This document shows, piece by piece, positions 1-35,115 of a stretch of 35,115 nucleotides of DNA. The notes below the pieces were generated by a model, which saw nothing but the letters and a program-made list of their open reading frames with translations, was not told where the DNA came from and ran no database searches. Position 1 is the stretch's first letter, and every line of letters starts with the position of its first letter. A program made the position numbers and the translations under genes. The stretch is from a virus: positions 1 through 35,115 of the IMG/VR virus record IMGVR_UViG_3300042560_002509, one strand, 5' to 3'.

Positions 1-51
1 ATCTCCAGCGATATTGATGCTTTCTGATAAGAATTGTTGAAAAGATTTCAT
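1..51 (-). CDS. 5' end of a gene running off the left edge, cyanophage MKSFQQFL-type protein (partial)
   Basis: The complement reads ATG at 51-49 and continues open to base 1, giving MKSFQQFLSESINIAGD. Its start lies one base beyond the TAA of the 581-aa gene (53-55), so the two are probably translated together. N-termini of the type MK(S/T)FQQFL.EA.NIAGD are, as I recall, common on small cyanophage structural or unknown proteins. That resemblance is from memory. With only 17 residues visible, no function can be assigned. In T4 the large terminase gene follows gene 16; this N-terminus does not look like gp17, so gp17, if present, lies further left. Confidence 0.6.
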   Translation of the reverse strand, partial: MKSFQQFLSESINIAGD

Positions 52-52
52 T

Positions 53-1798
53 TTAGTTACAGTTCCAACGACGGAGAGCTTTGTTGATTCTTGAATCTGG
101 ATCTCTTGCGGTCTTTGCTGAAGTTAATTTAGATTTCATCCCTGACATACGACTACAAAAGTTTTTACGACGCTTTGCTCTTTTACCCTTTGGTTTCTTT
201 TCGGTTACCGCAGTCTGAAGTTTTGAACCTGGATTTTCACGACGATATGCATTAACTGCTTTTTGACTTAACCCATCTGTTTTATCTTTGCGATTTACTG
301 ACTGCCAATCTTCGGCAAGTTCTTCTCTCCAGTTTGAATATAACTTTTTCTCTCCAAGAAGTCTACTACCAATACCTTTACTTCGTTTTAGTACTTCCGG
401 TTTAATAATATCAATAAATTCAACATAAGGATTTCCACTTGCGTCTTCAATTGAAACTGATTCTGGGACACAATTTGGAACCATTTTTTTGCCCTTCTTC
501 TTCATACCAACTTTTTTATATCCAGACCAACACGCTTCATCCATTGATCCTTGAACATTATGCTCACCACTATCTAGATAGTCAGCAGCGGCATCAATAT
601 AATCTGCTGCTTTTGTAATTTTTGATTGAACCCACGCTTCAATATTACCCTCACCTTTCAACTTACCGCGAAGTCTTTTTGCCGCAGAAATAATTGTGGA
701 GAGTTCAGATCTTGCCATTGAATATTCGTGATCTGGTTCCTTAGACTCATTGGCAGGATGTACCTGAGCAATACTAAACTTCATCTGATTTGATGATAAA
801 CTTGAGGGTATTGAGAACATATCCCAATACTTAGTACCATATCTACATTCTTCTCTAGTCTCATCCTTTTCACATTTGGGGCAGTAACGCATCATACTCA
901 TTTGTTCCGAGAGAGGGTCCTTTGATGATAGATTTATTGATTCTGATTTATTACCCCAATTAGCGGCACCAACCTTACGGCATTTTACTAATGCCCCGGA
1001 AGCATATGCACTTGGCCAAACATCGTATCTTGACTTTACTTTAGTATAGCAAGCATCTTTTTTACCACTACTCTTTCCCTTAATATCTTTTTCTTCGTTC
1101 ATTTTCTTTTCTGGTTTATCGGTAGAAACATATGTTGGTTTTGATGCTCCAGATTTTTCTGGTTGATTTGGGTCAGCAGCACTTTTTCTTCTTTGTGCTG
1201 ATATTCTTTCTGCTTTTGACATACTTGCTCTTTTTGAAGAAGAAACACATTTTGGAGTTCCTGTTTCACCCTCTTCACGAGCACAAGGTTCTCCTGAAAT
1301 TACTTCAACCCATCCAGGTTTTCCATCTTTTGATTTAGAACCCTTAAACCAGTGATGAAGATTACCTTCGTTTAATTTTTTAATCCAAGCATCTGGTGTT
1401 TTATTGTGCCTTTCAACAAAAGCATTATGTAATTCTTTTGCCGTCATATTATGTTTTTTCATTATACGACGCATCAATTTATCAATTGAATCATATGAAA
1501 TATCATTCAATTTTTTCAATTCATTTTCAAGTTCTTTAACTGCACCACTAAAATTTACATCTTTAAACTTTTTATGATGCTTTTTAGCATCTGCTTCCAG
1601 TTTCTTTAAACGAGTATAATAATCTGGAATTTCATCCAAATGCTGAAGAGCAATTTCAGTTGCCAATTTTTGATTTTTTGTATGCTCGTGTTCAATTGGA
1701 GCACCCATATCAAGTTGTTTCTGAATAAAGGAAGCTTCAAGACGATGCTTTTTAGCAATCTCTTCCAAAGTCTTATATGGTTTTAATTGCTCGTTCAT
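53..1798 (-). CDS. 581-aa modular cyanophage protein (DUF5661-like N-terminus plus Cys/Lys-rich modules), probable virion-associated protein
   Basis: The protein is lysine-rich and looks like a chain of short modules. Residues about 30-75 (EHEHT ... ALQHLDEIPDYYTRL) resemble the DUF5661 type. Residues 105-145 form a helical AKELHNAFVERH segment. Residues 146-190 (HHWFKGS, GKPGWVEV, PCARE, PKCV) and 245-285 (DACYTKVKSRYDVWPSAYAS, GAANWG) are two Cys-containing modules. CPKC (306-309) with C318 could form a zinc knuckle. Residues 358-414 are helical. DEACWSGYKKVGMKKK (420-435) is followed by PNCVPE. The C-terminus has a basic RRKNFCSRMSGMKSK motif and ends DSRINKALRRWNC. From memory, similar motifs occur separately in other cyanophage proteins. 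Position after gp16 and composition suggest a packaged, nucleic-acid-contacting virion protein, but that is inference. Family names are from memory. Confidence 0.8.
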   Translation of the reverse strand: MNEQLKPYKTLEEIAKKHRLEASFIQKQLDMGAPIEHEHTKNQKLATEIALQHLDEIPDYYTRLKKLEADAKKHHKKFKDVNFSGAVKELENELKKLNDISYDSIDKLMRRIMKKHNMTAKELHNAFVERHNKTPDAWIKKLNEGNLHHWFKGSKSKDGKPGWVEVISGEPCAREEGETGTPKCVSSSKRASMSKAERISAQRRKSAADPNQPEKSGASKPTYVSTDKPEKKMNEEKDIKGKSSGKKDACYTKVKSRYDVWPSAYASGALVKCRKVGAANWGNKSESINLSSKDPLSEQMSMMRYCPKCEKDETREECRYGTKYWDMFSIPSSLSSNQMKFSIAQVHPANESKEPDHEYSMARSELSTIISAAKRLRGKLKGEGNIEAWVQSKITKAADYIDAAADYLDSGEHNVQGSMDEACWSGYKKVGMKKKGKKMVPNCVPESVSIEDASGNPYVEFIDIIKPEVLKRSKGIGSRLLGEKKLYSNWREELAEDWQSVNRKDKTDGLSQKAVNAYRRENPGSKLQTAVTEKKPKGKRAKRRKNFCSRMSGMKSKLTSAKTARDPDSRINKALRRWNCN

Positions 1799-1811
1799 TT
1801 ATTACAACTTA

Positions 1812-2234
1812 TTAGTCTTTATTATTTAGAAAACCTTGCTTCAGTAATTTTGACAATTCGGAAGTGGACCCAACAAATACGGCATTATTTGTCACATTAT
1901 TTGAAACTTTAGTATTATCTTCTTGAACATCTTTGAGTTTTTTCTGCAAATCTATAAGTTTATCAGTCGTATCTGCAACACTCTTAATAAGTTGCCCTGC
2001 TACTTCATATGCTCTTGGACTTCCACCATCACCGGCAAGTTCCATAATTCCATTAATTGCTTCTTGACCTTTTTCAATTAATGAATATAAATTTGCTCGT
2101 GTATATTCATAATCTTTTTTTATATCATCCGTTTGTGCCGGAATAATATCAATTGATGTAGTCGATTTTTCCACTTCAACAATACTACTTTCAATATTCA
2201 ATGCCTTGTCCAAATCGTCATAATTATTTTTCAT
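1812..2234 (-). CDS. 16: gp16-like terminase small subunit
   Basis: This 140-aa protein sits directly after gp15, the T4 position of gene 16, and is close in size to T4 gp16 (164 aa). The small terminase forms a ring that regulates the large terminase and selects concatemeric DNA for packaging at the portal. Visible features are an acidic N-terminus, a central helical stretch (TRANLYSLIEKGQEAINGIM) of the helical-hairpin type, a predicted coiled coil (DTTDKLIDLQKKLKDVQ) and a C-terminal tail with SKLLKQGFLNN. The start ATG lies 6 nt after the gp15 stop, and 13 nt separate its stop from the next ATG. The assignment rests on synteny plus overall character, since small terminases diverge quickly. 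Confidence 0.85.
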   Translation of the reverse strand: MKNNYDDLDKALNIESSIVEVEKSTTSIDIIPAQTDDIKKDYEYTRANLYSLIEKGQEAINGIMELAGDGGSPRAYEVAGQLIKSVADTTDKLIDLQKKLKDVQEDNTKVSNNVTNNAVFVGSTSELSKLLKQGFLNNKD

Positions 2235-2240
2235 AATGAA

Positions 2241-3041
2241 TCAAATGTCACTTTGTTGAGTTGGACTATAAATCCTAGCATCACCATATGTCTCCCAAGT
2301 TTCATTAAATCCAAAATCGTCATCCGGACCTGCGTCAATTGGGTCTGGAACCAAGGTATATCTCATTTCTCTCTTAGCAGTTGCAGTGTCAGCACTAGTG
2401 TACATATCAACCTGTACTTTTTTGATAAGACCATCTGTACTATCGGAAATTGGTCCGAACAGATAAGTTTTGGCAGTAAAATTTAAAGTATATATTAAAG
2501 TTCTTCTAGTCGAATAGTCTCCTTCATAGTCATCGGTAAAAGATACACTATCCAAAACCACGGGAATGTCTCTTTTTTCTCCGATAGAATCTACCAAATC
2601 TACTGTCAAATTAAATGATGGTTGAAAACTTGGAAGAATCTGCTCAACTATTTGTAGAGCATCATCCTGCAACTTGGTCATAATATTTAACTGAAATCCA
2701 ATATTATATGGAACTGGCATATAAACTTTTTTAATAGTATTTCCATTGCCACAAGTTTTAAATGTTTGAGTTACATTTGCCTTTCTTGTAGGATCATACT
2801 GAATAGAAGTCATTTCAAACGATATTCTGGGTAGAGTAATCTGAATTGCCTTATTCAATTCGGATTGCTGCTCAATCCTGGCAAGAAACTTTTGCATAGG
2901 TCCATATCCAAGAGGAACCTTCATCTGACTGATTCCTACATCAGATGAATTTTTATGCTCTATGTAAATGTCATTAAAAAGAGTTCCAAATGCAGTAACA
3001 GTCTTTCTAATAATTTGATGGTAAAAATAGGTTCCTAACGT
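2241..3041 (-). CDS. 15: gp15-like tail sheath terminator, apparently with a non-ATG (ACG) start
   Basis: This is the proximal tail sheath stabilizer and connector protein, which caps the tail and joins it to the neck. The core motif IVEQILPSFQPSFN matches T4 gp15 (IVEQILPYFQPHFN), followed by a conserved KRDIPVVLDS and a STRRTLIYTLNF block. The first ATG (2924) would omit about 39 residues that clearly belong to the fold: the frame stays open upstream and reads (T)LGTYFYHQIIRKTVTAFGTL, matching the T4 N-terminus MFGYFYN. At the position of the initiator Met the codon is ACG (3041-3039), and a TGA closes the frame at 3062-3060. From ACG the protein is 266 aa, against 272 in T4. ATA at 3059 is another possible start. 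A late promoter lies about 40 nt upstream. The identity is firm; the start is uncertain. Confidence 0.88.
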   Translation of the reverse strand, partial: TLGTYFYHQIIRKTVTAFGTLFNDIYIEHKNSSDVGISQMKVPLGYGPMQKFLARIEQQSELNKAIQITLPRISFEMTSIQYDPTRKANVTQTFKTCGNGNTIKKVYMPVPYNIGFQLNIMTKLQDDALQIVEQILPSFQPSFNLTVDLVDSIGEKRDIPVVLDSVSFTDDYEGDYSTRRTLIYTLNFTAKTYLFGPISDSTDGLIKKVQVDMYTSADTATAKREMRYTLVPDPIDAGPDDDFGFNETWETYGDARIYSPTQQSDI

Positions 3042-3079
3042 TTTTCTATACCCGTTTATTCAATCATTACCGTATTATG

Positions 3080-3087
3080 TATTTATA
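3080..3087 (-). promoter_or_regulatory. T4-type late promoter for gp15
   Basis: The complement reads TATAAATA, an exact T4-type late promoter box. It lies just past the gp14 stop codon (3091) and about 40 nt ahead of the inferred gp15 start. Late promoters of this kind are recognised by the phage sigma factor gp55 with gp33 and the sliding clamp. It would give gp15, gp16 and downstream genes their own transcript start. Confidence 0.75.
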
Positions 3088-3090
3088 GTA

Positions 3091-4482
3091 TCAATAAGAA
3101 CCAAATGGGTTGGATTCGGAAAAATCTAAAATAGATTCTGCTTCAGTCTGAATCTGTAAATTATCACCATACTTATCATATGGATTCCAATTACTATAAG
3201 TATTTACCGAATATTGAGCATTAGAAATTGATCCGGTAATTGTTTCTCCTGGGAAAAATCCATTAGGTGTTACGTTATTGACAAAAGAAACCTTAAGAAT
3301 TTTAGTGTCAAAATCCCAATATTTGACTCTTGCAGTTGTTCCTGACCTAGACCCGGTTACAATCTCATTAAACAAATAAGTTCCAATTCCAGTTAGAATT
3401 GGCGGTCCATCAATAACAACTTGAGGGGCAATGGTGTATCCTACTCCAGGATTTGTAAGACTTATTGAAGATACAGTCTGGGAAGTTCCTACTACTGATG
3501 ATATTGCAGTTGCTGTTACTCCAGAACCAATACTTCCTATAATATTTACATGTGGTGCCGTTGAATACCCAACACCATTATCAGTAAGATTTATAAAAAT
3601 GACGCCAGACTGTGAGGTTTCAATTCCACATGTGGCGGCAGCACCAGTTCCATTACCAATAATTGAAATATTTGGGGCAACAGTATATCCAGTACCAGCA
3701 TTCGTCAATACTATTTGTTTTATAGCATAAAATCCGGATTTAAATTCTGTAATTGCTTTTGCTGATGCATTTGTTCCACCAAGAGGTGCGGAAGATATGC
3801 CTATAGTTGGGGGGGAAGTATATCCATATCCATCATTATTCAAGGTTATTTGTCTAATATAACCAGTCCCAATTGTTGATAATGCTGTTGCAGTTCTTCC
3901 AATCCCAATTAAACTTAGTGTTGTTATATATCCTTCTTCCTGAATTTGAGTATCAATTTCCTCAATAGTTGTATCAATAACTTCATCCTCGTACTCAAAC
4001 AATTCACATTTTAATTCATAGACATATAATTTGCCTAGTTGATAAAATGGTTGTTCGTGCTCTACAAACTTAACTTCAAATAATCTTTGACCTAGTGGAA
4101 AATATACTAAATCTCCTTCTCTAGGTCTTGATGCTAAAACAATTTCTTCATCACTTTCTGTTTCTAAAAAGGGAGAAATGAAATCCTCAAATCTTTCTTT
4201 GGAAATGATTAAACTCAAATCATCTTTCAGGGACATTCCAAATTTAGTAAGAATATCTCCCTGCCCACTATATCCATCATAATTGTTTACATATGCTTCT
4301 AGAGCAAAATTATCATCGAATTTTGACGATGAAATTTCTCTTAAAATAGTTTCCCTTCTTACAAATTTTCTGGGAATATAAATTACTTCTATGCCATAAA
4401 TCCTCAACTGTTCGTTGATTAACTCTTGAACGAGTCTTTGTTCATTTGGTGAACCTTGAAGAAAGAAAGGATTTAGTGCCAT
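3091..4482 (-). CDS. 14: gp14-like neck protein with inserted GxGY repeats
   Basis: This neck protein joins the portal and gp13 ring to the tail. Residues 1-165 follow T4 gp14: LINEQLRIYGIEVIYIPRKF, then SKFDDNFALEAYVNNYDGYSG, then REGDLVYFPL and PFYQLG. T4 gp14 is 256 aa; this protein has 463. The extra length is mainly a segment at about 205-360 with four repeats of an I-x-L-x-(N/D)-x-G-x-GY-(T/S)-x-x-P-x-V/I pattern. GYGYTSPP is at 218, GTGYTVAP at 263, GVGYSTAP at 303 and GVGYTIAP at 346, a period of about 40-45 residues. The C-terminal part ends SNPFGSY, like other gp14 proteins (T4 SSPFDND). The stop of gp13 (4485-4487) is two bases before this ATG. The repeats probably form a beta-rich decoration on the neck (inference). 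Confidence 0.92.
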   Translation of the reverse strand: MALNPFFLQGSPNEQRLVQELINEQLRIYGIEVIYIPRKFVRRETILREISSSKFDDNFALEAYVNNYDGYSGQGDILTKFGMSLKDDLSLIISKERFEDFISPFLETESDEEIVLASRPREGDLVYFPLGQRLFEVKFVEHEQPFYQLGKLYVYELKCELFEYEDEVIDTTIEEIDTQIQEEGYITTLSLIGIGRTATALSTIGTGYIRQITLNNDGYGYTSPPTIGISSAPLGGTNASAKAITEFKSGFYAIKQIVLTNAGTGYTVAPNISIIGNGTGAAATCGIETSQSGVIFINLTDNGVGYSTAPHVNIIGSIGSGVTATAISSVVGTSQTVSSISLTNPGVGYTIAPQVVIDGPPILTGIGTYLFNEIVTGSRSGTTARVKYWDFDTKILKVSFVNNVTPNGFFPGETITGSISNAQYSVNTYSNWNPYDKYGDNLQIQTEAESILDFSESNPFGSY

Positions 4483-4484
4483 TA

Positions 4485-5327
4485 TTATCCAATAAAGTCG
4501 TAAGGTGGTAATTCATAATCAAGAGCCATTCTTTGTTTTATATCCGCCAATTCTCTCTCTGCATCTTCATATAATTCCCTACCATTCAATTCAATTCCTC
4601 CAGGCAACTTGACTCCTCTAAATTTAATTAAATTTTGACCCCACTGCCTCTTCATAGTGGCGGTTAAATATTTTTTTAAGAAACTATCGTTATAAACATT
4701 AGTAAAGGTGTTTGGATCTAAAATTCTATAGCAATCAATTACTAAAAAATTACCTACTTGCTGCGCTCTCCAATCAATATCCAAATACATTCTATTTTGT
4801 CTTTTATTAAATCTAATTTGCTTATCCGTAGTTAATAGAAAATCAATATCTTCAAGATAAGTTTTAACCATAGAATATTGTAATAAATCAACAGAGTTAA
4901 AATAATATAAATCATTCAAAAATAACTGATATTTAATGCTGAACATTCCACCGGAAATAGAACTGGTGTCAAACTTAAATACTTTTTCTATTCCAATTAC
5001 GGAATCTGGTACTTGAATGAAATTTGATGTTTCGTAAAAATTAGAGGTTATAGTTCCTAATCCACTTACATTTGTCGATGTTCCCGTGGTTGTAACTACT
5101 CCAACACCACCTGTTACCGCAGAACCCCTATTAATATCTTCTTGTGTCAATTGATATTTTAAATACATTCTTTCTACGCCATCAAAGTGCCTCTCCTGGA
5201 AGTACTGTAGGGCATCATCGACTAAATCATCTATTTGGTCATCGGCAAGGTTAATCTCCAATACAGGAGCACCTAGGCGTCTTAGACAATAATCTATGAG
5301 TCCTTGTCTGCTTGTTGGTTTAGACAC
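4485..5327 (-). CDS. 13: gp13-like neck protein
   Basis: The protein is a head-completion (neck) protein that sits under the portal and stabilises the packaged head. The N-terminus SRQGLIDYCLRRLGAPVLEINLADDQIDDLVDDALQYF parallels T4 gp13 ([24 protein letters not shown]). The C-terminus with KLPGGIELNGRELYEDAERE parallels [20 protein letters not shown]. Length is 280 aa against 309 in T4. The start is GTG (5327-5325), sharing one base with the TAG of the preceding gene, an arrangement that suggests translational coupling. It is followed by gp14, gp15 and gp16 in T4 order. Confidence 0.92.
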   Translation of the reverse strand: MSKPTSRQGLIDYCLRRLGAPVLEINLADDQIDDLVDDALQYFQERHFDGVERMYLKYQLTQEDINRGSAVTGGVGVVTTTGTSTNVSGLGTITSNFYETSNFIQVPDSVIGIEKVFKFDTSSISGGMFSIKYQLFLNDLYYFNSVDLLQYSMVKTYLEDIDFLLTTDKQIRFNKRQNRMYLDIDWRAQQVGNFLVIDCYRILDPNTFTNVYNDSFLKKYLTATMKRQWGQNLIKFRGVKLPGGIELNGRELYEDAERELADIKQRMALDYELPPYDFIG

Positions 5328-5788
5328 TAATAGGTTCCTCCATCTATAACTCCAGACCAGGTTGGAACACCCGAATCGTCGGTTGTAAGTATATAGTTAG
5401 TTTTCGATATTGCCGCCGCAGTTGTGCCCGTAGAAACTAATTGGTCATTCGGATCAAAATATGCAACACCATAAGGTTGCCCTGGCGGATAATAAAATGA
5501 CTGTCCTACGGTAAGAATTCCGATAATATTTGCATTACGAGCAGTAAATTCATCAAATACTAAATCATCACTGACATAAAGATCGCCATCAATATACACA
5601 TTATTTTTGAAGGTTGCAATACCTACAAATGTAGATACTCCACTAACATTAAGAGATGTAACTGATGCTATTCCACCAATTACATTTGTTGCGATATCGG
5701 CAAAATTCGCAAAATTTGATCCACCACTAATAGATGAAATTACCTTGACTGAATTTTGTTGCCCGACTCTAACTTTAATATCAGACAT
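5327..5788 (-). CDS. 153-aa probable virion structural protein (fibre-like repeats)
   Basis: The protein opens MSDIKVRVGQQNSVKV, a start I recall from cyanophage structural proteins. It then carries short beta-type repeats of the kind seen in cyanophage fibres: SLNVSGVSTFVGIATFKNN, VYIDGDLYVSDDLVFDEF and NANIIGILTVGQSF. Runs of alternating hydrophobic residues with G/S/T turns suggest a trimeric beta-prism or fibre segment. The ATG overlaps the previous stop codon (TAATG) and its own stop overlaps the GTG of gp13 (TAGTG), so it belongs to the late structural operon. It occupies roughly the place where T4 has its fibre and whisker genes (12, wac). The specific role is unknown. Confidence 0.75.
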   Translation of the reverse strand: MSDIKVRVGQQNSVKVISSISGGSNFANFADIATNVIGGIASVTSLNVSGVSTFVGIATFKNNVYIDGDLYVSDDLVFDEFTARNANIIGILTVGQSFYYPPGQPYGVAYFDPNDQLVSTGTTAAAISKTNYILTTDDSGVPTWSGVIDGGTY

Positions 5789-6129
5789 TAACGAGTAACT
5801 CCTTCTCTTACAAGAACCATCCCTTCAATTACTCTTGTTTTAACAGAATTTATAGTAATAACTACATCATATACATATCTGCCAGGTTTTAAATCTACTG
5901 TTTGACTAGAAGTTAAGGAGATAACAATTTTTCCCAATGTTCTTGGTGATGAAATACTGGAAGCGAATGTGGTAAATGTTGAACTGCCAGAATACTTTCT
6001 CATCTGTGCAGATACCGTATATCCAGTTAAATCTAATGCAGAATCATTGTCATTAGACTCTAATGTAAAAGTTTGGGAAAAATCAGAACCAGAATTGATG
6101 ACTAAATTACTAACGTATACTGCTGCCAT
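5788..6129 (-). CDS. 113-aa probable virion protein, beta-sandwich type
   Basis: The sequence has an N-terminal segment with alternating polar and hydrophobic residues (YVSNLVINSGSDFSQTFTL), the phrase LDLTGYTVSAQMRK, and a C-terminal PGRYVYDVVITINSVKTRVIEGMVLV. This pattern fits a small immunoglobulin-like or BppU-N-terminal-like beta sandwich found in phage tail accessories. That fold call is inference from pattern. A late promoter lies about 24 nt upstream, and the stop overlaps the next ATG (TAATG). It is therefore the first gene of a late sub-operon with the 153-aa protein, gp13 and gp14. Confidence 0.75.
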   Translation of the reverse strand: MAAVYVSNLVINSGSDFSQTFTLESNDNDSALDLTGYTVSAQMRKYSGSSTFTTFASSISSPRTLGKIVISLTSSQTVDLKPGRYVYDVVITINSVKTRVIEGMVLVREGVTR

Positions 6130-6144
6130 CTATCTTTTTTATCT

Positions 6145-6315
6145 CTACATCTTATTTATAGTTGCCAAAACTTCTTGTTGCCTTAAATATAATTTGCAAT
6201 AAAGTTTCGAAAAATTTTTTAATTCATCAAAACTCAGTTCATCAATAAATCTGGAATGTTTTTCGTATTCGAATAATTTACTTACACTTTCTAATTTAAT
6301 TTCATTTGGATCCAT
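6145..6315 (-). CDS. 56-aa small cyanophage protein
   Basis: The reading frame from ATG at 6315 gives MDPNEIKLESVSKLFEYEKH and continues through SRFIDELSFDELKNFSKLYC to end KLYLRQQEVLATINKM, then TAG. It is almost entirely helical, with regular hydrophobic spacing. It overlaps the end of the 66-aa gene by about 14 bases in another frame. I recall similar short MDPNE-type proteins next to the same genes in cyanophages, which supports it as real. Its stop region contains the next late promoter. Function is unknown; a small tail or baseplate accessory is possible from its position only. Confidence 0.7.
   Translation of the reverse strand: MDPNEIKLESVSKLFEYEKHSRFIDELSFDELKNFSKLYCKLYLRQQEVLATINKM
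6153..6160 (-). promoter_or_regulatory. T4-type late promoter for the 113-aa gene and the neck genes
   Basis: The complement reads TATAAATA, a perfect late box, embedded in the last codons of the 56-aa gene and about 24 nt before the ATG at 6129. Initiation about 6 nt downstream would give a leader of under 20 nt, without a clear Shine-Dalgarno site. Confidence 0.75.
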
Positions 6316-6502
6316 TTAACAACTCTCTCAATAAAGATTTAATTTCATCAATATCTTGCTTAATCATATCCAATTCCTTTTTTTGAGATTCTCTATTATT
6401 AATTATATTGAGATATTGATTATATGCCAGAGAATCGCAATTAATGATAGCACCACTATTTTCATCTCTATAAAGATTCGTGTGTCCCTTTACTCTAATC
6501 AT
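6302..6502 (-). CDS. 66-aa small protein with C-terminal coiled coil
   Basis: The protein begins MIRVKGHTNLYRDENSGAII and ends in a charged helix (KKELDMIKQDIDEIKSLLRE) with heptad spacing, so a coiled coil is likely. The ATG overlaps the TGA of the 2456-aa gene (ATGA), which points to translational coupling. I recall the VKGHTNLYRD start from small cyanophage proteins in the structural region, but know of no assigned role. The coiled coil suggests an assembly chaperone or an oligomeric virion component (inference). Confidence 0.75.
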   Translation of the reverse strand: MIRVKGHTNLYRDENSGAIINCDSLAYNQYLNIINNRESQKKELDMIKQDIDEIKSLLRELLNGSK

Positions 6503-9500
6503 CTTACTGCAATTGTTCTAAGTTCTTTGATTCTTGGTGGATATGCCTGATTAGTTCCGGACATTACGATTTTAATGACATATCCATTAAACAACCCAAG
6601 ATTATCGGCAGTAAATTCATATTCTTTGAATTGATTATCTAAACTGGAACTCACAAAAGAATCAGGTTTTCCATTATTTAGAGAGGGATCAACTACCGAA
6701 AGTCCTGATGGTGTAGATATAAGATTATCATACCCTGGGAATAATTCAAATGATTGTTCAACTTCAGAAGAATCTGGTCTGAATAAACTGTATAAAACTC
6801 TAAAATCAGCAGATTCGTGACGATATGCGGATAAAATAACTTTAAGAGAAGTTGCGGGATTCACCAAATTTACTGCCCTTGAAACATACACTACTGCGTG
6901 TGGATCATCCAATATGGAATTAGATCTTCCATCTAATGCATAATCAGAAACTGGACTATTCAAACGACTGGAAATAAACTCAGTAAATGCAGTATCTAAG
7001 AATATTATAGGTGATAAATTAGAATCAGTTGTGCTTAAGGTTATTCCTGTGGTAAATGATTTATTTCTAGGTAAATTATTAAGATATTCAGTTTCATTTT
7101 CTTTGGAACATACGAGTCTCACACTCCTCAGAGTATTCAATGCATTCAACTGAATTGGTTCAATTTCATTAGATAAGAATGAAGTTTCATTTCCACTTAC
7201 ACTTGTTCCAGAAACTGTTCTAATGAAAGCCGAAACTGATGTAGAAGATCCTGGAGTAATGAGATCGTATGTTGGTACTATAGAACTATAAAGAATATTT
7301 TCACTTGCTAGAACTTTAGAACCTCCTAATGTTGATTCTGAAGTAAATTGCAGTTGTGGTGCATTTGCAGCATTTCCATCAATAAATCCATCAGTACCTC
7401 TATTTGCTCCATTTGCGGTTCTATCAATTTCCAAATAATATCCATCCAATCCGATGTCTAGATCACTAATGTCGTGAGTCTTATTAATTCTTCTCAACGA
7501 AACGCCATTCAATTCGTACTTGTACATTAAACTATTTACATCATGATTAATCGAAATAGTAGAATCAATACCTCTGGTAATAGTTCCTAAGAATCCACTA
7601 CCAATAGTCTCATATCTAATTATTTCATTTCCAATTTTCACATATCCAGGATTGATTGCACTTACAGAAACTCCCTCAAAAGTTCCAAAGTTTGAAGTAT
7701 CTCCAACGGCAATTGTTGTTGATGTAGAAGTTATTGACGAAGTAATTACAACTGGTGCGGTACTAGATTCTGCGCCATAAATTCTAAGTTTATTTGTATT
7801 TCCATACATTCCATGATCAAAATGGTCTACTCTTAAATAATTTCCAGAATATTGATTAGTTGAAGGTGTAAAAGGAGATCTAATTATAGTGCTTGCAAGA
7901 GAAACTATTGTATTAGAATTATTATAGTAACTTAATCCGGCACCAACTGTAAAAGTATCCCCCTGAATATTTCCCAAATAGAGTGTATCCAATCCTGTAA
8001 TTGACGAAATTGTAATTCTCGCATCACGCCCACGAACCGAAGTTCCGGTTCCTACTGTAGAAGTCACAATACCAACAACATCTCCTACCGCATATCCATT
8101 TCCGGGACTTACAGTTGTTATTCCAGTAATTGTTCCATTAGTGGCGGTAATACTTAAAACAAGACCAGAACCATTTCCAGTAATATTATAGGTGCTTACA
8201 TTGGCATCTGTAACATAATTACTTCCCCCAGTGGCCAATCCTACTGCGGATACAGAACTTCCAGTCCCAATTATATATCCATAGACATAAGGTTGTGATC
8301 CAGCAACCTTTCTACCGTTACTTAAGTCTGCTATTAATGATGAATTTGTTGTTGTGGTAATTCCCAACGAACCAGTTCTTGGTAATGTTGTTAGTGGATT
8401 GTTTCCTAATCTCTGAACATATCCATTACTTTCATCTAATGTTGGATTATAGAAAAATGCTGTTCCTGGTTGATTTTCAATAAATTGTGCTTTATAAAGT
8501 TTAAATTTAAGGTCTTGATATTGATTTGCTGTCCATATAGATCCATTTTGAGATTTGAACAAACTTCCCATCGCAAATTGCTTTGAGTAAGTTACTGCAT
8601 TAACATCTGGAAGATCTTTAGTATTTACAGTTTTTTCTCCCATAATCGCAGTCCACATCTCATATTGATCACTATTTTCTGAAATAATTACAATCGCATA
8701 TTCTCTACCAGGTGGAAGATAAATTGGTTCATCAAAAGTAACTTTAGTAGCAATGGAAGCATCTGAAGAAACACCCACTTGATTTGGCCTCAATGTAACT
8801 GAATTGCCGATAACAATCCTAGTGGGTGTTCCCAGTTCCATAGTTCTTATTTCAACTTTTACCGTAGCATTTCCACTATCTTTTTTCGCAAAGAATAAAT
8901 CAACAGCAGTTAAAAATGCACCATTAGAATCATCGGTTGCTAATCCTTCTCTAGAAGAATCAGGAGCTTCTATATTTCCACCAACAACAAAAGATTGTGC
9001 GAGAGGATCAACGAATCTTTGAATCGTTGTTCTTGTATGGGTGTTTATTGTTGTTTGTGATGTTGTTGTATTTGTTGTAAGATTAGTGACTGTTTTTGTT
9101 GTTAGATTTCTAGTAGTTGCCGTAACAGTATTTTCCCACTGTTCAAGTGTTCCATCGGAATTGAAGTTTGTTTCGGCAAATGAAGTATCAGAACTTCCTG
9201 GGAGACCAGGATCATTCGTTGAACTTGAACTCAACTTAAATGTTTTAGTTCCGGTAGAAATTCTTACAGTTGGAGTTGGAATTGTATTTGGATCTCTTAA
9301 AAAGAATGTTCCGATTAAATCACCAAAATTATCAGAAATGAGTCTTAAATCACTTACAGTTGCCACGGCACGACTGGTCTGACCCACCAATTGCATACCC
9401 TTAAGTAAATATCCTGAATACTTTCCTTGAGCCTCTTCTGATAGTGAAACAGTATCGACATTCAAAACTGTTGATGATTGACTATATCCAGATGCTATAG

Positions 9501-12500
9501 ATTCAGTTCTAATATATGGGTTAATTGTATATGTCGTGGATGGTGCGTTATATGGACCATACTTATGATTTGGTGTTGCAACTCTGAATGAAATTAAATT
9601 TGCACCGCCAAATGTTCCAATAACCGTTTCTCCAACTGCAAATGCTCCGGATGTATTTGTTATCTCTATCAATTTAGGGATGAAATCGACTCCACTATTC
9701 CCATCAAGGAATTGGTAAAATTGCGTAGATGGTTTGATATTGGATACAGAAAATTGAATATTTCTGGACCTCATAAATGATTCACTAGATGATGATATCA
9801 ATACATTTCTTATTGTTGTATCAGTATTACTTACTGTATCAAAACTTTCAGTTGTAGAAGTTGCAGAAGTAGTATTTGTAGCAGTTGATGAAGTTTGAGT
9901 TTGGTCACTACCAACAGTTATAGTAAAATTACCTTGTTCAAAAATATCAGGAAGATTAACTGTGTCGCTTGTTTCAGTATTAATTGGTGTCAGAGTAACG
10001 GAAACATTACTAGTTAAATTGTTGGTAAGAGTTCTACTGGAATTTAATGTTACACTGATATTTTTATCAGGAAGTTGAACTGTTCTAACCCAATTGTCAA
10101 TTTCAGGACTTAATTTAATATCTCCACTATAAACAATCACATTAAATGGATTTACATTTTCTACTGTCGTTGCAAATGCCTGTTCTATCCACCCAATAGA
10201 GTCGTACTTTAAAGTTACTGCTTTTCCTGTTTTTACGACATTTGGATCTAGTAACTTAAAATTTTCCGAAAAATCTAAATTTTCATCAGTAGTTGCAGAC
10301 TCAGGTGCAATCTGTGATTTAAGTGAATTTCTACTAGTAACTGGTGTTATTTCATTTGTAGATGTATTAACTCTAATGGAGGATAATCCTCTGTTAATAA
10401 ACGAATAATTTTTAAAATCATCTACAAAAAATCCACTCTTAAATCTATTATTGCCATCAGAATCTTGAATTTGTAAAGTTTGAGTATTTACTTCAAGTAA
10501 AGATAATGAAGTAACTCTCTCTAAGTTTTCCACTCTATCTTCAATTAAACCAATATCCCTCATTGTATATCTTCTATTATCCTTTAATGTCACTACTGCA
10601 TTTGCTGGATTGTAAAGATATGGTGGTAGTTTTATGGTTGCAATTTCCATTACGGCATCATTTTTATCTGGTGCCTTAGGAGTGTTGGAAGATATTCCTT
10701 TTTCTAGAATAAAGTTTTTATTCTTATCGAGATATAGTTTATCAATTCTTGCTAAGTAATAATCATAACCAAGTAATGAACTTTCATTTGGTGATAAAAT
10801 GCGTGTGGGATTCAAAGATCGTGAAGAAAAATCAAATGGTGAAGAACTATCTGAGGTAAAAATTGGAACTCTTGGTCTGAAATCTAAAGTATCCGATGCC
10901 CTTATGGATTTTGGTCCAATGAAAGGAATATCGTGCGTAAATCTTTCTTTATTGTAACTTAATACAGTAAATACATCACCACTATCATTAGAAGGAACTG
11001 AATAGTAATCAAATACGACCAAAAGTTGTTTTGATGGTTCTGTAGAGTTTTTATTCCTAACAATTTTAGAATAGTCATAGTATTGATCTTTCTGCCCTTT
11101 GTCAAGTCTATATGAATTTGTAATATCCTTATATTTTCCTGGAATTATGGATTCAATTTCTGTAGTAATATTTGATTCTTCAAATATTACTGTTTCTGAA
11201 TTTATAAATCTTTCCGAATTTAAATATACTATACCGAGAACATTTGTTGATATATTTGAAACAACTCTTGCAATAGATTTACTGTTACTTCCTAAGATAT
11301 TTTCACCAATAATAGCATTGGTTGATACATTAGCACTGGCACCAAATTGTACTTGATCCAAGGTAGGTGCAGAAGAATCAAATGACTCATAAACTGAAAT
11401 AATTTTTACTACATCTGGGTAATTTAGCGATATTTCATCATCTTGAACTCTCAGTCCATAAAATTGATTATAAGTAAGACCGTCTCCAATTGAAGAACTA
11501 ATACCGGTTCCTGATTGTGGATACTTTGATCTTGCTACATTTAAAGTTTGACTTCTATTATATGTTTTTACTTTGCTTTGGATTCCATTTTTAACTAGTG
11601 TAGCATTTACAACAATACTTGACTGTGAAGGAGATAAACCACTAATAGTTACGGTATTTCCACTTAAAACAAACTGATCCGAAGTTACAGTGCCAATACC
11701 GCCTCCACTGTAGTGTACCGAATATCTTTCTTCATCAAACGACTCAAAAAATACACTAGAAATTCCACTAATTGCTGAAGTATTAAATTGTAATACTCCA
11801 TTAGAATCTGTAGTTTCTCCTGTTATTTGTTCAGAAATTGTTAATAATGAATCTGAAAGATTTACTGAAGAAACATTAGGATTTGGTAATTGTGCATATA
11901 GGAATCCAGAATTCTCATTTCTTATTATTGGTGCTCCAATAAAAATATTATTATAAGTCCCATTGGTAACTGCACCAGAGTATACTCCAGAAACACTAGG
12001 GGATACTGCTGCAATAGTTAATGATGTGCCGTCAGTAGAAACTGCCGTTACTCTATTAAATGATTCGTCTCCAGTAGTGGTTTGATATCTAATAATTGAA
12101 CCAACTTTTACGCCAGTGAAAAATTTTCCAGGACTTACTACAGTATTTCCCCCACTAATAGTTACCTGAGTCACACTATTTGGAAGTCTAAATTTTTCTA
12201 GAAGGCAATCGGCAGTAAAATCTACAGAAAGTCCAGATACTGCAGTTGTTTGTTTTACTGATTTAATATCTTCAGTTGAATATGCGGTTACAGTTTTAAT
12301 GGTTCTTGGAAAATCAATACCATTGATGATTAGTTGTTCTCCAACTGAAAATGTTCCGGAAGTTTGTCTCAGATTGATTGTATCAGATGCTCCACCAGCA
12401 GCGACTGCATATCCACTGGCACCACTACTTTTCCCCTTTACGAAGGATGTTGCAGGTAATTCTGTATTTGATATTGTAGAGTTTAAAACAAGAGTTGTAT

Positions 12501-13869
12501 AAGTTTGGATGTCATAAAGGTATAGATTCCAATTAGTAGTATCATTACTATAGGCAGCATCAGTTAAACTAAAATTATATACTCTGGCATTACCAATTAT
12601 AGTTCCAGTAGAATTAAGTTGATTGTATAAATCTATTGTAAGTTTTTGTTTTGGTACTCCAGATACATTATTTACTATAATATTATTTCCCATCTCGAAG
12701 GGAACATTTGCATTTTGAACAGACGCAGTATCTCTAGGTTTATCAACATCAATAATTGTTGTTGAAATTTTTTCTATATCATATCCCCGAACATAAGCCT
12801 TTCCTGGAGATATTTTCAAACACATCAAGTCTTCTGATGGTGTGTTTTTTTGTTCTGTGGTTTCAGTATTGAAAAATAAACCATTATTACCCAATCTATC
12901 ATTTAAAGAATTGTTTACCGATAAATTAAAAGGTTCAACTGTATAATCACCAGATTCATCATAAGTTCTTTCTGCCATATAATCTTTAATTATATTATAT
13001 TGACTTTTTTGTTCAATTATTTTAATTTTTCCATTTTCAACTCTCAAAAGTTCAACAAAATCAGTATCATTAAGGTCCGATATTAATTTTTTCGTTAGCG
13101 TTAAATTAATCTTAAATCTGTCTGCTCCAGGTGCTGCATAGTTTGTAAATCCCTTAGATGGATCATATAATGAACTGTCGTCCCCAGCACTGAGAATTAA
13201 TTCGTCAATTTTTAATCCAACTCTATATGAAGGTGTATTTGTATAATTATCTAAAATTATGGTTTGTTTGGATACATTAACAAAATAACCTCTAATGAAA
13301 TAAACACCATCACCAATAGATGCAGAAGAACCTACAGATGTTGCATTTAACGATATTAGTGATGCAAATGGAGTTCCTGCATTAATGGTAGTATTGCCAT
13401 AAGTTATATTTTCTTCTGCAATTAATGATTCTCCATCTTCAAATGGATTAAACTGAAAATTATTATCAGAATCCAAATATTTTACATATATTGTTAAATC
13501 TTCTACATTTCCACCATCGGGGAGAGAAACAAATTGAATTATTGCCGTTGTTCCTGATATTTGCCCTACTATTTTTTTACCGATAAAATTATTAATATAA
13601 AGAGAAATATCAACTCCAAAATTAGTTGGATTGAGTTTTACGGAATTAAAATTTCCATCGTAGGCAATATTTCCGGGGATAACTACTGACCCATCTTTAA
13701 ATATATGACTTCCGAAAGATTTTACCTGATCCTGTAAGATAGATTGAAGAGTTGTTAATTCTCTTGCCTGTACTGGATATCCTGGTTTAAACAAGACTTT
13801 ATAAAAATTCTTTTCAGAATCAAAGTCATCATAATATGGACTGATGTTTAAATCTGTTTTCTGTGTCAT
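6499..13869 (-). CDS. 2456-aa virion structural protein, DUF4815-type (gp9/gp10 position)
   Basis: The N-terminus (LNISPYYDDFDSEKNFYKVL, KPGYPVQARELTTLQSIL, FGSHIFKDGSVVIPG) is the DUF4815 type found in large cyanophage tail and baseplate proteins. The middle, about residues 1300-1600, is Ser/Thr-rich. Around 1625-1790 lies a second recognisable block starting DPLAQSFVV and including FLTAVDLFFAKKD, YLPPGREYAIVI and GSLFKSQNGS. A GxGY-type segment (SPGNGYAVGD) occurs further on, and the C-terminal part is beta-rich. In T4 the genes after 8 are 9, 10, 11 and 12, which build the wedge periphery and short tail fibres. This protein takes their place and may combine such roles (inference). The start is 6 nt after the gp8 stop. 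The exact T4 equivalent is not settled. Confidence 0.88.
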   Translation of the reverse strand: MTQKTDLNISPYYDDFDSEKNFYKVLFKPGYPVQARELTTLQSILQDQVKSFGSHIFKDGSVVIPGNIAYDGNFNSVKLNPTNFGVDISLYINNFIGKKIVGQISGTTAIIQFVSLPDGGNVEDLTIYVKYLDSDNNFQFNPFEDGESLIAEENITYGNTTINAGTPFASLISLNATSVGSSASIGDGVYFIRGYFVNVSKQTIILDNYTNTPSYRVGLKIDELILSAGDDSSLYDPSKGFTNYAAPGADRFKINLTLTKKLISDLNDTDFVELLRVENGKIKIIEQKSQYNIIKDYMAERTYDESGDYTVEPFNLSVNNSLNDRLGNNGLFFNTETTEQKNTPSEDLMCLKISPGKAYVRGYDIEKISTTIIDVDKPRDTASVQNANVPFEMGNNIIVNNVSGVPKQKLTIDLYNQLNSTGTIIGNARVYNFSLTDAAYSNDTTNWNLYLYDIQTYTTLVLNSTISNTELPATSFVKGKSSGASGYAVAAGGASDTINLRQTSGTFSVGEQLIINGIDFPRTIKTVTAYSTEDIKSVKQTTAVSGLSVDFTADCLLEKFRLPNSVTQVTISGGNTVVSPGKFFTGVKVGSIIRYQTTTGDESFNRVTAVSTDGTSLTIAAVSPSVSGVYSGAVTNGTYNNIFIGAPIIRNENSGFLYAQLPNPNVSSVNLSDSLLTISEQITGETTDSNGVLQFNTSAISGISSVFFESFDEERYSVHYSGGGIGTVTSDQFVLSGNTVTISGLSPSQSSIVVNATLVKNGIQSKVKTYNRSQTLNVARSKYPQSGTGISSSIGDGLTYNQFYGLRVQDDEISLNYPDVVKIISVYESFDSSAPTLDQVQFGASANVSTNAIIGENILGSNSKSIARVVSNISTNVLGIVYLNSERFINSETVIFEESNITTEIESIIPGKYKDITNSYRLDKGQKDQYYDYSKIVRNKNSTEPSKQLLVVFDYYSVPSNDSGDVFTVLSYNKERFTHDIPFIGPKSIRASDTLDFRPRVPIFTSDSSSPFDFSSRSLNPTRILSPNESSLLGYDYYLARIDKLYLDKNKNFILEKGISSNTPKAPDKNDAVMEIATIKLPPYLYNPANAVVTLKDNRRYTMRDIGLIEDRVENLERVTSLSLLEVNTQTLQIQDSDGNNRFKSGFFVDDFKNYSFINRGLSSIRVNTSTNEITPVTSRNSLKSQIAPESATTDENLDFSENFKLLDPNVVKTGKAVTLKYDSIGWIEQAFATTVENVNPFNVIVYSGDIKLSPEIDNWVRTVQLPDKNISVTLNSSRTLTNNLTSNVSVTLTPINTETSDTVNLPDIFEQGNFTITVGSDQTQTSSTATNTTSATSTTESFDTVSNTDTTIRNVLISSSSESFMRSRNIQFSVSNIKPSTQFYQFLDGNSGVDFIPKLIEITNTSGAFAVGETVIGTFGGANLISFRVATPNHKYGPYNAPSTTYTINPYIRTESIASGYSQSSTVLNVDTVSLSEEAQGKYSGYLLKGMQLVGQTSRAVATVSDLRLISDNFGDLIGTFFLRDPNTIPTPTVRISTGTKTFKLSSSSTNDPGLPGSSDTSFAETNFNSDGTLEQWENTVTATTRNLTTKTVTNLTTNTTTSQTTINTHTRTTIQRFVDPLAQSFVVGGNIEAPDSSREGLATDDSNGAFLTAVDLFFAKKDSGNATVKVEIRTMELGTPTRIVIGNSVTLRPNQVGVSSDASIATKVTFDEPIYLPPGREYAIVIISENSDQYEMWTAIMGEKTVNTKDLPDVNAVTYSKQFAMGSLFKSQNGSIWTANQYQDLKFKLYKAQFIENQPGTAFFYNPTLDESNGYVQRLGNNPLTTLPRTGSLGITTTTNSSLIADLSNGRKVAGSQPYVYGYIIGTGSSVSAVGLATGGSNYVTDANVSTYNITGNGSGLVLSITATNGTITGITTVSPGNGYAVGDVVGIVTSTVGTGTSVRGRDARITISSITGLDTLYLGNIQGDTFTVGAGLSYYNNSNTIVSLASTIIRSPFTPSTNQYSGNYLRVDHFDHGMYGNTNKLRIYGAESSTAPVVITSSITSTSTTIAVGDTSNFGTFEGVSVSAINPGYVKIGNEIIRYETIGSGFLGTITRGIDSTISINHDVNSLMYKYELNGVSLRRINKTHDISDLDIGLDGYYLEIDRTANGANRGTDGFIDGNAANAPQLQFTSESTLGGSKVLASENILYSSIVPTYDLITPGSSTSVSAFIRTVSGTSVSGNETSFLSNEIEPIQLNALNTLRSVRLVCSKENETEYLNNLPRNKSFTTGITLSTTDSNLSPIIFLDTAFTEFISSRLNSPVSDYALDGRSNSILDDPHAVVYVSRAVNLVNPATSLKVILSAYRHESADFRVLYSLFRPDSSEVEQSFELFPGYDNLISTPSGLSVVDPSLNNGKPDSFVSSSLDNQFKEYEFTADNLGLFNGYVIKIVMSGTNQAYPPRIKELRTIAVR

Positions 13870-13875
13870 TTTTTT

Positions 13876-15438
13876 TTAGAATTCCAGGATAATTTTAATG
13901 TCTTCTTTTTGTCTAATGTCTCTTGTTACCAGGGGTCTGTTATCAATATAAATTATATCTCCTGTCTTTTTATTTATCTCAGGATTTGCAAGACCTGCTG
14001 TAAAAGTTACTCCTAAATCTATAACTTTACCTCCAACTGTAACTTTATTTGTTGGGGTGGGAGTCCCGAAAGTACTAGCAATAGATACTGTAAATGGAAA
14101 TGATCCAGTTGAAATAATTGATCCTCCAGTAGATTCGAAATTATAAACTCTAGAGTGATCTGTACGATCAGTTTGATCTAAACTATTTCCAAAATATAAA
14201 GATCTATCTTGAAAATATTTTAAGACTTTAGTTTCACTATCATATGATGCAATATAACCTCTTGCAGTTCCATTAGTCACAGTTTGGGTAATTTCTTCTC
14301 CGATACCAGGATTGTCATCAAACTCAGGATCTAATTTAATTGCTCCTAAAGATGAATATTGATTTTCTGTAAAAATAACAGTATCTGAAGAAAAAGTAGT
14401 TGGATTCTTTATAATTCCAACTTGAGAAAATTTGGTATCTGTTGGAAAATCTTTTGTTGAGTCATCAAATCTGGCATATACCAATACTTTATCTGTTCCT
14501 AATTCTGTGTAAATGTCATAACCGTGTCCTTTTGACGGTGGAATGATTGGTATTAGTTTAGCGGCGGATCCAGATGGTATATTTGACCCACGAAGAGGTC
14601 CCAAGTCAACGATTCCCCAAGTGTACCCATAACCACCCGCAACCACTTGAGTTTCGGTAATTTTTCCACTAACTGCAGTGATATATACTCTACCTCCAAA
14701 TCCATCACCTATAATATCAACAGGACCGGATTTATAAATATCAGTCCCCTCATTTTCAATATATACTTTTTTAATTTGATTTGGATTTGTAGGCCCAGAA
14801 TCTCCATTTTCTCTTACACTTATAATTTGAGAATCTGTTGAAGTTGCCCAATCGTTAGGAACAACAACATATTCTGTCGAATCAAACTTTATAATATCAC
14901 TGGGGGAAACTGAAAATAGGTATTTCCAAATATATCCATCCCCACTTGTTCCTGCCGCTGAAGGTTCTAAATCTGTAAATGTGGGTTCATCTTGTGATTT
15001 ACCACCCTTCAAATTAGTTCCAGAAGAACCATTATCTATACAAATATAAACTCTAAAATCACTATTAATTACATAATAATTTGAATCGTATAATCTACTT
15101 GAGTTTGAATTTGGTGTTGGATTCTGAATACTATAATCGTGCCTATACATCTCATAGGATGTATTAGAAGTCCAAGTAACTTTTCTTATAAGTCTTCTAA
15201 TATTACTAGATGTAATTTTTTTACCAAATAAAGATGTGTCTCTGTAATGACTTAAATATTCTAAATTATCTGTTGGACTTGGGATATTAGTATTCCAATT
15301 AGTAGTTCTTCCGAATCCAATTTGTGCCGGATTATCTAAACCCAAGAAAACATAGTAAGAATCGTTGCCGCCAGTTACAGAATCTATAAAATTGCTTGCA
15401 TTTAATATTCTAAATTGATCAGTTACTATTGCCGCCAT
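13876..15438 (-). CDS. 8: gp8-like baseplate wedge subunit
   Basis: The protein follows the gp7-position gene, as in T4. Typical gp8 features are the start MAAIVTDQFRILNASNF, a SLFGKKI segment, IRRLIRKVTWTSNTSYEMYRHDY and the block GDGYIWKYLFSVSPSD. It is 520 aa against 334 in T4, with a C-terminal extension containing AGGYGYTWG, akin to the GxGY repeats of gp14. The frame is open further upstream to 15525, but that extension lies inside the preceding gene and before the late promoter at 15458-15465, so the ATG at 15438 is the likely start. A late box lies about 20 nt upstream, and no clear Shine-Dalgarno site is present. Confidence 0.88.
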   Translation of the reverse strand: MAAIVTDQFRILNASNFIDSVTGGNDSYYVFLGLDNPAQIGFGRTTNWNTNIPSPTDNLEYLSHYRDTSLFGKKITSSNIRRLIRKVTWTSNTSYEMYRHDYSIQNPTPNSNSSRLYDSNYYVINSDFRVYICIDNGSSGTNLKGGKSQDEPTFTDLEPSAAGTSGDGYIWKYLFSVSPSDIIKFDSTEYVVVPNDWATSTDSQIISVRENGDSGPTNPNQIKKVYIENEGTDIYKSGPVDIIGDGFGGRVYITAVSGKITETQVVAGGYGYTWGIVDLGPLRGSNIPSGSAAKLIPIIPPSKGHGYDIYTELGTDKVLVYARFDDSTKDFPTDTKFSQVGIIKNPTTFSSDTVIFTENQYSSLGAIKLDPEFDDNPGIGEEITQTVTNGTARGYIASYDSETKVLKYFQDRSLYFGNSLDQTDRTDHSRVYNFESTGGSIISTGSFPFTVSIASTFGTPTPTNKVTVGGKVIDLGVTFTAGLANPEINKKTGDIIYIDNRPLVTRDIRQKEDIKIILEF

Positions 15439-15457
15439 ATTAATATTTTTTTTTAAG

Positions 15458-15465
15458 TATTTATA
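15458..15465 (-). promoter_or_regulatory. T4-type late promoter for gp8
   Basis: The complement reads TATAAATA. It overlaps the TAA stop of the 4047-aa gene and stands about 20 nt ahead of the gp8 ATG. Together with the boxes at 29939, 6153 and 3080 it divides the structural block into late transcription units. Confidence 0.75.
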
Positions 15466-18400
15466 AAAGTTTTGGAAGTGCTCCAGTTTGTCTAATTCCA
15501 ATTCCTCTTCGTTGAATAGTTGCAAAGGTTGTTAATCCAACATCCACAGTATTTCCGGTTACTCCTATTGAAATTGGAGAACTTGATCTACTAAATCCAG
15601 ACATTCTTCCCCAAGAGTATTTACCAACAGGATTTGATGTACTTCCGATAGATACTAATCCAACAGTAGATGTAGTTGATAGTATATTACAAGTAATAAT
15701 TCCAACAGTATCACTAGACGAGAACTGATGAACATAGTAAATATTATCTACAAAAGTTGTTCCAATTCCAACTATCGAAAAATCTGAAGTATCAATAGAA
15801 GTTACTCCGTTTCCAACTCTTGTATCAAAGATATAAATTGGATATCCAACTTGCAATCCGCTAAATCCAACTGGTCCTTTTAAATAAAATGTAAGTGCTA
15901 ATGGATTTCCTCCACTACCAGATGTGGTTGCAATTCCTGTAATAATTCCAGAGAATCCGTTAACGTTAATTAACGTAATATTTGTAATATTTTCATATAT
16001 TGGATCTGGAAGTGGAACAATAACTTCTGGTGGTCTCCCAACACTGTAACCCAATCCGGGATTTATAATTGTAATTGGAGTTGTTAGAGATCCTGTAGCA
16101 GAGACTGCAATAGTTGCGGTTGCAGTAGACCCAATACCAATACCACCCATAGGCAATGAAGTCAAAATGCCAACTGTTGATGGTGCAGCAATCTTAACAG
16201 TAACTGATGCTCCAGTGTATCCACTTCCGGGGTTAGTAATTGATAGAGATTGAATTGTCCCTGCAATAGAAACTATTGCAGTTACTCCAGCAGATACTGG
16301 ATCAGCAACTCCAGAAAAAATTAAAGCATCAAATTTTTCTGGTGCTATTAAATCATAATTAAAGAATTCTGCGTTGTCTACAAATATTTCATCAGATGTC
16401 GTTGAAAAATCTTTTATAATTTTAGCAGTTGGATAAATTAAAGACTCAATAGAATCTCTAGTTTTGTAAACATCTTCTCCGTTAATTTTCCTATCAACTT
16501 TTTGTTTAGTCCAACTCAATGGTTTATTATTTTCGGAATCAACTCCTTGATTTGAATATAAATTAGTCTCAAACTTATCAGAGAATGATAAATCAAATAT
16601 TGTCCTCTTATCTTGTGTGATTGTTCCGGAAATTGAATTATTCTTAAGAACCTGTACGGTATCACCTCTTTTTAGAGTTTCATTAATTGTATCATTTACA
16701 TCAACATCATCACCATCAGTACCCTTATAGAAGAAAATTGCAACATTATCCTCAGGTCTTGGAGCAGTTGTAAATACAAAACTAGTTCCACCTTCAAATT
16801 CATATGCAACTCCAGGATCCTGAATTACTCCATTTATAACAATTAGTAGTGCATTTGCAAGATTTACCTGAGAACCTTCCAGAGATTCAAAACTTAATAA
16901 TTCATTATTATAGAATAATGGGAATCTTGTTCTTACTCCATCCTGATAATTTTTTATCGAATCTATATAATCAAACTCCCCAAACTGCCAAGCGGCAAAG
17001 GAATCTGAAAATGTATCAACTACTGTCAACTGGAACTCTGATAATGGAGATGCCAATCCTTTAGCAGTCACTAATCCAACTGGTTTAAATACATCTCCTC
17101 TTCTGAATGAGTAACCTTGTCTAGAAATACTAAATCTAGAAACTTCAAAATATGTTGATCCTATTCCAGTTGTAGAACTTGCACCAACTTCAACGTTGAG
17201 TAAAAGACCTATTCCAGTAGATGTTGTTGTTCCAACTCCTAATCTGGATACGCCGGTTACGCTTAAATTTTCATAAGATGGTTCTGATACGAATACTTTA
17301 GGATTTGTGTATCCAGTTCCGCCTGCACCAACAGTAAAGGAAAGTGTTCCTCCTGCTCCAACTGATGCAGTTATGATTGCAGTATCTCCAATATGACCAC
17401 TTTGATATACTGAAACTCCTATTGAAACAATACCATTATATCCAGAACCAAGATTATCAGTAGTTCCCAGTCCAACAGATACTATACTGCCTCCAGCACC
17501 AACTACGGCAGTTACTGCTGCTCCTACAAGAGGTGCATATCCAAGACCAGTAGAAGAACCCAACGAAATGATTATTCCTCCCCTAGGGGTTTGATTTTGA
17601 TTTACATCAAACTCTGACGTAATAATTGTGCCAGTACCAGAAGATGTAATGCCAGAGAATACTACGCTAGATATTCCAGAAACAGTATTTTCAATAATAC
17701 TAAAATTATTTTTTGGGTTATTGAGAGTTGTTGGAGTTTGGAAAACGCCATTGATAAACAAAATTCCATTTCCTCCAGTAGTTCCTAGTCCTACAGTGTT
17801 TGCACCACCTACAGTTAATGTAAAAGTTCTACCAATACCTGTAAACTGACTTGAAATATCGTCATATAGTTGATTTGATGTATAATCATTTCTCAAGAAA
17901 ACTCTTCCCGTGAAATCGGAAGTTTCAAAAGTCAAATTACTAGAGTCTCTAATTATTTGTGGATTTCCTCTCGGAGATTCGGCAAAGAAAATATTACTAT
18001 CAACAATATTATAAGATCCTTTATAAATTCTTACTGAAGTAGAATCTGTATGAGTTGTTGCCGATGACCCAACAAATCCTCTAGTCACTTCAACTAAATT
18101 AATATTTCCGCTATTTGTAATTGGTCCAACATTAGTGGTCCCCAATCCAACATTAATTATCCCCATATATTCATTATCAATTTTTAGAATATCTTTTGGT
18201 ATAATTGTAGATATTCCACTCAAAGCAAAGATTGACGATCCTGCACTTATTTGTCCACCATTACCAAGCAAAGTGTATGATATTGGAGTGAATATTAATG
18301 GATATTGAACTACATTATCAATAGTAATTAATGACTTTTCAAGTTTTTTATCCATTTCCAGTTGATGTGCATTGCCACTACCATATGAAGTAAATGTAAC

Positions 18401-21400
18401 TCCAATTCCTAGTGCAGCATAATCCTTTCTTGTGGATAATTTAAATGTATTATCCGATAATTTGATAACATAAACATCAGATGGAAGTATTGTAGTTACA
18501 ACACCTACAGAATTCAGAGTTGATCCAATTCCAACGGCACTGGCGCCAACTCCAATAAATGTTGATTTTGGTGTGTAGATAAGTTCTTCTAAATCACTAA
18601 AGAAGTGATTTTGTATATTAAATACTCCTGTTGATTGATTTAAAATTGTTGAATCTGTAGGATTAAATGTTTTTGCGAAAATTTGAATTCCATTAGAAGT
18701 TAAGTTAAAATCACTTCTATTGATTCTCAGACCATTAATTGCATTATATACTTTAATATCGATAGATTCTTCTACACTTCCATAACTTAAAATTGGGGGA
18801 GTATTTTGTGTATCTAAATCTGTGTACAAGCACTGGTTAAATGCTAAAATATTTACTTCCGAAGTTACCGATGGTTCTGGATAAAATTTTAGTATAAAAT
18901 TACTACCAGAATATTCTCCACCAAAAGTTCCAATTCCATTTGTGCTTCCAACAGATAGAAAAGGTGCCTGTTGGACATAAATATTAGTTTCATCCTGTAC
19001 CAACATAATTTGATGGAGGGCACTTGTGGATCCAACACTAACTTCTACCAAAGATTTAACTGCATTAAAATTGGATTTATCCAATGATATGATAGTTGAC
19101 GCAGAAGAAACTGTAGATGAATAAGTCGATTGATATACTGCACTTCTTTCATTTCCTGGTATTTGCCCTGGAGATATAAATCTATATGCACCAGTTCCTA
19201 CAGATGTTGTTCCAAACCCAACAATCTTTGATCTAATATCTACCGAATTTGATGAATTATTAATATAGTTTAATGATAAAATTCCGGAAGGAGAAATACT
19301 TGCCGTGAATATTCCTATATTATTTCCGGAATAATAATTACTTGAAAATTCCGAATCAAAATAATATTCTGAGATATAAGTATCATCGATTATAGTACTA
19401 AAATTGACGACAGTGCCAACACCAATTATGCTTGATGATGTAGATGCAGTGCCAATTTGAACAAATGTAGATCCAATGGCAACAATTGGTCTGTTAGTAA
19501 TTGCAACTCCAACCACACTTATAGAACTCACACCAACTATAAGTCCAGTTGTATCAGAAACAAAAATTACAGTTGATCCAATTCCAACAGTTGAATTAAT
19601 TGTCGTAGACAATAAGTTTACATATTCTTTATGATTCAAATAAACTTCGGCAAAGTTCATCTGATTTGTTACTGAATCAATAATCTGAATATTGGAATAT
19701 AGTGAAGAAAATTTATTTGCCTGTACGGATATAATTGAAGTTTGTATTCCAGATGCCGCAGTTCTATTTGAACCGGTTAAATTGATGAATCCAATAGAAG
19801 TTGTTCCAATTCCCGGTGAACTAGAATTAAAATTACTATTAATTAGTTTAACATCATAATCAATATCGAATGGATTATTTGGAATAAATCTTAAATAATT
19901 GATATCATCTGCATCATCTTCAACTAATAAAAATTCTCCGATAGGTTCTCCCGAAATATGGGTAAGTCCTACTCCAGTATTAACTAGCGTTGACTTTTCC
20001 GCTAAAAATGAATTATTTCCATCATTCAATAAAACTAATTCCGTTAATTGAATTTGTGTATTATCGAGACTGGAAACCCGGACTAATATATTATCATAAG
20101 ATGACCCAGAATTTAATTCCAATAAATTAATAGATTCACTTGGATTTCCATCGGCATCTGAAAATTGACGATTTATGTTATCTATTTTTAAAACTACATT
20201 ACTTCTACACTCAATGTAATCGGTTAATTTTTTATTTTTTAATTTTAAAAATTTTGAAGAAGATCCAACTACATCAATATCCTTTACTAAATCAAAATCA
20301 TAAATTGTATCTACTCTGTTTTCTTCTATTATATCATAAAGTATAGTTGTAAAATTCTCCGAGGTTGTAATTCCAGAATTCGCAGTTGATGTAATTCCCG
20401 TGTCCGCAAAATTTTTCAATCCACTTGTATGAACTAAACTATTAACTGGTGTTCTTAATTCTTGATATGTAATTGGACTCTTTACTGTATAAGAAAGATT
20501 TTGATAGTAGTCATTATCAGGAATTACTTGATTATCTTGATCTAATTTACCAATATCATTCGACCATCCAATATTTTTTTCAACTGAATAATCGACCTTA
20601 AATCTACCAGATCCAGATTCAATTTTATCTATTGTTGCTATATTTCCGGAGTCTTTCCCTACAATAATTTCTCCAACAGACAACTCATAGGTTCCGGATA
20701 CTTTAATAAATGAATTTTCAATTGAAGAAATTTTCAAATCTCTTTCAATATTGTTTGAAATGAGTTTTTCTCCAACAATAAACTGAGATGGAATTTTAGA
20801 TACATTAAATGTAGGATAATCAGTACTTTTTACAATATTACCAACAGAATCCTGAATTGTTTTTGCTATTCCTGTGTTTGTAGTTAACCCGGAAATATTA
20901 ATTGTTACCGAATCAAGGACTCCTGCAGTATTAATACTACTAATTTTAAAAAATTCATATCCATAGTCTTCTGAATTGAATCCAGTCCCTTCAGTGCTAA
21001 ATTTTTGAATTCCTTCTACGAATACCTTATCACCAACACTAAAGGGATAAGGAACAAAGGTAGAGAACCCTAAGGTTGGTGTTGTTATGAAGCAAGTAAA
21101 AATTCCACTCGAAGAAGATTGAACTTGTTGAATACTAATTCCATTAGTATTATTAGTGGTGAATAATTGAACTGATGTTTCGGGAAGACCTTTCGGTTGT
21201 TGTATAATACTTACAGAGTCGATAGAATTTCCTGATAATTTTGCTTCTAATATTCCACTATCAATTTTTTCGCCAGTATCAGAATTTACAATTATTACTG
21301 ATGGAGAATCAGTATATCCCCTTCCACCATCAGTAACCGTGATAATTCCAATTGTATTGGAGTTTTTAATTGTAACTAGTGGAGATATTGATGCAGTTGG

Positions 21401-24400
21401 TTGTAAAGTTTTATCCGAAGAATATTCAAATCCTTCATTAATTATTCTTACTTCCTTTACATTACCTATAGATGTTGATTTTGCGGTAATATAAGCATCT
21501 TTTCCACTGATAGAATTAGATCCTATGAATGTCGGAAGTTTTTTATATCCAGATCCACCAGAAATGATATTAATTCTATCAATAGGACCTTTTGCTGATA
21601 GTGAAGTTGTAGTATATTTTAATTTATCACATTCATTTTGAGTATATGTTAATTTTTCTGGTTTTTTAGATAAAGAAACAGTAAATGTTGTTGCTCCTAC
21701 ACCAGAAATTGTATAATTAGAATTGTATACACTATTAGTAAATAATATTTCAGAATAATTATTCACTTCTGTGTCGGAAGTGCTAATATATCCGGATTTT
21801 TCTAAATTATAATATAACTGAGTGGGTAAATCATCACTATAATTAATTGTTAGGGAAGCATTAGTGGAGACTCCAACAGTTCCTATGCCAGATAGTGTAA
21901 ATAATCCCGAAGACGGAGTTGAAACAAACTCATTATTATAATTTTGATCATAATAAAGTTTAAATTTATATCCCGCTAAAGAATTATCTGATAAATTGAA
22001 TACAAGGTTATTATTTTTAATTGATTCAATTTGGGGATTTATTAATGAAATACTTTGACTTGAACCACCAGTTCCGGCAATACTTACTGTTGTTGGGGGA
22101 ATGGTTTTAGAGTCTAGATATGTTTCAGAAAGTTTTATTGTATTATCATTAACTCGGTAAACATAATAAAGTCCAGTTGATAATCCAGATGCAACTACAT
22201 TAGATGAATATAGAATTTTATCTCCGGTTTTTAAGTTATGTGAATTAATTGAAATAGTATTTGTTGATGTGTTAATTCCGGTTGAACTAAATCCAATTGG
22301 ATTAATTAAAATATTACCAGTTATTGTATCTCTCTTAACATAAACTGAAGTTGAAGTTCCAATTCCTACAGAAAGATTTGGTTTGATACTTAAACTAATA
22401 ACATCTCCACTGGAAAGTTCGTGAGAAGTCGATACTGAAACGGTAGACTTAACTCTTTCAACTCTTCCGATTATTTGTGGATATACACTTTCGAATGAAT
22501 ACTTGTCATTATTATCACCATTAGTAATAAAAAACACCTCAGAAGAGTTAAGAGTAGTTTTTATTCCAATAGTATTAATATTCTTATCAGTTACATATAC
22601 ATTTTGAGGCAAATCAAATTGAGTTCCTGTTGGTGAAGTTGAAATTGAGATATTTGCTAAACCATTTCTTGAAAATATTACTTGCTGATTATTTGTAAAT
22701 GGATGATTCTCAATATAAATTCCCTGTGTTGGAACAATTCTGGTAATATTAGAGTCTCCAAATTCAAATGTTAGTTTATTTGTAATTCCGGGAGTAGTAC
22801 CAATTCCTACTGATTGTACTGGATTAAAAAACACCTTATTATTTACATTAGACTCAAAGTAATCTATTTTTTGTGAAATAATAAATGAATCTGGAATAAA
22901 GTTTATTTGAGTAGTTGCTGTATGAGATACTCCAGTAGATCCTCTTTGTACTTTAAGTATATTAAGGTTTTTATATACTTCAAGCACCGATAGTGTTTCA
23001 CTGCCTATTCTAATACTACTTCCCACGGATACCGTTGTTGGAAGTTGAGTAATGTAAATCTCAGTTGTAAATCCAGATGTTGATGATGGAATATCCTTAA
23101 GAACATTTGAATAATAGGAAGATACTCCAATCTTGTATGAATTATTTAATTTAGACAGGTTGGTTGAAAATCCCGAAATTGCAACAAAATCATTATTTGA
23201 TAGATTATGATGTGGTTTAATAGTGACTTCTACTTCTCCTTCACCTTTATAAGTAAAAATAGAATTTTCGTAAGTTTCTACTGAAGTGTCTATCTTTACA
23301 ATATCCTTTCCTTCTATTGAAGAAACTCTTGCAATTAATCCACCTCCAAAAGTATTAGTATCATCAAAATTTAAAACATCATTAACTTTATAATCAGATC
23401 CAGAATTAATAATATCAAAAGAACTTACAAATCCTTGGGATACTGATTCAACAATTGACTCTTGTGTTGTAATTTCATTAGTCTCTATTATAAAATCATT
23501 TTTTGCATAATTATCGGATACTTTATAAGGTAAGGTATTTCTAAGTAAATTTGAGTTATTAAAATTAAATGTTTGATTTAAGATGGAGTTTTCTTCTATT
23601 GTATTAGATCTAAATTTATTTCCTATAAAATATGGAAATTTTGGCGTAAAGGAAGTATCAAGGGTTGTAAAATATGCATATACTCCATTTGGAAATTCTG
23701 GAGTTTTTCCAAATCTTCCATTATTTTCATCTAAGTCTCCAGAATTCGTATACTCATAGTCTTCAATAAAGAATCCTGCAGCAAAGTTTGATGGTCTATC
23801 AATAATATTAGAAGGATTTAGCGTATATCCAGATTCTAAAAGTTTAGGAATAGAATTTGAATTTTCCGAATCTGAATACCCATATGGTCCATATATTGGA
23901 TTTCCATCATATGCCCATCCGATTATATTGGATACTTGCAATCCATTGTCACCAAATGAAGTTCTTAAGTTTTCGAAATATCCACAAACAGAATACTGCA
24001 ATTGATTTTCGGTTTCTATTAAAATTTCATCACCAAACTTTACATTATTATTGACAGTTAAAGATCTAATATTAGCATTTAAAATTGCATTGGAACCTGC
24101 AGGTCTCACTTCAATTATTGTGGAACTACTGGAGTATCCAATTCCTGGATTTACTATCTTAATATCTGTTATTTTTTGGTTAGTAATGACTGGTCTTAAA
24201 TCTGCTCCGGATCCAGCGCCAGTTAAATCGCTTACAATCAAATCAGGAGTAGAATAATAATCAATTCCCCCATATTGAATATTTACTGAATTGATTTGAC
24301 CATTTGCAATAATTGGTTTTAATTTTGCTTCACTTCCGGTTTTTATTGTTATTAATGGTTTTTTTTCAAGATTTAAAATTGTGGATCCGTATCCTGCCCC

Positions 24401-27400
24401 ACTTTCATATAGGTAGGCGTCTATAATATTACCTTTAACAACGGGAGTTGCCACAAGAGATTGAATCTGTTGAGTTGTAGTACCAAATCCAACTGGTGTA
24501 TACTGTATGAAAACGGAAATATCAGGGTAACTAAAATATTGATAACCAGATCCAACAGAAGAAAATTTAATATAATTTTTTCTATTGTAGTTTGATATGT
24601 TAGTTCCGCCAATTCCAGCATCACAAAGTCTAAAGGAATCATCATTATTTTTCAGTACATAATATTGAGATAATGTAGAAATTCCAATTGTAGATGTTTC
24701 ATATCGATAAGTTATAAGTTCTCCACTCTCAAATCCGTGGTTTTCGAAATTAATTGTATTATTGTATGTTGATATTCCTGATGAAGAGACAATTAATTCT
24801 CTATTTGTGTATCCAGAACCACCATTTAATATTTTAATCTCTGATATTGTATTTTTAAATGATGCAGTCGAAAATTTATGAATTCCTGCAGTATTAGTTC
24901 CATTAAAAGATATTGTATTGATCCCAGATAGGTAATCCGAATTAGTCTGATAGAGTCTAATGGTTCTATTATTATCAATTTTGGAATAATATGTTGCGTT
25001 ATTGATCAAAGTTAAATTTGTGGTTCCAATACCAATTGAAGAATTTCCATTGGAATTATAAACTATCAATTCACCATTACTTAAATTGTGGTCCGTTAAA
25101 AATACTAATTGATTTGTGGTTGAACTAATTCCTCCAGAATTTGTCGATAATCTTCCGTCAAAGAAAATATCTCTCCTTCTTTTTGTTAAAATAGGTTCTA
25201 GTACGCAATCAGATCCATTACCTCCGGTTATACCAATAGATACAATTGTATTGATATCATAATCTTGAGAATCAATATAAACTTTTTCAATTGACCCACT
25301 AACTACCGGATGAACTAATGCCGTAGAACCGGATCCGGGAGAAACTGATATTAATGGAGGATTAATAACATCATATCCAATTCCACCATTTAATACACTA
25401 ATAGACTCTAGAGGTCCGTAGTATACTTTATCATTGGATTTATAATTATTAATTTCTACACCATTAATTAACATTCCAACTGAACCTGGAAGTGTCAATT
25501 CCCCATTTCCAGTATCAATACTCTCAGATAATGGAAATTTTTTAAATAATTTTTGAGCACCAATTATACCAGATTTTTGAGAGTATAATGTGAATCTATG
25601 GGTTTGATTAACAAAATCAGAATCAGAAAATGTTAAAAAACTATTAGTTCCAACAAATGATAGTGATGAGTATAGTCTTATTTTATTGGAGGGATCTAGA
25701 ACTTGTACATAATAATCTCCAGTATCCAATCCAACAATTGGTGCTCCTGATGGTTGATAATAAATTCTGTCACCAGTGATAAATGGAACAGGATTTTGAA
25801 ATACTATACTTGTGTAGTTGTCATCTATTTCATCGGATAGATCAACTGCAACTGATGAGTTAATATTTTTCGTTATTTTATATGTGAAATTTTCATCATA
25901 TCCGTCTCTACCTGATGGTAATGAGTTGGAAGCTACATATGCATACCCATCATCAGTATATAAATTTTGGATATCGGATAGAATAACATTATTTCCAAAT
26001 TGTATTGGAACTATTGTGCTATTTGCAGTATTAACTTTTCTTCTTAAATCATATTTTATCTCATTTTCGGGAGAAAACCCAGAATTATCAATAATAACTC
26101 TATTTTGTGAAAATATAATATTTGAAATGTATGCACCAGATGAAGACACTACATTATTAGTATCTCTTTCTAAAATTTCTACTTCATCTCCAATTTTTAA
26201 ACTGGACCTATCAATTGGACTTTTTAAAGTAAAATTACTAATATTTTCTATTTCATATCTAGATGCCGTATTGTATATCCAAGAATTTGCAAAAACTTCT
26301 TTATATGTTTTGTTATTTTGTGGATTTTGAATTAGATCTCCAATATTTTTAACCGAGATTATTTGCCCTTCATCCAAATTTAAAGTATCAGATACTTGAA
26401 CAAATTTGGATAATACCCCAGTAAGTCTTAACTCAACTTTTTTGTTAAGATCTCCATTTTCATATCCAAAATAAATTTCATCAGATCTTATATTTGCAGA
26501 AGGTAAGATTGAAGATGTAATTCCGGTACATCCAAAAAACTGATTAATACTTTTACTGGTGTAGGTAATTGTATTGATTCCGGATATGATTGTTCCTTGC
26601 TCCGGAAATCCAATTGTAGAATCTACTGAAATTACAGATGATCCAACAGGGACATTTTTTAAACTTTTTGTATTTGGAGTAATTGTGAAATTTCCAAGAA
26701 TAGCGGAAGTATCAGTATATCCAACAAAAAGTGAAATTTTAAAATATTGTATGTTATTCCTAGTAAATGGTTCTATTTCGGAAATTGAGGCACTAGTATT
26801 CTCATCATTAAATTTTTTAATAGTTTGACCCACCAATTTAGAAGGATCTCCAGAAATTCTTTCTGCAATTACAACCTCTCTTCTTACATATTCTGCCGAA
26901 GATGGTTTAATTAAAAACTCTTCTAAATTTACTACTTGGGGCGTTACTCCATATAAAATATTGAATAAAATTCTAAATGATTCGTCAGTTCCTTTTGCCT
27001 GGTAAAAGGATCTTGCTTCTTTTATAAAATTACCAGCATTTAAATTTGATACAAAATCAAATTCTTCTAGACCAGGAGTAAAAGTATATTTTATTTTTTT
27101 ATAAAACTCTTTTAAGAATAAAGAACTTAGATTTTGTACAGAAGATCCTAAAATATGAGATGCCGCTGTTGACGGTGAAAATACCAGTTCTTCTTGATTT
27201 AAATTTGCATGGTAACTTGTAATACCACTAAATGCACGAATACATCCAGTGAATGTGTTTGTAGTCAATCCAGTATATGTTATAATCTCATCATCAATTT
27301 TCAATAATCCATAAGTTTGAGGAAATCCCTTAGTACTACTGACGGTAATTGTAGTATCAGTAGAAGAAATTCCTGAAACAGTATATGTACTATCTACTAC

Positions 27401-27604
27401 TACTTCGGGAGTTAGGTTATCTAACTTTAAATATTGATCTAAATTTTCCGCAATATCAATTGGACCACTTTGATATTCTTGAGAAATATAATATTGCTTT
27501 AAAAATTCCACCGCATTTGGACTTTCATCCAAAATAAAATTCGGAAGTTGATTTTCAATAACTTGTTGAACCTTAACTCTAGATTCGAACCCAGTCTGTA
27601 TCAT
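15461..27604 (-). CDS. 7: Giant (4047-aa) baseplate wedge protein in the gp7 position, with internal YHYH-like domain and GxGY repeats
   Basis: Synteny (between gp6 and gp8) and sequence both point to gp7. Residues about 195-265 (EARSFYQAKGTDESFRILFN, then SKLVGQTIKKF) match the C-terminal part of T4 gp7 (SYDFYSTKGIEASYKFLF, then LVGQTIY). T4 gp7 is 1032 aa, so the long remainder is an added beta-rich array. Many segments follow a GxGYxxxPxV pattern (for example GGIGYDVINPP, GGRGYTDSPSV, GSGYTGASV). Repeated phrases such as ITYTGLTTNTFTGC and VTRGFVGSS read like beta-turn units. At about 1225-1330 is a block with AYDGNPIYGPYGY, DENNGRF, GVYAYF and FPYFIGN that resembles the YHYH domain. Near the C-terminus, IFFYKGTDGDDVDV and the following charged block look like a discrete domain. 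The ATG is one base after the gp6 stop. Confidence 0.85.
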   Translation of the reverse strand: MIQTGFESRVKVQQVIENQLPNFILDESPNAVEFLKQYYISQEYQSGPIDIAENLDQYLKLDNLTPEVVVDSTYTVSGISSTDTTITVSSTKGFPQTYGLLKIDDEIITYTGLTTNTFTGCIRAFSGITSYHANLNQEELVFSPSTAASHILGSSVQNLSSLFLKEFYKKIKYTFTPGLEEFDFVSNLNAGNFIKEARSFYQAKGTDESFRILFNILYGVTPQVVNLEEFLIKPSSAEYVRREVVIAERISGDPSKLVGQTIKKFNDENTSASISEIEPFTRNNIQYFKISLFVGYTDTSAILGNFTITPNTKSLKNVPVGSSVISVDSTIGFPEQGTIISGINTITYTSKSINQFFGCTGITSSILPSANIRSDEIYFGYENGDLNKKVELRLTGVLSKFVQVSDTLNLDEGQIISVKNIGDLIQNPQNNKTYKEVFANSWIYNTASRYEIENISNFTLKSPIDRSSLKIGDEVEILERDTNNVVSSSGAYISNIIFSQNRVIIDNSGFSPENEIKYDLRRKVNTANSTIVPIQFGNNVILSDIQNLYTDDGYAYVASNSLPSGRDGYDENFTYKITKNINSSVAVDLSDEIDDNYTSIVFQNPVPFITGDRIYYQPSGAPIVGLDTGDYYVQVLDPSNKIRLYSSLSFVGTNSFLTFSDSDFVNQTHRFTLYSQKSGIIGAQKLFKKFPLSESIDTGNGELTLPGSVGMLINGVEINNYKSNDKVYYGPLESISVLNGGIGYDVINPPLISVSPGSGSTALVHPVVSGSIEKVYIDSQDYDINTIVSIGITGGNGSDCVLEPILTKRRRDIFFDGRLSTNSGGISSTTNQLVFLTDHNLSNGELIVYNSNGNSSIGIGTTNLTLINNATYYSKIDNNRTIRLYQTNSDYLSGINTISFNGTNTAGIHKFSTASFKNTISEIKILNGGSGYTNRELIVSSSGISTYNNTINFENHGFESGELITYRYETSTIGISTLSQYYVLKNNDDSFRLCDAGIGGTNISNYNRKNYIKFSSVGSGYQYFSYPDISVFIQYTPVGFGTTTQQIQSLVATPVVKGNIIDAYLYESGAGYGSTILNLEKKPLITIKTGSEAKLKPIIANGQINSVNIQYGGIDYYSTPDLIVSDLTGAGSGADLRPVITNQKITDIKIVNPGIGYSSSSTIIEVRPAGSNAILNANIRSLTVNNNVKFGDEILIETENQLQYSVCGYFENLRTSFGDNGLQVSNIIGWAYDGNPIYGPYGYSDSENSNSIPKLLESGYTLNPSNIIDRPSNFAAGFFIEDYEYTNSGDLDENNGRFGKTPEFPNGVYAYFTTLDTSFTPKFPYFIGNKFRSNTIEENSILNQTFNFNNSNLLRNTLPYKVSDNYAKNDFIIETNEITTQESIVESVSQGFVSSFDIINSGSDYKVNDVLNFDDTNTFGGGLIARVSSIEGKDIVKIDTSVETYENSIFTYKGEGEVEVTIKPHHNLSNNDFVAISGFSTNLSKLNNSYKIGVSSYYSNVLKDIPSSTSGFTTEIYITQLPTTVSVGSSIRIGSETLSVLEVYKNLNILKVQRGSTGVSHTATTQINFIPDSFIISQKIDYFESNVNNKVFFNPVQSVGIGTTPGITNKLTFEFGDSNITRIVPTQGIYIENHPFTNNQQVIFSRNGLANISISTSPTGTQFDLPQNVYVTDKNINTIGIKTTLNSSEVFFITNGDNNDKYSFESVYPQIIGRVERVKSTVSVSTSHELSSGDVISLSIKPNLSVGIGTSTSVYVKRDTITGNILINPIGFSSTGINTSTNTISINSHNLKTGDKILYSSNVVASGLSTGLYYVYRVNDNTIKLSETYLDSKTIPPTTVSIAGTGGSSQSISLINPQIESIKNNNLVFNLSDNSLAGYKFKLYYDQNYNNEFVSTPSSGLFTLSGIGTVGVSTNASLTINYSDDLPTQLYYNLEKSGYISTSDTEVNNYSEILFTNSVYNSNYTISGVGATTFTVSLSKKPEKLTYTQNECDKLKYTTTSLSAKGPIDRINIISGGSGYKKLPTFIGSNSISGKDAYITAKSTSIGNVKEVRIINEGFEYSSDKTLQPTASISPLVTIKNSNTIGIITVTDGGRGYTDSPSVIIVNSDTGEKIDSGILEAKLSGNSIDSVSIIQQPKGLPETSVQLFTTNNTNGISIQQVQSSSSGIFTCFITTPTLGFSTFVPYPFSVGDKVFVEGIQKFSTEGTGFNSEDYGYEFFKISSINTAGVLDSVTINISGLTTNTGIAKTIQDSVGNIVKSTDYPTFNVSKIPSQFIVGEKLISNNIERDLKISSIENSFIKVSGTYELSVGEIIVGKDSGNIATIDKIESGSGRFKVDYSVEKNIGWSNDIGKLDQDNQVIPDNDYYQNLSYTVKSPITYQELRTPVNSLVHTSGLKNFADTGITSTANSGITTSENFTTILYDIIEENRVDTIYDFDLVKDIDVVGSSSKFLKLKNKKLTDYIECRSNVVLKIDNINRQFSDADGNPSESINLLELNSGSSYDNILVRVSSLDNTQIQLTELVLLNDGNNSFLAEKSTLVNTGVGLTHISGEPIGEFLLVEDDADDINYLRFIPNNPFDIDYDVKLINSNFNSSSPGIGTTSIGFINLTGSNRTAASGIQTSIISVQANKFSSLYSNIQIIDSVTNQMNFAEVYLNHKEYVNLLSTTINSTVGIGSTVIFVSDTTGLIVGVSSISVVGVAITNRPIVAIGSTFVQIGTASTSSSIIGVGTVVNFSTIIDDTYISEYYFDSEFSSNYYSGNNIGIFTASISPSGILSLNYINNSSNSVDIRSKIVGFGTTSVGTGAYRFISPGQIPGNERSAVYQSTYSSTVSSASTIISLDKSNFNAVKSLVEVSVGSTSALHQIMLVQDETNIYVQQAPFLSVGSTNGIGTFGGEYSGSNFILKFYPEPSVTSEVNILAFNQCLYTDLDTQNTPPILSYGSVEESIDIKVYNAINGLRINRSDFNLTSNGIQIFAKTFNPTDSTILNQSTGVFNIQNHFFSDLEELIYTPKSTFIGVGASAVGIGSTLNSVGVVTTILPSDVYVIKLSDNTFKLSTRKDYAALGIGVTFTSYGSGNAHQLEMDKKLEKSLITIDNVVQYPLIFTPISYTLLGNGGQISAGSSIFALSGISTIIPKDILKIDNEYMGIINVGLGTTNVGPITNSGNINLVEVTRGFVGSSATTHTDSTSVRIYKGSYNIVDSNIFFAESPRGNPQIIRDSSNLTFETSDFTGRVFLRNDYTSNQLYDDISSQFTGIGRTFTLTVGGANTVGLGTTGGNGILFINGVFQTPTTLNNPKNNFSIIENTVSGISSVVFSGITSSGTGTIITSEFDVNQNQTPRGGIIISLGSSTGLGYAPLVGAAVTAVVGAGGSIVSVGLGTTDNLGSGYNGIVSIGVSVYQSGHIGDTAIITASVGAGGTLSFTVGAGGTGYTNPKVFVSEPSYENLSVTGVSRLGVGTTTSTGIGLLLNVEVGASSTTGIGSTYFEVSRFSISRQGYSFRRGDVFKPVGLVTAKGLASPLSEFQLTVVDTFSDSFAAWQFGEFDYIDSIKNYQDGVRTRFPLFYNNELLSFESLEGSQVNLANALLIVINGVIQDPGVAYEFEGGTSFVFTTAPRPEDNVAIFFYKGTDGDDVDVNDTINETLKRGDTVQVLKNNSISGTITQDKRTIFDLSFSDKFETNLYSNQGVDSENNKPLSWTKQKVDRKINGEDVYKTRDSIESLIYPTAKIIKDFSTTSDEIFVDNAEFFNYDLIAPEKFDALIFSGVADPVSAGVTAIVSIAGTIQSLSITNPGSGYTGASVTVKIAAPSTVGILTSLPMGGIGIGSTATATIAVSATGSLTTPITIINPGLGYSVGRPPEVIVPLPDPIYENITNITLINVNGFSGIITGIATTSGSGGNPLALTFYLKGPVGFSGLQVGYPIYIFDTRVGNGVTSIDTSDFSIVGIGTTFVDNIYYVHQFSSSDTVGIITCNILSTTSTVGLVSIGSTSNPVGKYSWGRMSGFSRSSSPISIGVTGNTVDVGLTTFATIQRRGIGIRQTGALPKLL

Positions 27605-27605
27605 A

Positions 27606-29516
27606 TTACGCTCTTATTAGATTTCCGTTTGAATAACTTGAAGTATAATAGTCTCTGGCAAATACTGTACCAGATATTTCATCACCAGAAGCAATTACAT
27701 CTCTTACCATATTTATTGTGCTTTTTTCAATGCTAAAATTTAAATAAAGATCTCTCAGACCAACAACATCATTAGATTCTGGAAATGCCTGTATTTCGAT
27801 AATGTCATTCTCTTTAGATGTTGAAATAATGTTTATGGTTCCTAATTTAATTTCACCTTTTGTATAATCAACTGTTCCGGCAGATTTTACAACAATTCTT
27901 GTAGTTCCGTCGCTTAAAGGTTTTACTATTGACAATATTCCCTTTCCACTTCCATCTAAATTTCCACTAGAATCCTTGTTTGGAACATCTGTTAGGTATA
28001 CGGTATCTGGATCTGCAGAAATTTTAAATCCTGTGCTTTTGATATTAAAACCATCGGAATTTATATGAAACTTATTTCCAAAGCATAGTTCGTATTGAGC
28101 AAACTGATTTATCAGCGCCTTCAAATCTCTTCTAATTCTAACCTTAGTGATATTAGAAGTTATAGAAATATCAGTATTATCAATTATTTGAAGAACCTTA
28201 CTATACTTAAATCTTCCGCCAAATGAATTAAGATCCACAGAATTTGAATATTCCGTCAGTGAATTTACAACTTTTGTCTTTAGTGATTCTACTGCAGATA
28301 CCTGAGCATAGTTATAGTAAATTGATGAATCAATTTCTACATATAATATTTTAAGATCAATTATTTTTTGATTAATTCCACTAATACTGTATTGTTTTAA
28401 TTTATTAATAATTTGTTGTTTGTTGAAATCAGAAACAAAAGTTCCATTTTTTGGTTTAATACTTATTGATACTGATCCAAATTCTGGAGGATCCAATTCT
28501 TCACCGCCAATGACCGTAACGGATTCTGTATCTGGATATATTTTTTTTATGATTGCCTCATAATCTCTTGATGTTACTGCTCTATATTGAGAAGAATAAA
28601 TTCTTGGAGCAAAATATTTAACAGAATCTATGGATTCTATTTCGGATCCATTTTGAGATGACTGATTTGTTATGATCGAGACTGAACCTATATCAATTGT
28701 CGCATTACTTGCATTTCTAATACTTCCAGAAAAAGAAAATGAAGAAGCACCATTACCCTCTTCACCATCGGTAACAATATAATTTACCGTGATTACCGCA
28801 TTATTTTCTAATTTTTGCCCGATAAGACCATCACCAAAAAGAAGTTCATATTTTTCATCCTGAACTTCTTGTAAGAGATAGATTCTTGAAGACGAATTTA
28901 CTTCTAAAATATTATCAACAGAAGAATATTCTACTCCAAGACCACTATCATTAATTCCTTTCACATAGACTGAGATGGTGGAAGTGTCTATGAATGGATT
29001 GTTCAGTATAAATCTTTGGTCAAGGGATCCGTCCACCACAAATTGTTTTGTTAAGAATGTCCCCTGATAAATTTCAATATTGTTAAAGGATGCAACTCCA
29101 CCGACAACATTTGCCGAGATATCATCTGGAATTGAAAATGTATATGAGGTATTATCAACGGACCCTACACACACCAGGCCCGCCTGTAGAGTGAGTGTGG
29201 GGGTATTTGCGGTTGTAGATGCATTGAAGGATACCTGTGCCTTTGCTGCCGTTCTGGAACGAGGTACATAACCAATATTCCTTGCCAGTGAAACCACATT
29301 TTCACGAAGAGTTGCAGAATCCAAGAAGGACTCATTCACAATCATATTGGAGTTAAATGCGGTAATATAGGTATTATATGCCAGAGTATCTATTAATACA
29401 GAAAAGTTAGACCCCTCAAAGTCAAAATCCGTGAATGTAGAGTTGGCACGGAGATAATCTTTGATGGAGGTCTTTATCTGATCGAAATCTAGATTTGTAA
29501 ATTTGGTGAAAGGCAT
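27606..29516 (-). CDS. 6: gp6-like baseplate wedge subunit
   Basis: The gene encodes a 636-aa protein (T4 gp6 is 660 aa) that forms the ring of the baseplate wedges. The N-terminus MPFTKFTNLDFDQIKTSIKD, then FDFEGSNFSVLIDTLAYNTY, ESFLDSATLRENVVSLARN and GYVPRSRTAAKA, is the conserved gp6/J-like signature. The middle has YELLFGDGLIGQKLENNAVI and YFAPRIYSSQYRAVTSRDYEAI, both typical of baseplate J-family proteins. It starts one base after the gp25 stop and is followed directly by the gp7-position gene, so it is part of the late unit driven from 29939. Confidence 0.95.
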   Translation of the reverse strand: MPFTKFTNLDFDQIKTSIKDYLRANSTFTDFDFEGSNFSVLIDTLAYNTYITAFNSNMIVNESFLDSATLRENVVSLARNIGYVPRSRTAAKAQVSFNASTTANTPTLTLQAGLVCVGSVDNTSYTFSIPDDISANVVGGVASFNNIEIYQGTFLTKQFVVDGSLDQRFILNNPFIDTSTISVYVKGINDSGLGVEYSSVDNILEVNSSSRIYLLQEVQDEKYELLFGDGLIGQKLENNAVITVNYIVTDGEEGNGASSFSFSGSIRNASNATIDIGSVSIITNQSSQNGSEIESIDSVKYFAPRIYSSQYRAVTSRDYEAIIKKIYPDTESVTVIGGEELDPPEFGSVSISIKPKNGTFVSDFNKQQIINKLKQYSISGINQKIIDLKILYVEIDSSIYYNYAQVSAVESLKTKVVNSLTEYSNSVDLNSFGGRFKYSKVLQIIDNTDISITSNITKVRIRRDLKALINQFAQYELCFGNKFHINSDGFNIKSTGFKISADPDTVYLTDVPNKDSSGNLDGSGKGILSIVKPLSDGTTRIVVKSAGTVDYTKGEIKLGTINIISTSKENDIIEIQAFPESNDVVGLRDLYLNFSIEKSTINMVRDVIASGDEISGTVFARDYYTSSYSNGNLIRA

Positions 29517-29517
29517 T

Positions 29518-29919
29518 TTATCTTGTTGCCTCTAGTATGAATGAATATTCTTGAGTTGGAAATTCTTGTCCTATAATATCAAAAATAATTGTTACATTAA
29601 ATGTATTATCATCCGGAATAGGATCCACCTGAACTTCTACATTATTAACTCTTGGTTCGAAGTTATTAATTGATATTTCAATTTGATTTTGTATTACTGA
29701 TGCAGTACCAAAATCAACAAATTCAAATAAACTTCTTGTAATATCAGATCCTAATAGAGAATTGAAGAATCTTTCTGTTGGAATAGTTTCTACAATATTT
29801 CTTACGGATCTGCGAATCGCATTCTCATTCTTTAATATGGGAAGATCCTTCGTCACCGGATGTGGTTCAAAGGATAAACTGATATCTTTAAATGATCTGG
29901 ATATCCTCTGAATTGCCAT
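29518..29919 (-). CDS. 25: gp25-like baseplate wedge protein
   Basis: This 133-aa protein has the length of T4 gp25 (132 aa). The conserved pattern includes DLPILKNENAIRRSVRNIVE, then ERFFNSLLGSDITRSLFEF, then IEISINNFEPRVNNVEVQV, equivalent to the T4 segment IESAVRNYEPRI. gp25 belongs to the lysozyme-like GPW/gp25 family but acts structurally: it sits at the wedge core and starts sheath polymerisation. A late promoter box lies about 20 nt upstream. The leader is short, AT-rich and lacks a Shine-Dalgarno site. Confidence 0.95.
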   Translation of the reverse strand: MAIQRISRSFKDISLSFEPHPVTKDLPILKNENAIRRSVRNIVETIPTERFFNSLLGSDITRSLFEFVDFGTASVIQNQIEISINNFEPRVNNVEVQVDPIPDDNTFNVTIIFDIIGQEFPTQEYSFILEATR

Positions 29920-29938
29920 TGAACAAAAGTTTTTTATT

Positions 29939-29946
29939 TATTTATA
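29939..29946 (-). promoter_or_regulatory. T4-type late promoter for gp25-gp6-gp7
   Basis: The complement reads TATAAATA, and an overlapping shifted ATAAATA at 29935-29941 follows directly. It lies about 20 nt ahead of the gp25 ATG and just beyond the stop codon of the 58-aa gene. Initiation 6 nt downstream would leave a leader of about 14 nt. Confidence 0.75.
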
Positions 29947-29947
29947 T

Positions 29948-30124
29948 CTACTTCCAAGAAGAACCATAGTTTGGTTCGGTTCCATATGTCCAGTCATCAT
30001 AGTCCTCATCATTACGAATTTTTTCATGCAATTCAACCTGTTTTTTTAGGTTATGTTTTGGTGCAACATCATAAACAACTTCTTGAATGACTCTTTTTTG
30101 ATTGTTATCTGATTCAAATAGCAT
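29948..30124 (-). CDS. 58-aa small cyanophage protein
   Basis: The complement ORF starts MLFESDNNQKRVIQEVVYDV and ends EDYDDWTYGTEPNYGSSWK. It is strongly acidic toward the C-terminus and rich in aromatic residues there. AGGAG stands 9 nt before the ATG, a clear Shine-Dalgarno site and one of the few in the window. A perfect hairpin (30136-30156) directly precedes this site. I recall near-identical small proteins between speD-type genes and gp25 in cyanophages, but no function is known to me. It is likely cotranscribed with speD. Confidence 0.75.
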   Translation of the reverse strand: MLFESDNNQKRVIQEVVYDVAPKHNLKKQVELHEKIRNDEDYDDWTYGTEPNYGSSWK

Positions 30125-30135
30125 TTCTGAAACTC

Positions 30136-30156
30136 CTGTTTTAATGAATAAAACAG
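30136..30156 (-). other. Perfect 8-bp stem-loop just before the 58-aa gene's ribosome binding site
   Basis: On the minus strand CTGTTTTA-TTCAT-TAAAACAG forms an 8-bp stem with a 5-nt loop and is followed at once by the GGAG ribosome-binding site. A second weaker pairing, AGGAG with CTCCT, occurs about 20 nt upstream (around 30166-30184). There is no T-run after the stem, so a classical terminator is unlikely. An RNA-processing site or a translational control element is possible (inference). Confidence 0.5.
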
Positions 30157-30193
30157 AACTTTTATAAAGGAGGTTTCTATCTCCTAATACTAT

Positions 30194-30535
30194 TTAACGA
30201 TTTACTTCACGAAGATTATAATTATCGGAATTTAAGTACTTGAGTAATTCATTTGCAACCAATTTCGGGTTTCCTTCACCACAAGTATAGATATCAATTG
30301 CTATACAACCATTTTCAGGCCAGGTGTGGCAGGATACATGACTTTCTGAGAGTGCAATGACGATGGTACAACCCTGAGGAGAAAAACAATGAGAAAAAAT
30401 GTTTAAAATTGTCATATTTGCCCTATTAATACCCTTCTCCATTGTTTCTTGAAGAGATATTACATCATTTAAGAGGTCAAATTTGACATCATACACCTCC
30501 AAAAGGAGATGAGTTCCCATTGAATACTGTTCCAA
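30194..30535 (-). CDS. speD: S-adenosylmethionine decarboxylase proenzyme
   Basis: The enzyme removes CO2 from S-adenosylmethionine to supply the aminopropyl group for spermidine. It is made as a proenzyme that cleaves itself between Glu and Ser, turning Ser into the pyruvoyl cofactor. Both sites are visible: LSESHVSCHTWPE (cleavage E64/S65, His70) and DIYTCGE (Cys85). Length (113 aa) matches the short bacterial class. The start is either TTG (30535) or ATG (30520, giving MGTHLLLEV); both have only a weak GGA upstream. speD is a known cyanophage auxiliary gene; polyamines could help neutralise packaged DNA or tune host metabolism. A late-type box lies 22 nt before the TTG. Confidence 0.93.
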   Translation of the reverse strand: MEQYSMGTHLLLEVYDVKFDLLNDVISLQETMEKGINRANMTILNIFSHCFSPQGCTIVIALSESHVSCHTWPENGCIAIDIYTCGEGNPKLVANELLKYLNSDNYNLREVNR

Positions 30536-30555
30536 TTATTATTCCAGTAAAAAAG

Positions 30556-31221
30556 TTATTTATTTTCTTTCTCATGTTCCCAAAAATATTCTTCAGTATT
30601 TCCCAATCGACACTTTCCTCCATTTTCTACAGAAAAATTTCTGGTAGAAACTAAAAAGTCGGGTTTTTTAAGAGTAGGTGGAGTTAAACTTTCATCAACC
30701 CATCTGCAACGATTGTTTGGGTAAAGACCAATTTGTCCATTTGGTAAAATGATACAGTTATGTGACTTATGTTCTTCTGGAAATTCTGAAAATGAAATAT
30801 CAGGAATGTCCCGATCAGGATGATAGGAATCAATTGTGAACAAATATTTACCATTTTCAGATAAATGACCAGAACGATGTTTAACCTCAACAGACATTGT
30901 ATATAAAAACTGCTTTTCAATTAATCTAATGTCATAGTCAAAACTATCCCAGTACTGTAAATCAGTGATTGGTAGATCTGGACTTATTTCTCTTGGATGT
31001 TCGTGATGGTCACTTTCCCAATTCAAAAATGCCGAGATTGGTAATTTATCATAAAGAGCACCATATTCTGGAATATAAGTTTCGAAATAAAAACACTTTC
31101 CCCAGATTGATTTGATGGACACCCACCAACCTTTCACATATTCTCCGTGTCCATCACGAAGATCTCTTAGATATTCTTTACGAATCCAAACTTTTTTTGG
31201 TGGTAAATTGATAATATTCAT
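30556..31221 (-). CDS. 221-aa cyanophage protein of unknown function
   Basis: The protein is soluble and rich in aromatic and charged residues: KVWIRKEYLRDLRDGHGEYV, GWWVSIKSIWGKCFYFETYI, an acidic/His cluster NWESDHHEHPRE, and ILPNGQIGLYPNNRCRWVDE near the C-terminus. No signal peptide, membrane segment or familiar catalytic motif is seen. The Gln-Ile-Gly-Leu-Tyr-Pro-Asn and Arg-Cys-Arg-Trp stretch is distinctive and I recall it from unannotated cyanophage proteins. Its ATG abuts the TAA of the SET gene (TAAATG), so the two are probably coupled, and speD follows. It may be a partner or substrate of the SET enzyme, but that is only a context guess. Confidence 0.8.
   Translation of the reverse strand: MNIINLPPKKVWIRKEYLRDLRDGHGEYVKGWWVSIKSIWGKCFYFETYIPEYGALYDKLPISAFLNWESDHHEHPREISPDLPITDLQYWDSFDYDIRLIEKQFLYTMSVEVKHRSGHLSENGKYLFTIDSYHPDRDIPDISFSEFPEEHKSHNCIILPNGQIGLYPNNRCRWVDESLTPPTLKKPDFLVSTRNFSVENGGKCRLGNTEEYFWEHEKENK
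30557..30564 (-). promoter_or_regulatory. Possible late promoter for speD
   Basis: The complement reads AATAAATA, one base off TATAAATA and consistent with a relaxed NATAAATA box. It lies in the last codons of the 221-aa gene, about 22 nt before the TTG start of speD, the same spacing seen at the strong late boxes. Chance occurrence is possible in AT-rich DNA. Confidence 0.4.
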
Positions 31222-31635
31222 TTAAAAATTTTTCTCATTGGGTTTATAATATGTTGTCAATTCTTCTCCACATTCAATGTCTTTGATTGAGAAGAGTTCA
31301 TCAGATCTTCGATCCCAAAAGACATTGGGATTATAAGAATGATTGACATAATATGCAGTATAAATCTTAAAGGCAGGAACATCCAAATAAAAACCTTCTT
31401 TTACCCCATCCGTCATTGCCATTATATAATTTTGAATGTTAGGTGAAATATCTTTTATTTCTGAATATTCAAAAAAATAATCATCTGTTCTTTCAACCTC
31501 AAAAATTAGAGTGTCTTTAGGAATATCTATTAAAGCAAAAACCCCAACACCAGCACCAGGAATAGCACTGGGTTTGAGGTATGTCTTTAAGTTTTTAATT
31601 GAATTTAAAATTTCACTTCGATTATATGATATCAT
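31222..31635 (-). CDS. Minimal SET-domain protein lysine methyltransferase
   Basis: The 137-aa protein is almost nothing but a SET domain. The cofactor-binding entry GAGVGVFA (27-34) follows a KPS.IPG lead-in. The pseudoknot motif YVNHSYNPN (96-104) corresponds to the NHSxxPN SAM-binding signature. GEELTTYY (123-130) corresponds to the GEEL.xxY motif that carries the catalytic tyrosine. No pre-SET or post-SET cysteine clusters are present, as in bacterial and viral SET proteins. It should methylate lysines on a phage or host protein using S-adenosylmethionine. Small SET proteins are known in cyanophages, with targets not established as far as I know. It neighbours speD, another SAM-using enzyme. 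Confidence 0.9.
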   Translation of the reverse strand: MISYNRSEILNSIKNLKTYLKPSAIPGAGVGVFALIDIPKDTLIFEVERTDDYFFEYSEIKDISPNIQNYIMAMTDGVKEGFYLDVPAFKIYTAYYVNHSYNPNVFWDRRSDELFSIKDIECGEELTTYYKPNEKNF

Positions 31636-31654
31636 CTAAAAACTTCCATGTAGT

Positions 31655-31804
31655 TCATCCTTTACCCTGCCCTCTGTACTTTTTGCGAGCTTTATTACGA
31701 GACGTAGCAGAGTACTTTGTATGAGCCCCACAACCTTGCTTAGTTTTCTTGGGAAGAGATTCGATTACCTGCTTTCCACCACCTGATGATTTTTTAATTG
31801 CCAT
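31655..31804 (-). CDS. 49-aa very basic small protein
   Basis: The ORF reads MAIKKSSGGGKQVIESLPKK and continues TKQGCGAHTKYSATSRNKAR, ending KKYRGQGKG. It is strongly positive with no acidic stretches, which suggests nucleic-acid or ribosome binding. The ATG overlaps the previous stop (TAATG). I recall the motif HT(K/R)YSATSRNKARKKYRGQG from many cyanophage genomes, which argues for a real and conserved gene. The role is unknown. Confidence 0.78.
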   Translation of the reverse strand: MAIKKSSGGGKQVIESLPKKTKQGCGAHTKYSATSRNKARKKYRGQGKG

Positions 31805-31968
31805 TAGTTTCCTCCTATAATTTCTGTTTCAAGTTCTTCAGGGCGTGGAGAACCTGTCTGATAGAATTCGATTGACAGATCCTCCATAATATTGAAATAT
31901 TCTTCTTCAGAAAGATTTGAATAAATTTTTCTTCCTTTACAAAGAATATTGTAAGATTCGTTAGTCAT
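31804..31968 (-). CDS. 54-aa acidic small protein
   Basis: The protein starts MTNESYNILCKGRKIYSNLS and ends RPEELETEIIGGN; the centre EEEYFNIMEDLSIEFYQTGS is acidic. The frame is open further upstream to 32121, but that part lies over the end of the glycosyltransferase gene, so the ATG one base after its TGA is the natural start. Its stop overlaps the next ATG (TAATG), giving a tight chain of coupled genes. I recall similar (N/S)LSEEEYF.IMEDL proteins from cyanophages. Function unknown. Being acidic and next to a strongly basic 49-aa protein, it could form a complex with it (inference). Confidence 0.75.
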   Translation of the reverse strand: MTNESYNILCKGRKIYSNLSEEEYFNIMEDLSIEFYQTGSPRPEELETEIIGGN

Positions 31969-31969
31969 C

Positions 31970-32728
31970 TCAAATGATTCTTGTTTTTTCGTGCCCAACG
32001 CGAATGCGAGGATCGCACCAAATTTCAAATCCTGCTTCTTTTGCATCCAAACAGAATGATACATCTTCTCCACACATATCCTGAACTTCTCCAGATTCAA
32101 AAACTTGCATCTTAGGAGCAAACCAGGGATACTTCATTTCGGAATGTTCAAATACTCCGTGCTTAATCAAAAGCCAACCAAATCCTGCATAATCAACGGT
32201 AAATGGTTTACGACGCTTGCTGATGGACTCAACGGTTTCGTGATTCATAACTCCACCATTATTACGGAAATCATCCTCTTCCATCCAGTGTGCCACTGAG
32301 GTTGTATGTCCGTCTTCGGTTGCATACCATCCAGAAGCAATGTCCTTATCCATCAGAACAAGTTGCCAGAATTTTTCAGTATTAAAGACAATATCGGAGT
32401 CAATCCAAAGTTGATAATCATATTGAAGTTTTCCATCCCAAGGAATTTGGTCAGGTCCTCGAAGAACATTCGCACCTAAACATTTGCATCTTGCAAAGTT
32501 TACCATGGATGAATAGTCTTGTGAAATTTGAATACTTGCACCGGACTGTACTAAATCAAAGCACAGTTGAACGAAGCTCTTTAGATAGGTATAGGAGACT
32601 CCTCTTCCCGGAAGGCAAAAAACAATGGACTTTCCACGTACCATTTCCTTTGCAAGATCATAATCCCATTCTGCTTCTTTATTTGATGCCACTGGGGCAT
32701 TTGCTTTTACGGTAAATCCTTTAGCCAT
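31970..32728 (-). CDS. GT-A type glycosyltransferase
   Basis: This 252-aa protein has the layout of a family-2-like GT-A glycosyltransferase. An N-terminal nucleotide-binding strand is KSIVFCLPGRGVSYTY (33-48). The metal-binding DxD motif is in LWIDSDIVF (DSD 110-112). ASGWYATEDG (131-140) and VDYAGFGWLLIKHGVFE (178-194) form the acceptor region. GEDVSFCLDAKEAGFEIWCD (220-239) carries the ED.xF catalytic motif, and the end is RVGHEKT. It would transfer a sugar from a nucleotide donor to a phage or host acceptor, possibly a virion protein, DNA or cell-surface glycan. It has a good sigma70 promoter just upstream and heads the operon with the small proteins, the SET enzyme and speD. Confidence 0.9.
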   Translation of the reverse strand: MAKGFTVKANAPVASNKEAEWDYDLAKEMVRGKSIVFCLPGRGVSYTYLKSFVQLCFDLVQSGASIQISQDYSSMVNFARCKCLGANVLRGPDQIPWDGKLQYDYQLWIDSDIVFNTEKFWQLVLMDKDIASGWYATEDGHTTSVAHWMEEDDFRNNGGVMNHETVESISKRRKPFTVDYAGFGWLLIKHGVFEHSEMKYPWFAPKMQVFESGEVQDMCGEDVSFCLDAKEAGFEIWCDPRIRVGHEKTRII

Positions 32729-32750
32729 AATTGAAAGTAGTTACTTCATT

Positions 32751-32779
32751 ATCATACAATATTATGTAGCGATTGTCAA
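32751..32779 (-). promoter_or_regulatory. Strong sigma70 promoter (TTGACA-17-TATGAT) for the glycosyltransferase operon
   Basis: On the minus strand TTGACA (32779-32774), a 17-nt spacer and TATGAT (32756-32751) form a near-consensus host-type promoter. The -35 box overlaps the TGA of the AbrB-like gene. Initiation near 32745 leaves a leader of about 17 nt to the ATG at 32728. This is typical of phage early promoters. Confidence 0.8.
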
Positions 32780-32949
32780 TCTGTGCGTTCTGCGAGAATT
32801 ACTTCATCTCCTTCAAGAGTAAAGCATATTTGAGTGTCTTCATACCAAGAGAGTTCATTCATAATTTGCTCTGGAATTTTGATGAAGTATTCACCACTAA
32901 TTGGATCGACCTCTATGGGTTCAAAAATATCCCCGGAATTTTTTTTCAT
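32776..32949 (-). CDS. AbrB/MazE-like small DNA-binding protein
   Basis: The 57-aa protein (from ATG) has a SpoVT-AbrB swapped-hairpin look: EPIEVDPISGEYFIKIPEQI (the .IP.xI strand), NELSWYEDTQI, then CFTLEGDEVILAER, the second strand pair. Such proteins dimerise and bind DNA as transition-state regulators or antitoxins. A TTG at 32976 in the same frame would add MKRSLKIHR; a possible TATAAT box at 32978-32983 sits too close to it, so the ATG at 32949 is preferred, though not certain. No toxin gene is seen next to it. It precedes the early operon promoter and may control it (inference). Confidence 0.75.
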   Translation of the reverse strand: MKKNSGDIFEPIEVDPISGEYFIKIPEQIMNELSWYEDTQICFTLEGDEVILAERTD

Positions 32950-32977
32950 TCGATGTATTTTAAGCGACCTTTTCAAA

Positions 32978-32983
32978 ATTATA
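32978..32983 (-). promoter_or_regulatory. Possible -10 box for the AbrB-like gene
   Basis: The minus strand reads TATAAT, within TACTATATAATTTTG, but no good -35 box is found 16-18 nt upstream (CCTTAA region). In AT-rich DNA this may be chance. Confidence 0.3.
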
Positions 32984-33043
32984 TAGTATTCGGAAAATTT
33001 TTAAGGAGAGTGATATTTACAAGTCGATTTGGGTCGTTTATAG

Positions 33044-33094
33044 CTTAGGGTAGTTAGGCGTTTTTATACGGCGGCGACCGCCCCTAAGGACGCC
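33044..33094. repeat. Interleaved inverted repeats at the AT-rich/GC-rich boundary
   Basis: CTTAGGG (33044-33050) is inverted as CCCTAAG (33082-33088), GGCGT (33057-33061) as ACGCC (about 33090-33094), and a GGCGG-CGA-CCGCC hairpin lies between them (about 33069-33083). The pairs interleave rather than nest. The base composition changes here. It could be a structured RNA, a terminator without a T-run or a recombination scar. Confidence 0.4.
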
Positions 33095-33103
33095 CCAAGG
33101 GCA

Positions 33104-33146
33104 CTGCTCCCACACGAACGATCAGACTGCCCCCCCACGAACGAAC
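33104..33146. repeat. Two imperfect 20-bp direct repeats
   Basis: CTGCTCCCACACGAACGATC (33104-33123) and CTGCCCCCCCACGAACGAAC (33127-33146) agree at 17 of 20 positions, with a 23-bp period. They lie in the gap between the last small GC-rich ORF and the AbrB-like gene. This gap (about 32984-33167) holds no ORF that I support. The repeats could be a regulator-binding site, for example for the adjacent AbrB-like protein (inference). Confidence 0.5.
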
Positions 33147-33167
33147 GCAGGGGGCAGGGTGAGTCCC

Positions 33168-33374
33168 TCACTGAGTTGAGCGCCAGCCGCTGATGGGGCA
33201 CCGTGCCACGTCGGGGGCATGGGTCTCAGAGAATTGAGCGGCAAGCACGGTAGCAGGCAGACCCCAGTGAATGTAAGCGGAAGGGCGGGAACCGTTCTTC
33301 AGTTGATCGGCACGGGAGATCCACTTGATTTGGCGGGTCTGCAGATCGGAGCACTGAGCGAGGGGCCAGAGCAT
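33168..33374 (-). CDS. 68-aa hypothetical protein, last ORF of the GC-rich array
   Basis: Starting at the ATG 27 nt after the -10 box at 33401-33406 the protein begins MLWPLAQCSDLQTRQIKWIS and ends CPISGWRSTQ. It has several Trp, Gln and Cys residues and no membrane segment. I do not recognise the family. The frame is open upstream to 33443, but that extension crosses the promoter and the end of the preceding gene. Support comes from the promoter spacing it shares with its neighbours. Confidence 0.5.
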   Translation of the reverse strand: MLWPLAQCSDLQTRQIKWISRADQLKNGSRPSAYIHWGLPATVLAAQFSETHAPDVARCPISGWRSTQ

Positions 33375-33400
33375 GAGCGGGGGGGGTTGAGAACGAATGA

Positions 33401-33418
33401 ATTGTAGCACGGATGGGG
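33401..33418 (-). promoter_or_regulatory. Promoter cassette copy 1 (TACAAT) for the 68-aa ORF
   Basis: The plus strand reads ATTGTAGCACGGATGGGG, so the minus strand has CCCCATCCGTGC followed by the -10 box TACAAT (33406-33401). The same 18 bp recur at 33690 and 34443. A small hairpin, GGGG-TACTGAT-CCCC (33437-33423), covers the stop codon of the preceding ORF. No clear -35 box. Confidence 0.6.
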
Positions 33419-33427
33419 CAGGGGGGA

Positions 33428-33661
33428 TCAGTACCCCAACCACTCCAGCAGTTCGCCGCAGTCGATTCGCTCATCCTGCAGGGGTCCGTAGGTTGCCCAG
33501 AACTCAGAGCCCAGGGAGTGCATCTCTGCTGCCTCCACGGCAATGTGCCACTCAACGCAATCGTCAAAGGGATTGGAGCAATCCCAGAGGATGTCCTCAA
33601 AGGTGGTGCCGGGGGCGTACACGTTGAGGCAGTCGCGGAGGGCAGGGAGGGTGGCGGTCAT
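33428..33661 (-). CDS. 77-aa acidic hypothetical protein
   Basis: The protein begins MTATLPALRDCLNVYAPGTT and contains FEDILWDCSNPFDDCVEWHI, then AAEMHSLGSEFWATYGPLQD, and ends CGELLEWLGY. It is acidic and rich in Trp and Cys (four Cys). No catalytic motif is recognised. The ATG follows a TACAAT box (33690-33695) by 28 nt, matching the other units. GC-rich codons contrast with the AT-rich phage genes to the left. Confidence 0.6.
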   Translation of the reverse strand: MTATLPALRDCLNVYAPGTTFEDILWDCSNPFDDCVEWHIAVEAAEMHSLGSEFWATYGPLQDERIDCGELLEWLGY

Positions 33662-33687
33662 CGGATCGGGTGTCGGTGGAACTGAGA

Positions 33688-33707
33688 GAATTGTAGCACG
33701 GATGGGG
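33688..33707 (-). promoter_or_regulatory. Promoter cassette copy 2 (TACAAT) for the 77-aa ORF
   Basis: The plus strand GAATTGTAGCACGGATGGGG gives TACAAT on the minus strand at 33695-33690. The leader continues TCTCTCAGTTC, which is also found after copy 3. There is no recognisable -35 box, since the upstream sequence is a G/C-run hairpin. Confidence 0.6.
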
Positions 33708-33726
33708 GGGGGAGGGATCCCCCCCC
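33704..33726 (-). terminator. Strong GC hairpin between two ORFs of the array
   Basis: On the minus strand eight G pair with eight C around the loop ATCCCT. It starts about 10 nt after the TGA of the 70-aa ORF and ends just before the TACAAT box of the next unit. There is no U-run, so it is only terminator-like; it could also stabilise the upstream mRNA's 3' end. Confidence 0.45.
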
Positions 33727-33736
33727 TTAAGCATGA

Positions 33737-33949
33737 TCAGGCAGTGATCAATTCCACCCAGTAAGCGGTCGGGTATCCAGGCTCCCGCACGGGAATGCTG
33801 CGAACCAGTCCCTTTTTAACCAGGCTTCCAAGCACGCCTGCCGTGCTGAGCGTTTCATCAGCCAGCTCATGGAGCCACCCGCTTCCGGGGGCATCCATGC
33901 CTTCCTGGATGGCGTTGAACAGGTCTTGCTCTTTAGCGGTCAGGGTCAT
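33737..33949 (-). CDS. 70-aa probable winged-helix protein
   Basis: From ATG 25 nt after the TACAAT box, the protein reads MTLTAKEQDLFNAIQEGMDA, then GSGWLHELADETLSTAGVLG, then SLVKKGLVRSIPVREPGYPT and AYWVELITA. The order helix, helix, GVLGSLVKKGLV helix, then a beta wing ending in AYWVEL is the layout of a small winged helix-turn-helix, so DNA binding is plausible. I recall similar small proteins with GW.HE and AGVLGSLVKKGL from cyanophages or marine cyanobacteria, without a known role. The upstream in-frame extension to 34003 crosses the promoter and is rejected. Confidence 0.65.
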   Translation of the reverse strand: MTLTAKEQDLFNAIQEGMDAPGSGWLHELADETLSTAGVLGSLVKKGLVRSIPVREPGYPTAYWVELITA

Positions 33950-33958
33950 CGGGTGCGG

Positions 33959-33977
33959 TGCGGTGTGCTCTGGAATT
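33959..33977 (-). repeat. 19-bp promoter/leader repeat, copy 1
   Basis: TGCGGTGTGCTCTGGAATT occurs here and at 34189-34207. Each copy spans the end of the -10 box and the start of the leader of its gene, while the two genes are unrelated. Confidence 0.7.
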
Positions 33978-34003
33978 GTAGTCGGTTGAGGGGCAGGAGT
34001 CAA
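33975..34003 (-). promoter_or_regulatory. sigma70-type promoter (TTGACT-17-TACAAT) for the 70-aa ORF
   Basis: On the minus strand TTGACT (34003-33998), a 17-nt spacer and TACAAT (33980-33975) make the most complete promoter of the array. A perfect GGTTGA/TCAACC stem (33984-34005) spans the -35 box and spacer. The leader begins TCCAGAGCACACCGCA, shared with the next unit upstream. Confidence 0.7.
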
Positions 34004-34019
34004 CCCACCCCCCTGAGGG

Positions 34020-34178
34020 TCAATAGCGATCCATCAGAACGTGAAGGTCGCGCAGGGCAGTGATCTCAGAAGTATCGGTGCCGAGTGCCTCCAGCTGCCG
34101 GTAGCGGTGGGAAATGGCATCCTGCAGTGCCAGCAGTTGCAGCGGGGTCAGGTTGAGAACGACGGGGGTGATTTGCAT
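34020..34178 (-). CDS. 52-aa small helical hypothetical protein
   Basis: The protein is MQITPVVLNLTPLQLLALQD followed by AISHRYRQLEALGTDTSEIT and ALRDLHVLMDRY. It reads as two amphipathic helices with Leu spacing, so a helical hairpin or small dimer is likely. The ATG is 26 nt after a TAGAAT -10 box. The in-frame extension to 34247 would include the promoter and is rejected. No family recognised. Confidence 0.6.
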   Translation of the reverse strand: MQITPVVLNLTPLQLLALQDAISHRYRQLEALGTDTSEITALRDLHVLMDRY

Positions 34179-34188
34179 TGAGGTGCCT

Positions 34189-34207
34189 TGCGGTGTGCTC
34201 TGGAATT
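34189..34207 (-). repeat. 19-bp promoter/leader repeat, copy 2
   Basis: This is identical over 19 bp to 33959-33977; the similarity stops at the -10 box (TAGAAT here, TACAAT there) and before the ATG. Confidence 0.7.
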
Positions 34208-34234
34208 CTACAGGGTCAGGGTGCCAGGGGTCAA
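34205..34234 (-). promoter_or_regulatory. Promoter (TTGACC-18-TAGAAT) for the 52-aa ORF
   Basis: On the minus strand TTGACC (34234-34229), an 18-nt spacer and TAGAAT (34210-34205) are present. The -35 box overlaps the last codons and stop of the 60-aa gene. Confidence 0.6.
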
Positions 34235-34413
34235 CCCTCCCACTCATCCGATGGGGTCAGTGCCCATACCAGCGATTCCAGCTGGCAGGCGTAGATGCAC
34301 TCCTGCCCGTTATGGCGGACCTTCCAGGTCTGAGCGCCCGTGATGCAAGGGATGCGTTCGATCCGCTCCACCCCGTAGGGGGCAAGCATCACCATCGCTT
34401 CGGAGATCAGCAT
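34231..34413 (-). CDS. 60-aa hypothetical protein
   Basis: The protein begins MLISEAMVMLAPYGVERIER, continues IPCITGAQTWKVRHNGQECI and ends with YACQLESLVWALTPSDEWEG. TWKVRHNGQECIYA looks like a short beta hairpin followed by a helix, similar in scheme to EVRRNGHILGSY in the neighbouring 53-aa protein. The ATG comes 29 nt after TACAAT; the leader is a C-run (CCTCCT), the opposite of a Shine-Dalgarno site. Family unknown. Confidence 0.6.
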   Translation of the reverse strand: MLISEAMVMLAPYGVERIERIPCITGAQTWKVRHNGQECIYACQLESLVWALTPSDEWEG

Positions 34414-34442
34414 AGGAGGGGGGGGGGGTGTGAACTGAGAGT

Positions 34443-34460
34443 ATTGTAGCACGGATGGGG
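34443..34460 (-). promoter_or_regulatory. Promoter cassette copy 3 (TACAAT) for the 60-aa ORF
   Basis: The plus strand ATTGTAGCACGGATGGGG is identical to copies 1 and 2; the -10 box is 34448-34443. With the leader CTCTCAGTTC the similarity to copy 2 extends to about 28 bp. CTGACC about 15 nt upstream may act as a weak -35 box. Confidence 0.6.
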
Positions 34461-34480
34461 CAGGGTCAGCGCCCGTCCGT
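34451..34480 (-). terminator. Terminator-like hairpin overlapping promoter copy 3
   Basis: On the minus strand ACGGA and GGGC pair with GCCC and TCCGT, with small bulges. The stem sits between the 53-aa stop and the TACAAT box and covers part of the promoter cassette. No T-run follows. Confidence 0.4.
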
Positions 34481-34627
34481 GTAGGATCCGAGGATGTGCC
34501 CGTTGCGGCGCACCTCAGCATAACCATAGTCCTCTGAGAGCATCAGGCACAGATCCCATGCCTTTGCCTCATCATGGGTGCTCTCATTCTCAAAGGGGGC
34601 AGAGGGGACGTGAACTTCGTATCGCAT
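34466..34627 (-). CDS. 53-aa hypothetical protein (MRYE type)
   Basis: The protein is MRYEVHVPSAPFENESTHDE, then AKAWDLCLMLSEDYGYAEVR, then RNGHILGSYTDGR: strand, acidic loop, helix, then beta hairpin. The MRYE(V/I) start and a central E(A)K/E(A)E helix recall the 46-aa ORF at 34931, so the two may be distant relatives. The ATG is 22 nt after TACAAT, and the extension to 34693 crosses that promoter. No function recognised. Confidence 0.6.
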   Translation of the reverse strand: MRYEVHVPSAPFENESTHDEAKAWDLCLMLSEDYGYAEVRRNGHILGSYTDGR

Positions 34628-34649
34628 TGTGGTTGTCTGAACTGAGGTC

Positions 34650-34655
34650 ATTGTA
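34650..34655 (-). promoter_or_regulatory. -10 box (TACAAT) for the 53-aa ORF
   Basis: The minus strand reads CTCTACAATGACCTCAGTTC; the CTCAGTTC leader word is shared with copies 2 and 3 and appears as TTCAGTTC at 35103. TTTGCC or TTGCCC about 15-16 nt upstream is a weak -35 box. Confidence 0.55.
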
Positions 34656-34665
34656 GAGGCAAAGG

Positions 34666-34683
34666 GGAGGGGGCAAACCCTCC
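34666..34683 (-). terminator. GGAGGG/CCCTCC hairpin after the 46-aa MSRD ORF
   Basis: On the minus strand a 6-bp perfect GC stem, GGAGGG-TTTGCC-CCCTCC, begins 13 nt after the TGA at 34696 and ends about 10 nt before the next TACAAT box. No U-run follows, so termination is only likely, not certain. Confidence 0.45.
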
Positions 34684-34695
34684 GCTGTGCCACTA

Positions 34696-34836
34696 TCAGA
34701 ATTGGATTTCTTCCAGAGTCGGATCGGCGGCATTCAGTTCAGGTTCAGCAGGGCTGGCAATAGTCTCCAGAATTTGAAGAATTTGCTCACCATTGTTACC
34801 AGAACGAAGCAGTGAAATTGCAAGATCGCGGGACAT
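34696..34836 (-). CDS. 46-aa hypothetical protein (MSRDLAISLL type)
   Basis: The complement ORF gives MSRDLAISLLRSGNNGEQIL, then QILETIASPAEPELNAADPT and LEEIQF. It is a short amphipathic helix pair with an acidic tail. I recall very similar MSRDLAI.LLR.G..G.EILQIL peptides from cyanophages or marine picocyanobacteria, which supports a real gene and a cyanobacterial or cyanophage origin for this array. The ATG is only 12 nt after the TACAAT box, so the mRNA may be nearly leaderless. Function unknown. Confidence 0.65.
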   Translation of the reverse strand: MSRDLAISLLRSGNNGEQILQILETIASPAEPELNAADPTLEEIQF

Positions 34837-34848
34837 ATGAATTCAGGG

Positions 34849-34854
34849 ATTGTA
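34849..34854 (-). promoter_or_regulatory. -10 box (TACAAT) for the 46-aa MSRD ORF
   Basis: The minus strand reads AATCCTACAATCCCTGAATTC and then ATATG. No convincing -35 box is present. The spacer between this box and the previous stop (34931) holds no ORF. Confidence 0.5.
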
Positions 34855-34930
34855 GGATTGTTGGAGTGCCATCACCTCCCCCGTTCGGATGGCGTGTGGG
34901 CAGTCTTTAGGGCGCTGCCGTTCCCATCAC

Positions 34931-35071
34931 TCAGGGTGCCAAATGTGCAGGAGATCCACAGGAGCGATAGAAGGCAATCATTCGCTCCGCTTCTTCCAAC
35001 GTGCGGAAGAATTGTGATCGCCACTCACACTGATTGTAGGGTGTCTGATAGCGAATTTCGTAGCGCATCAT
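34931..35071 (-). CDS. 46-aa hypothetical protein (MMRYEIRY type)
   Basis: The ORF reads MMRYEIRYQTPYNQCEWRSQ, then FFRTLEEAERMIAFYRSCGS and PAHLAP. The pattern is strand, strand, then helix (LEEAERMIAFYRS) and a CGSPA end, typical of tiny beta-beta-alpha proteins. The start could be either of two adjacent ATGs (35071 or 35068). A TATAAT box lies 31 nt upstream. I recall similar EEAERM..FY.SCGSPA proteins from cyanophages, without a function. Confidence 0.6.
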   Translation of the reverse strand: MMRYEIRYQTPYNQCEWRSQFFRTLEEAERMIAFYRSCGSPAHLAP

Positions 35072-35102
35072 TGAAGTTCAGTGAGTTGATTGAACTGAAA
35101 GT

Positions 35103-35108
35103 ATTATA
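35103..35108 (-). promoter_or_regulatory. -10 box (TATAAT) for the 46-aa MMRYE ORF
   Basis: The minus strand reads CCCTATAATACTTTCAGTTC at the window's right edge. This is the only consensus TATAAT of the set; the leader again contains TCAGTTC. Its -35 region lies outside the window. Confidence 0.6.
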
Positions 35109-35115
35109 GGGCAGT

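Follow-up and report, generated by a model that had tools for sequence, protein, structure and literature searches.

The window analysed here, an IMG/VR fragment of 35,115 nt from a T4-like cyanophage, a relative of Synechococcus phage S-SRM01, raises the question of why its AT-rich genome gives way at one end to GC-rich DNA filled with tiny ORFs, each apparently equipped with its own promoter. Baseplate wedge genes in the window and synteny with S-SRM01 (Kyanoviridae) identify the genome as T4-like, and the virus infects freshwater or brackish-water picocyanobacteria. At positions 33168-35108, on the minus strand, eight units follow one another, each consisting of a -10-like TAYAAT or TAGAAT box, a spacing of 12-31 nt, an ATG and an ORF of 46-77 aa. 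The features of the region are as follows.

31970-32728, minus strand: glycosyltransferase-like gene (GT), 252 aa, phrog_1574; second recurrent neighbour
32776-32976, minus strand: gene Z, 57 aa from the ATG at 32949, 66 aa from an upstream TTG; recurrent neighbour, AT-rich border of the slot
33168-33406, minus strand: unit H, TACAAT box 33401-33406, ORF 33168-33374, 68 aa; family 0, 54 loci
33399-33423, minus strand: promoter-spanning repeat of 25 bp, makes the G/H seam
33428-33695, minus strand: unit G, TACAAT box 33690-33695, ORF 33428-33661, 77 aa
33737-33980, minus strand: unit F, TACAAT box 33975-33980, ORF 33737-33949, 70 aa
34020-34210, minus strand: unit E, TAGAAT box 34205-34210 with TTGACC 18 nt upstream, ORF 34020-34178, 52 aa; family 19
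34231-34448, minus strand: unit D, TACAAT box 34443-34448, ORF 34231-34413, 60 aa; family 10
34466-34655, minus strand: unit C, TACAAT box 34650-34655, ORF 34466-34627, 53 aa; phrog_17176
34696-34854, minus strand: unit B, TACAAT box 34849-34854, ORF 34696-34836, 46 aa; family 15, 10 loci
34901-34928, minus strand: one copy of an ultra-conserved non-coding element, GGGAACGGCAGCGCCCTAAAGACTG, between units A and B
34931-35108, minus strand: unit A, TATAAT box 35103-35108, leader ACTTTCAGTTCA, ORF 34931-35071, 46 aa; family 4, 22 loci

We consider it likely, with a probability of about 78%, that a T4-like picocyanobacterial phage keeps accessory genes here in a slot, as an array of gene cassettes bounded by promoters. 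The eight ORFs, their boxes and their spacing were recovered just as the original prediction had described them, with box-to-ATG distances of 31, 12, 22, 29, 26, 25, 28 and 26 nt for units A to H. The plus strand of the array holds not a single promoter-ORF unit. It had further claimed that each ORF is closed before the next promoter and that Shine-Dalgarno sites are missing; indeed, every array ORF closes ahead of the next unit's box, and the window leaders contain no recognisable Shine-Dalgarno sequence. Across the relatives, a 4-nt word resembling such a site is found in only 39 of 495 units. Outside the array, the window holds at most one promoter-ORF unit per 2 kb. The array itself runs past the window end, with more units at ~45% GC in the related contigs L004, L007 and L008.

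For comparison we used about a hundred related viral contigs, many of which may stem from related samples, so that the loci are not fully independent; their 495 units fall into 77 protein families, 42 of them with at least three members. A median dN/dS of 0.36 (30 families) indicates mostly purifying selection, the lack of which had been named beforehand as an argument against functional cassettes; as far as sequence tells, that argument does not apply. Relatives of unit G are encoded in 175 IMG/VR stretches. When its homologues were found by protein alone (tblastn-based), a box lay 21-29 nt before the ATG in 56 of 69, compared to 7% in controls, and the expected homologues with the same promoter placement are thus present in other phages. 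The proposed search of the individual ORFs had a divided outcome: unit C has homologues in the named phages S-CREM1, P-RSM1 and S-B68, but units H, G, D and A found no counterpart among 50,697 phage records. For most unit products, no family with a known function was matched. The only leads come from other arrays, namely a metallopeptidase match that is weak and a HicA-like one below threshold; the latter, in a family absent from the window, was all that the defence libraries gave. Structure prediction yielded a small helical fold for G (pLDDT 84) and a model with a pLDDT of 73 for H, neither of which has a significant PDB match.

At least 120 viral stretches contain the promoter together with its leader, TAYAATNCTYTCAGTTCA. 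The combination is phage-specific, a pattern scan of bacterial and archaeal genomes totalling 257 Gb having returned 14 scattered matches, i.e. chance level, none of them cyanobacterial; on this ground, a host origin of the promoter was rejected. Of 252 leader-motif sites at 130 loci, 248 have an ORF that begins with ATG 21-35 nt further downstream. Box and leader contain a conserved core of ~18 nt, and the leaders vary (TCCAGAGC, TCAGAAGT and others). A clear -35 element accompanies only about a fifth of the units; in unit F, TTGACT lies 17 nt upstream of the TACAAT box, within a 10-bp stem-loop. An upstream stem of at least 7 bp is found in 36% of units vs 16% in shuffles, with a mean folding z of -0.87 at units and -0.22 in ORF controls. 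The units may form separate transcripts; since an intrinsic-terminator scan of the units revealed no T-tract terminators and stems occur in only 36% of units, read-through transcripts are possible. Promoters within one genome resemble each other only slightly more than expected (0.435 vs 0.424 permuted). Known RNA families gave no match at gathering score, the single weak match, SNORD41, being noise. In other phages, the leader of unit B carries the 24-nt conserved element. The GGGAACGGCAGCGCCCTAAAGACT element and the CTYTCAGTTCA leader may act at the RNA or DNA level.

The location of the array is fixed, since in most loci it lies beside the same two genes; the window's core genes (Z, GT, baseplate) adjoin it in 71 of 103 and in 70 of 77 loci. 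The unit nearest to this AT-rich core is usually a member of the unit H family. Gene Z (ORF from ATG, 32776-32949) has a relative in S-SRM01 annotated as DNA-binding domain-containing protein. It closes the AT-rich part and also has a TATAAT box, 28 nt ahead of its ATG.

Within this fixed slot, units are gained, lost and reordered as wholes between phages with near-identical flanking genes, which bears out the original prediction that they are easily gained or lost as one cassette. In the window's own lineage, units I, F, B and J are present or absent as wholes: contigs L005, L006 and L008 lack unit F entirely and carry an extra unit I (84 aa) between two copies of the 25-bp promoter-spanning repeat. 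Altogether, 36 distinct four-cassette arrays were found in 45 loci, and arrays differ in 66% of pairs whose flanking gene is at least 98% identical. Where members of the same family have different upstream neighbours, identity falls to a background of 0.30-0.38 at 12-18 nt upstream of the -10 box; with the same upstream neighbour it stays at 0.5-0.6. The promoter is thus the seam at which units are joined. The homology edge is gradual, with no fixed point, and several deletion junctions have no long perfect repeat.

Could the units simply be chance ORFs, given that GC-rich DNA holds long open frames on both strands? Dinucleotide shuffles (n=2000) gave a mean of 0.037 units and a maximum of 2 compared to the eight observed; together with the conserved families and a dN/dS below 1 this refutes a chance origin, which had been judged unlikely from the outset and which we regard as practically negligible. 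The GC step itself, likewise part of the original prediction, is sharp, from ~35% to 60% at the array border. An assembly chimera at this junction was rejected, because two separate contigs, L007 and L009, match window positions 32401-35115 at 99.9% and carry the identical junction. The step, along with a GC3 of 0.67-0.80 in units C-H (A, 0.54; B, 0.37; core genes, 0.15-0.32), would fit a recent gain of the block, with host regulatory DNA, from a GC-rich picocyanobacterial host or plasmid. This origin is nevertheless very improbable: promoter and leader are absent from the cyanobacterial genomes scanned, the slot is constant in most phages in which the flank is present, and GC3 is still 0.66-0.80 in families with near-saturated synonymous divergence, so that the array composition must be old.

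A more serious contender, though in our view an unlikely one, would be a hyperplastic region or ORFanage of the ordinary T4 type, whose standard early promoters are alike by common function and whose genes turn over by illegitimate recombination or packaging errors. The S-PM2 ORFanage has a host-like early promoter and a loss attributed to proposed mispackaging (PMC4503421), and the junctions without perfect repeats agree with such an account; it is opposed by the clustering of breakpoints just upstream of the -10 box, by the 25-bp promoter repeat at the G/H junction and by an organisation, with a single gene behind each promoter and a leader in common, that is denser than described for S-PM2. 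Considerably less probable, and about as improbable as a recent acquisition, is a dedicated site-specific or integron-like recombination system acting on box and leader. Such a system would account for the location next to gene Z, the conserved core and the exchange of whole cassettes, but not for the varying leaders or the gradual homology edge; moreover, no recombinase gene is annotated among the slot neighbours in S-SRM01 and DSL-LC03, and T4-type homologous recombination suffices.

The promoter-bounded array belongs with the loci of T4-type phages at which cassettes are exchanged, described as PeSLs and hyperplastic regions. PeSLs are reportedly, after Arbiol 2010 and Comeau 2014, promoter early stem loops of T4-type phages. 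As there, a promoter element recurs densely between many tiny accessory ORFs of a T4-like phage, whole genes are exchanged with breakpoints at the element, and some stem-loops overlap the promoter. In contrast to PeSLs, the array has host-like TACAAT, TAGAAT or TATAAT boxes with the cyanophage leader rather than a T4 early promoter, stem-loops that lack a T-tract and accompany no more than about a third of units, strictly one ORF per promoter and a strongly GC-rich composition. The S-PM2 ORFanage, a cluster of tiny orphan ORFs that are dispensable and variable (PMC4503421, PMC2984593), resembles it in that the array ORFs mostly lack relatives in known phages, unit C excepted; in S-PM2, however, PeSL-like elements are few, and the authors of that study considered shuffling through PeSLs unlikely (PMC4503421), whereas promoter-bounded exchange is directly seen in the array phages. 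In S-SRM01 (MW015081, 91.8-93.1 kb) the slot likewise lies beside Z and GT and holds small ORFs, with a stem-loop plus a TACACT/TACATT-like or similar short leader ahead of three of these, but it has ~44% GC and a different leader, and none of the window families C, G, H, D and A matches there. With integron cassettes the array shares single-gene units exchanged at one fixed site; unlike these, each phage unit carries its own promoter, and neither an attC-like site nor an integrase was seen, the annotated slot neighbours of S-SRM01 and DSL-LC03 including no recombinase.

Each cassette consists of a -10 box like those of host sigma70 promoters, followed by a short 5' leader and a single tiny ORF. 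When phage genomes co-infect or replicate, whole cassettes would be swapped, deleted or duplicated by recombination between these genomes, either homologous or through short homology, and expression should be undisturbed by the swap because unrelated cassettes share box and leader, some with an upstream G+C-rich stem-loop. Cyanomyoviruses have no alt, modA, motA and asiA homologues, and their early genes are therefore thought to use host sigma70 (PMC2984593). The unmodified host RNA polymerase would most likely transcribe the cassettes straight after infection, and their products are most likely small, host-interacting or counter-defence proteins, with a putative role in takeover or counter-defence. 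Tentatively, and at clearly less than even odds, the observations may be joined as follows: freshwater and brackish cyanomyoviruses would keep a fixed slot with promoters as recombination seams, in which a common pool of at least 77 tiny GC-rich families, each member a cassette that drives its own expression, is reshuffled on a near-population time scale, forming an integron-like modular takeover or counter-defence repertoire without integrase, whose GC-richness would reflect selection for translation with the tRNAs of the host as infection begins.

Cassette-exchange loci of T4-type phages have already been described; the present one adds promoters of host-like type, a 5' leader common to the units and a high GC that is maintained. 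The array is direct evidence, drawn from comparison within a group of environmental phages, that single-gene cassettes change places at their promoters, and it brings the PeSL concept to cyanophages despite the verdict of the S-PM2 study. Its signature, TAYAAT-N-CTYTCAGTTCA with 21-32 nt between box and ATG, can be searched for, and about 77 small families are now available for screening of anti-defence and host-takeover candidates in picocyanobacterial phages; the slot itself acts as a plug-in rack for the virus's accessory genes.

The window, a 35,115-base IMG/VR virus record, has minus-strand genes for baseplate wedge and other structural proteins, and next to the array it can be aligned to Synechococcus phage S-SRM01 at 78.7% over 369 bases and at 77.7% over 678 bases, which identifies it as DNA of a T4-like picocyanobacterial phage related to the Kyanoviridae. 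The original prediction of eight minus-strand units at 33168-35108, each consisting of a -10-like box and, a short distance downstream, one small ORF, held exactly as claimed when the window was rechecked (units A to H, with A farthest from the AT-rich core and H nearest). Under the identical rule, dinucleotide shuffles (n = 2000) yielded a mean of 0.037 units and a maximum of 2, the plus strand of the window yielded 0, and elsewhere in the window at most 1 unit per 2-kb stretch was found. GC3 amounts to 0.67-0.80 in units C-H compared to 0.15-0.32 in core genes. The GC step is real, as window 32401-35115, junction included, is matched at 99.9% by each of two independent contigs, L007 and L009.

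As a motif-based search selects for the motif itself, a second set of loci was gathered by the protein of unit G alone. A TA[CTG]AAT box is present in 56 of 69 usable G homologues, always 21-29 nt upstream of the ATG, compared to 7.2% at shifted control positions; several box-less homologues show the one-base variants TATACT, TACACT or TAGACT, in some cases with an identical leader. Of 77 G-selected loci, 70 contain one or more of the window's core neighbours (gene Z, the glycosyltransferase-like gene GT, baseplate genes). Among the matches listed, a core neighbour is likewise present in 71 of 103 motif-selected loci, the remainder being mostly early-ending contigs or contigs with another part of the early region. 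These recurrent neighbours, together with the agreement in strand between Z or GT and the nearest unit (134 of 136 comparisons), indicate that the slot occupies a fixed genomic place.

Within this slot, array content varies by whole units in the window's own lineage. Unit I, an 84-aa paralogue of H, sits between G and H in the related contigs L004, L005, L006 and L008; unit F is missing from L005, L006 and L008, L008 lacks B and carries an extra unit J, and C occurs as divergent alleles. The G/H junction of the window is a 25-bp promoter repeat (33399-33423), copies of which lie on either side of unit I in L005, L006 and L008, as would be expected, judged by sequence, from loss or gain of unit I via promoter-copy recombination. 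A perfect repeat is absent from some unit junctions, and thus short-homology or older events are also required. In same-family pairs with different upstream neighbours, high identity extends across the leader, the box and 12 bases upstream of it, then falls to background by 12-18 nt upstream, while it holds at 0.5-0.6 in pairs sharing the upstream neighbour. The 45 loci with four units adjoining Z/GT contain 36 different arrays, and arrays differ in 66% of locus pairs whose GT proteins are at least 98% identical. Past unit H, the window shows a GC-rich tail without a recognisable unit (33064-33167), with a 19-bp direct repeat at 33103 and 33126; in other phages this position is taken by an additional unit from families 5 or 16, and the tail may be a decayed cassette.

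Altogether 495 units fall into 77 sequence families, 42 of them with at least three members, counts which are conditional on the box that the rule requires. The -10 box and the box-to-ATG distance are constant, a CAGTTC-type leader is found in about half of the units (258 of 495), and TTG at the -35 position (17-18 nt spacer) in about 18%. Upstream of the box, 36% of units have a stem of 7 bp or more, compared to 16% in shuffles; the stem often ends 6-10 nt short of the box and in some units encloses the -35 position, and no T-tract was found with these stems.

A 25-mer spanning one promoter retrieved 8 further contigs, and among viral contigs at least 120 stretches contain the motif TAYAATNCTYTCAGTTCA. 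Among the matches listed, an ATG-started ORF (median 62 aa) lies downstream of 248 of 252 motif sites, nearly always at a distance of 21-31 nt, and GC around the sites is mostly 55-61%, dropping to 30-45% in the flanks. Scanned against bacterial and archaeal genomes totalling 257 Gb, a nearly equivalent pattern gave 14 scattered matches, none of them cyanobacterial, which is about chance (approximately 10 expected, estimated from pattern length). Thus, the promoter and leader element is phage-specific. The equivalent slot of S-SRM01 (L285) shows 44% GC and small ORFs. Upstream of three of these lies a strong stem-loop (z -3.5 to -4.1) and, after it, a TACACT/TACATT-like box or a short leader of similar type. 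S-B68 (L145) has three copies of a composite of similar kind with its own leader TAYAATTAGAGNAYANRCAAAGG. The sequences suggest a separate cassette signature for each of the phage groups of P-RSM1, S-B68 and S-SRM01. In P-RSM1 (L128), a repeated leader of its own, TATAATAAGTACATAACAAACAAA, follows a TATAAT/TACAAT-like box, as the repeated leader of S-B68 also does.

The window additionally contains one conserved element:

34901-34928, minus strand: GGGAACGGCAGCGCCCTAAAGACT(C/G)C, almost invariant, non-coding

It is found in 77 IMG/VR stretches (loci including L003, L004, L007, L022, L028, L045, L074, L084 and L281) and, among isolates, exactly in S-RSM4 and DSL-LC03 and with 2-3 mismatches in S-CAM4 and ACG-2014. 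Mostly it lies 22-51 nt before the ATG of several unrelated genes; some copies are located just upstream of a promoter, and often it directly follows a -10-like box, so that it is predicted to lie near the mRNA 5' end. With no Rfam match, no clear fold and no mention of the sequence found in the literature searched, it looks like an undescribed cyanophage 5'-leader signal.

The array works like the gene shuffling mediated by promoter early stem loops (PeSLs) in T4-type phages, but its promoter is host-like, whereas that of PeSLs is T4-type. Given this promoter and a joined terminator that is putative, its membership in the PeSL class is not complete. In the S-PM2 ORFanage, a cluster of tiny orphan ORFs, few PeSLs were found and a PeSL mechanism was judged unlikely (PMC4503421), and according to a review the ORFanage is not general among cyanomyoviruses (PMC2984593). 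The high GC of the array persists in otherwise AT-rich phages; in the explanation we prefer, selection for translation on the host's tRNAs soon after infection would maintain it.

The median dN/dS over 30 families is 0.36, with 73% of families below 0.5 (Nei-Gojobori), values which are rough because many pairs approach saturation at synonymous sites. The H/I family (family 0, comprising the window ORF at 33168-33374 and unit I of L004-L006 and L008) is mosaic-looking, N- and C-terminal blocks having apparently recombined between members, and has a high dN/dS of 0.64, possible signs that it diversifies against a target that varies. The unit C protein belongs to phrog_17176, with relatives in S-CREM1, P-RSM1 and S-B68, while the G, H, D and A proteins have no relatives among 50,697 phage records and the predicted structures of G and H no significant structural match. 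The products of other arrays include one that is HicA-like below threshold, one with a weak likeness to metallopeptidases and a DUF7249 member. Family 27 (L040 and other loci), a 73-aa cassette with below-threshold likeness to HicA toxins and a very low dN/dS of 0.08, is possibly a toxin-antitoxin or mimic gene in the cassette pool. From their size, likely timing and turnover we infer that the cassette products serve counter-defence or takeover, for which the accessory anti-toxin genes of T4, amplified between short repeats, represent a documented parallel (PMC9391042).
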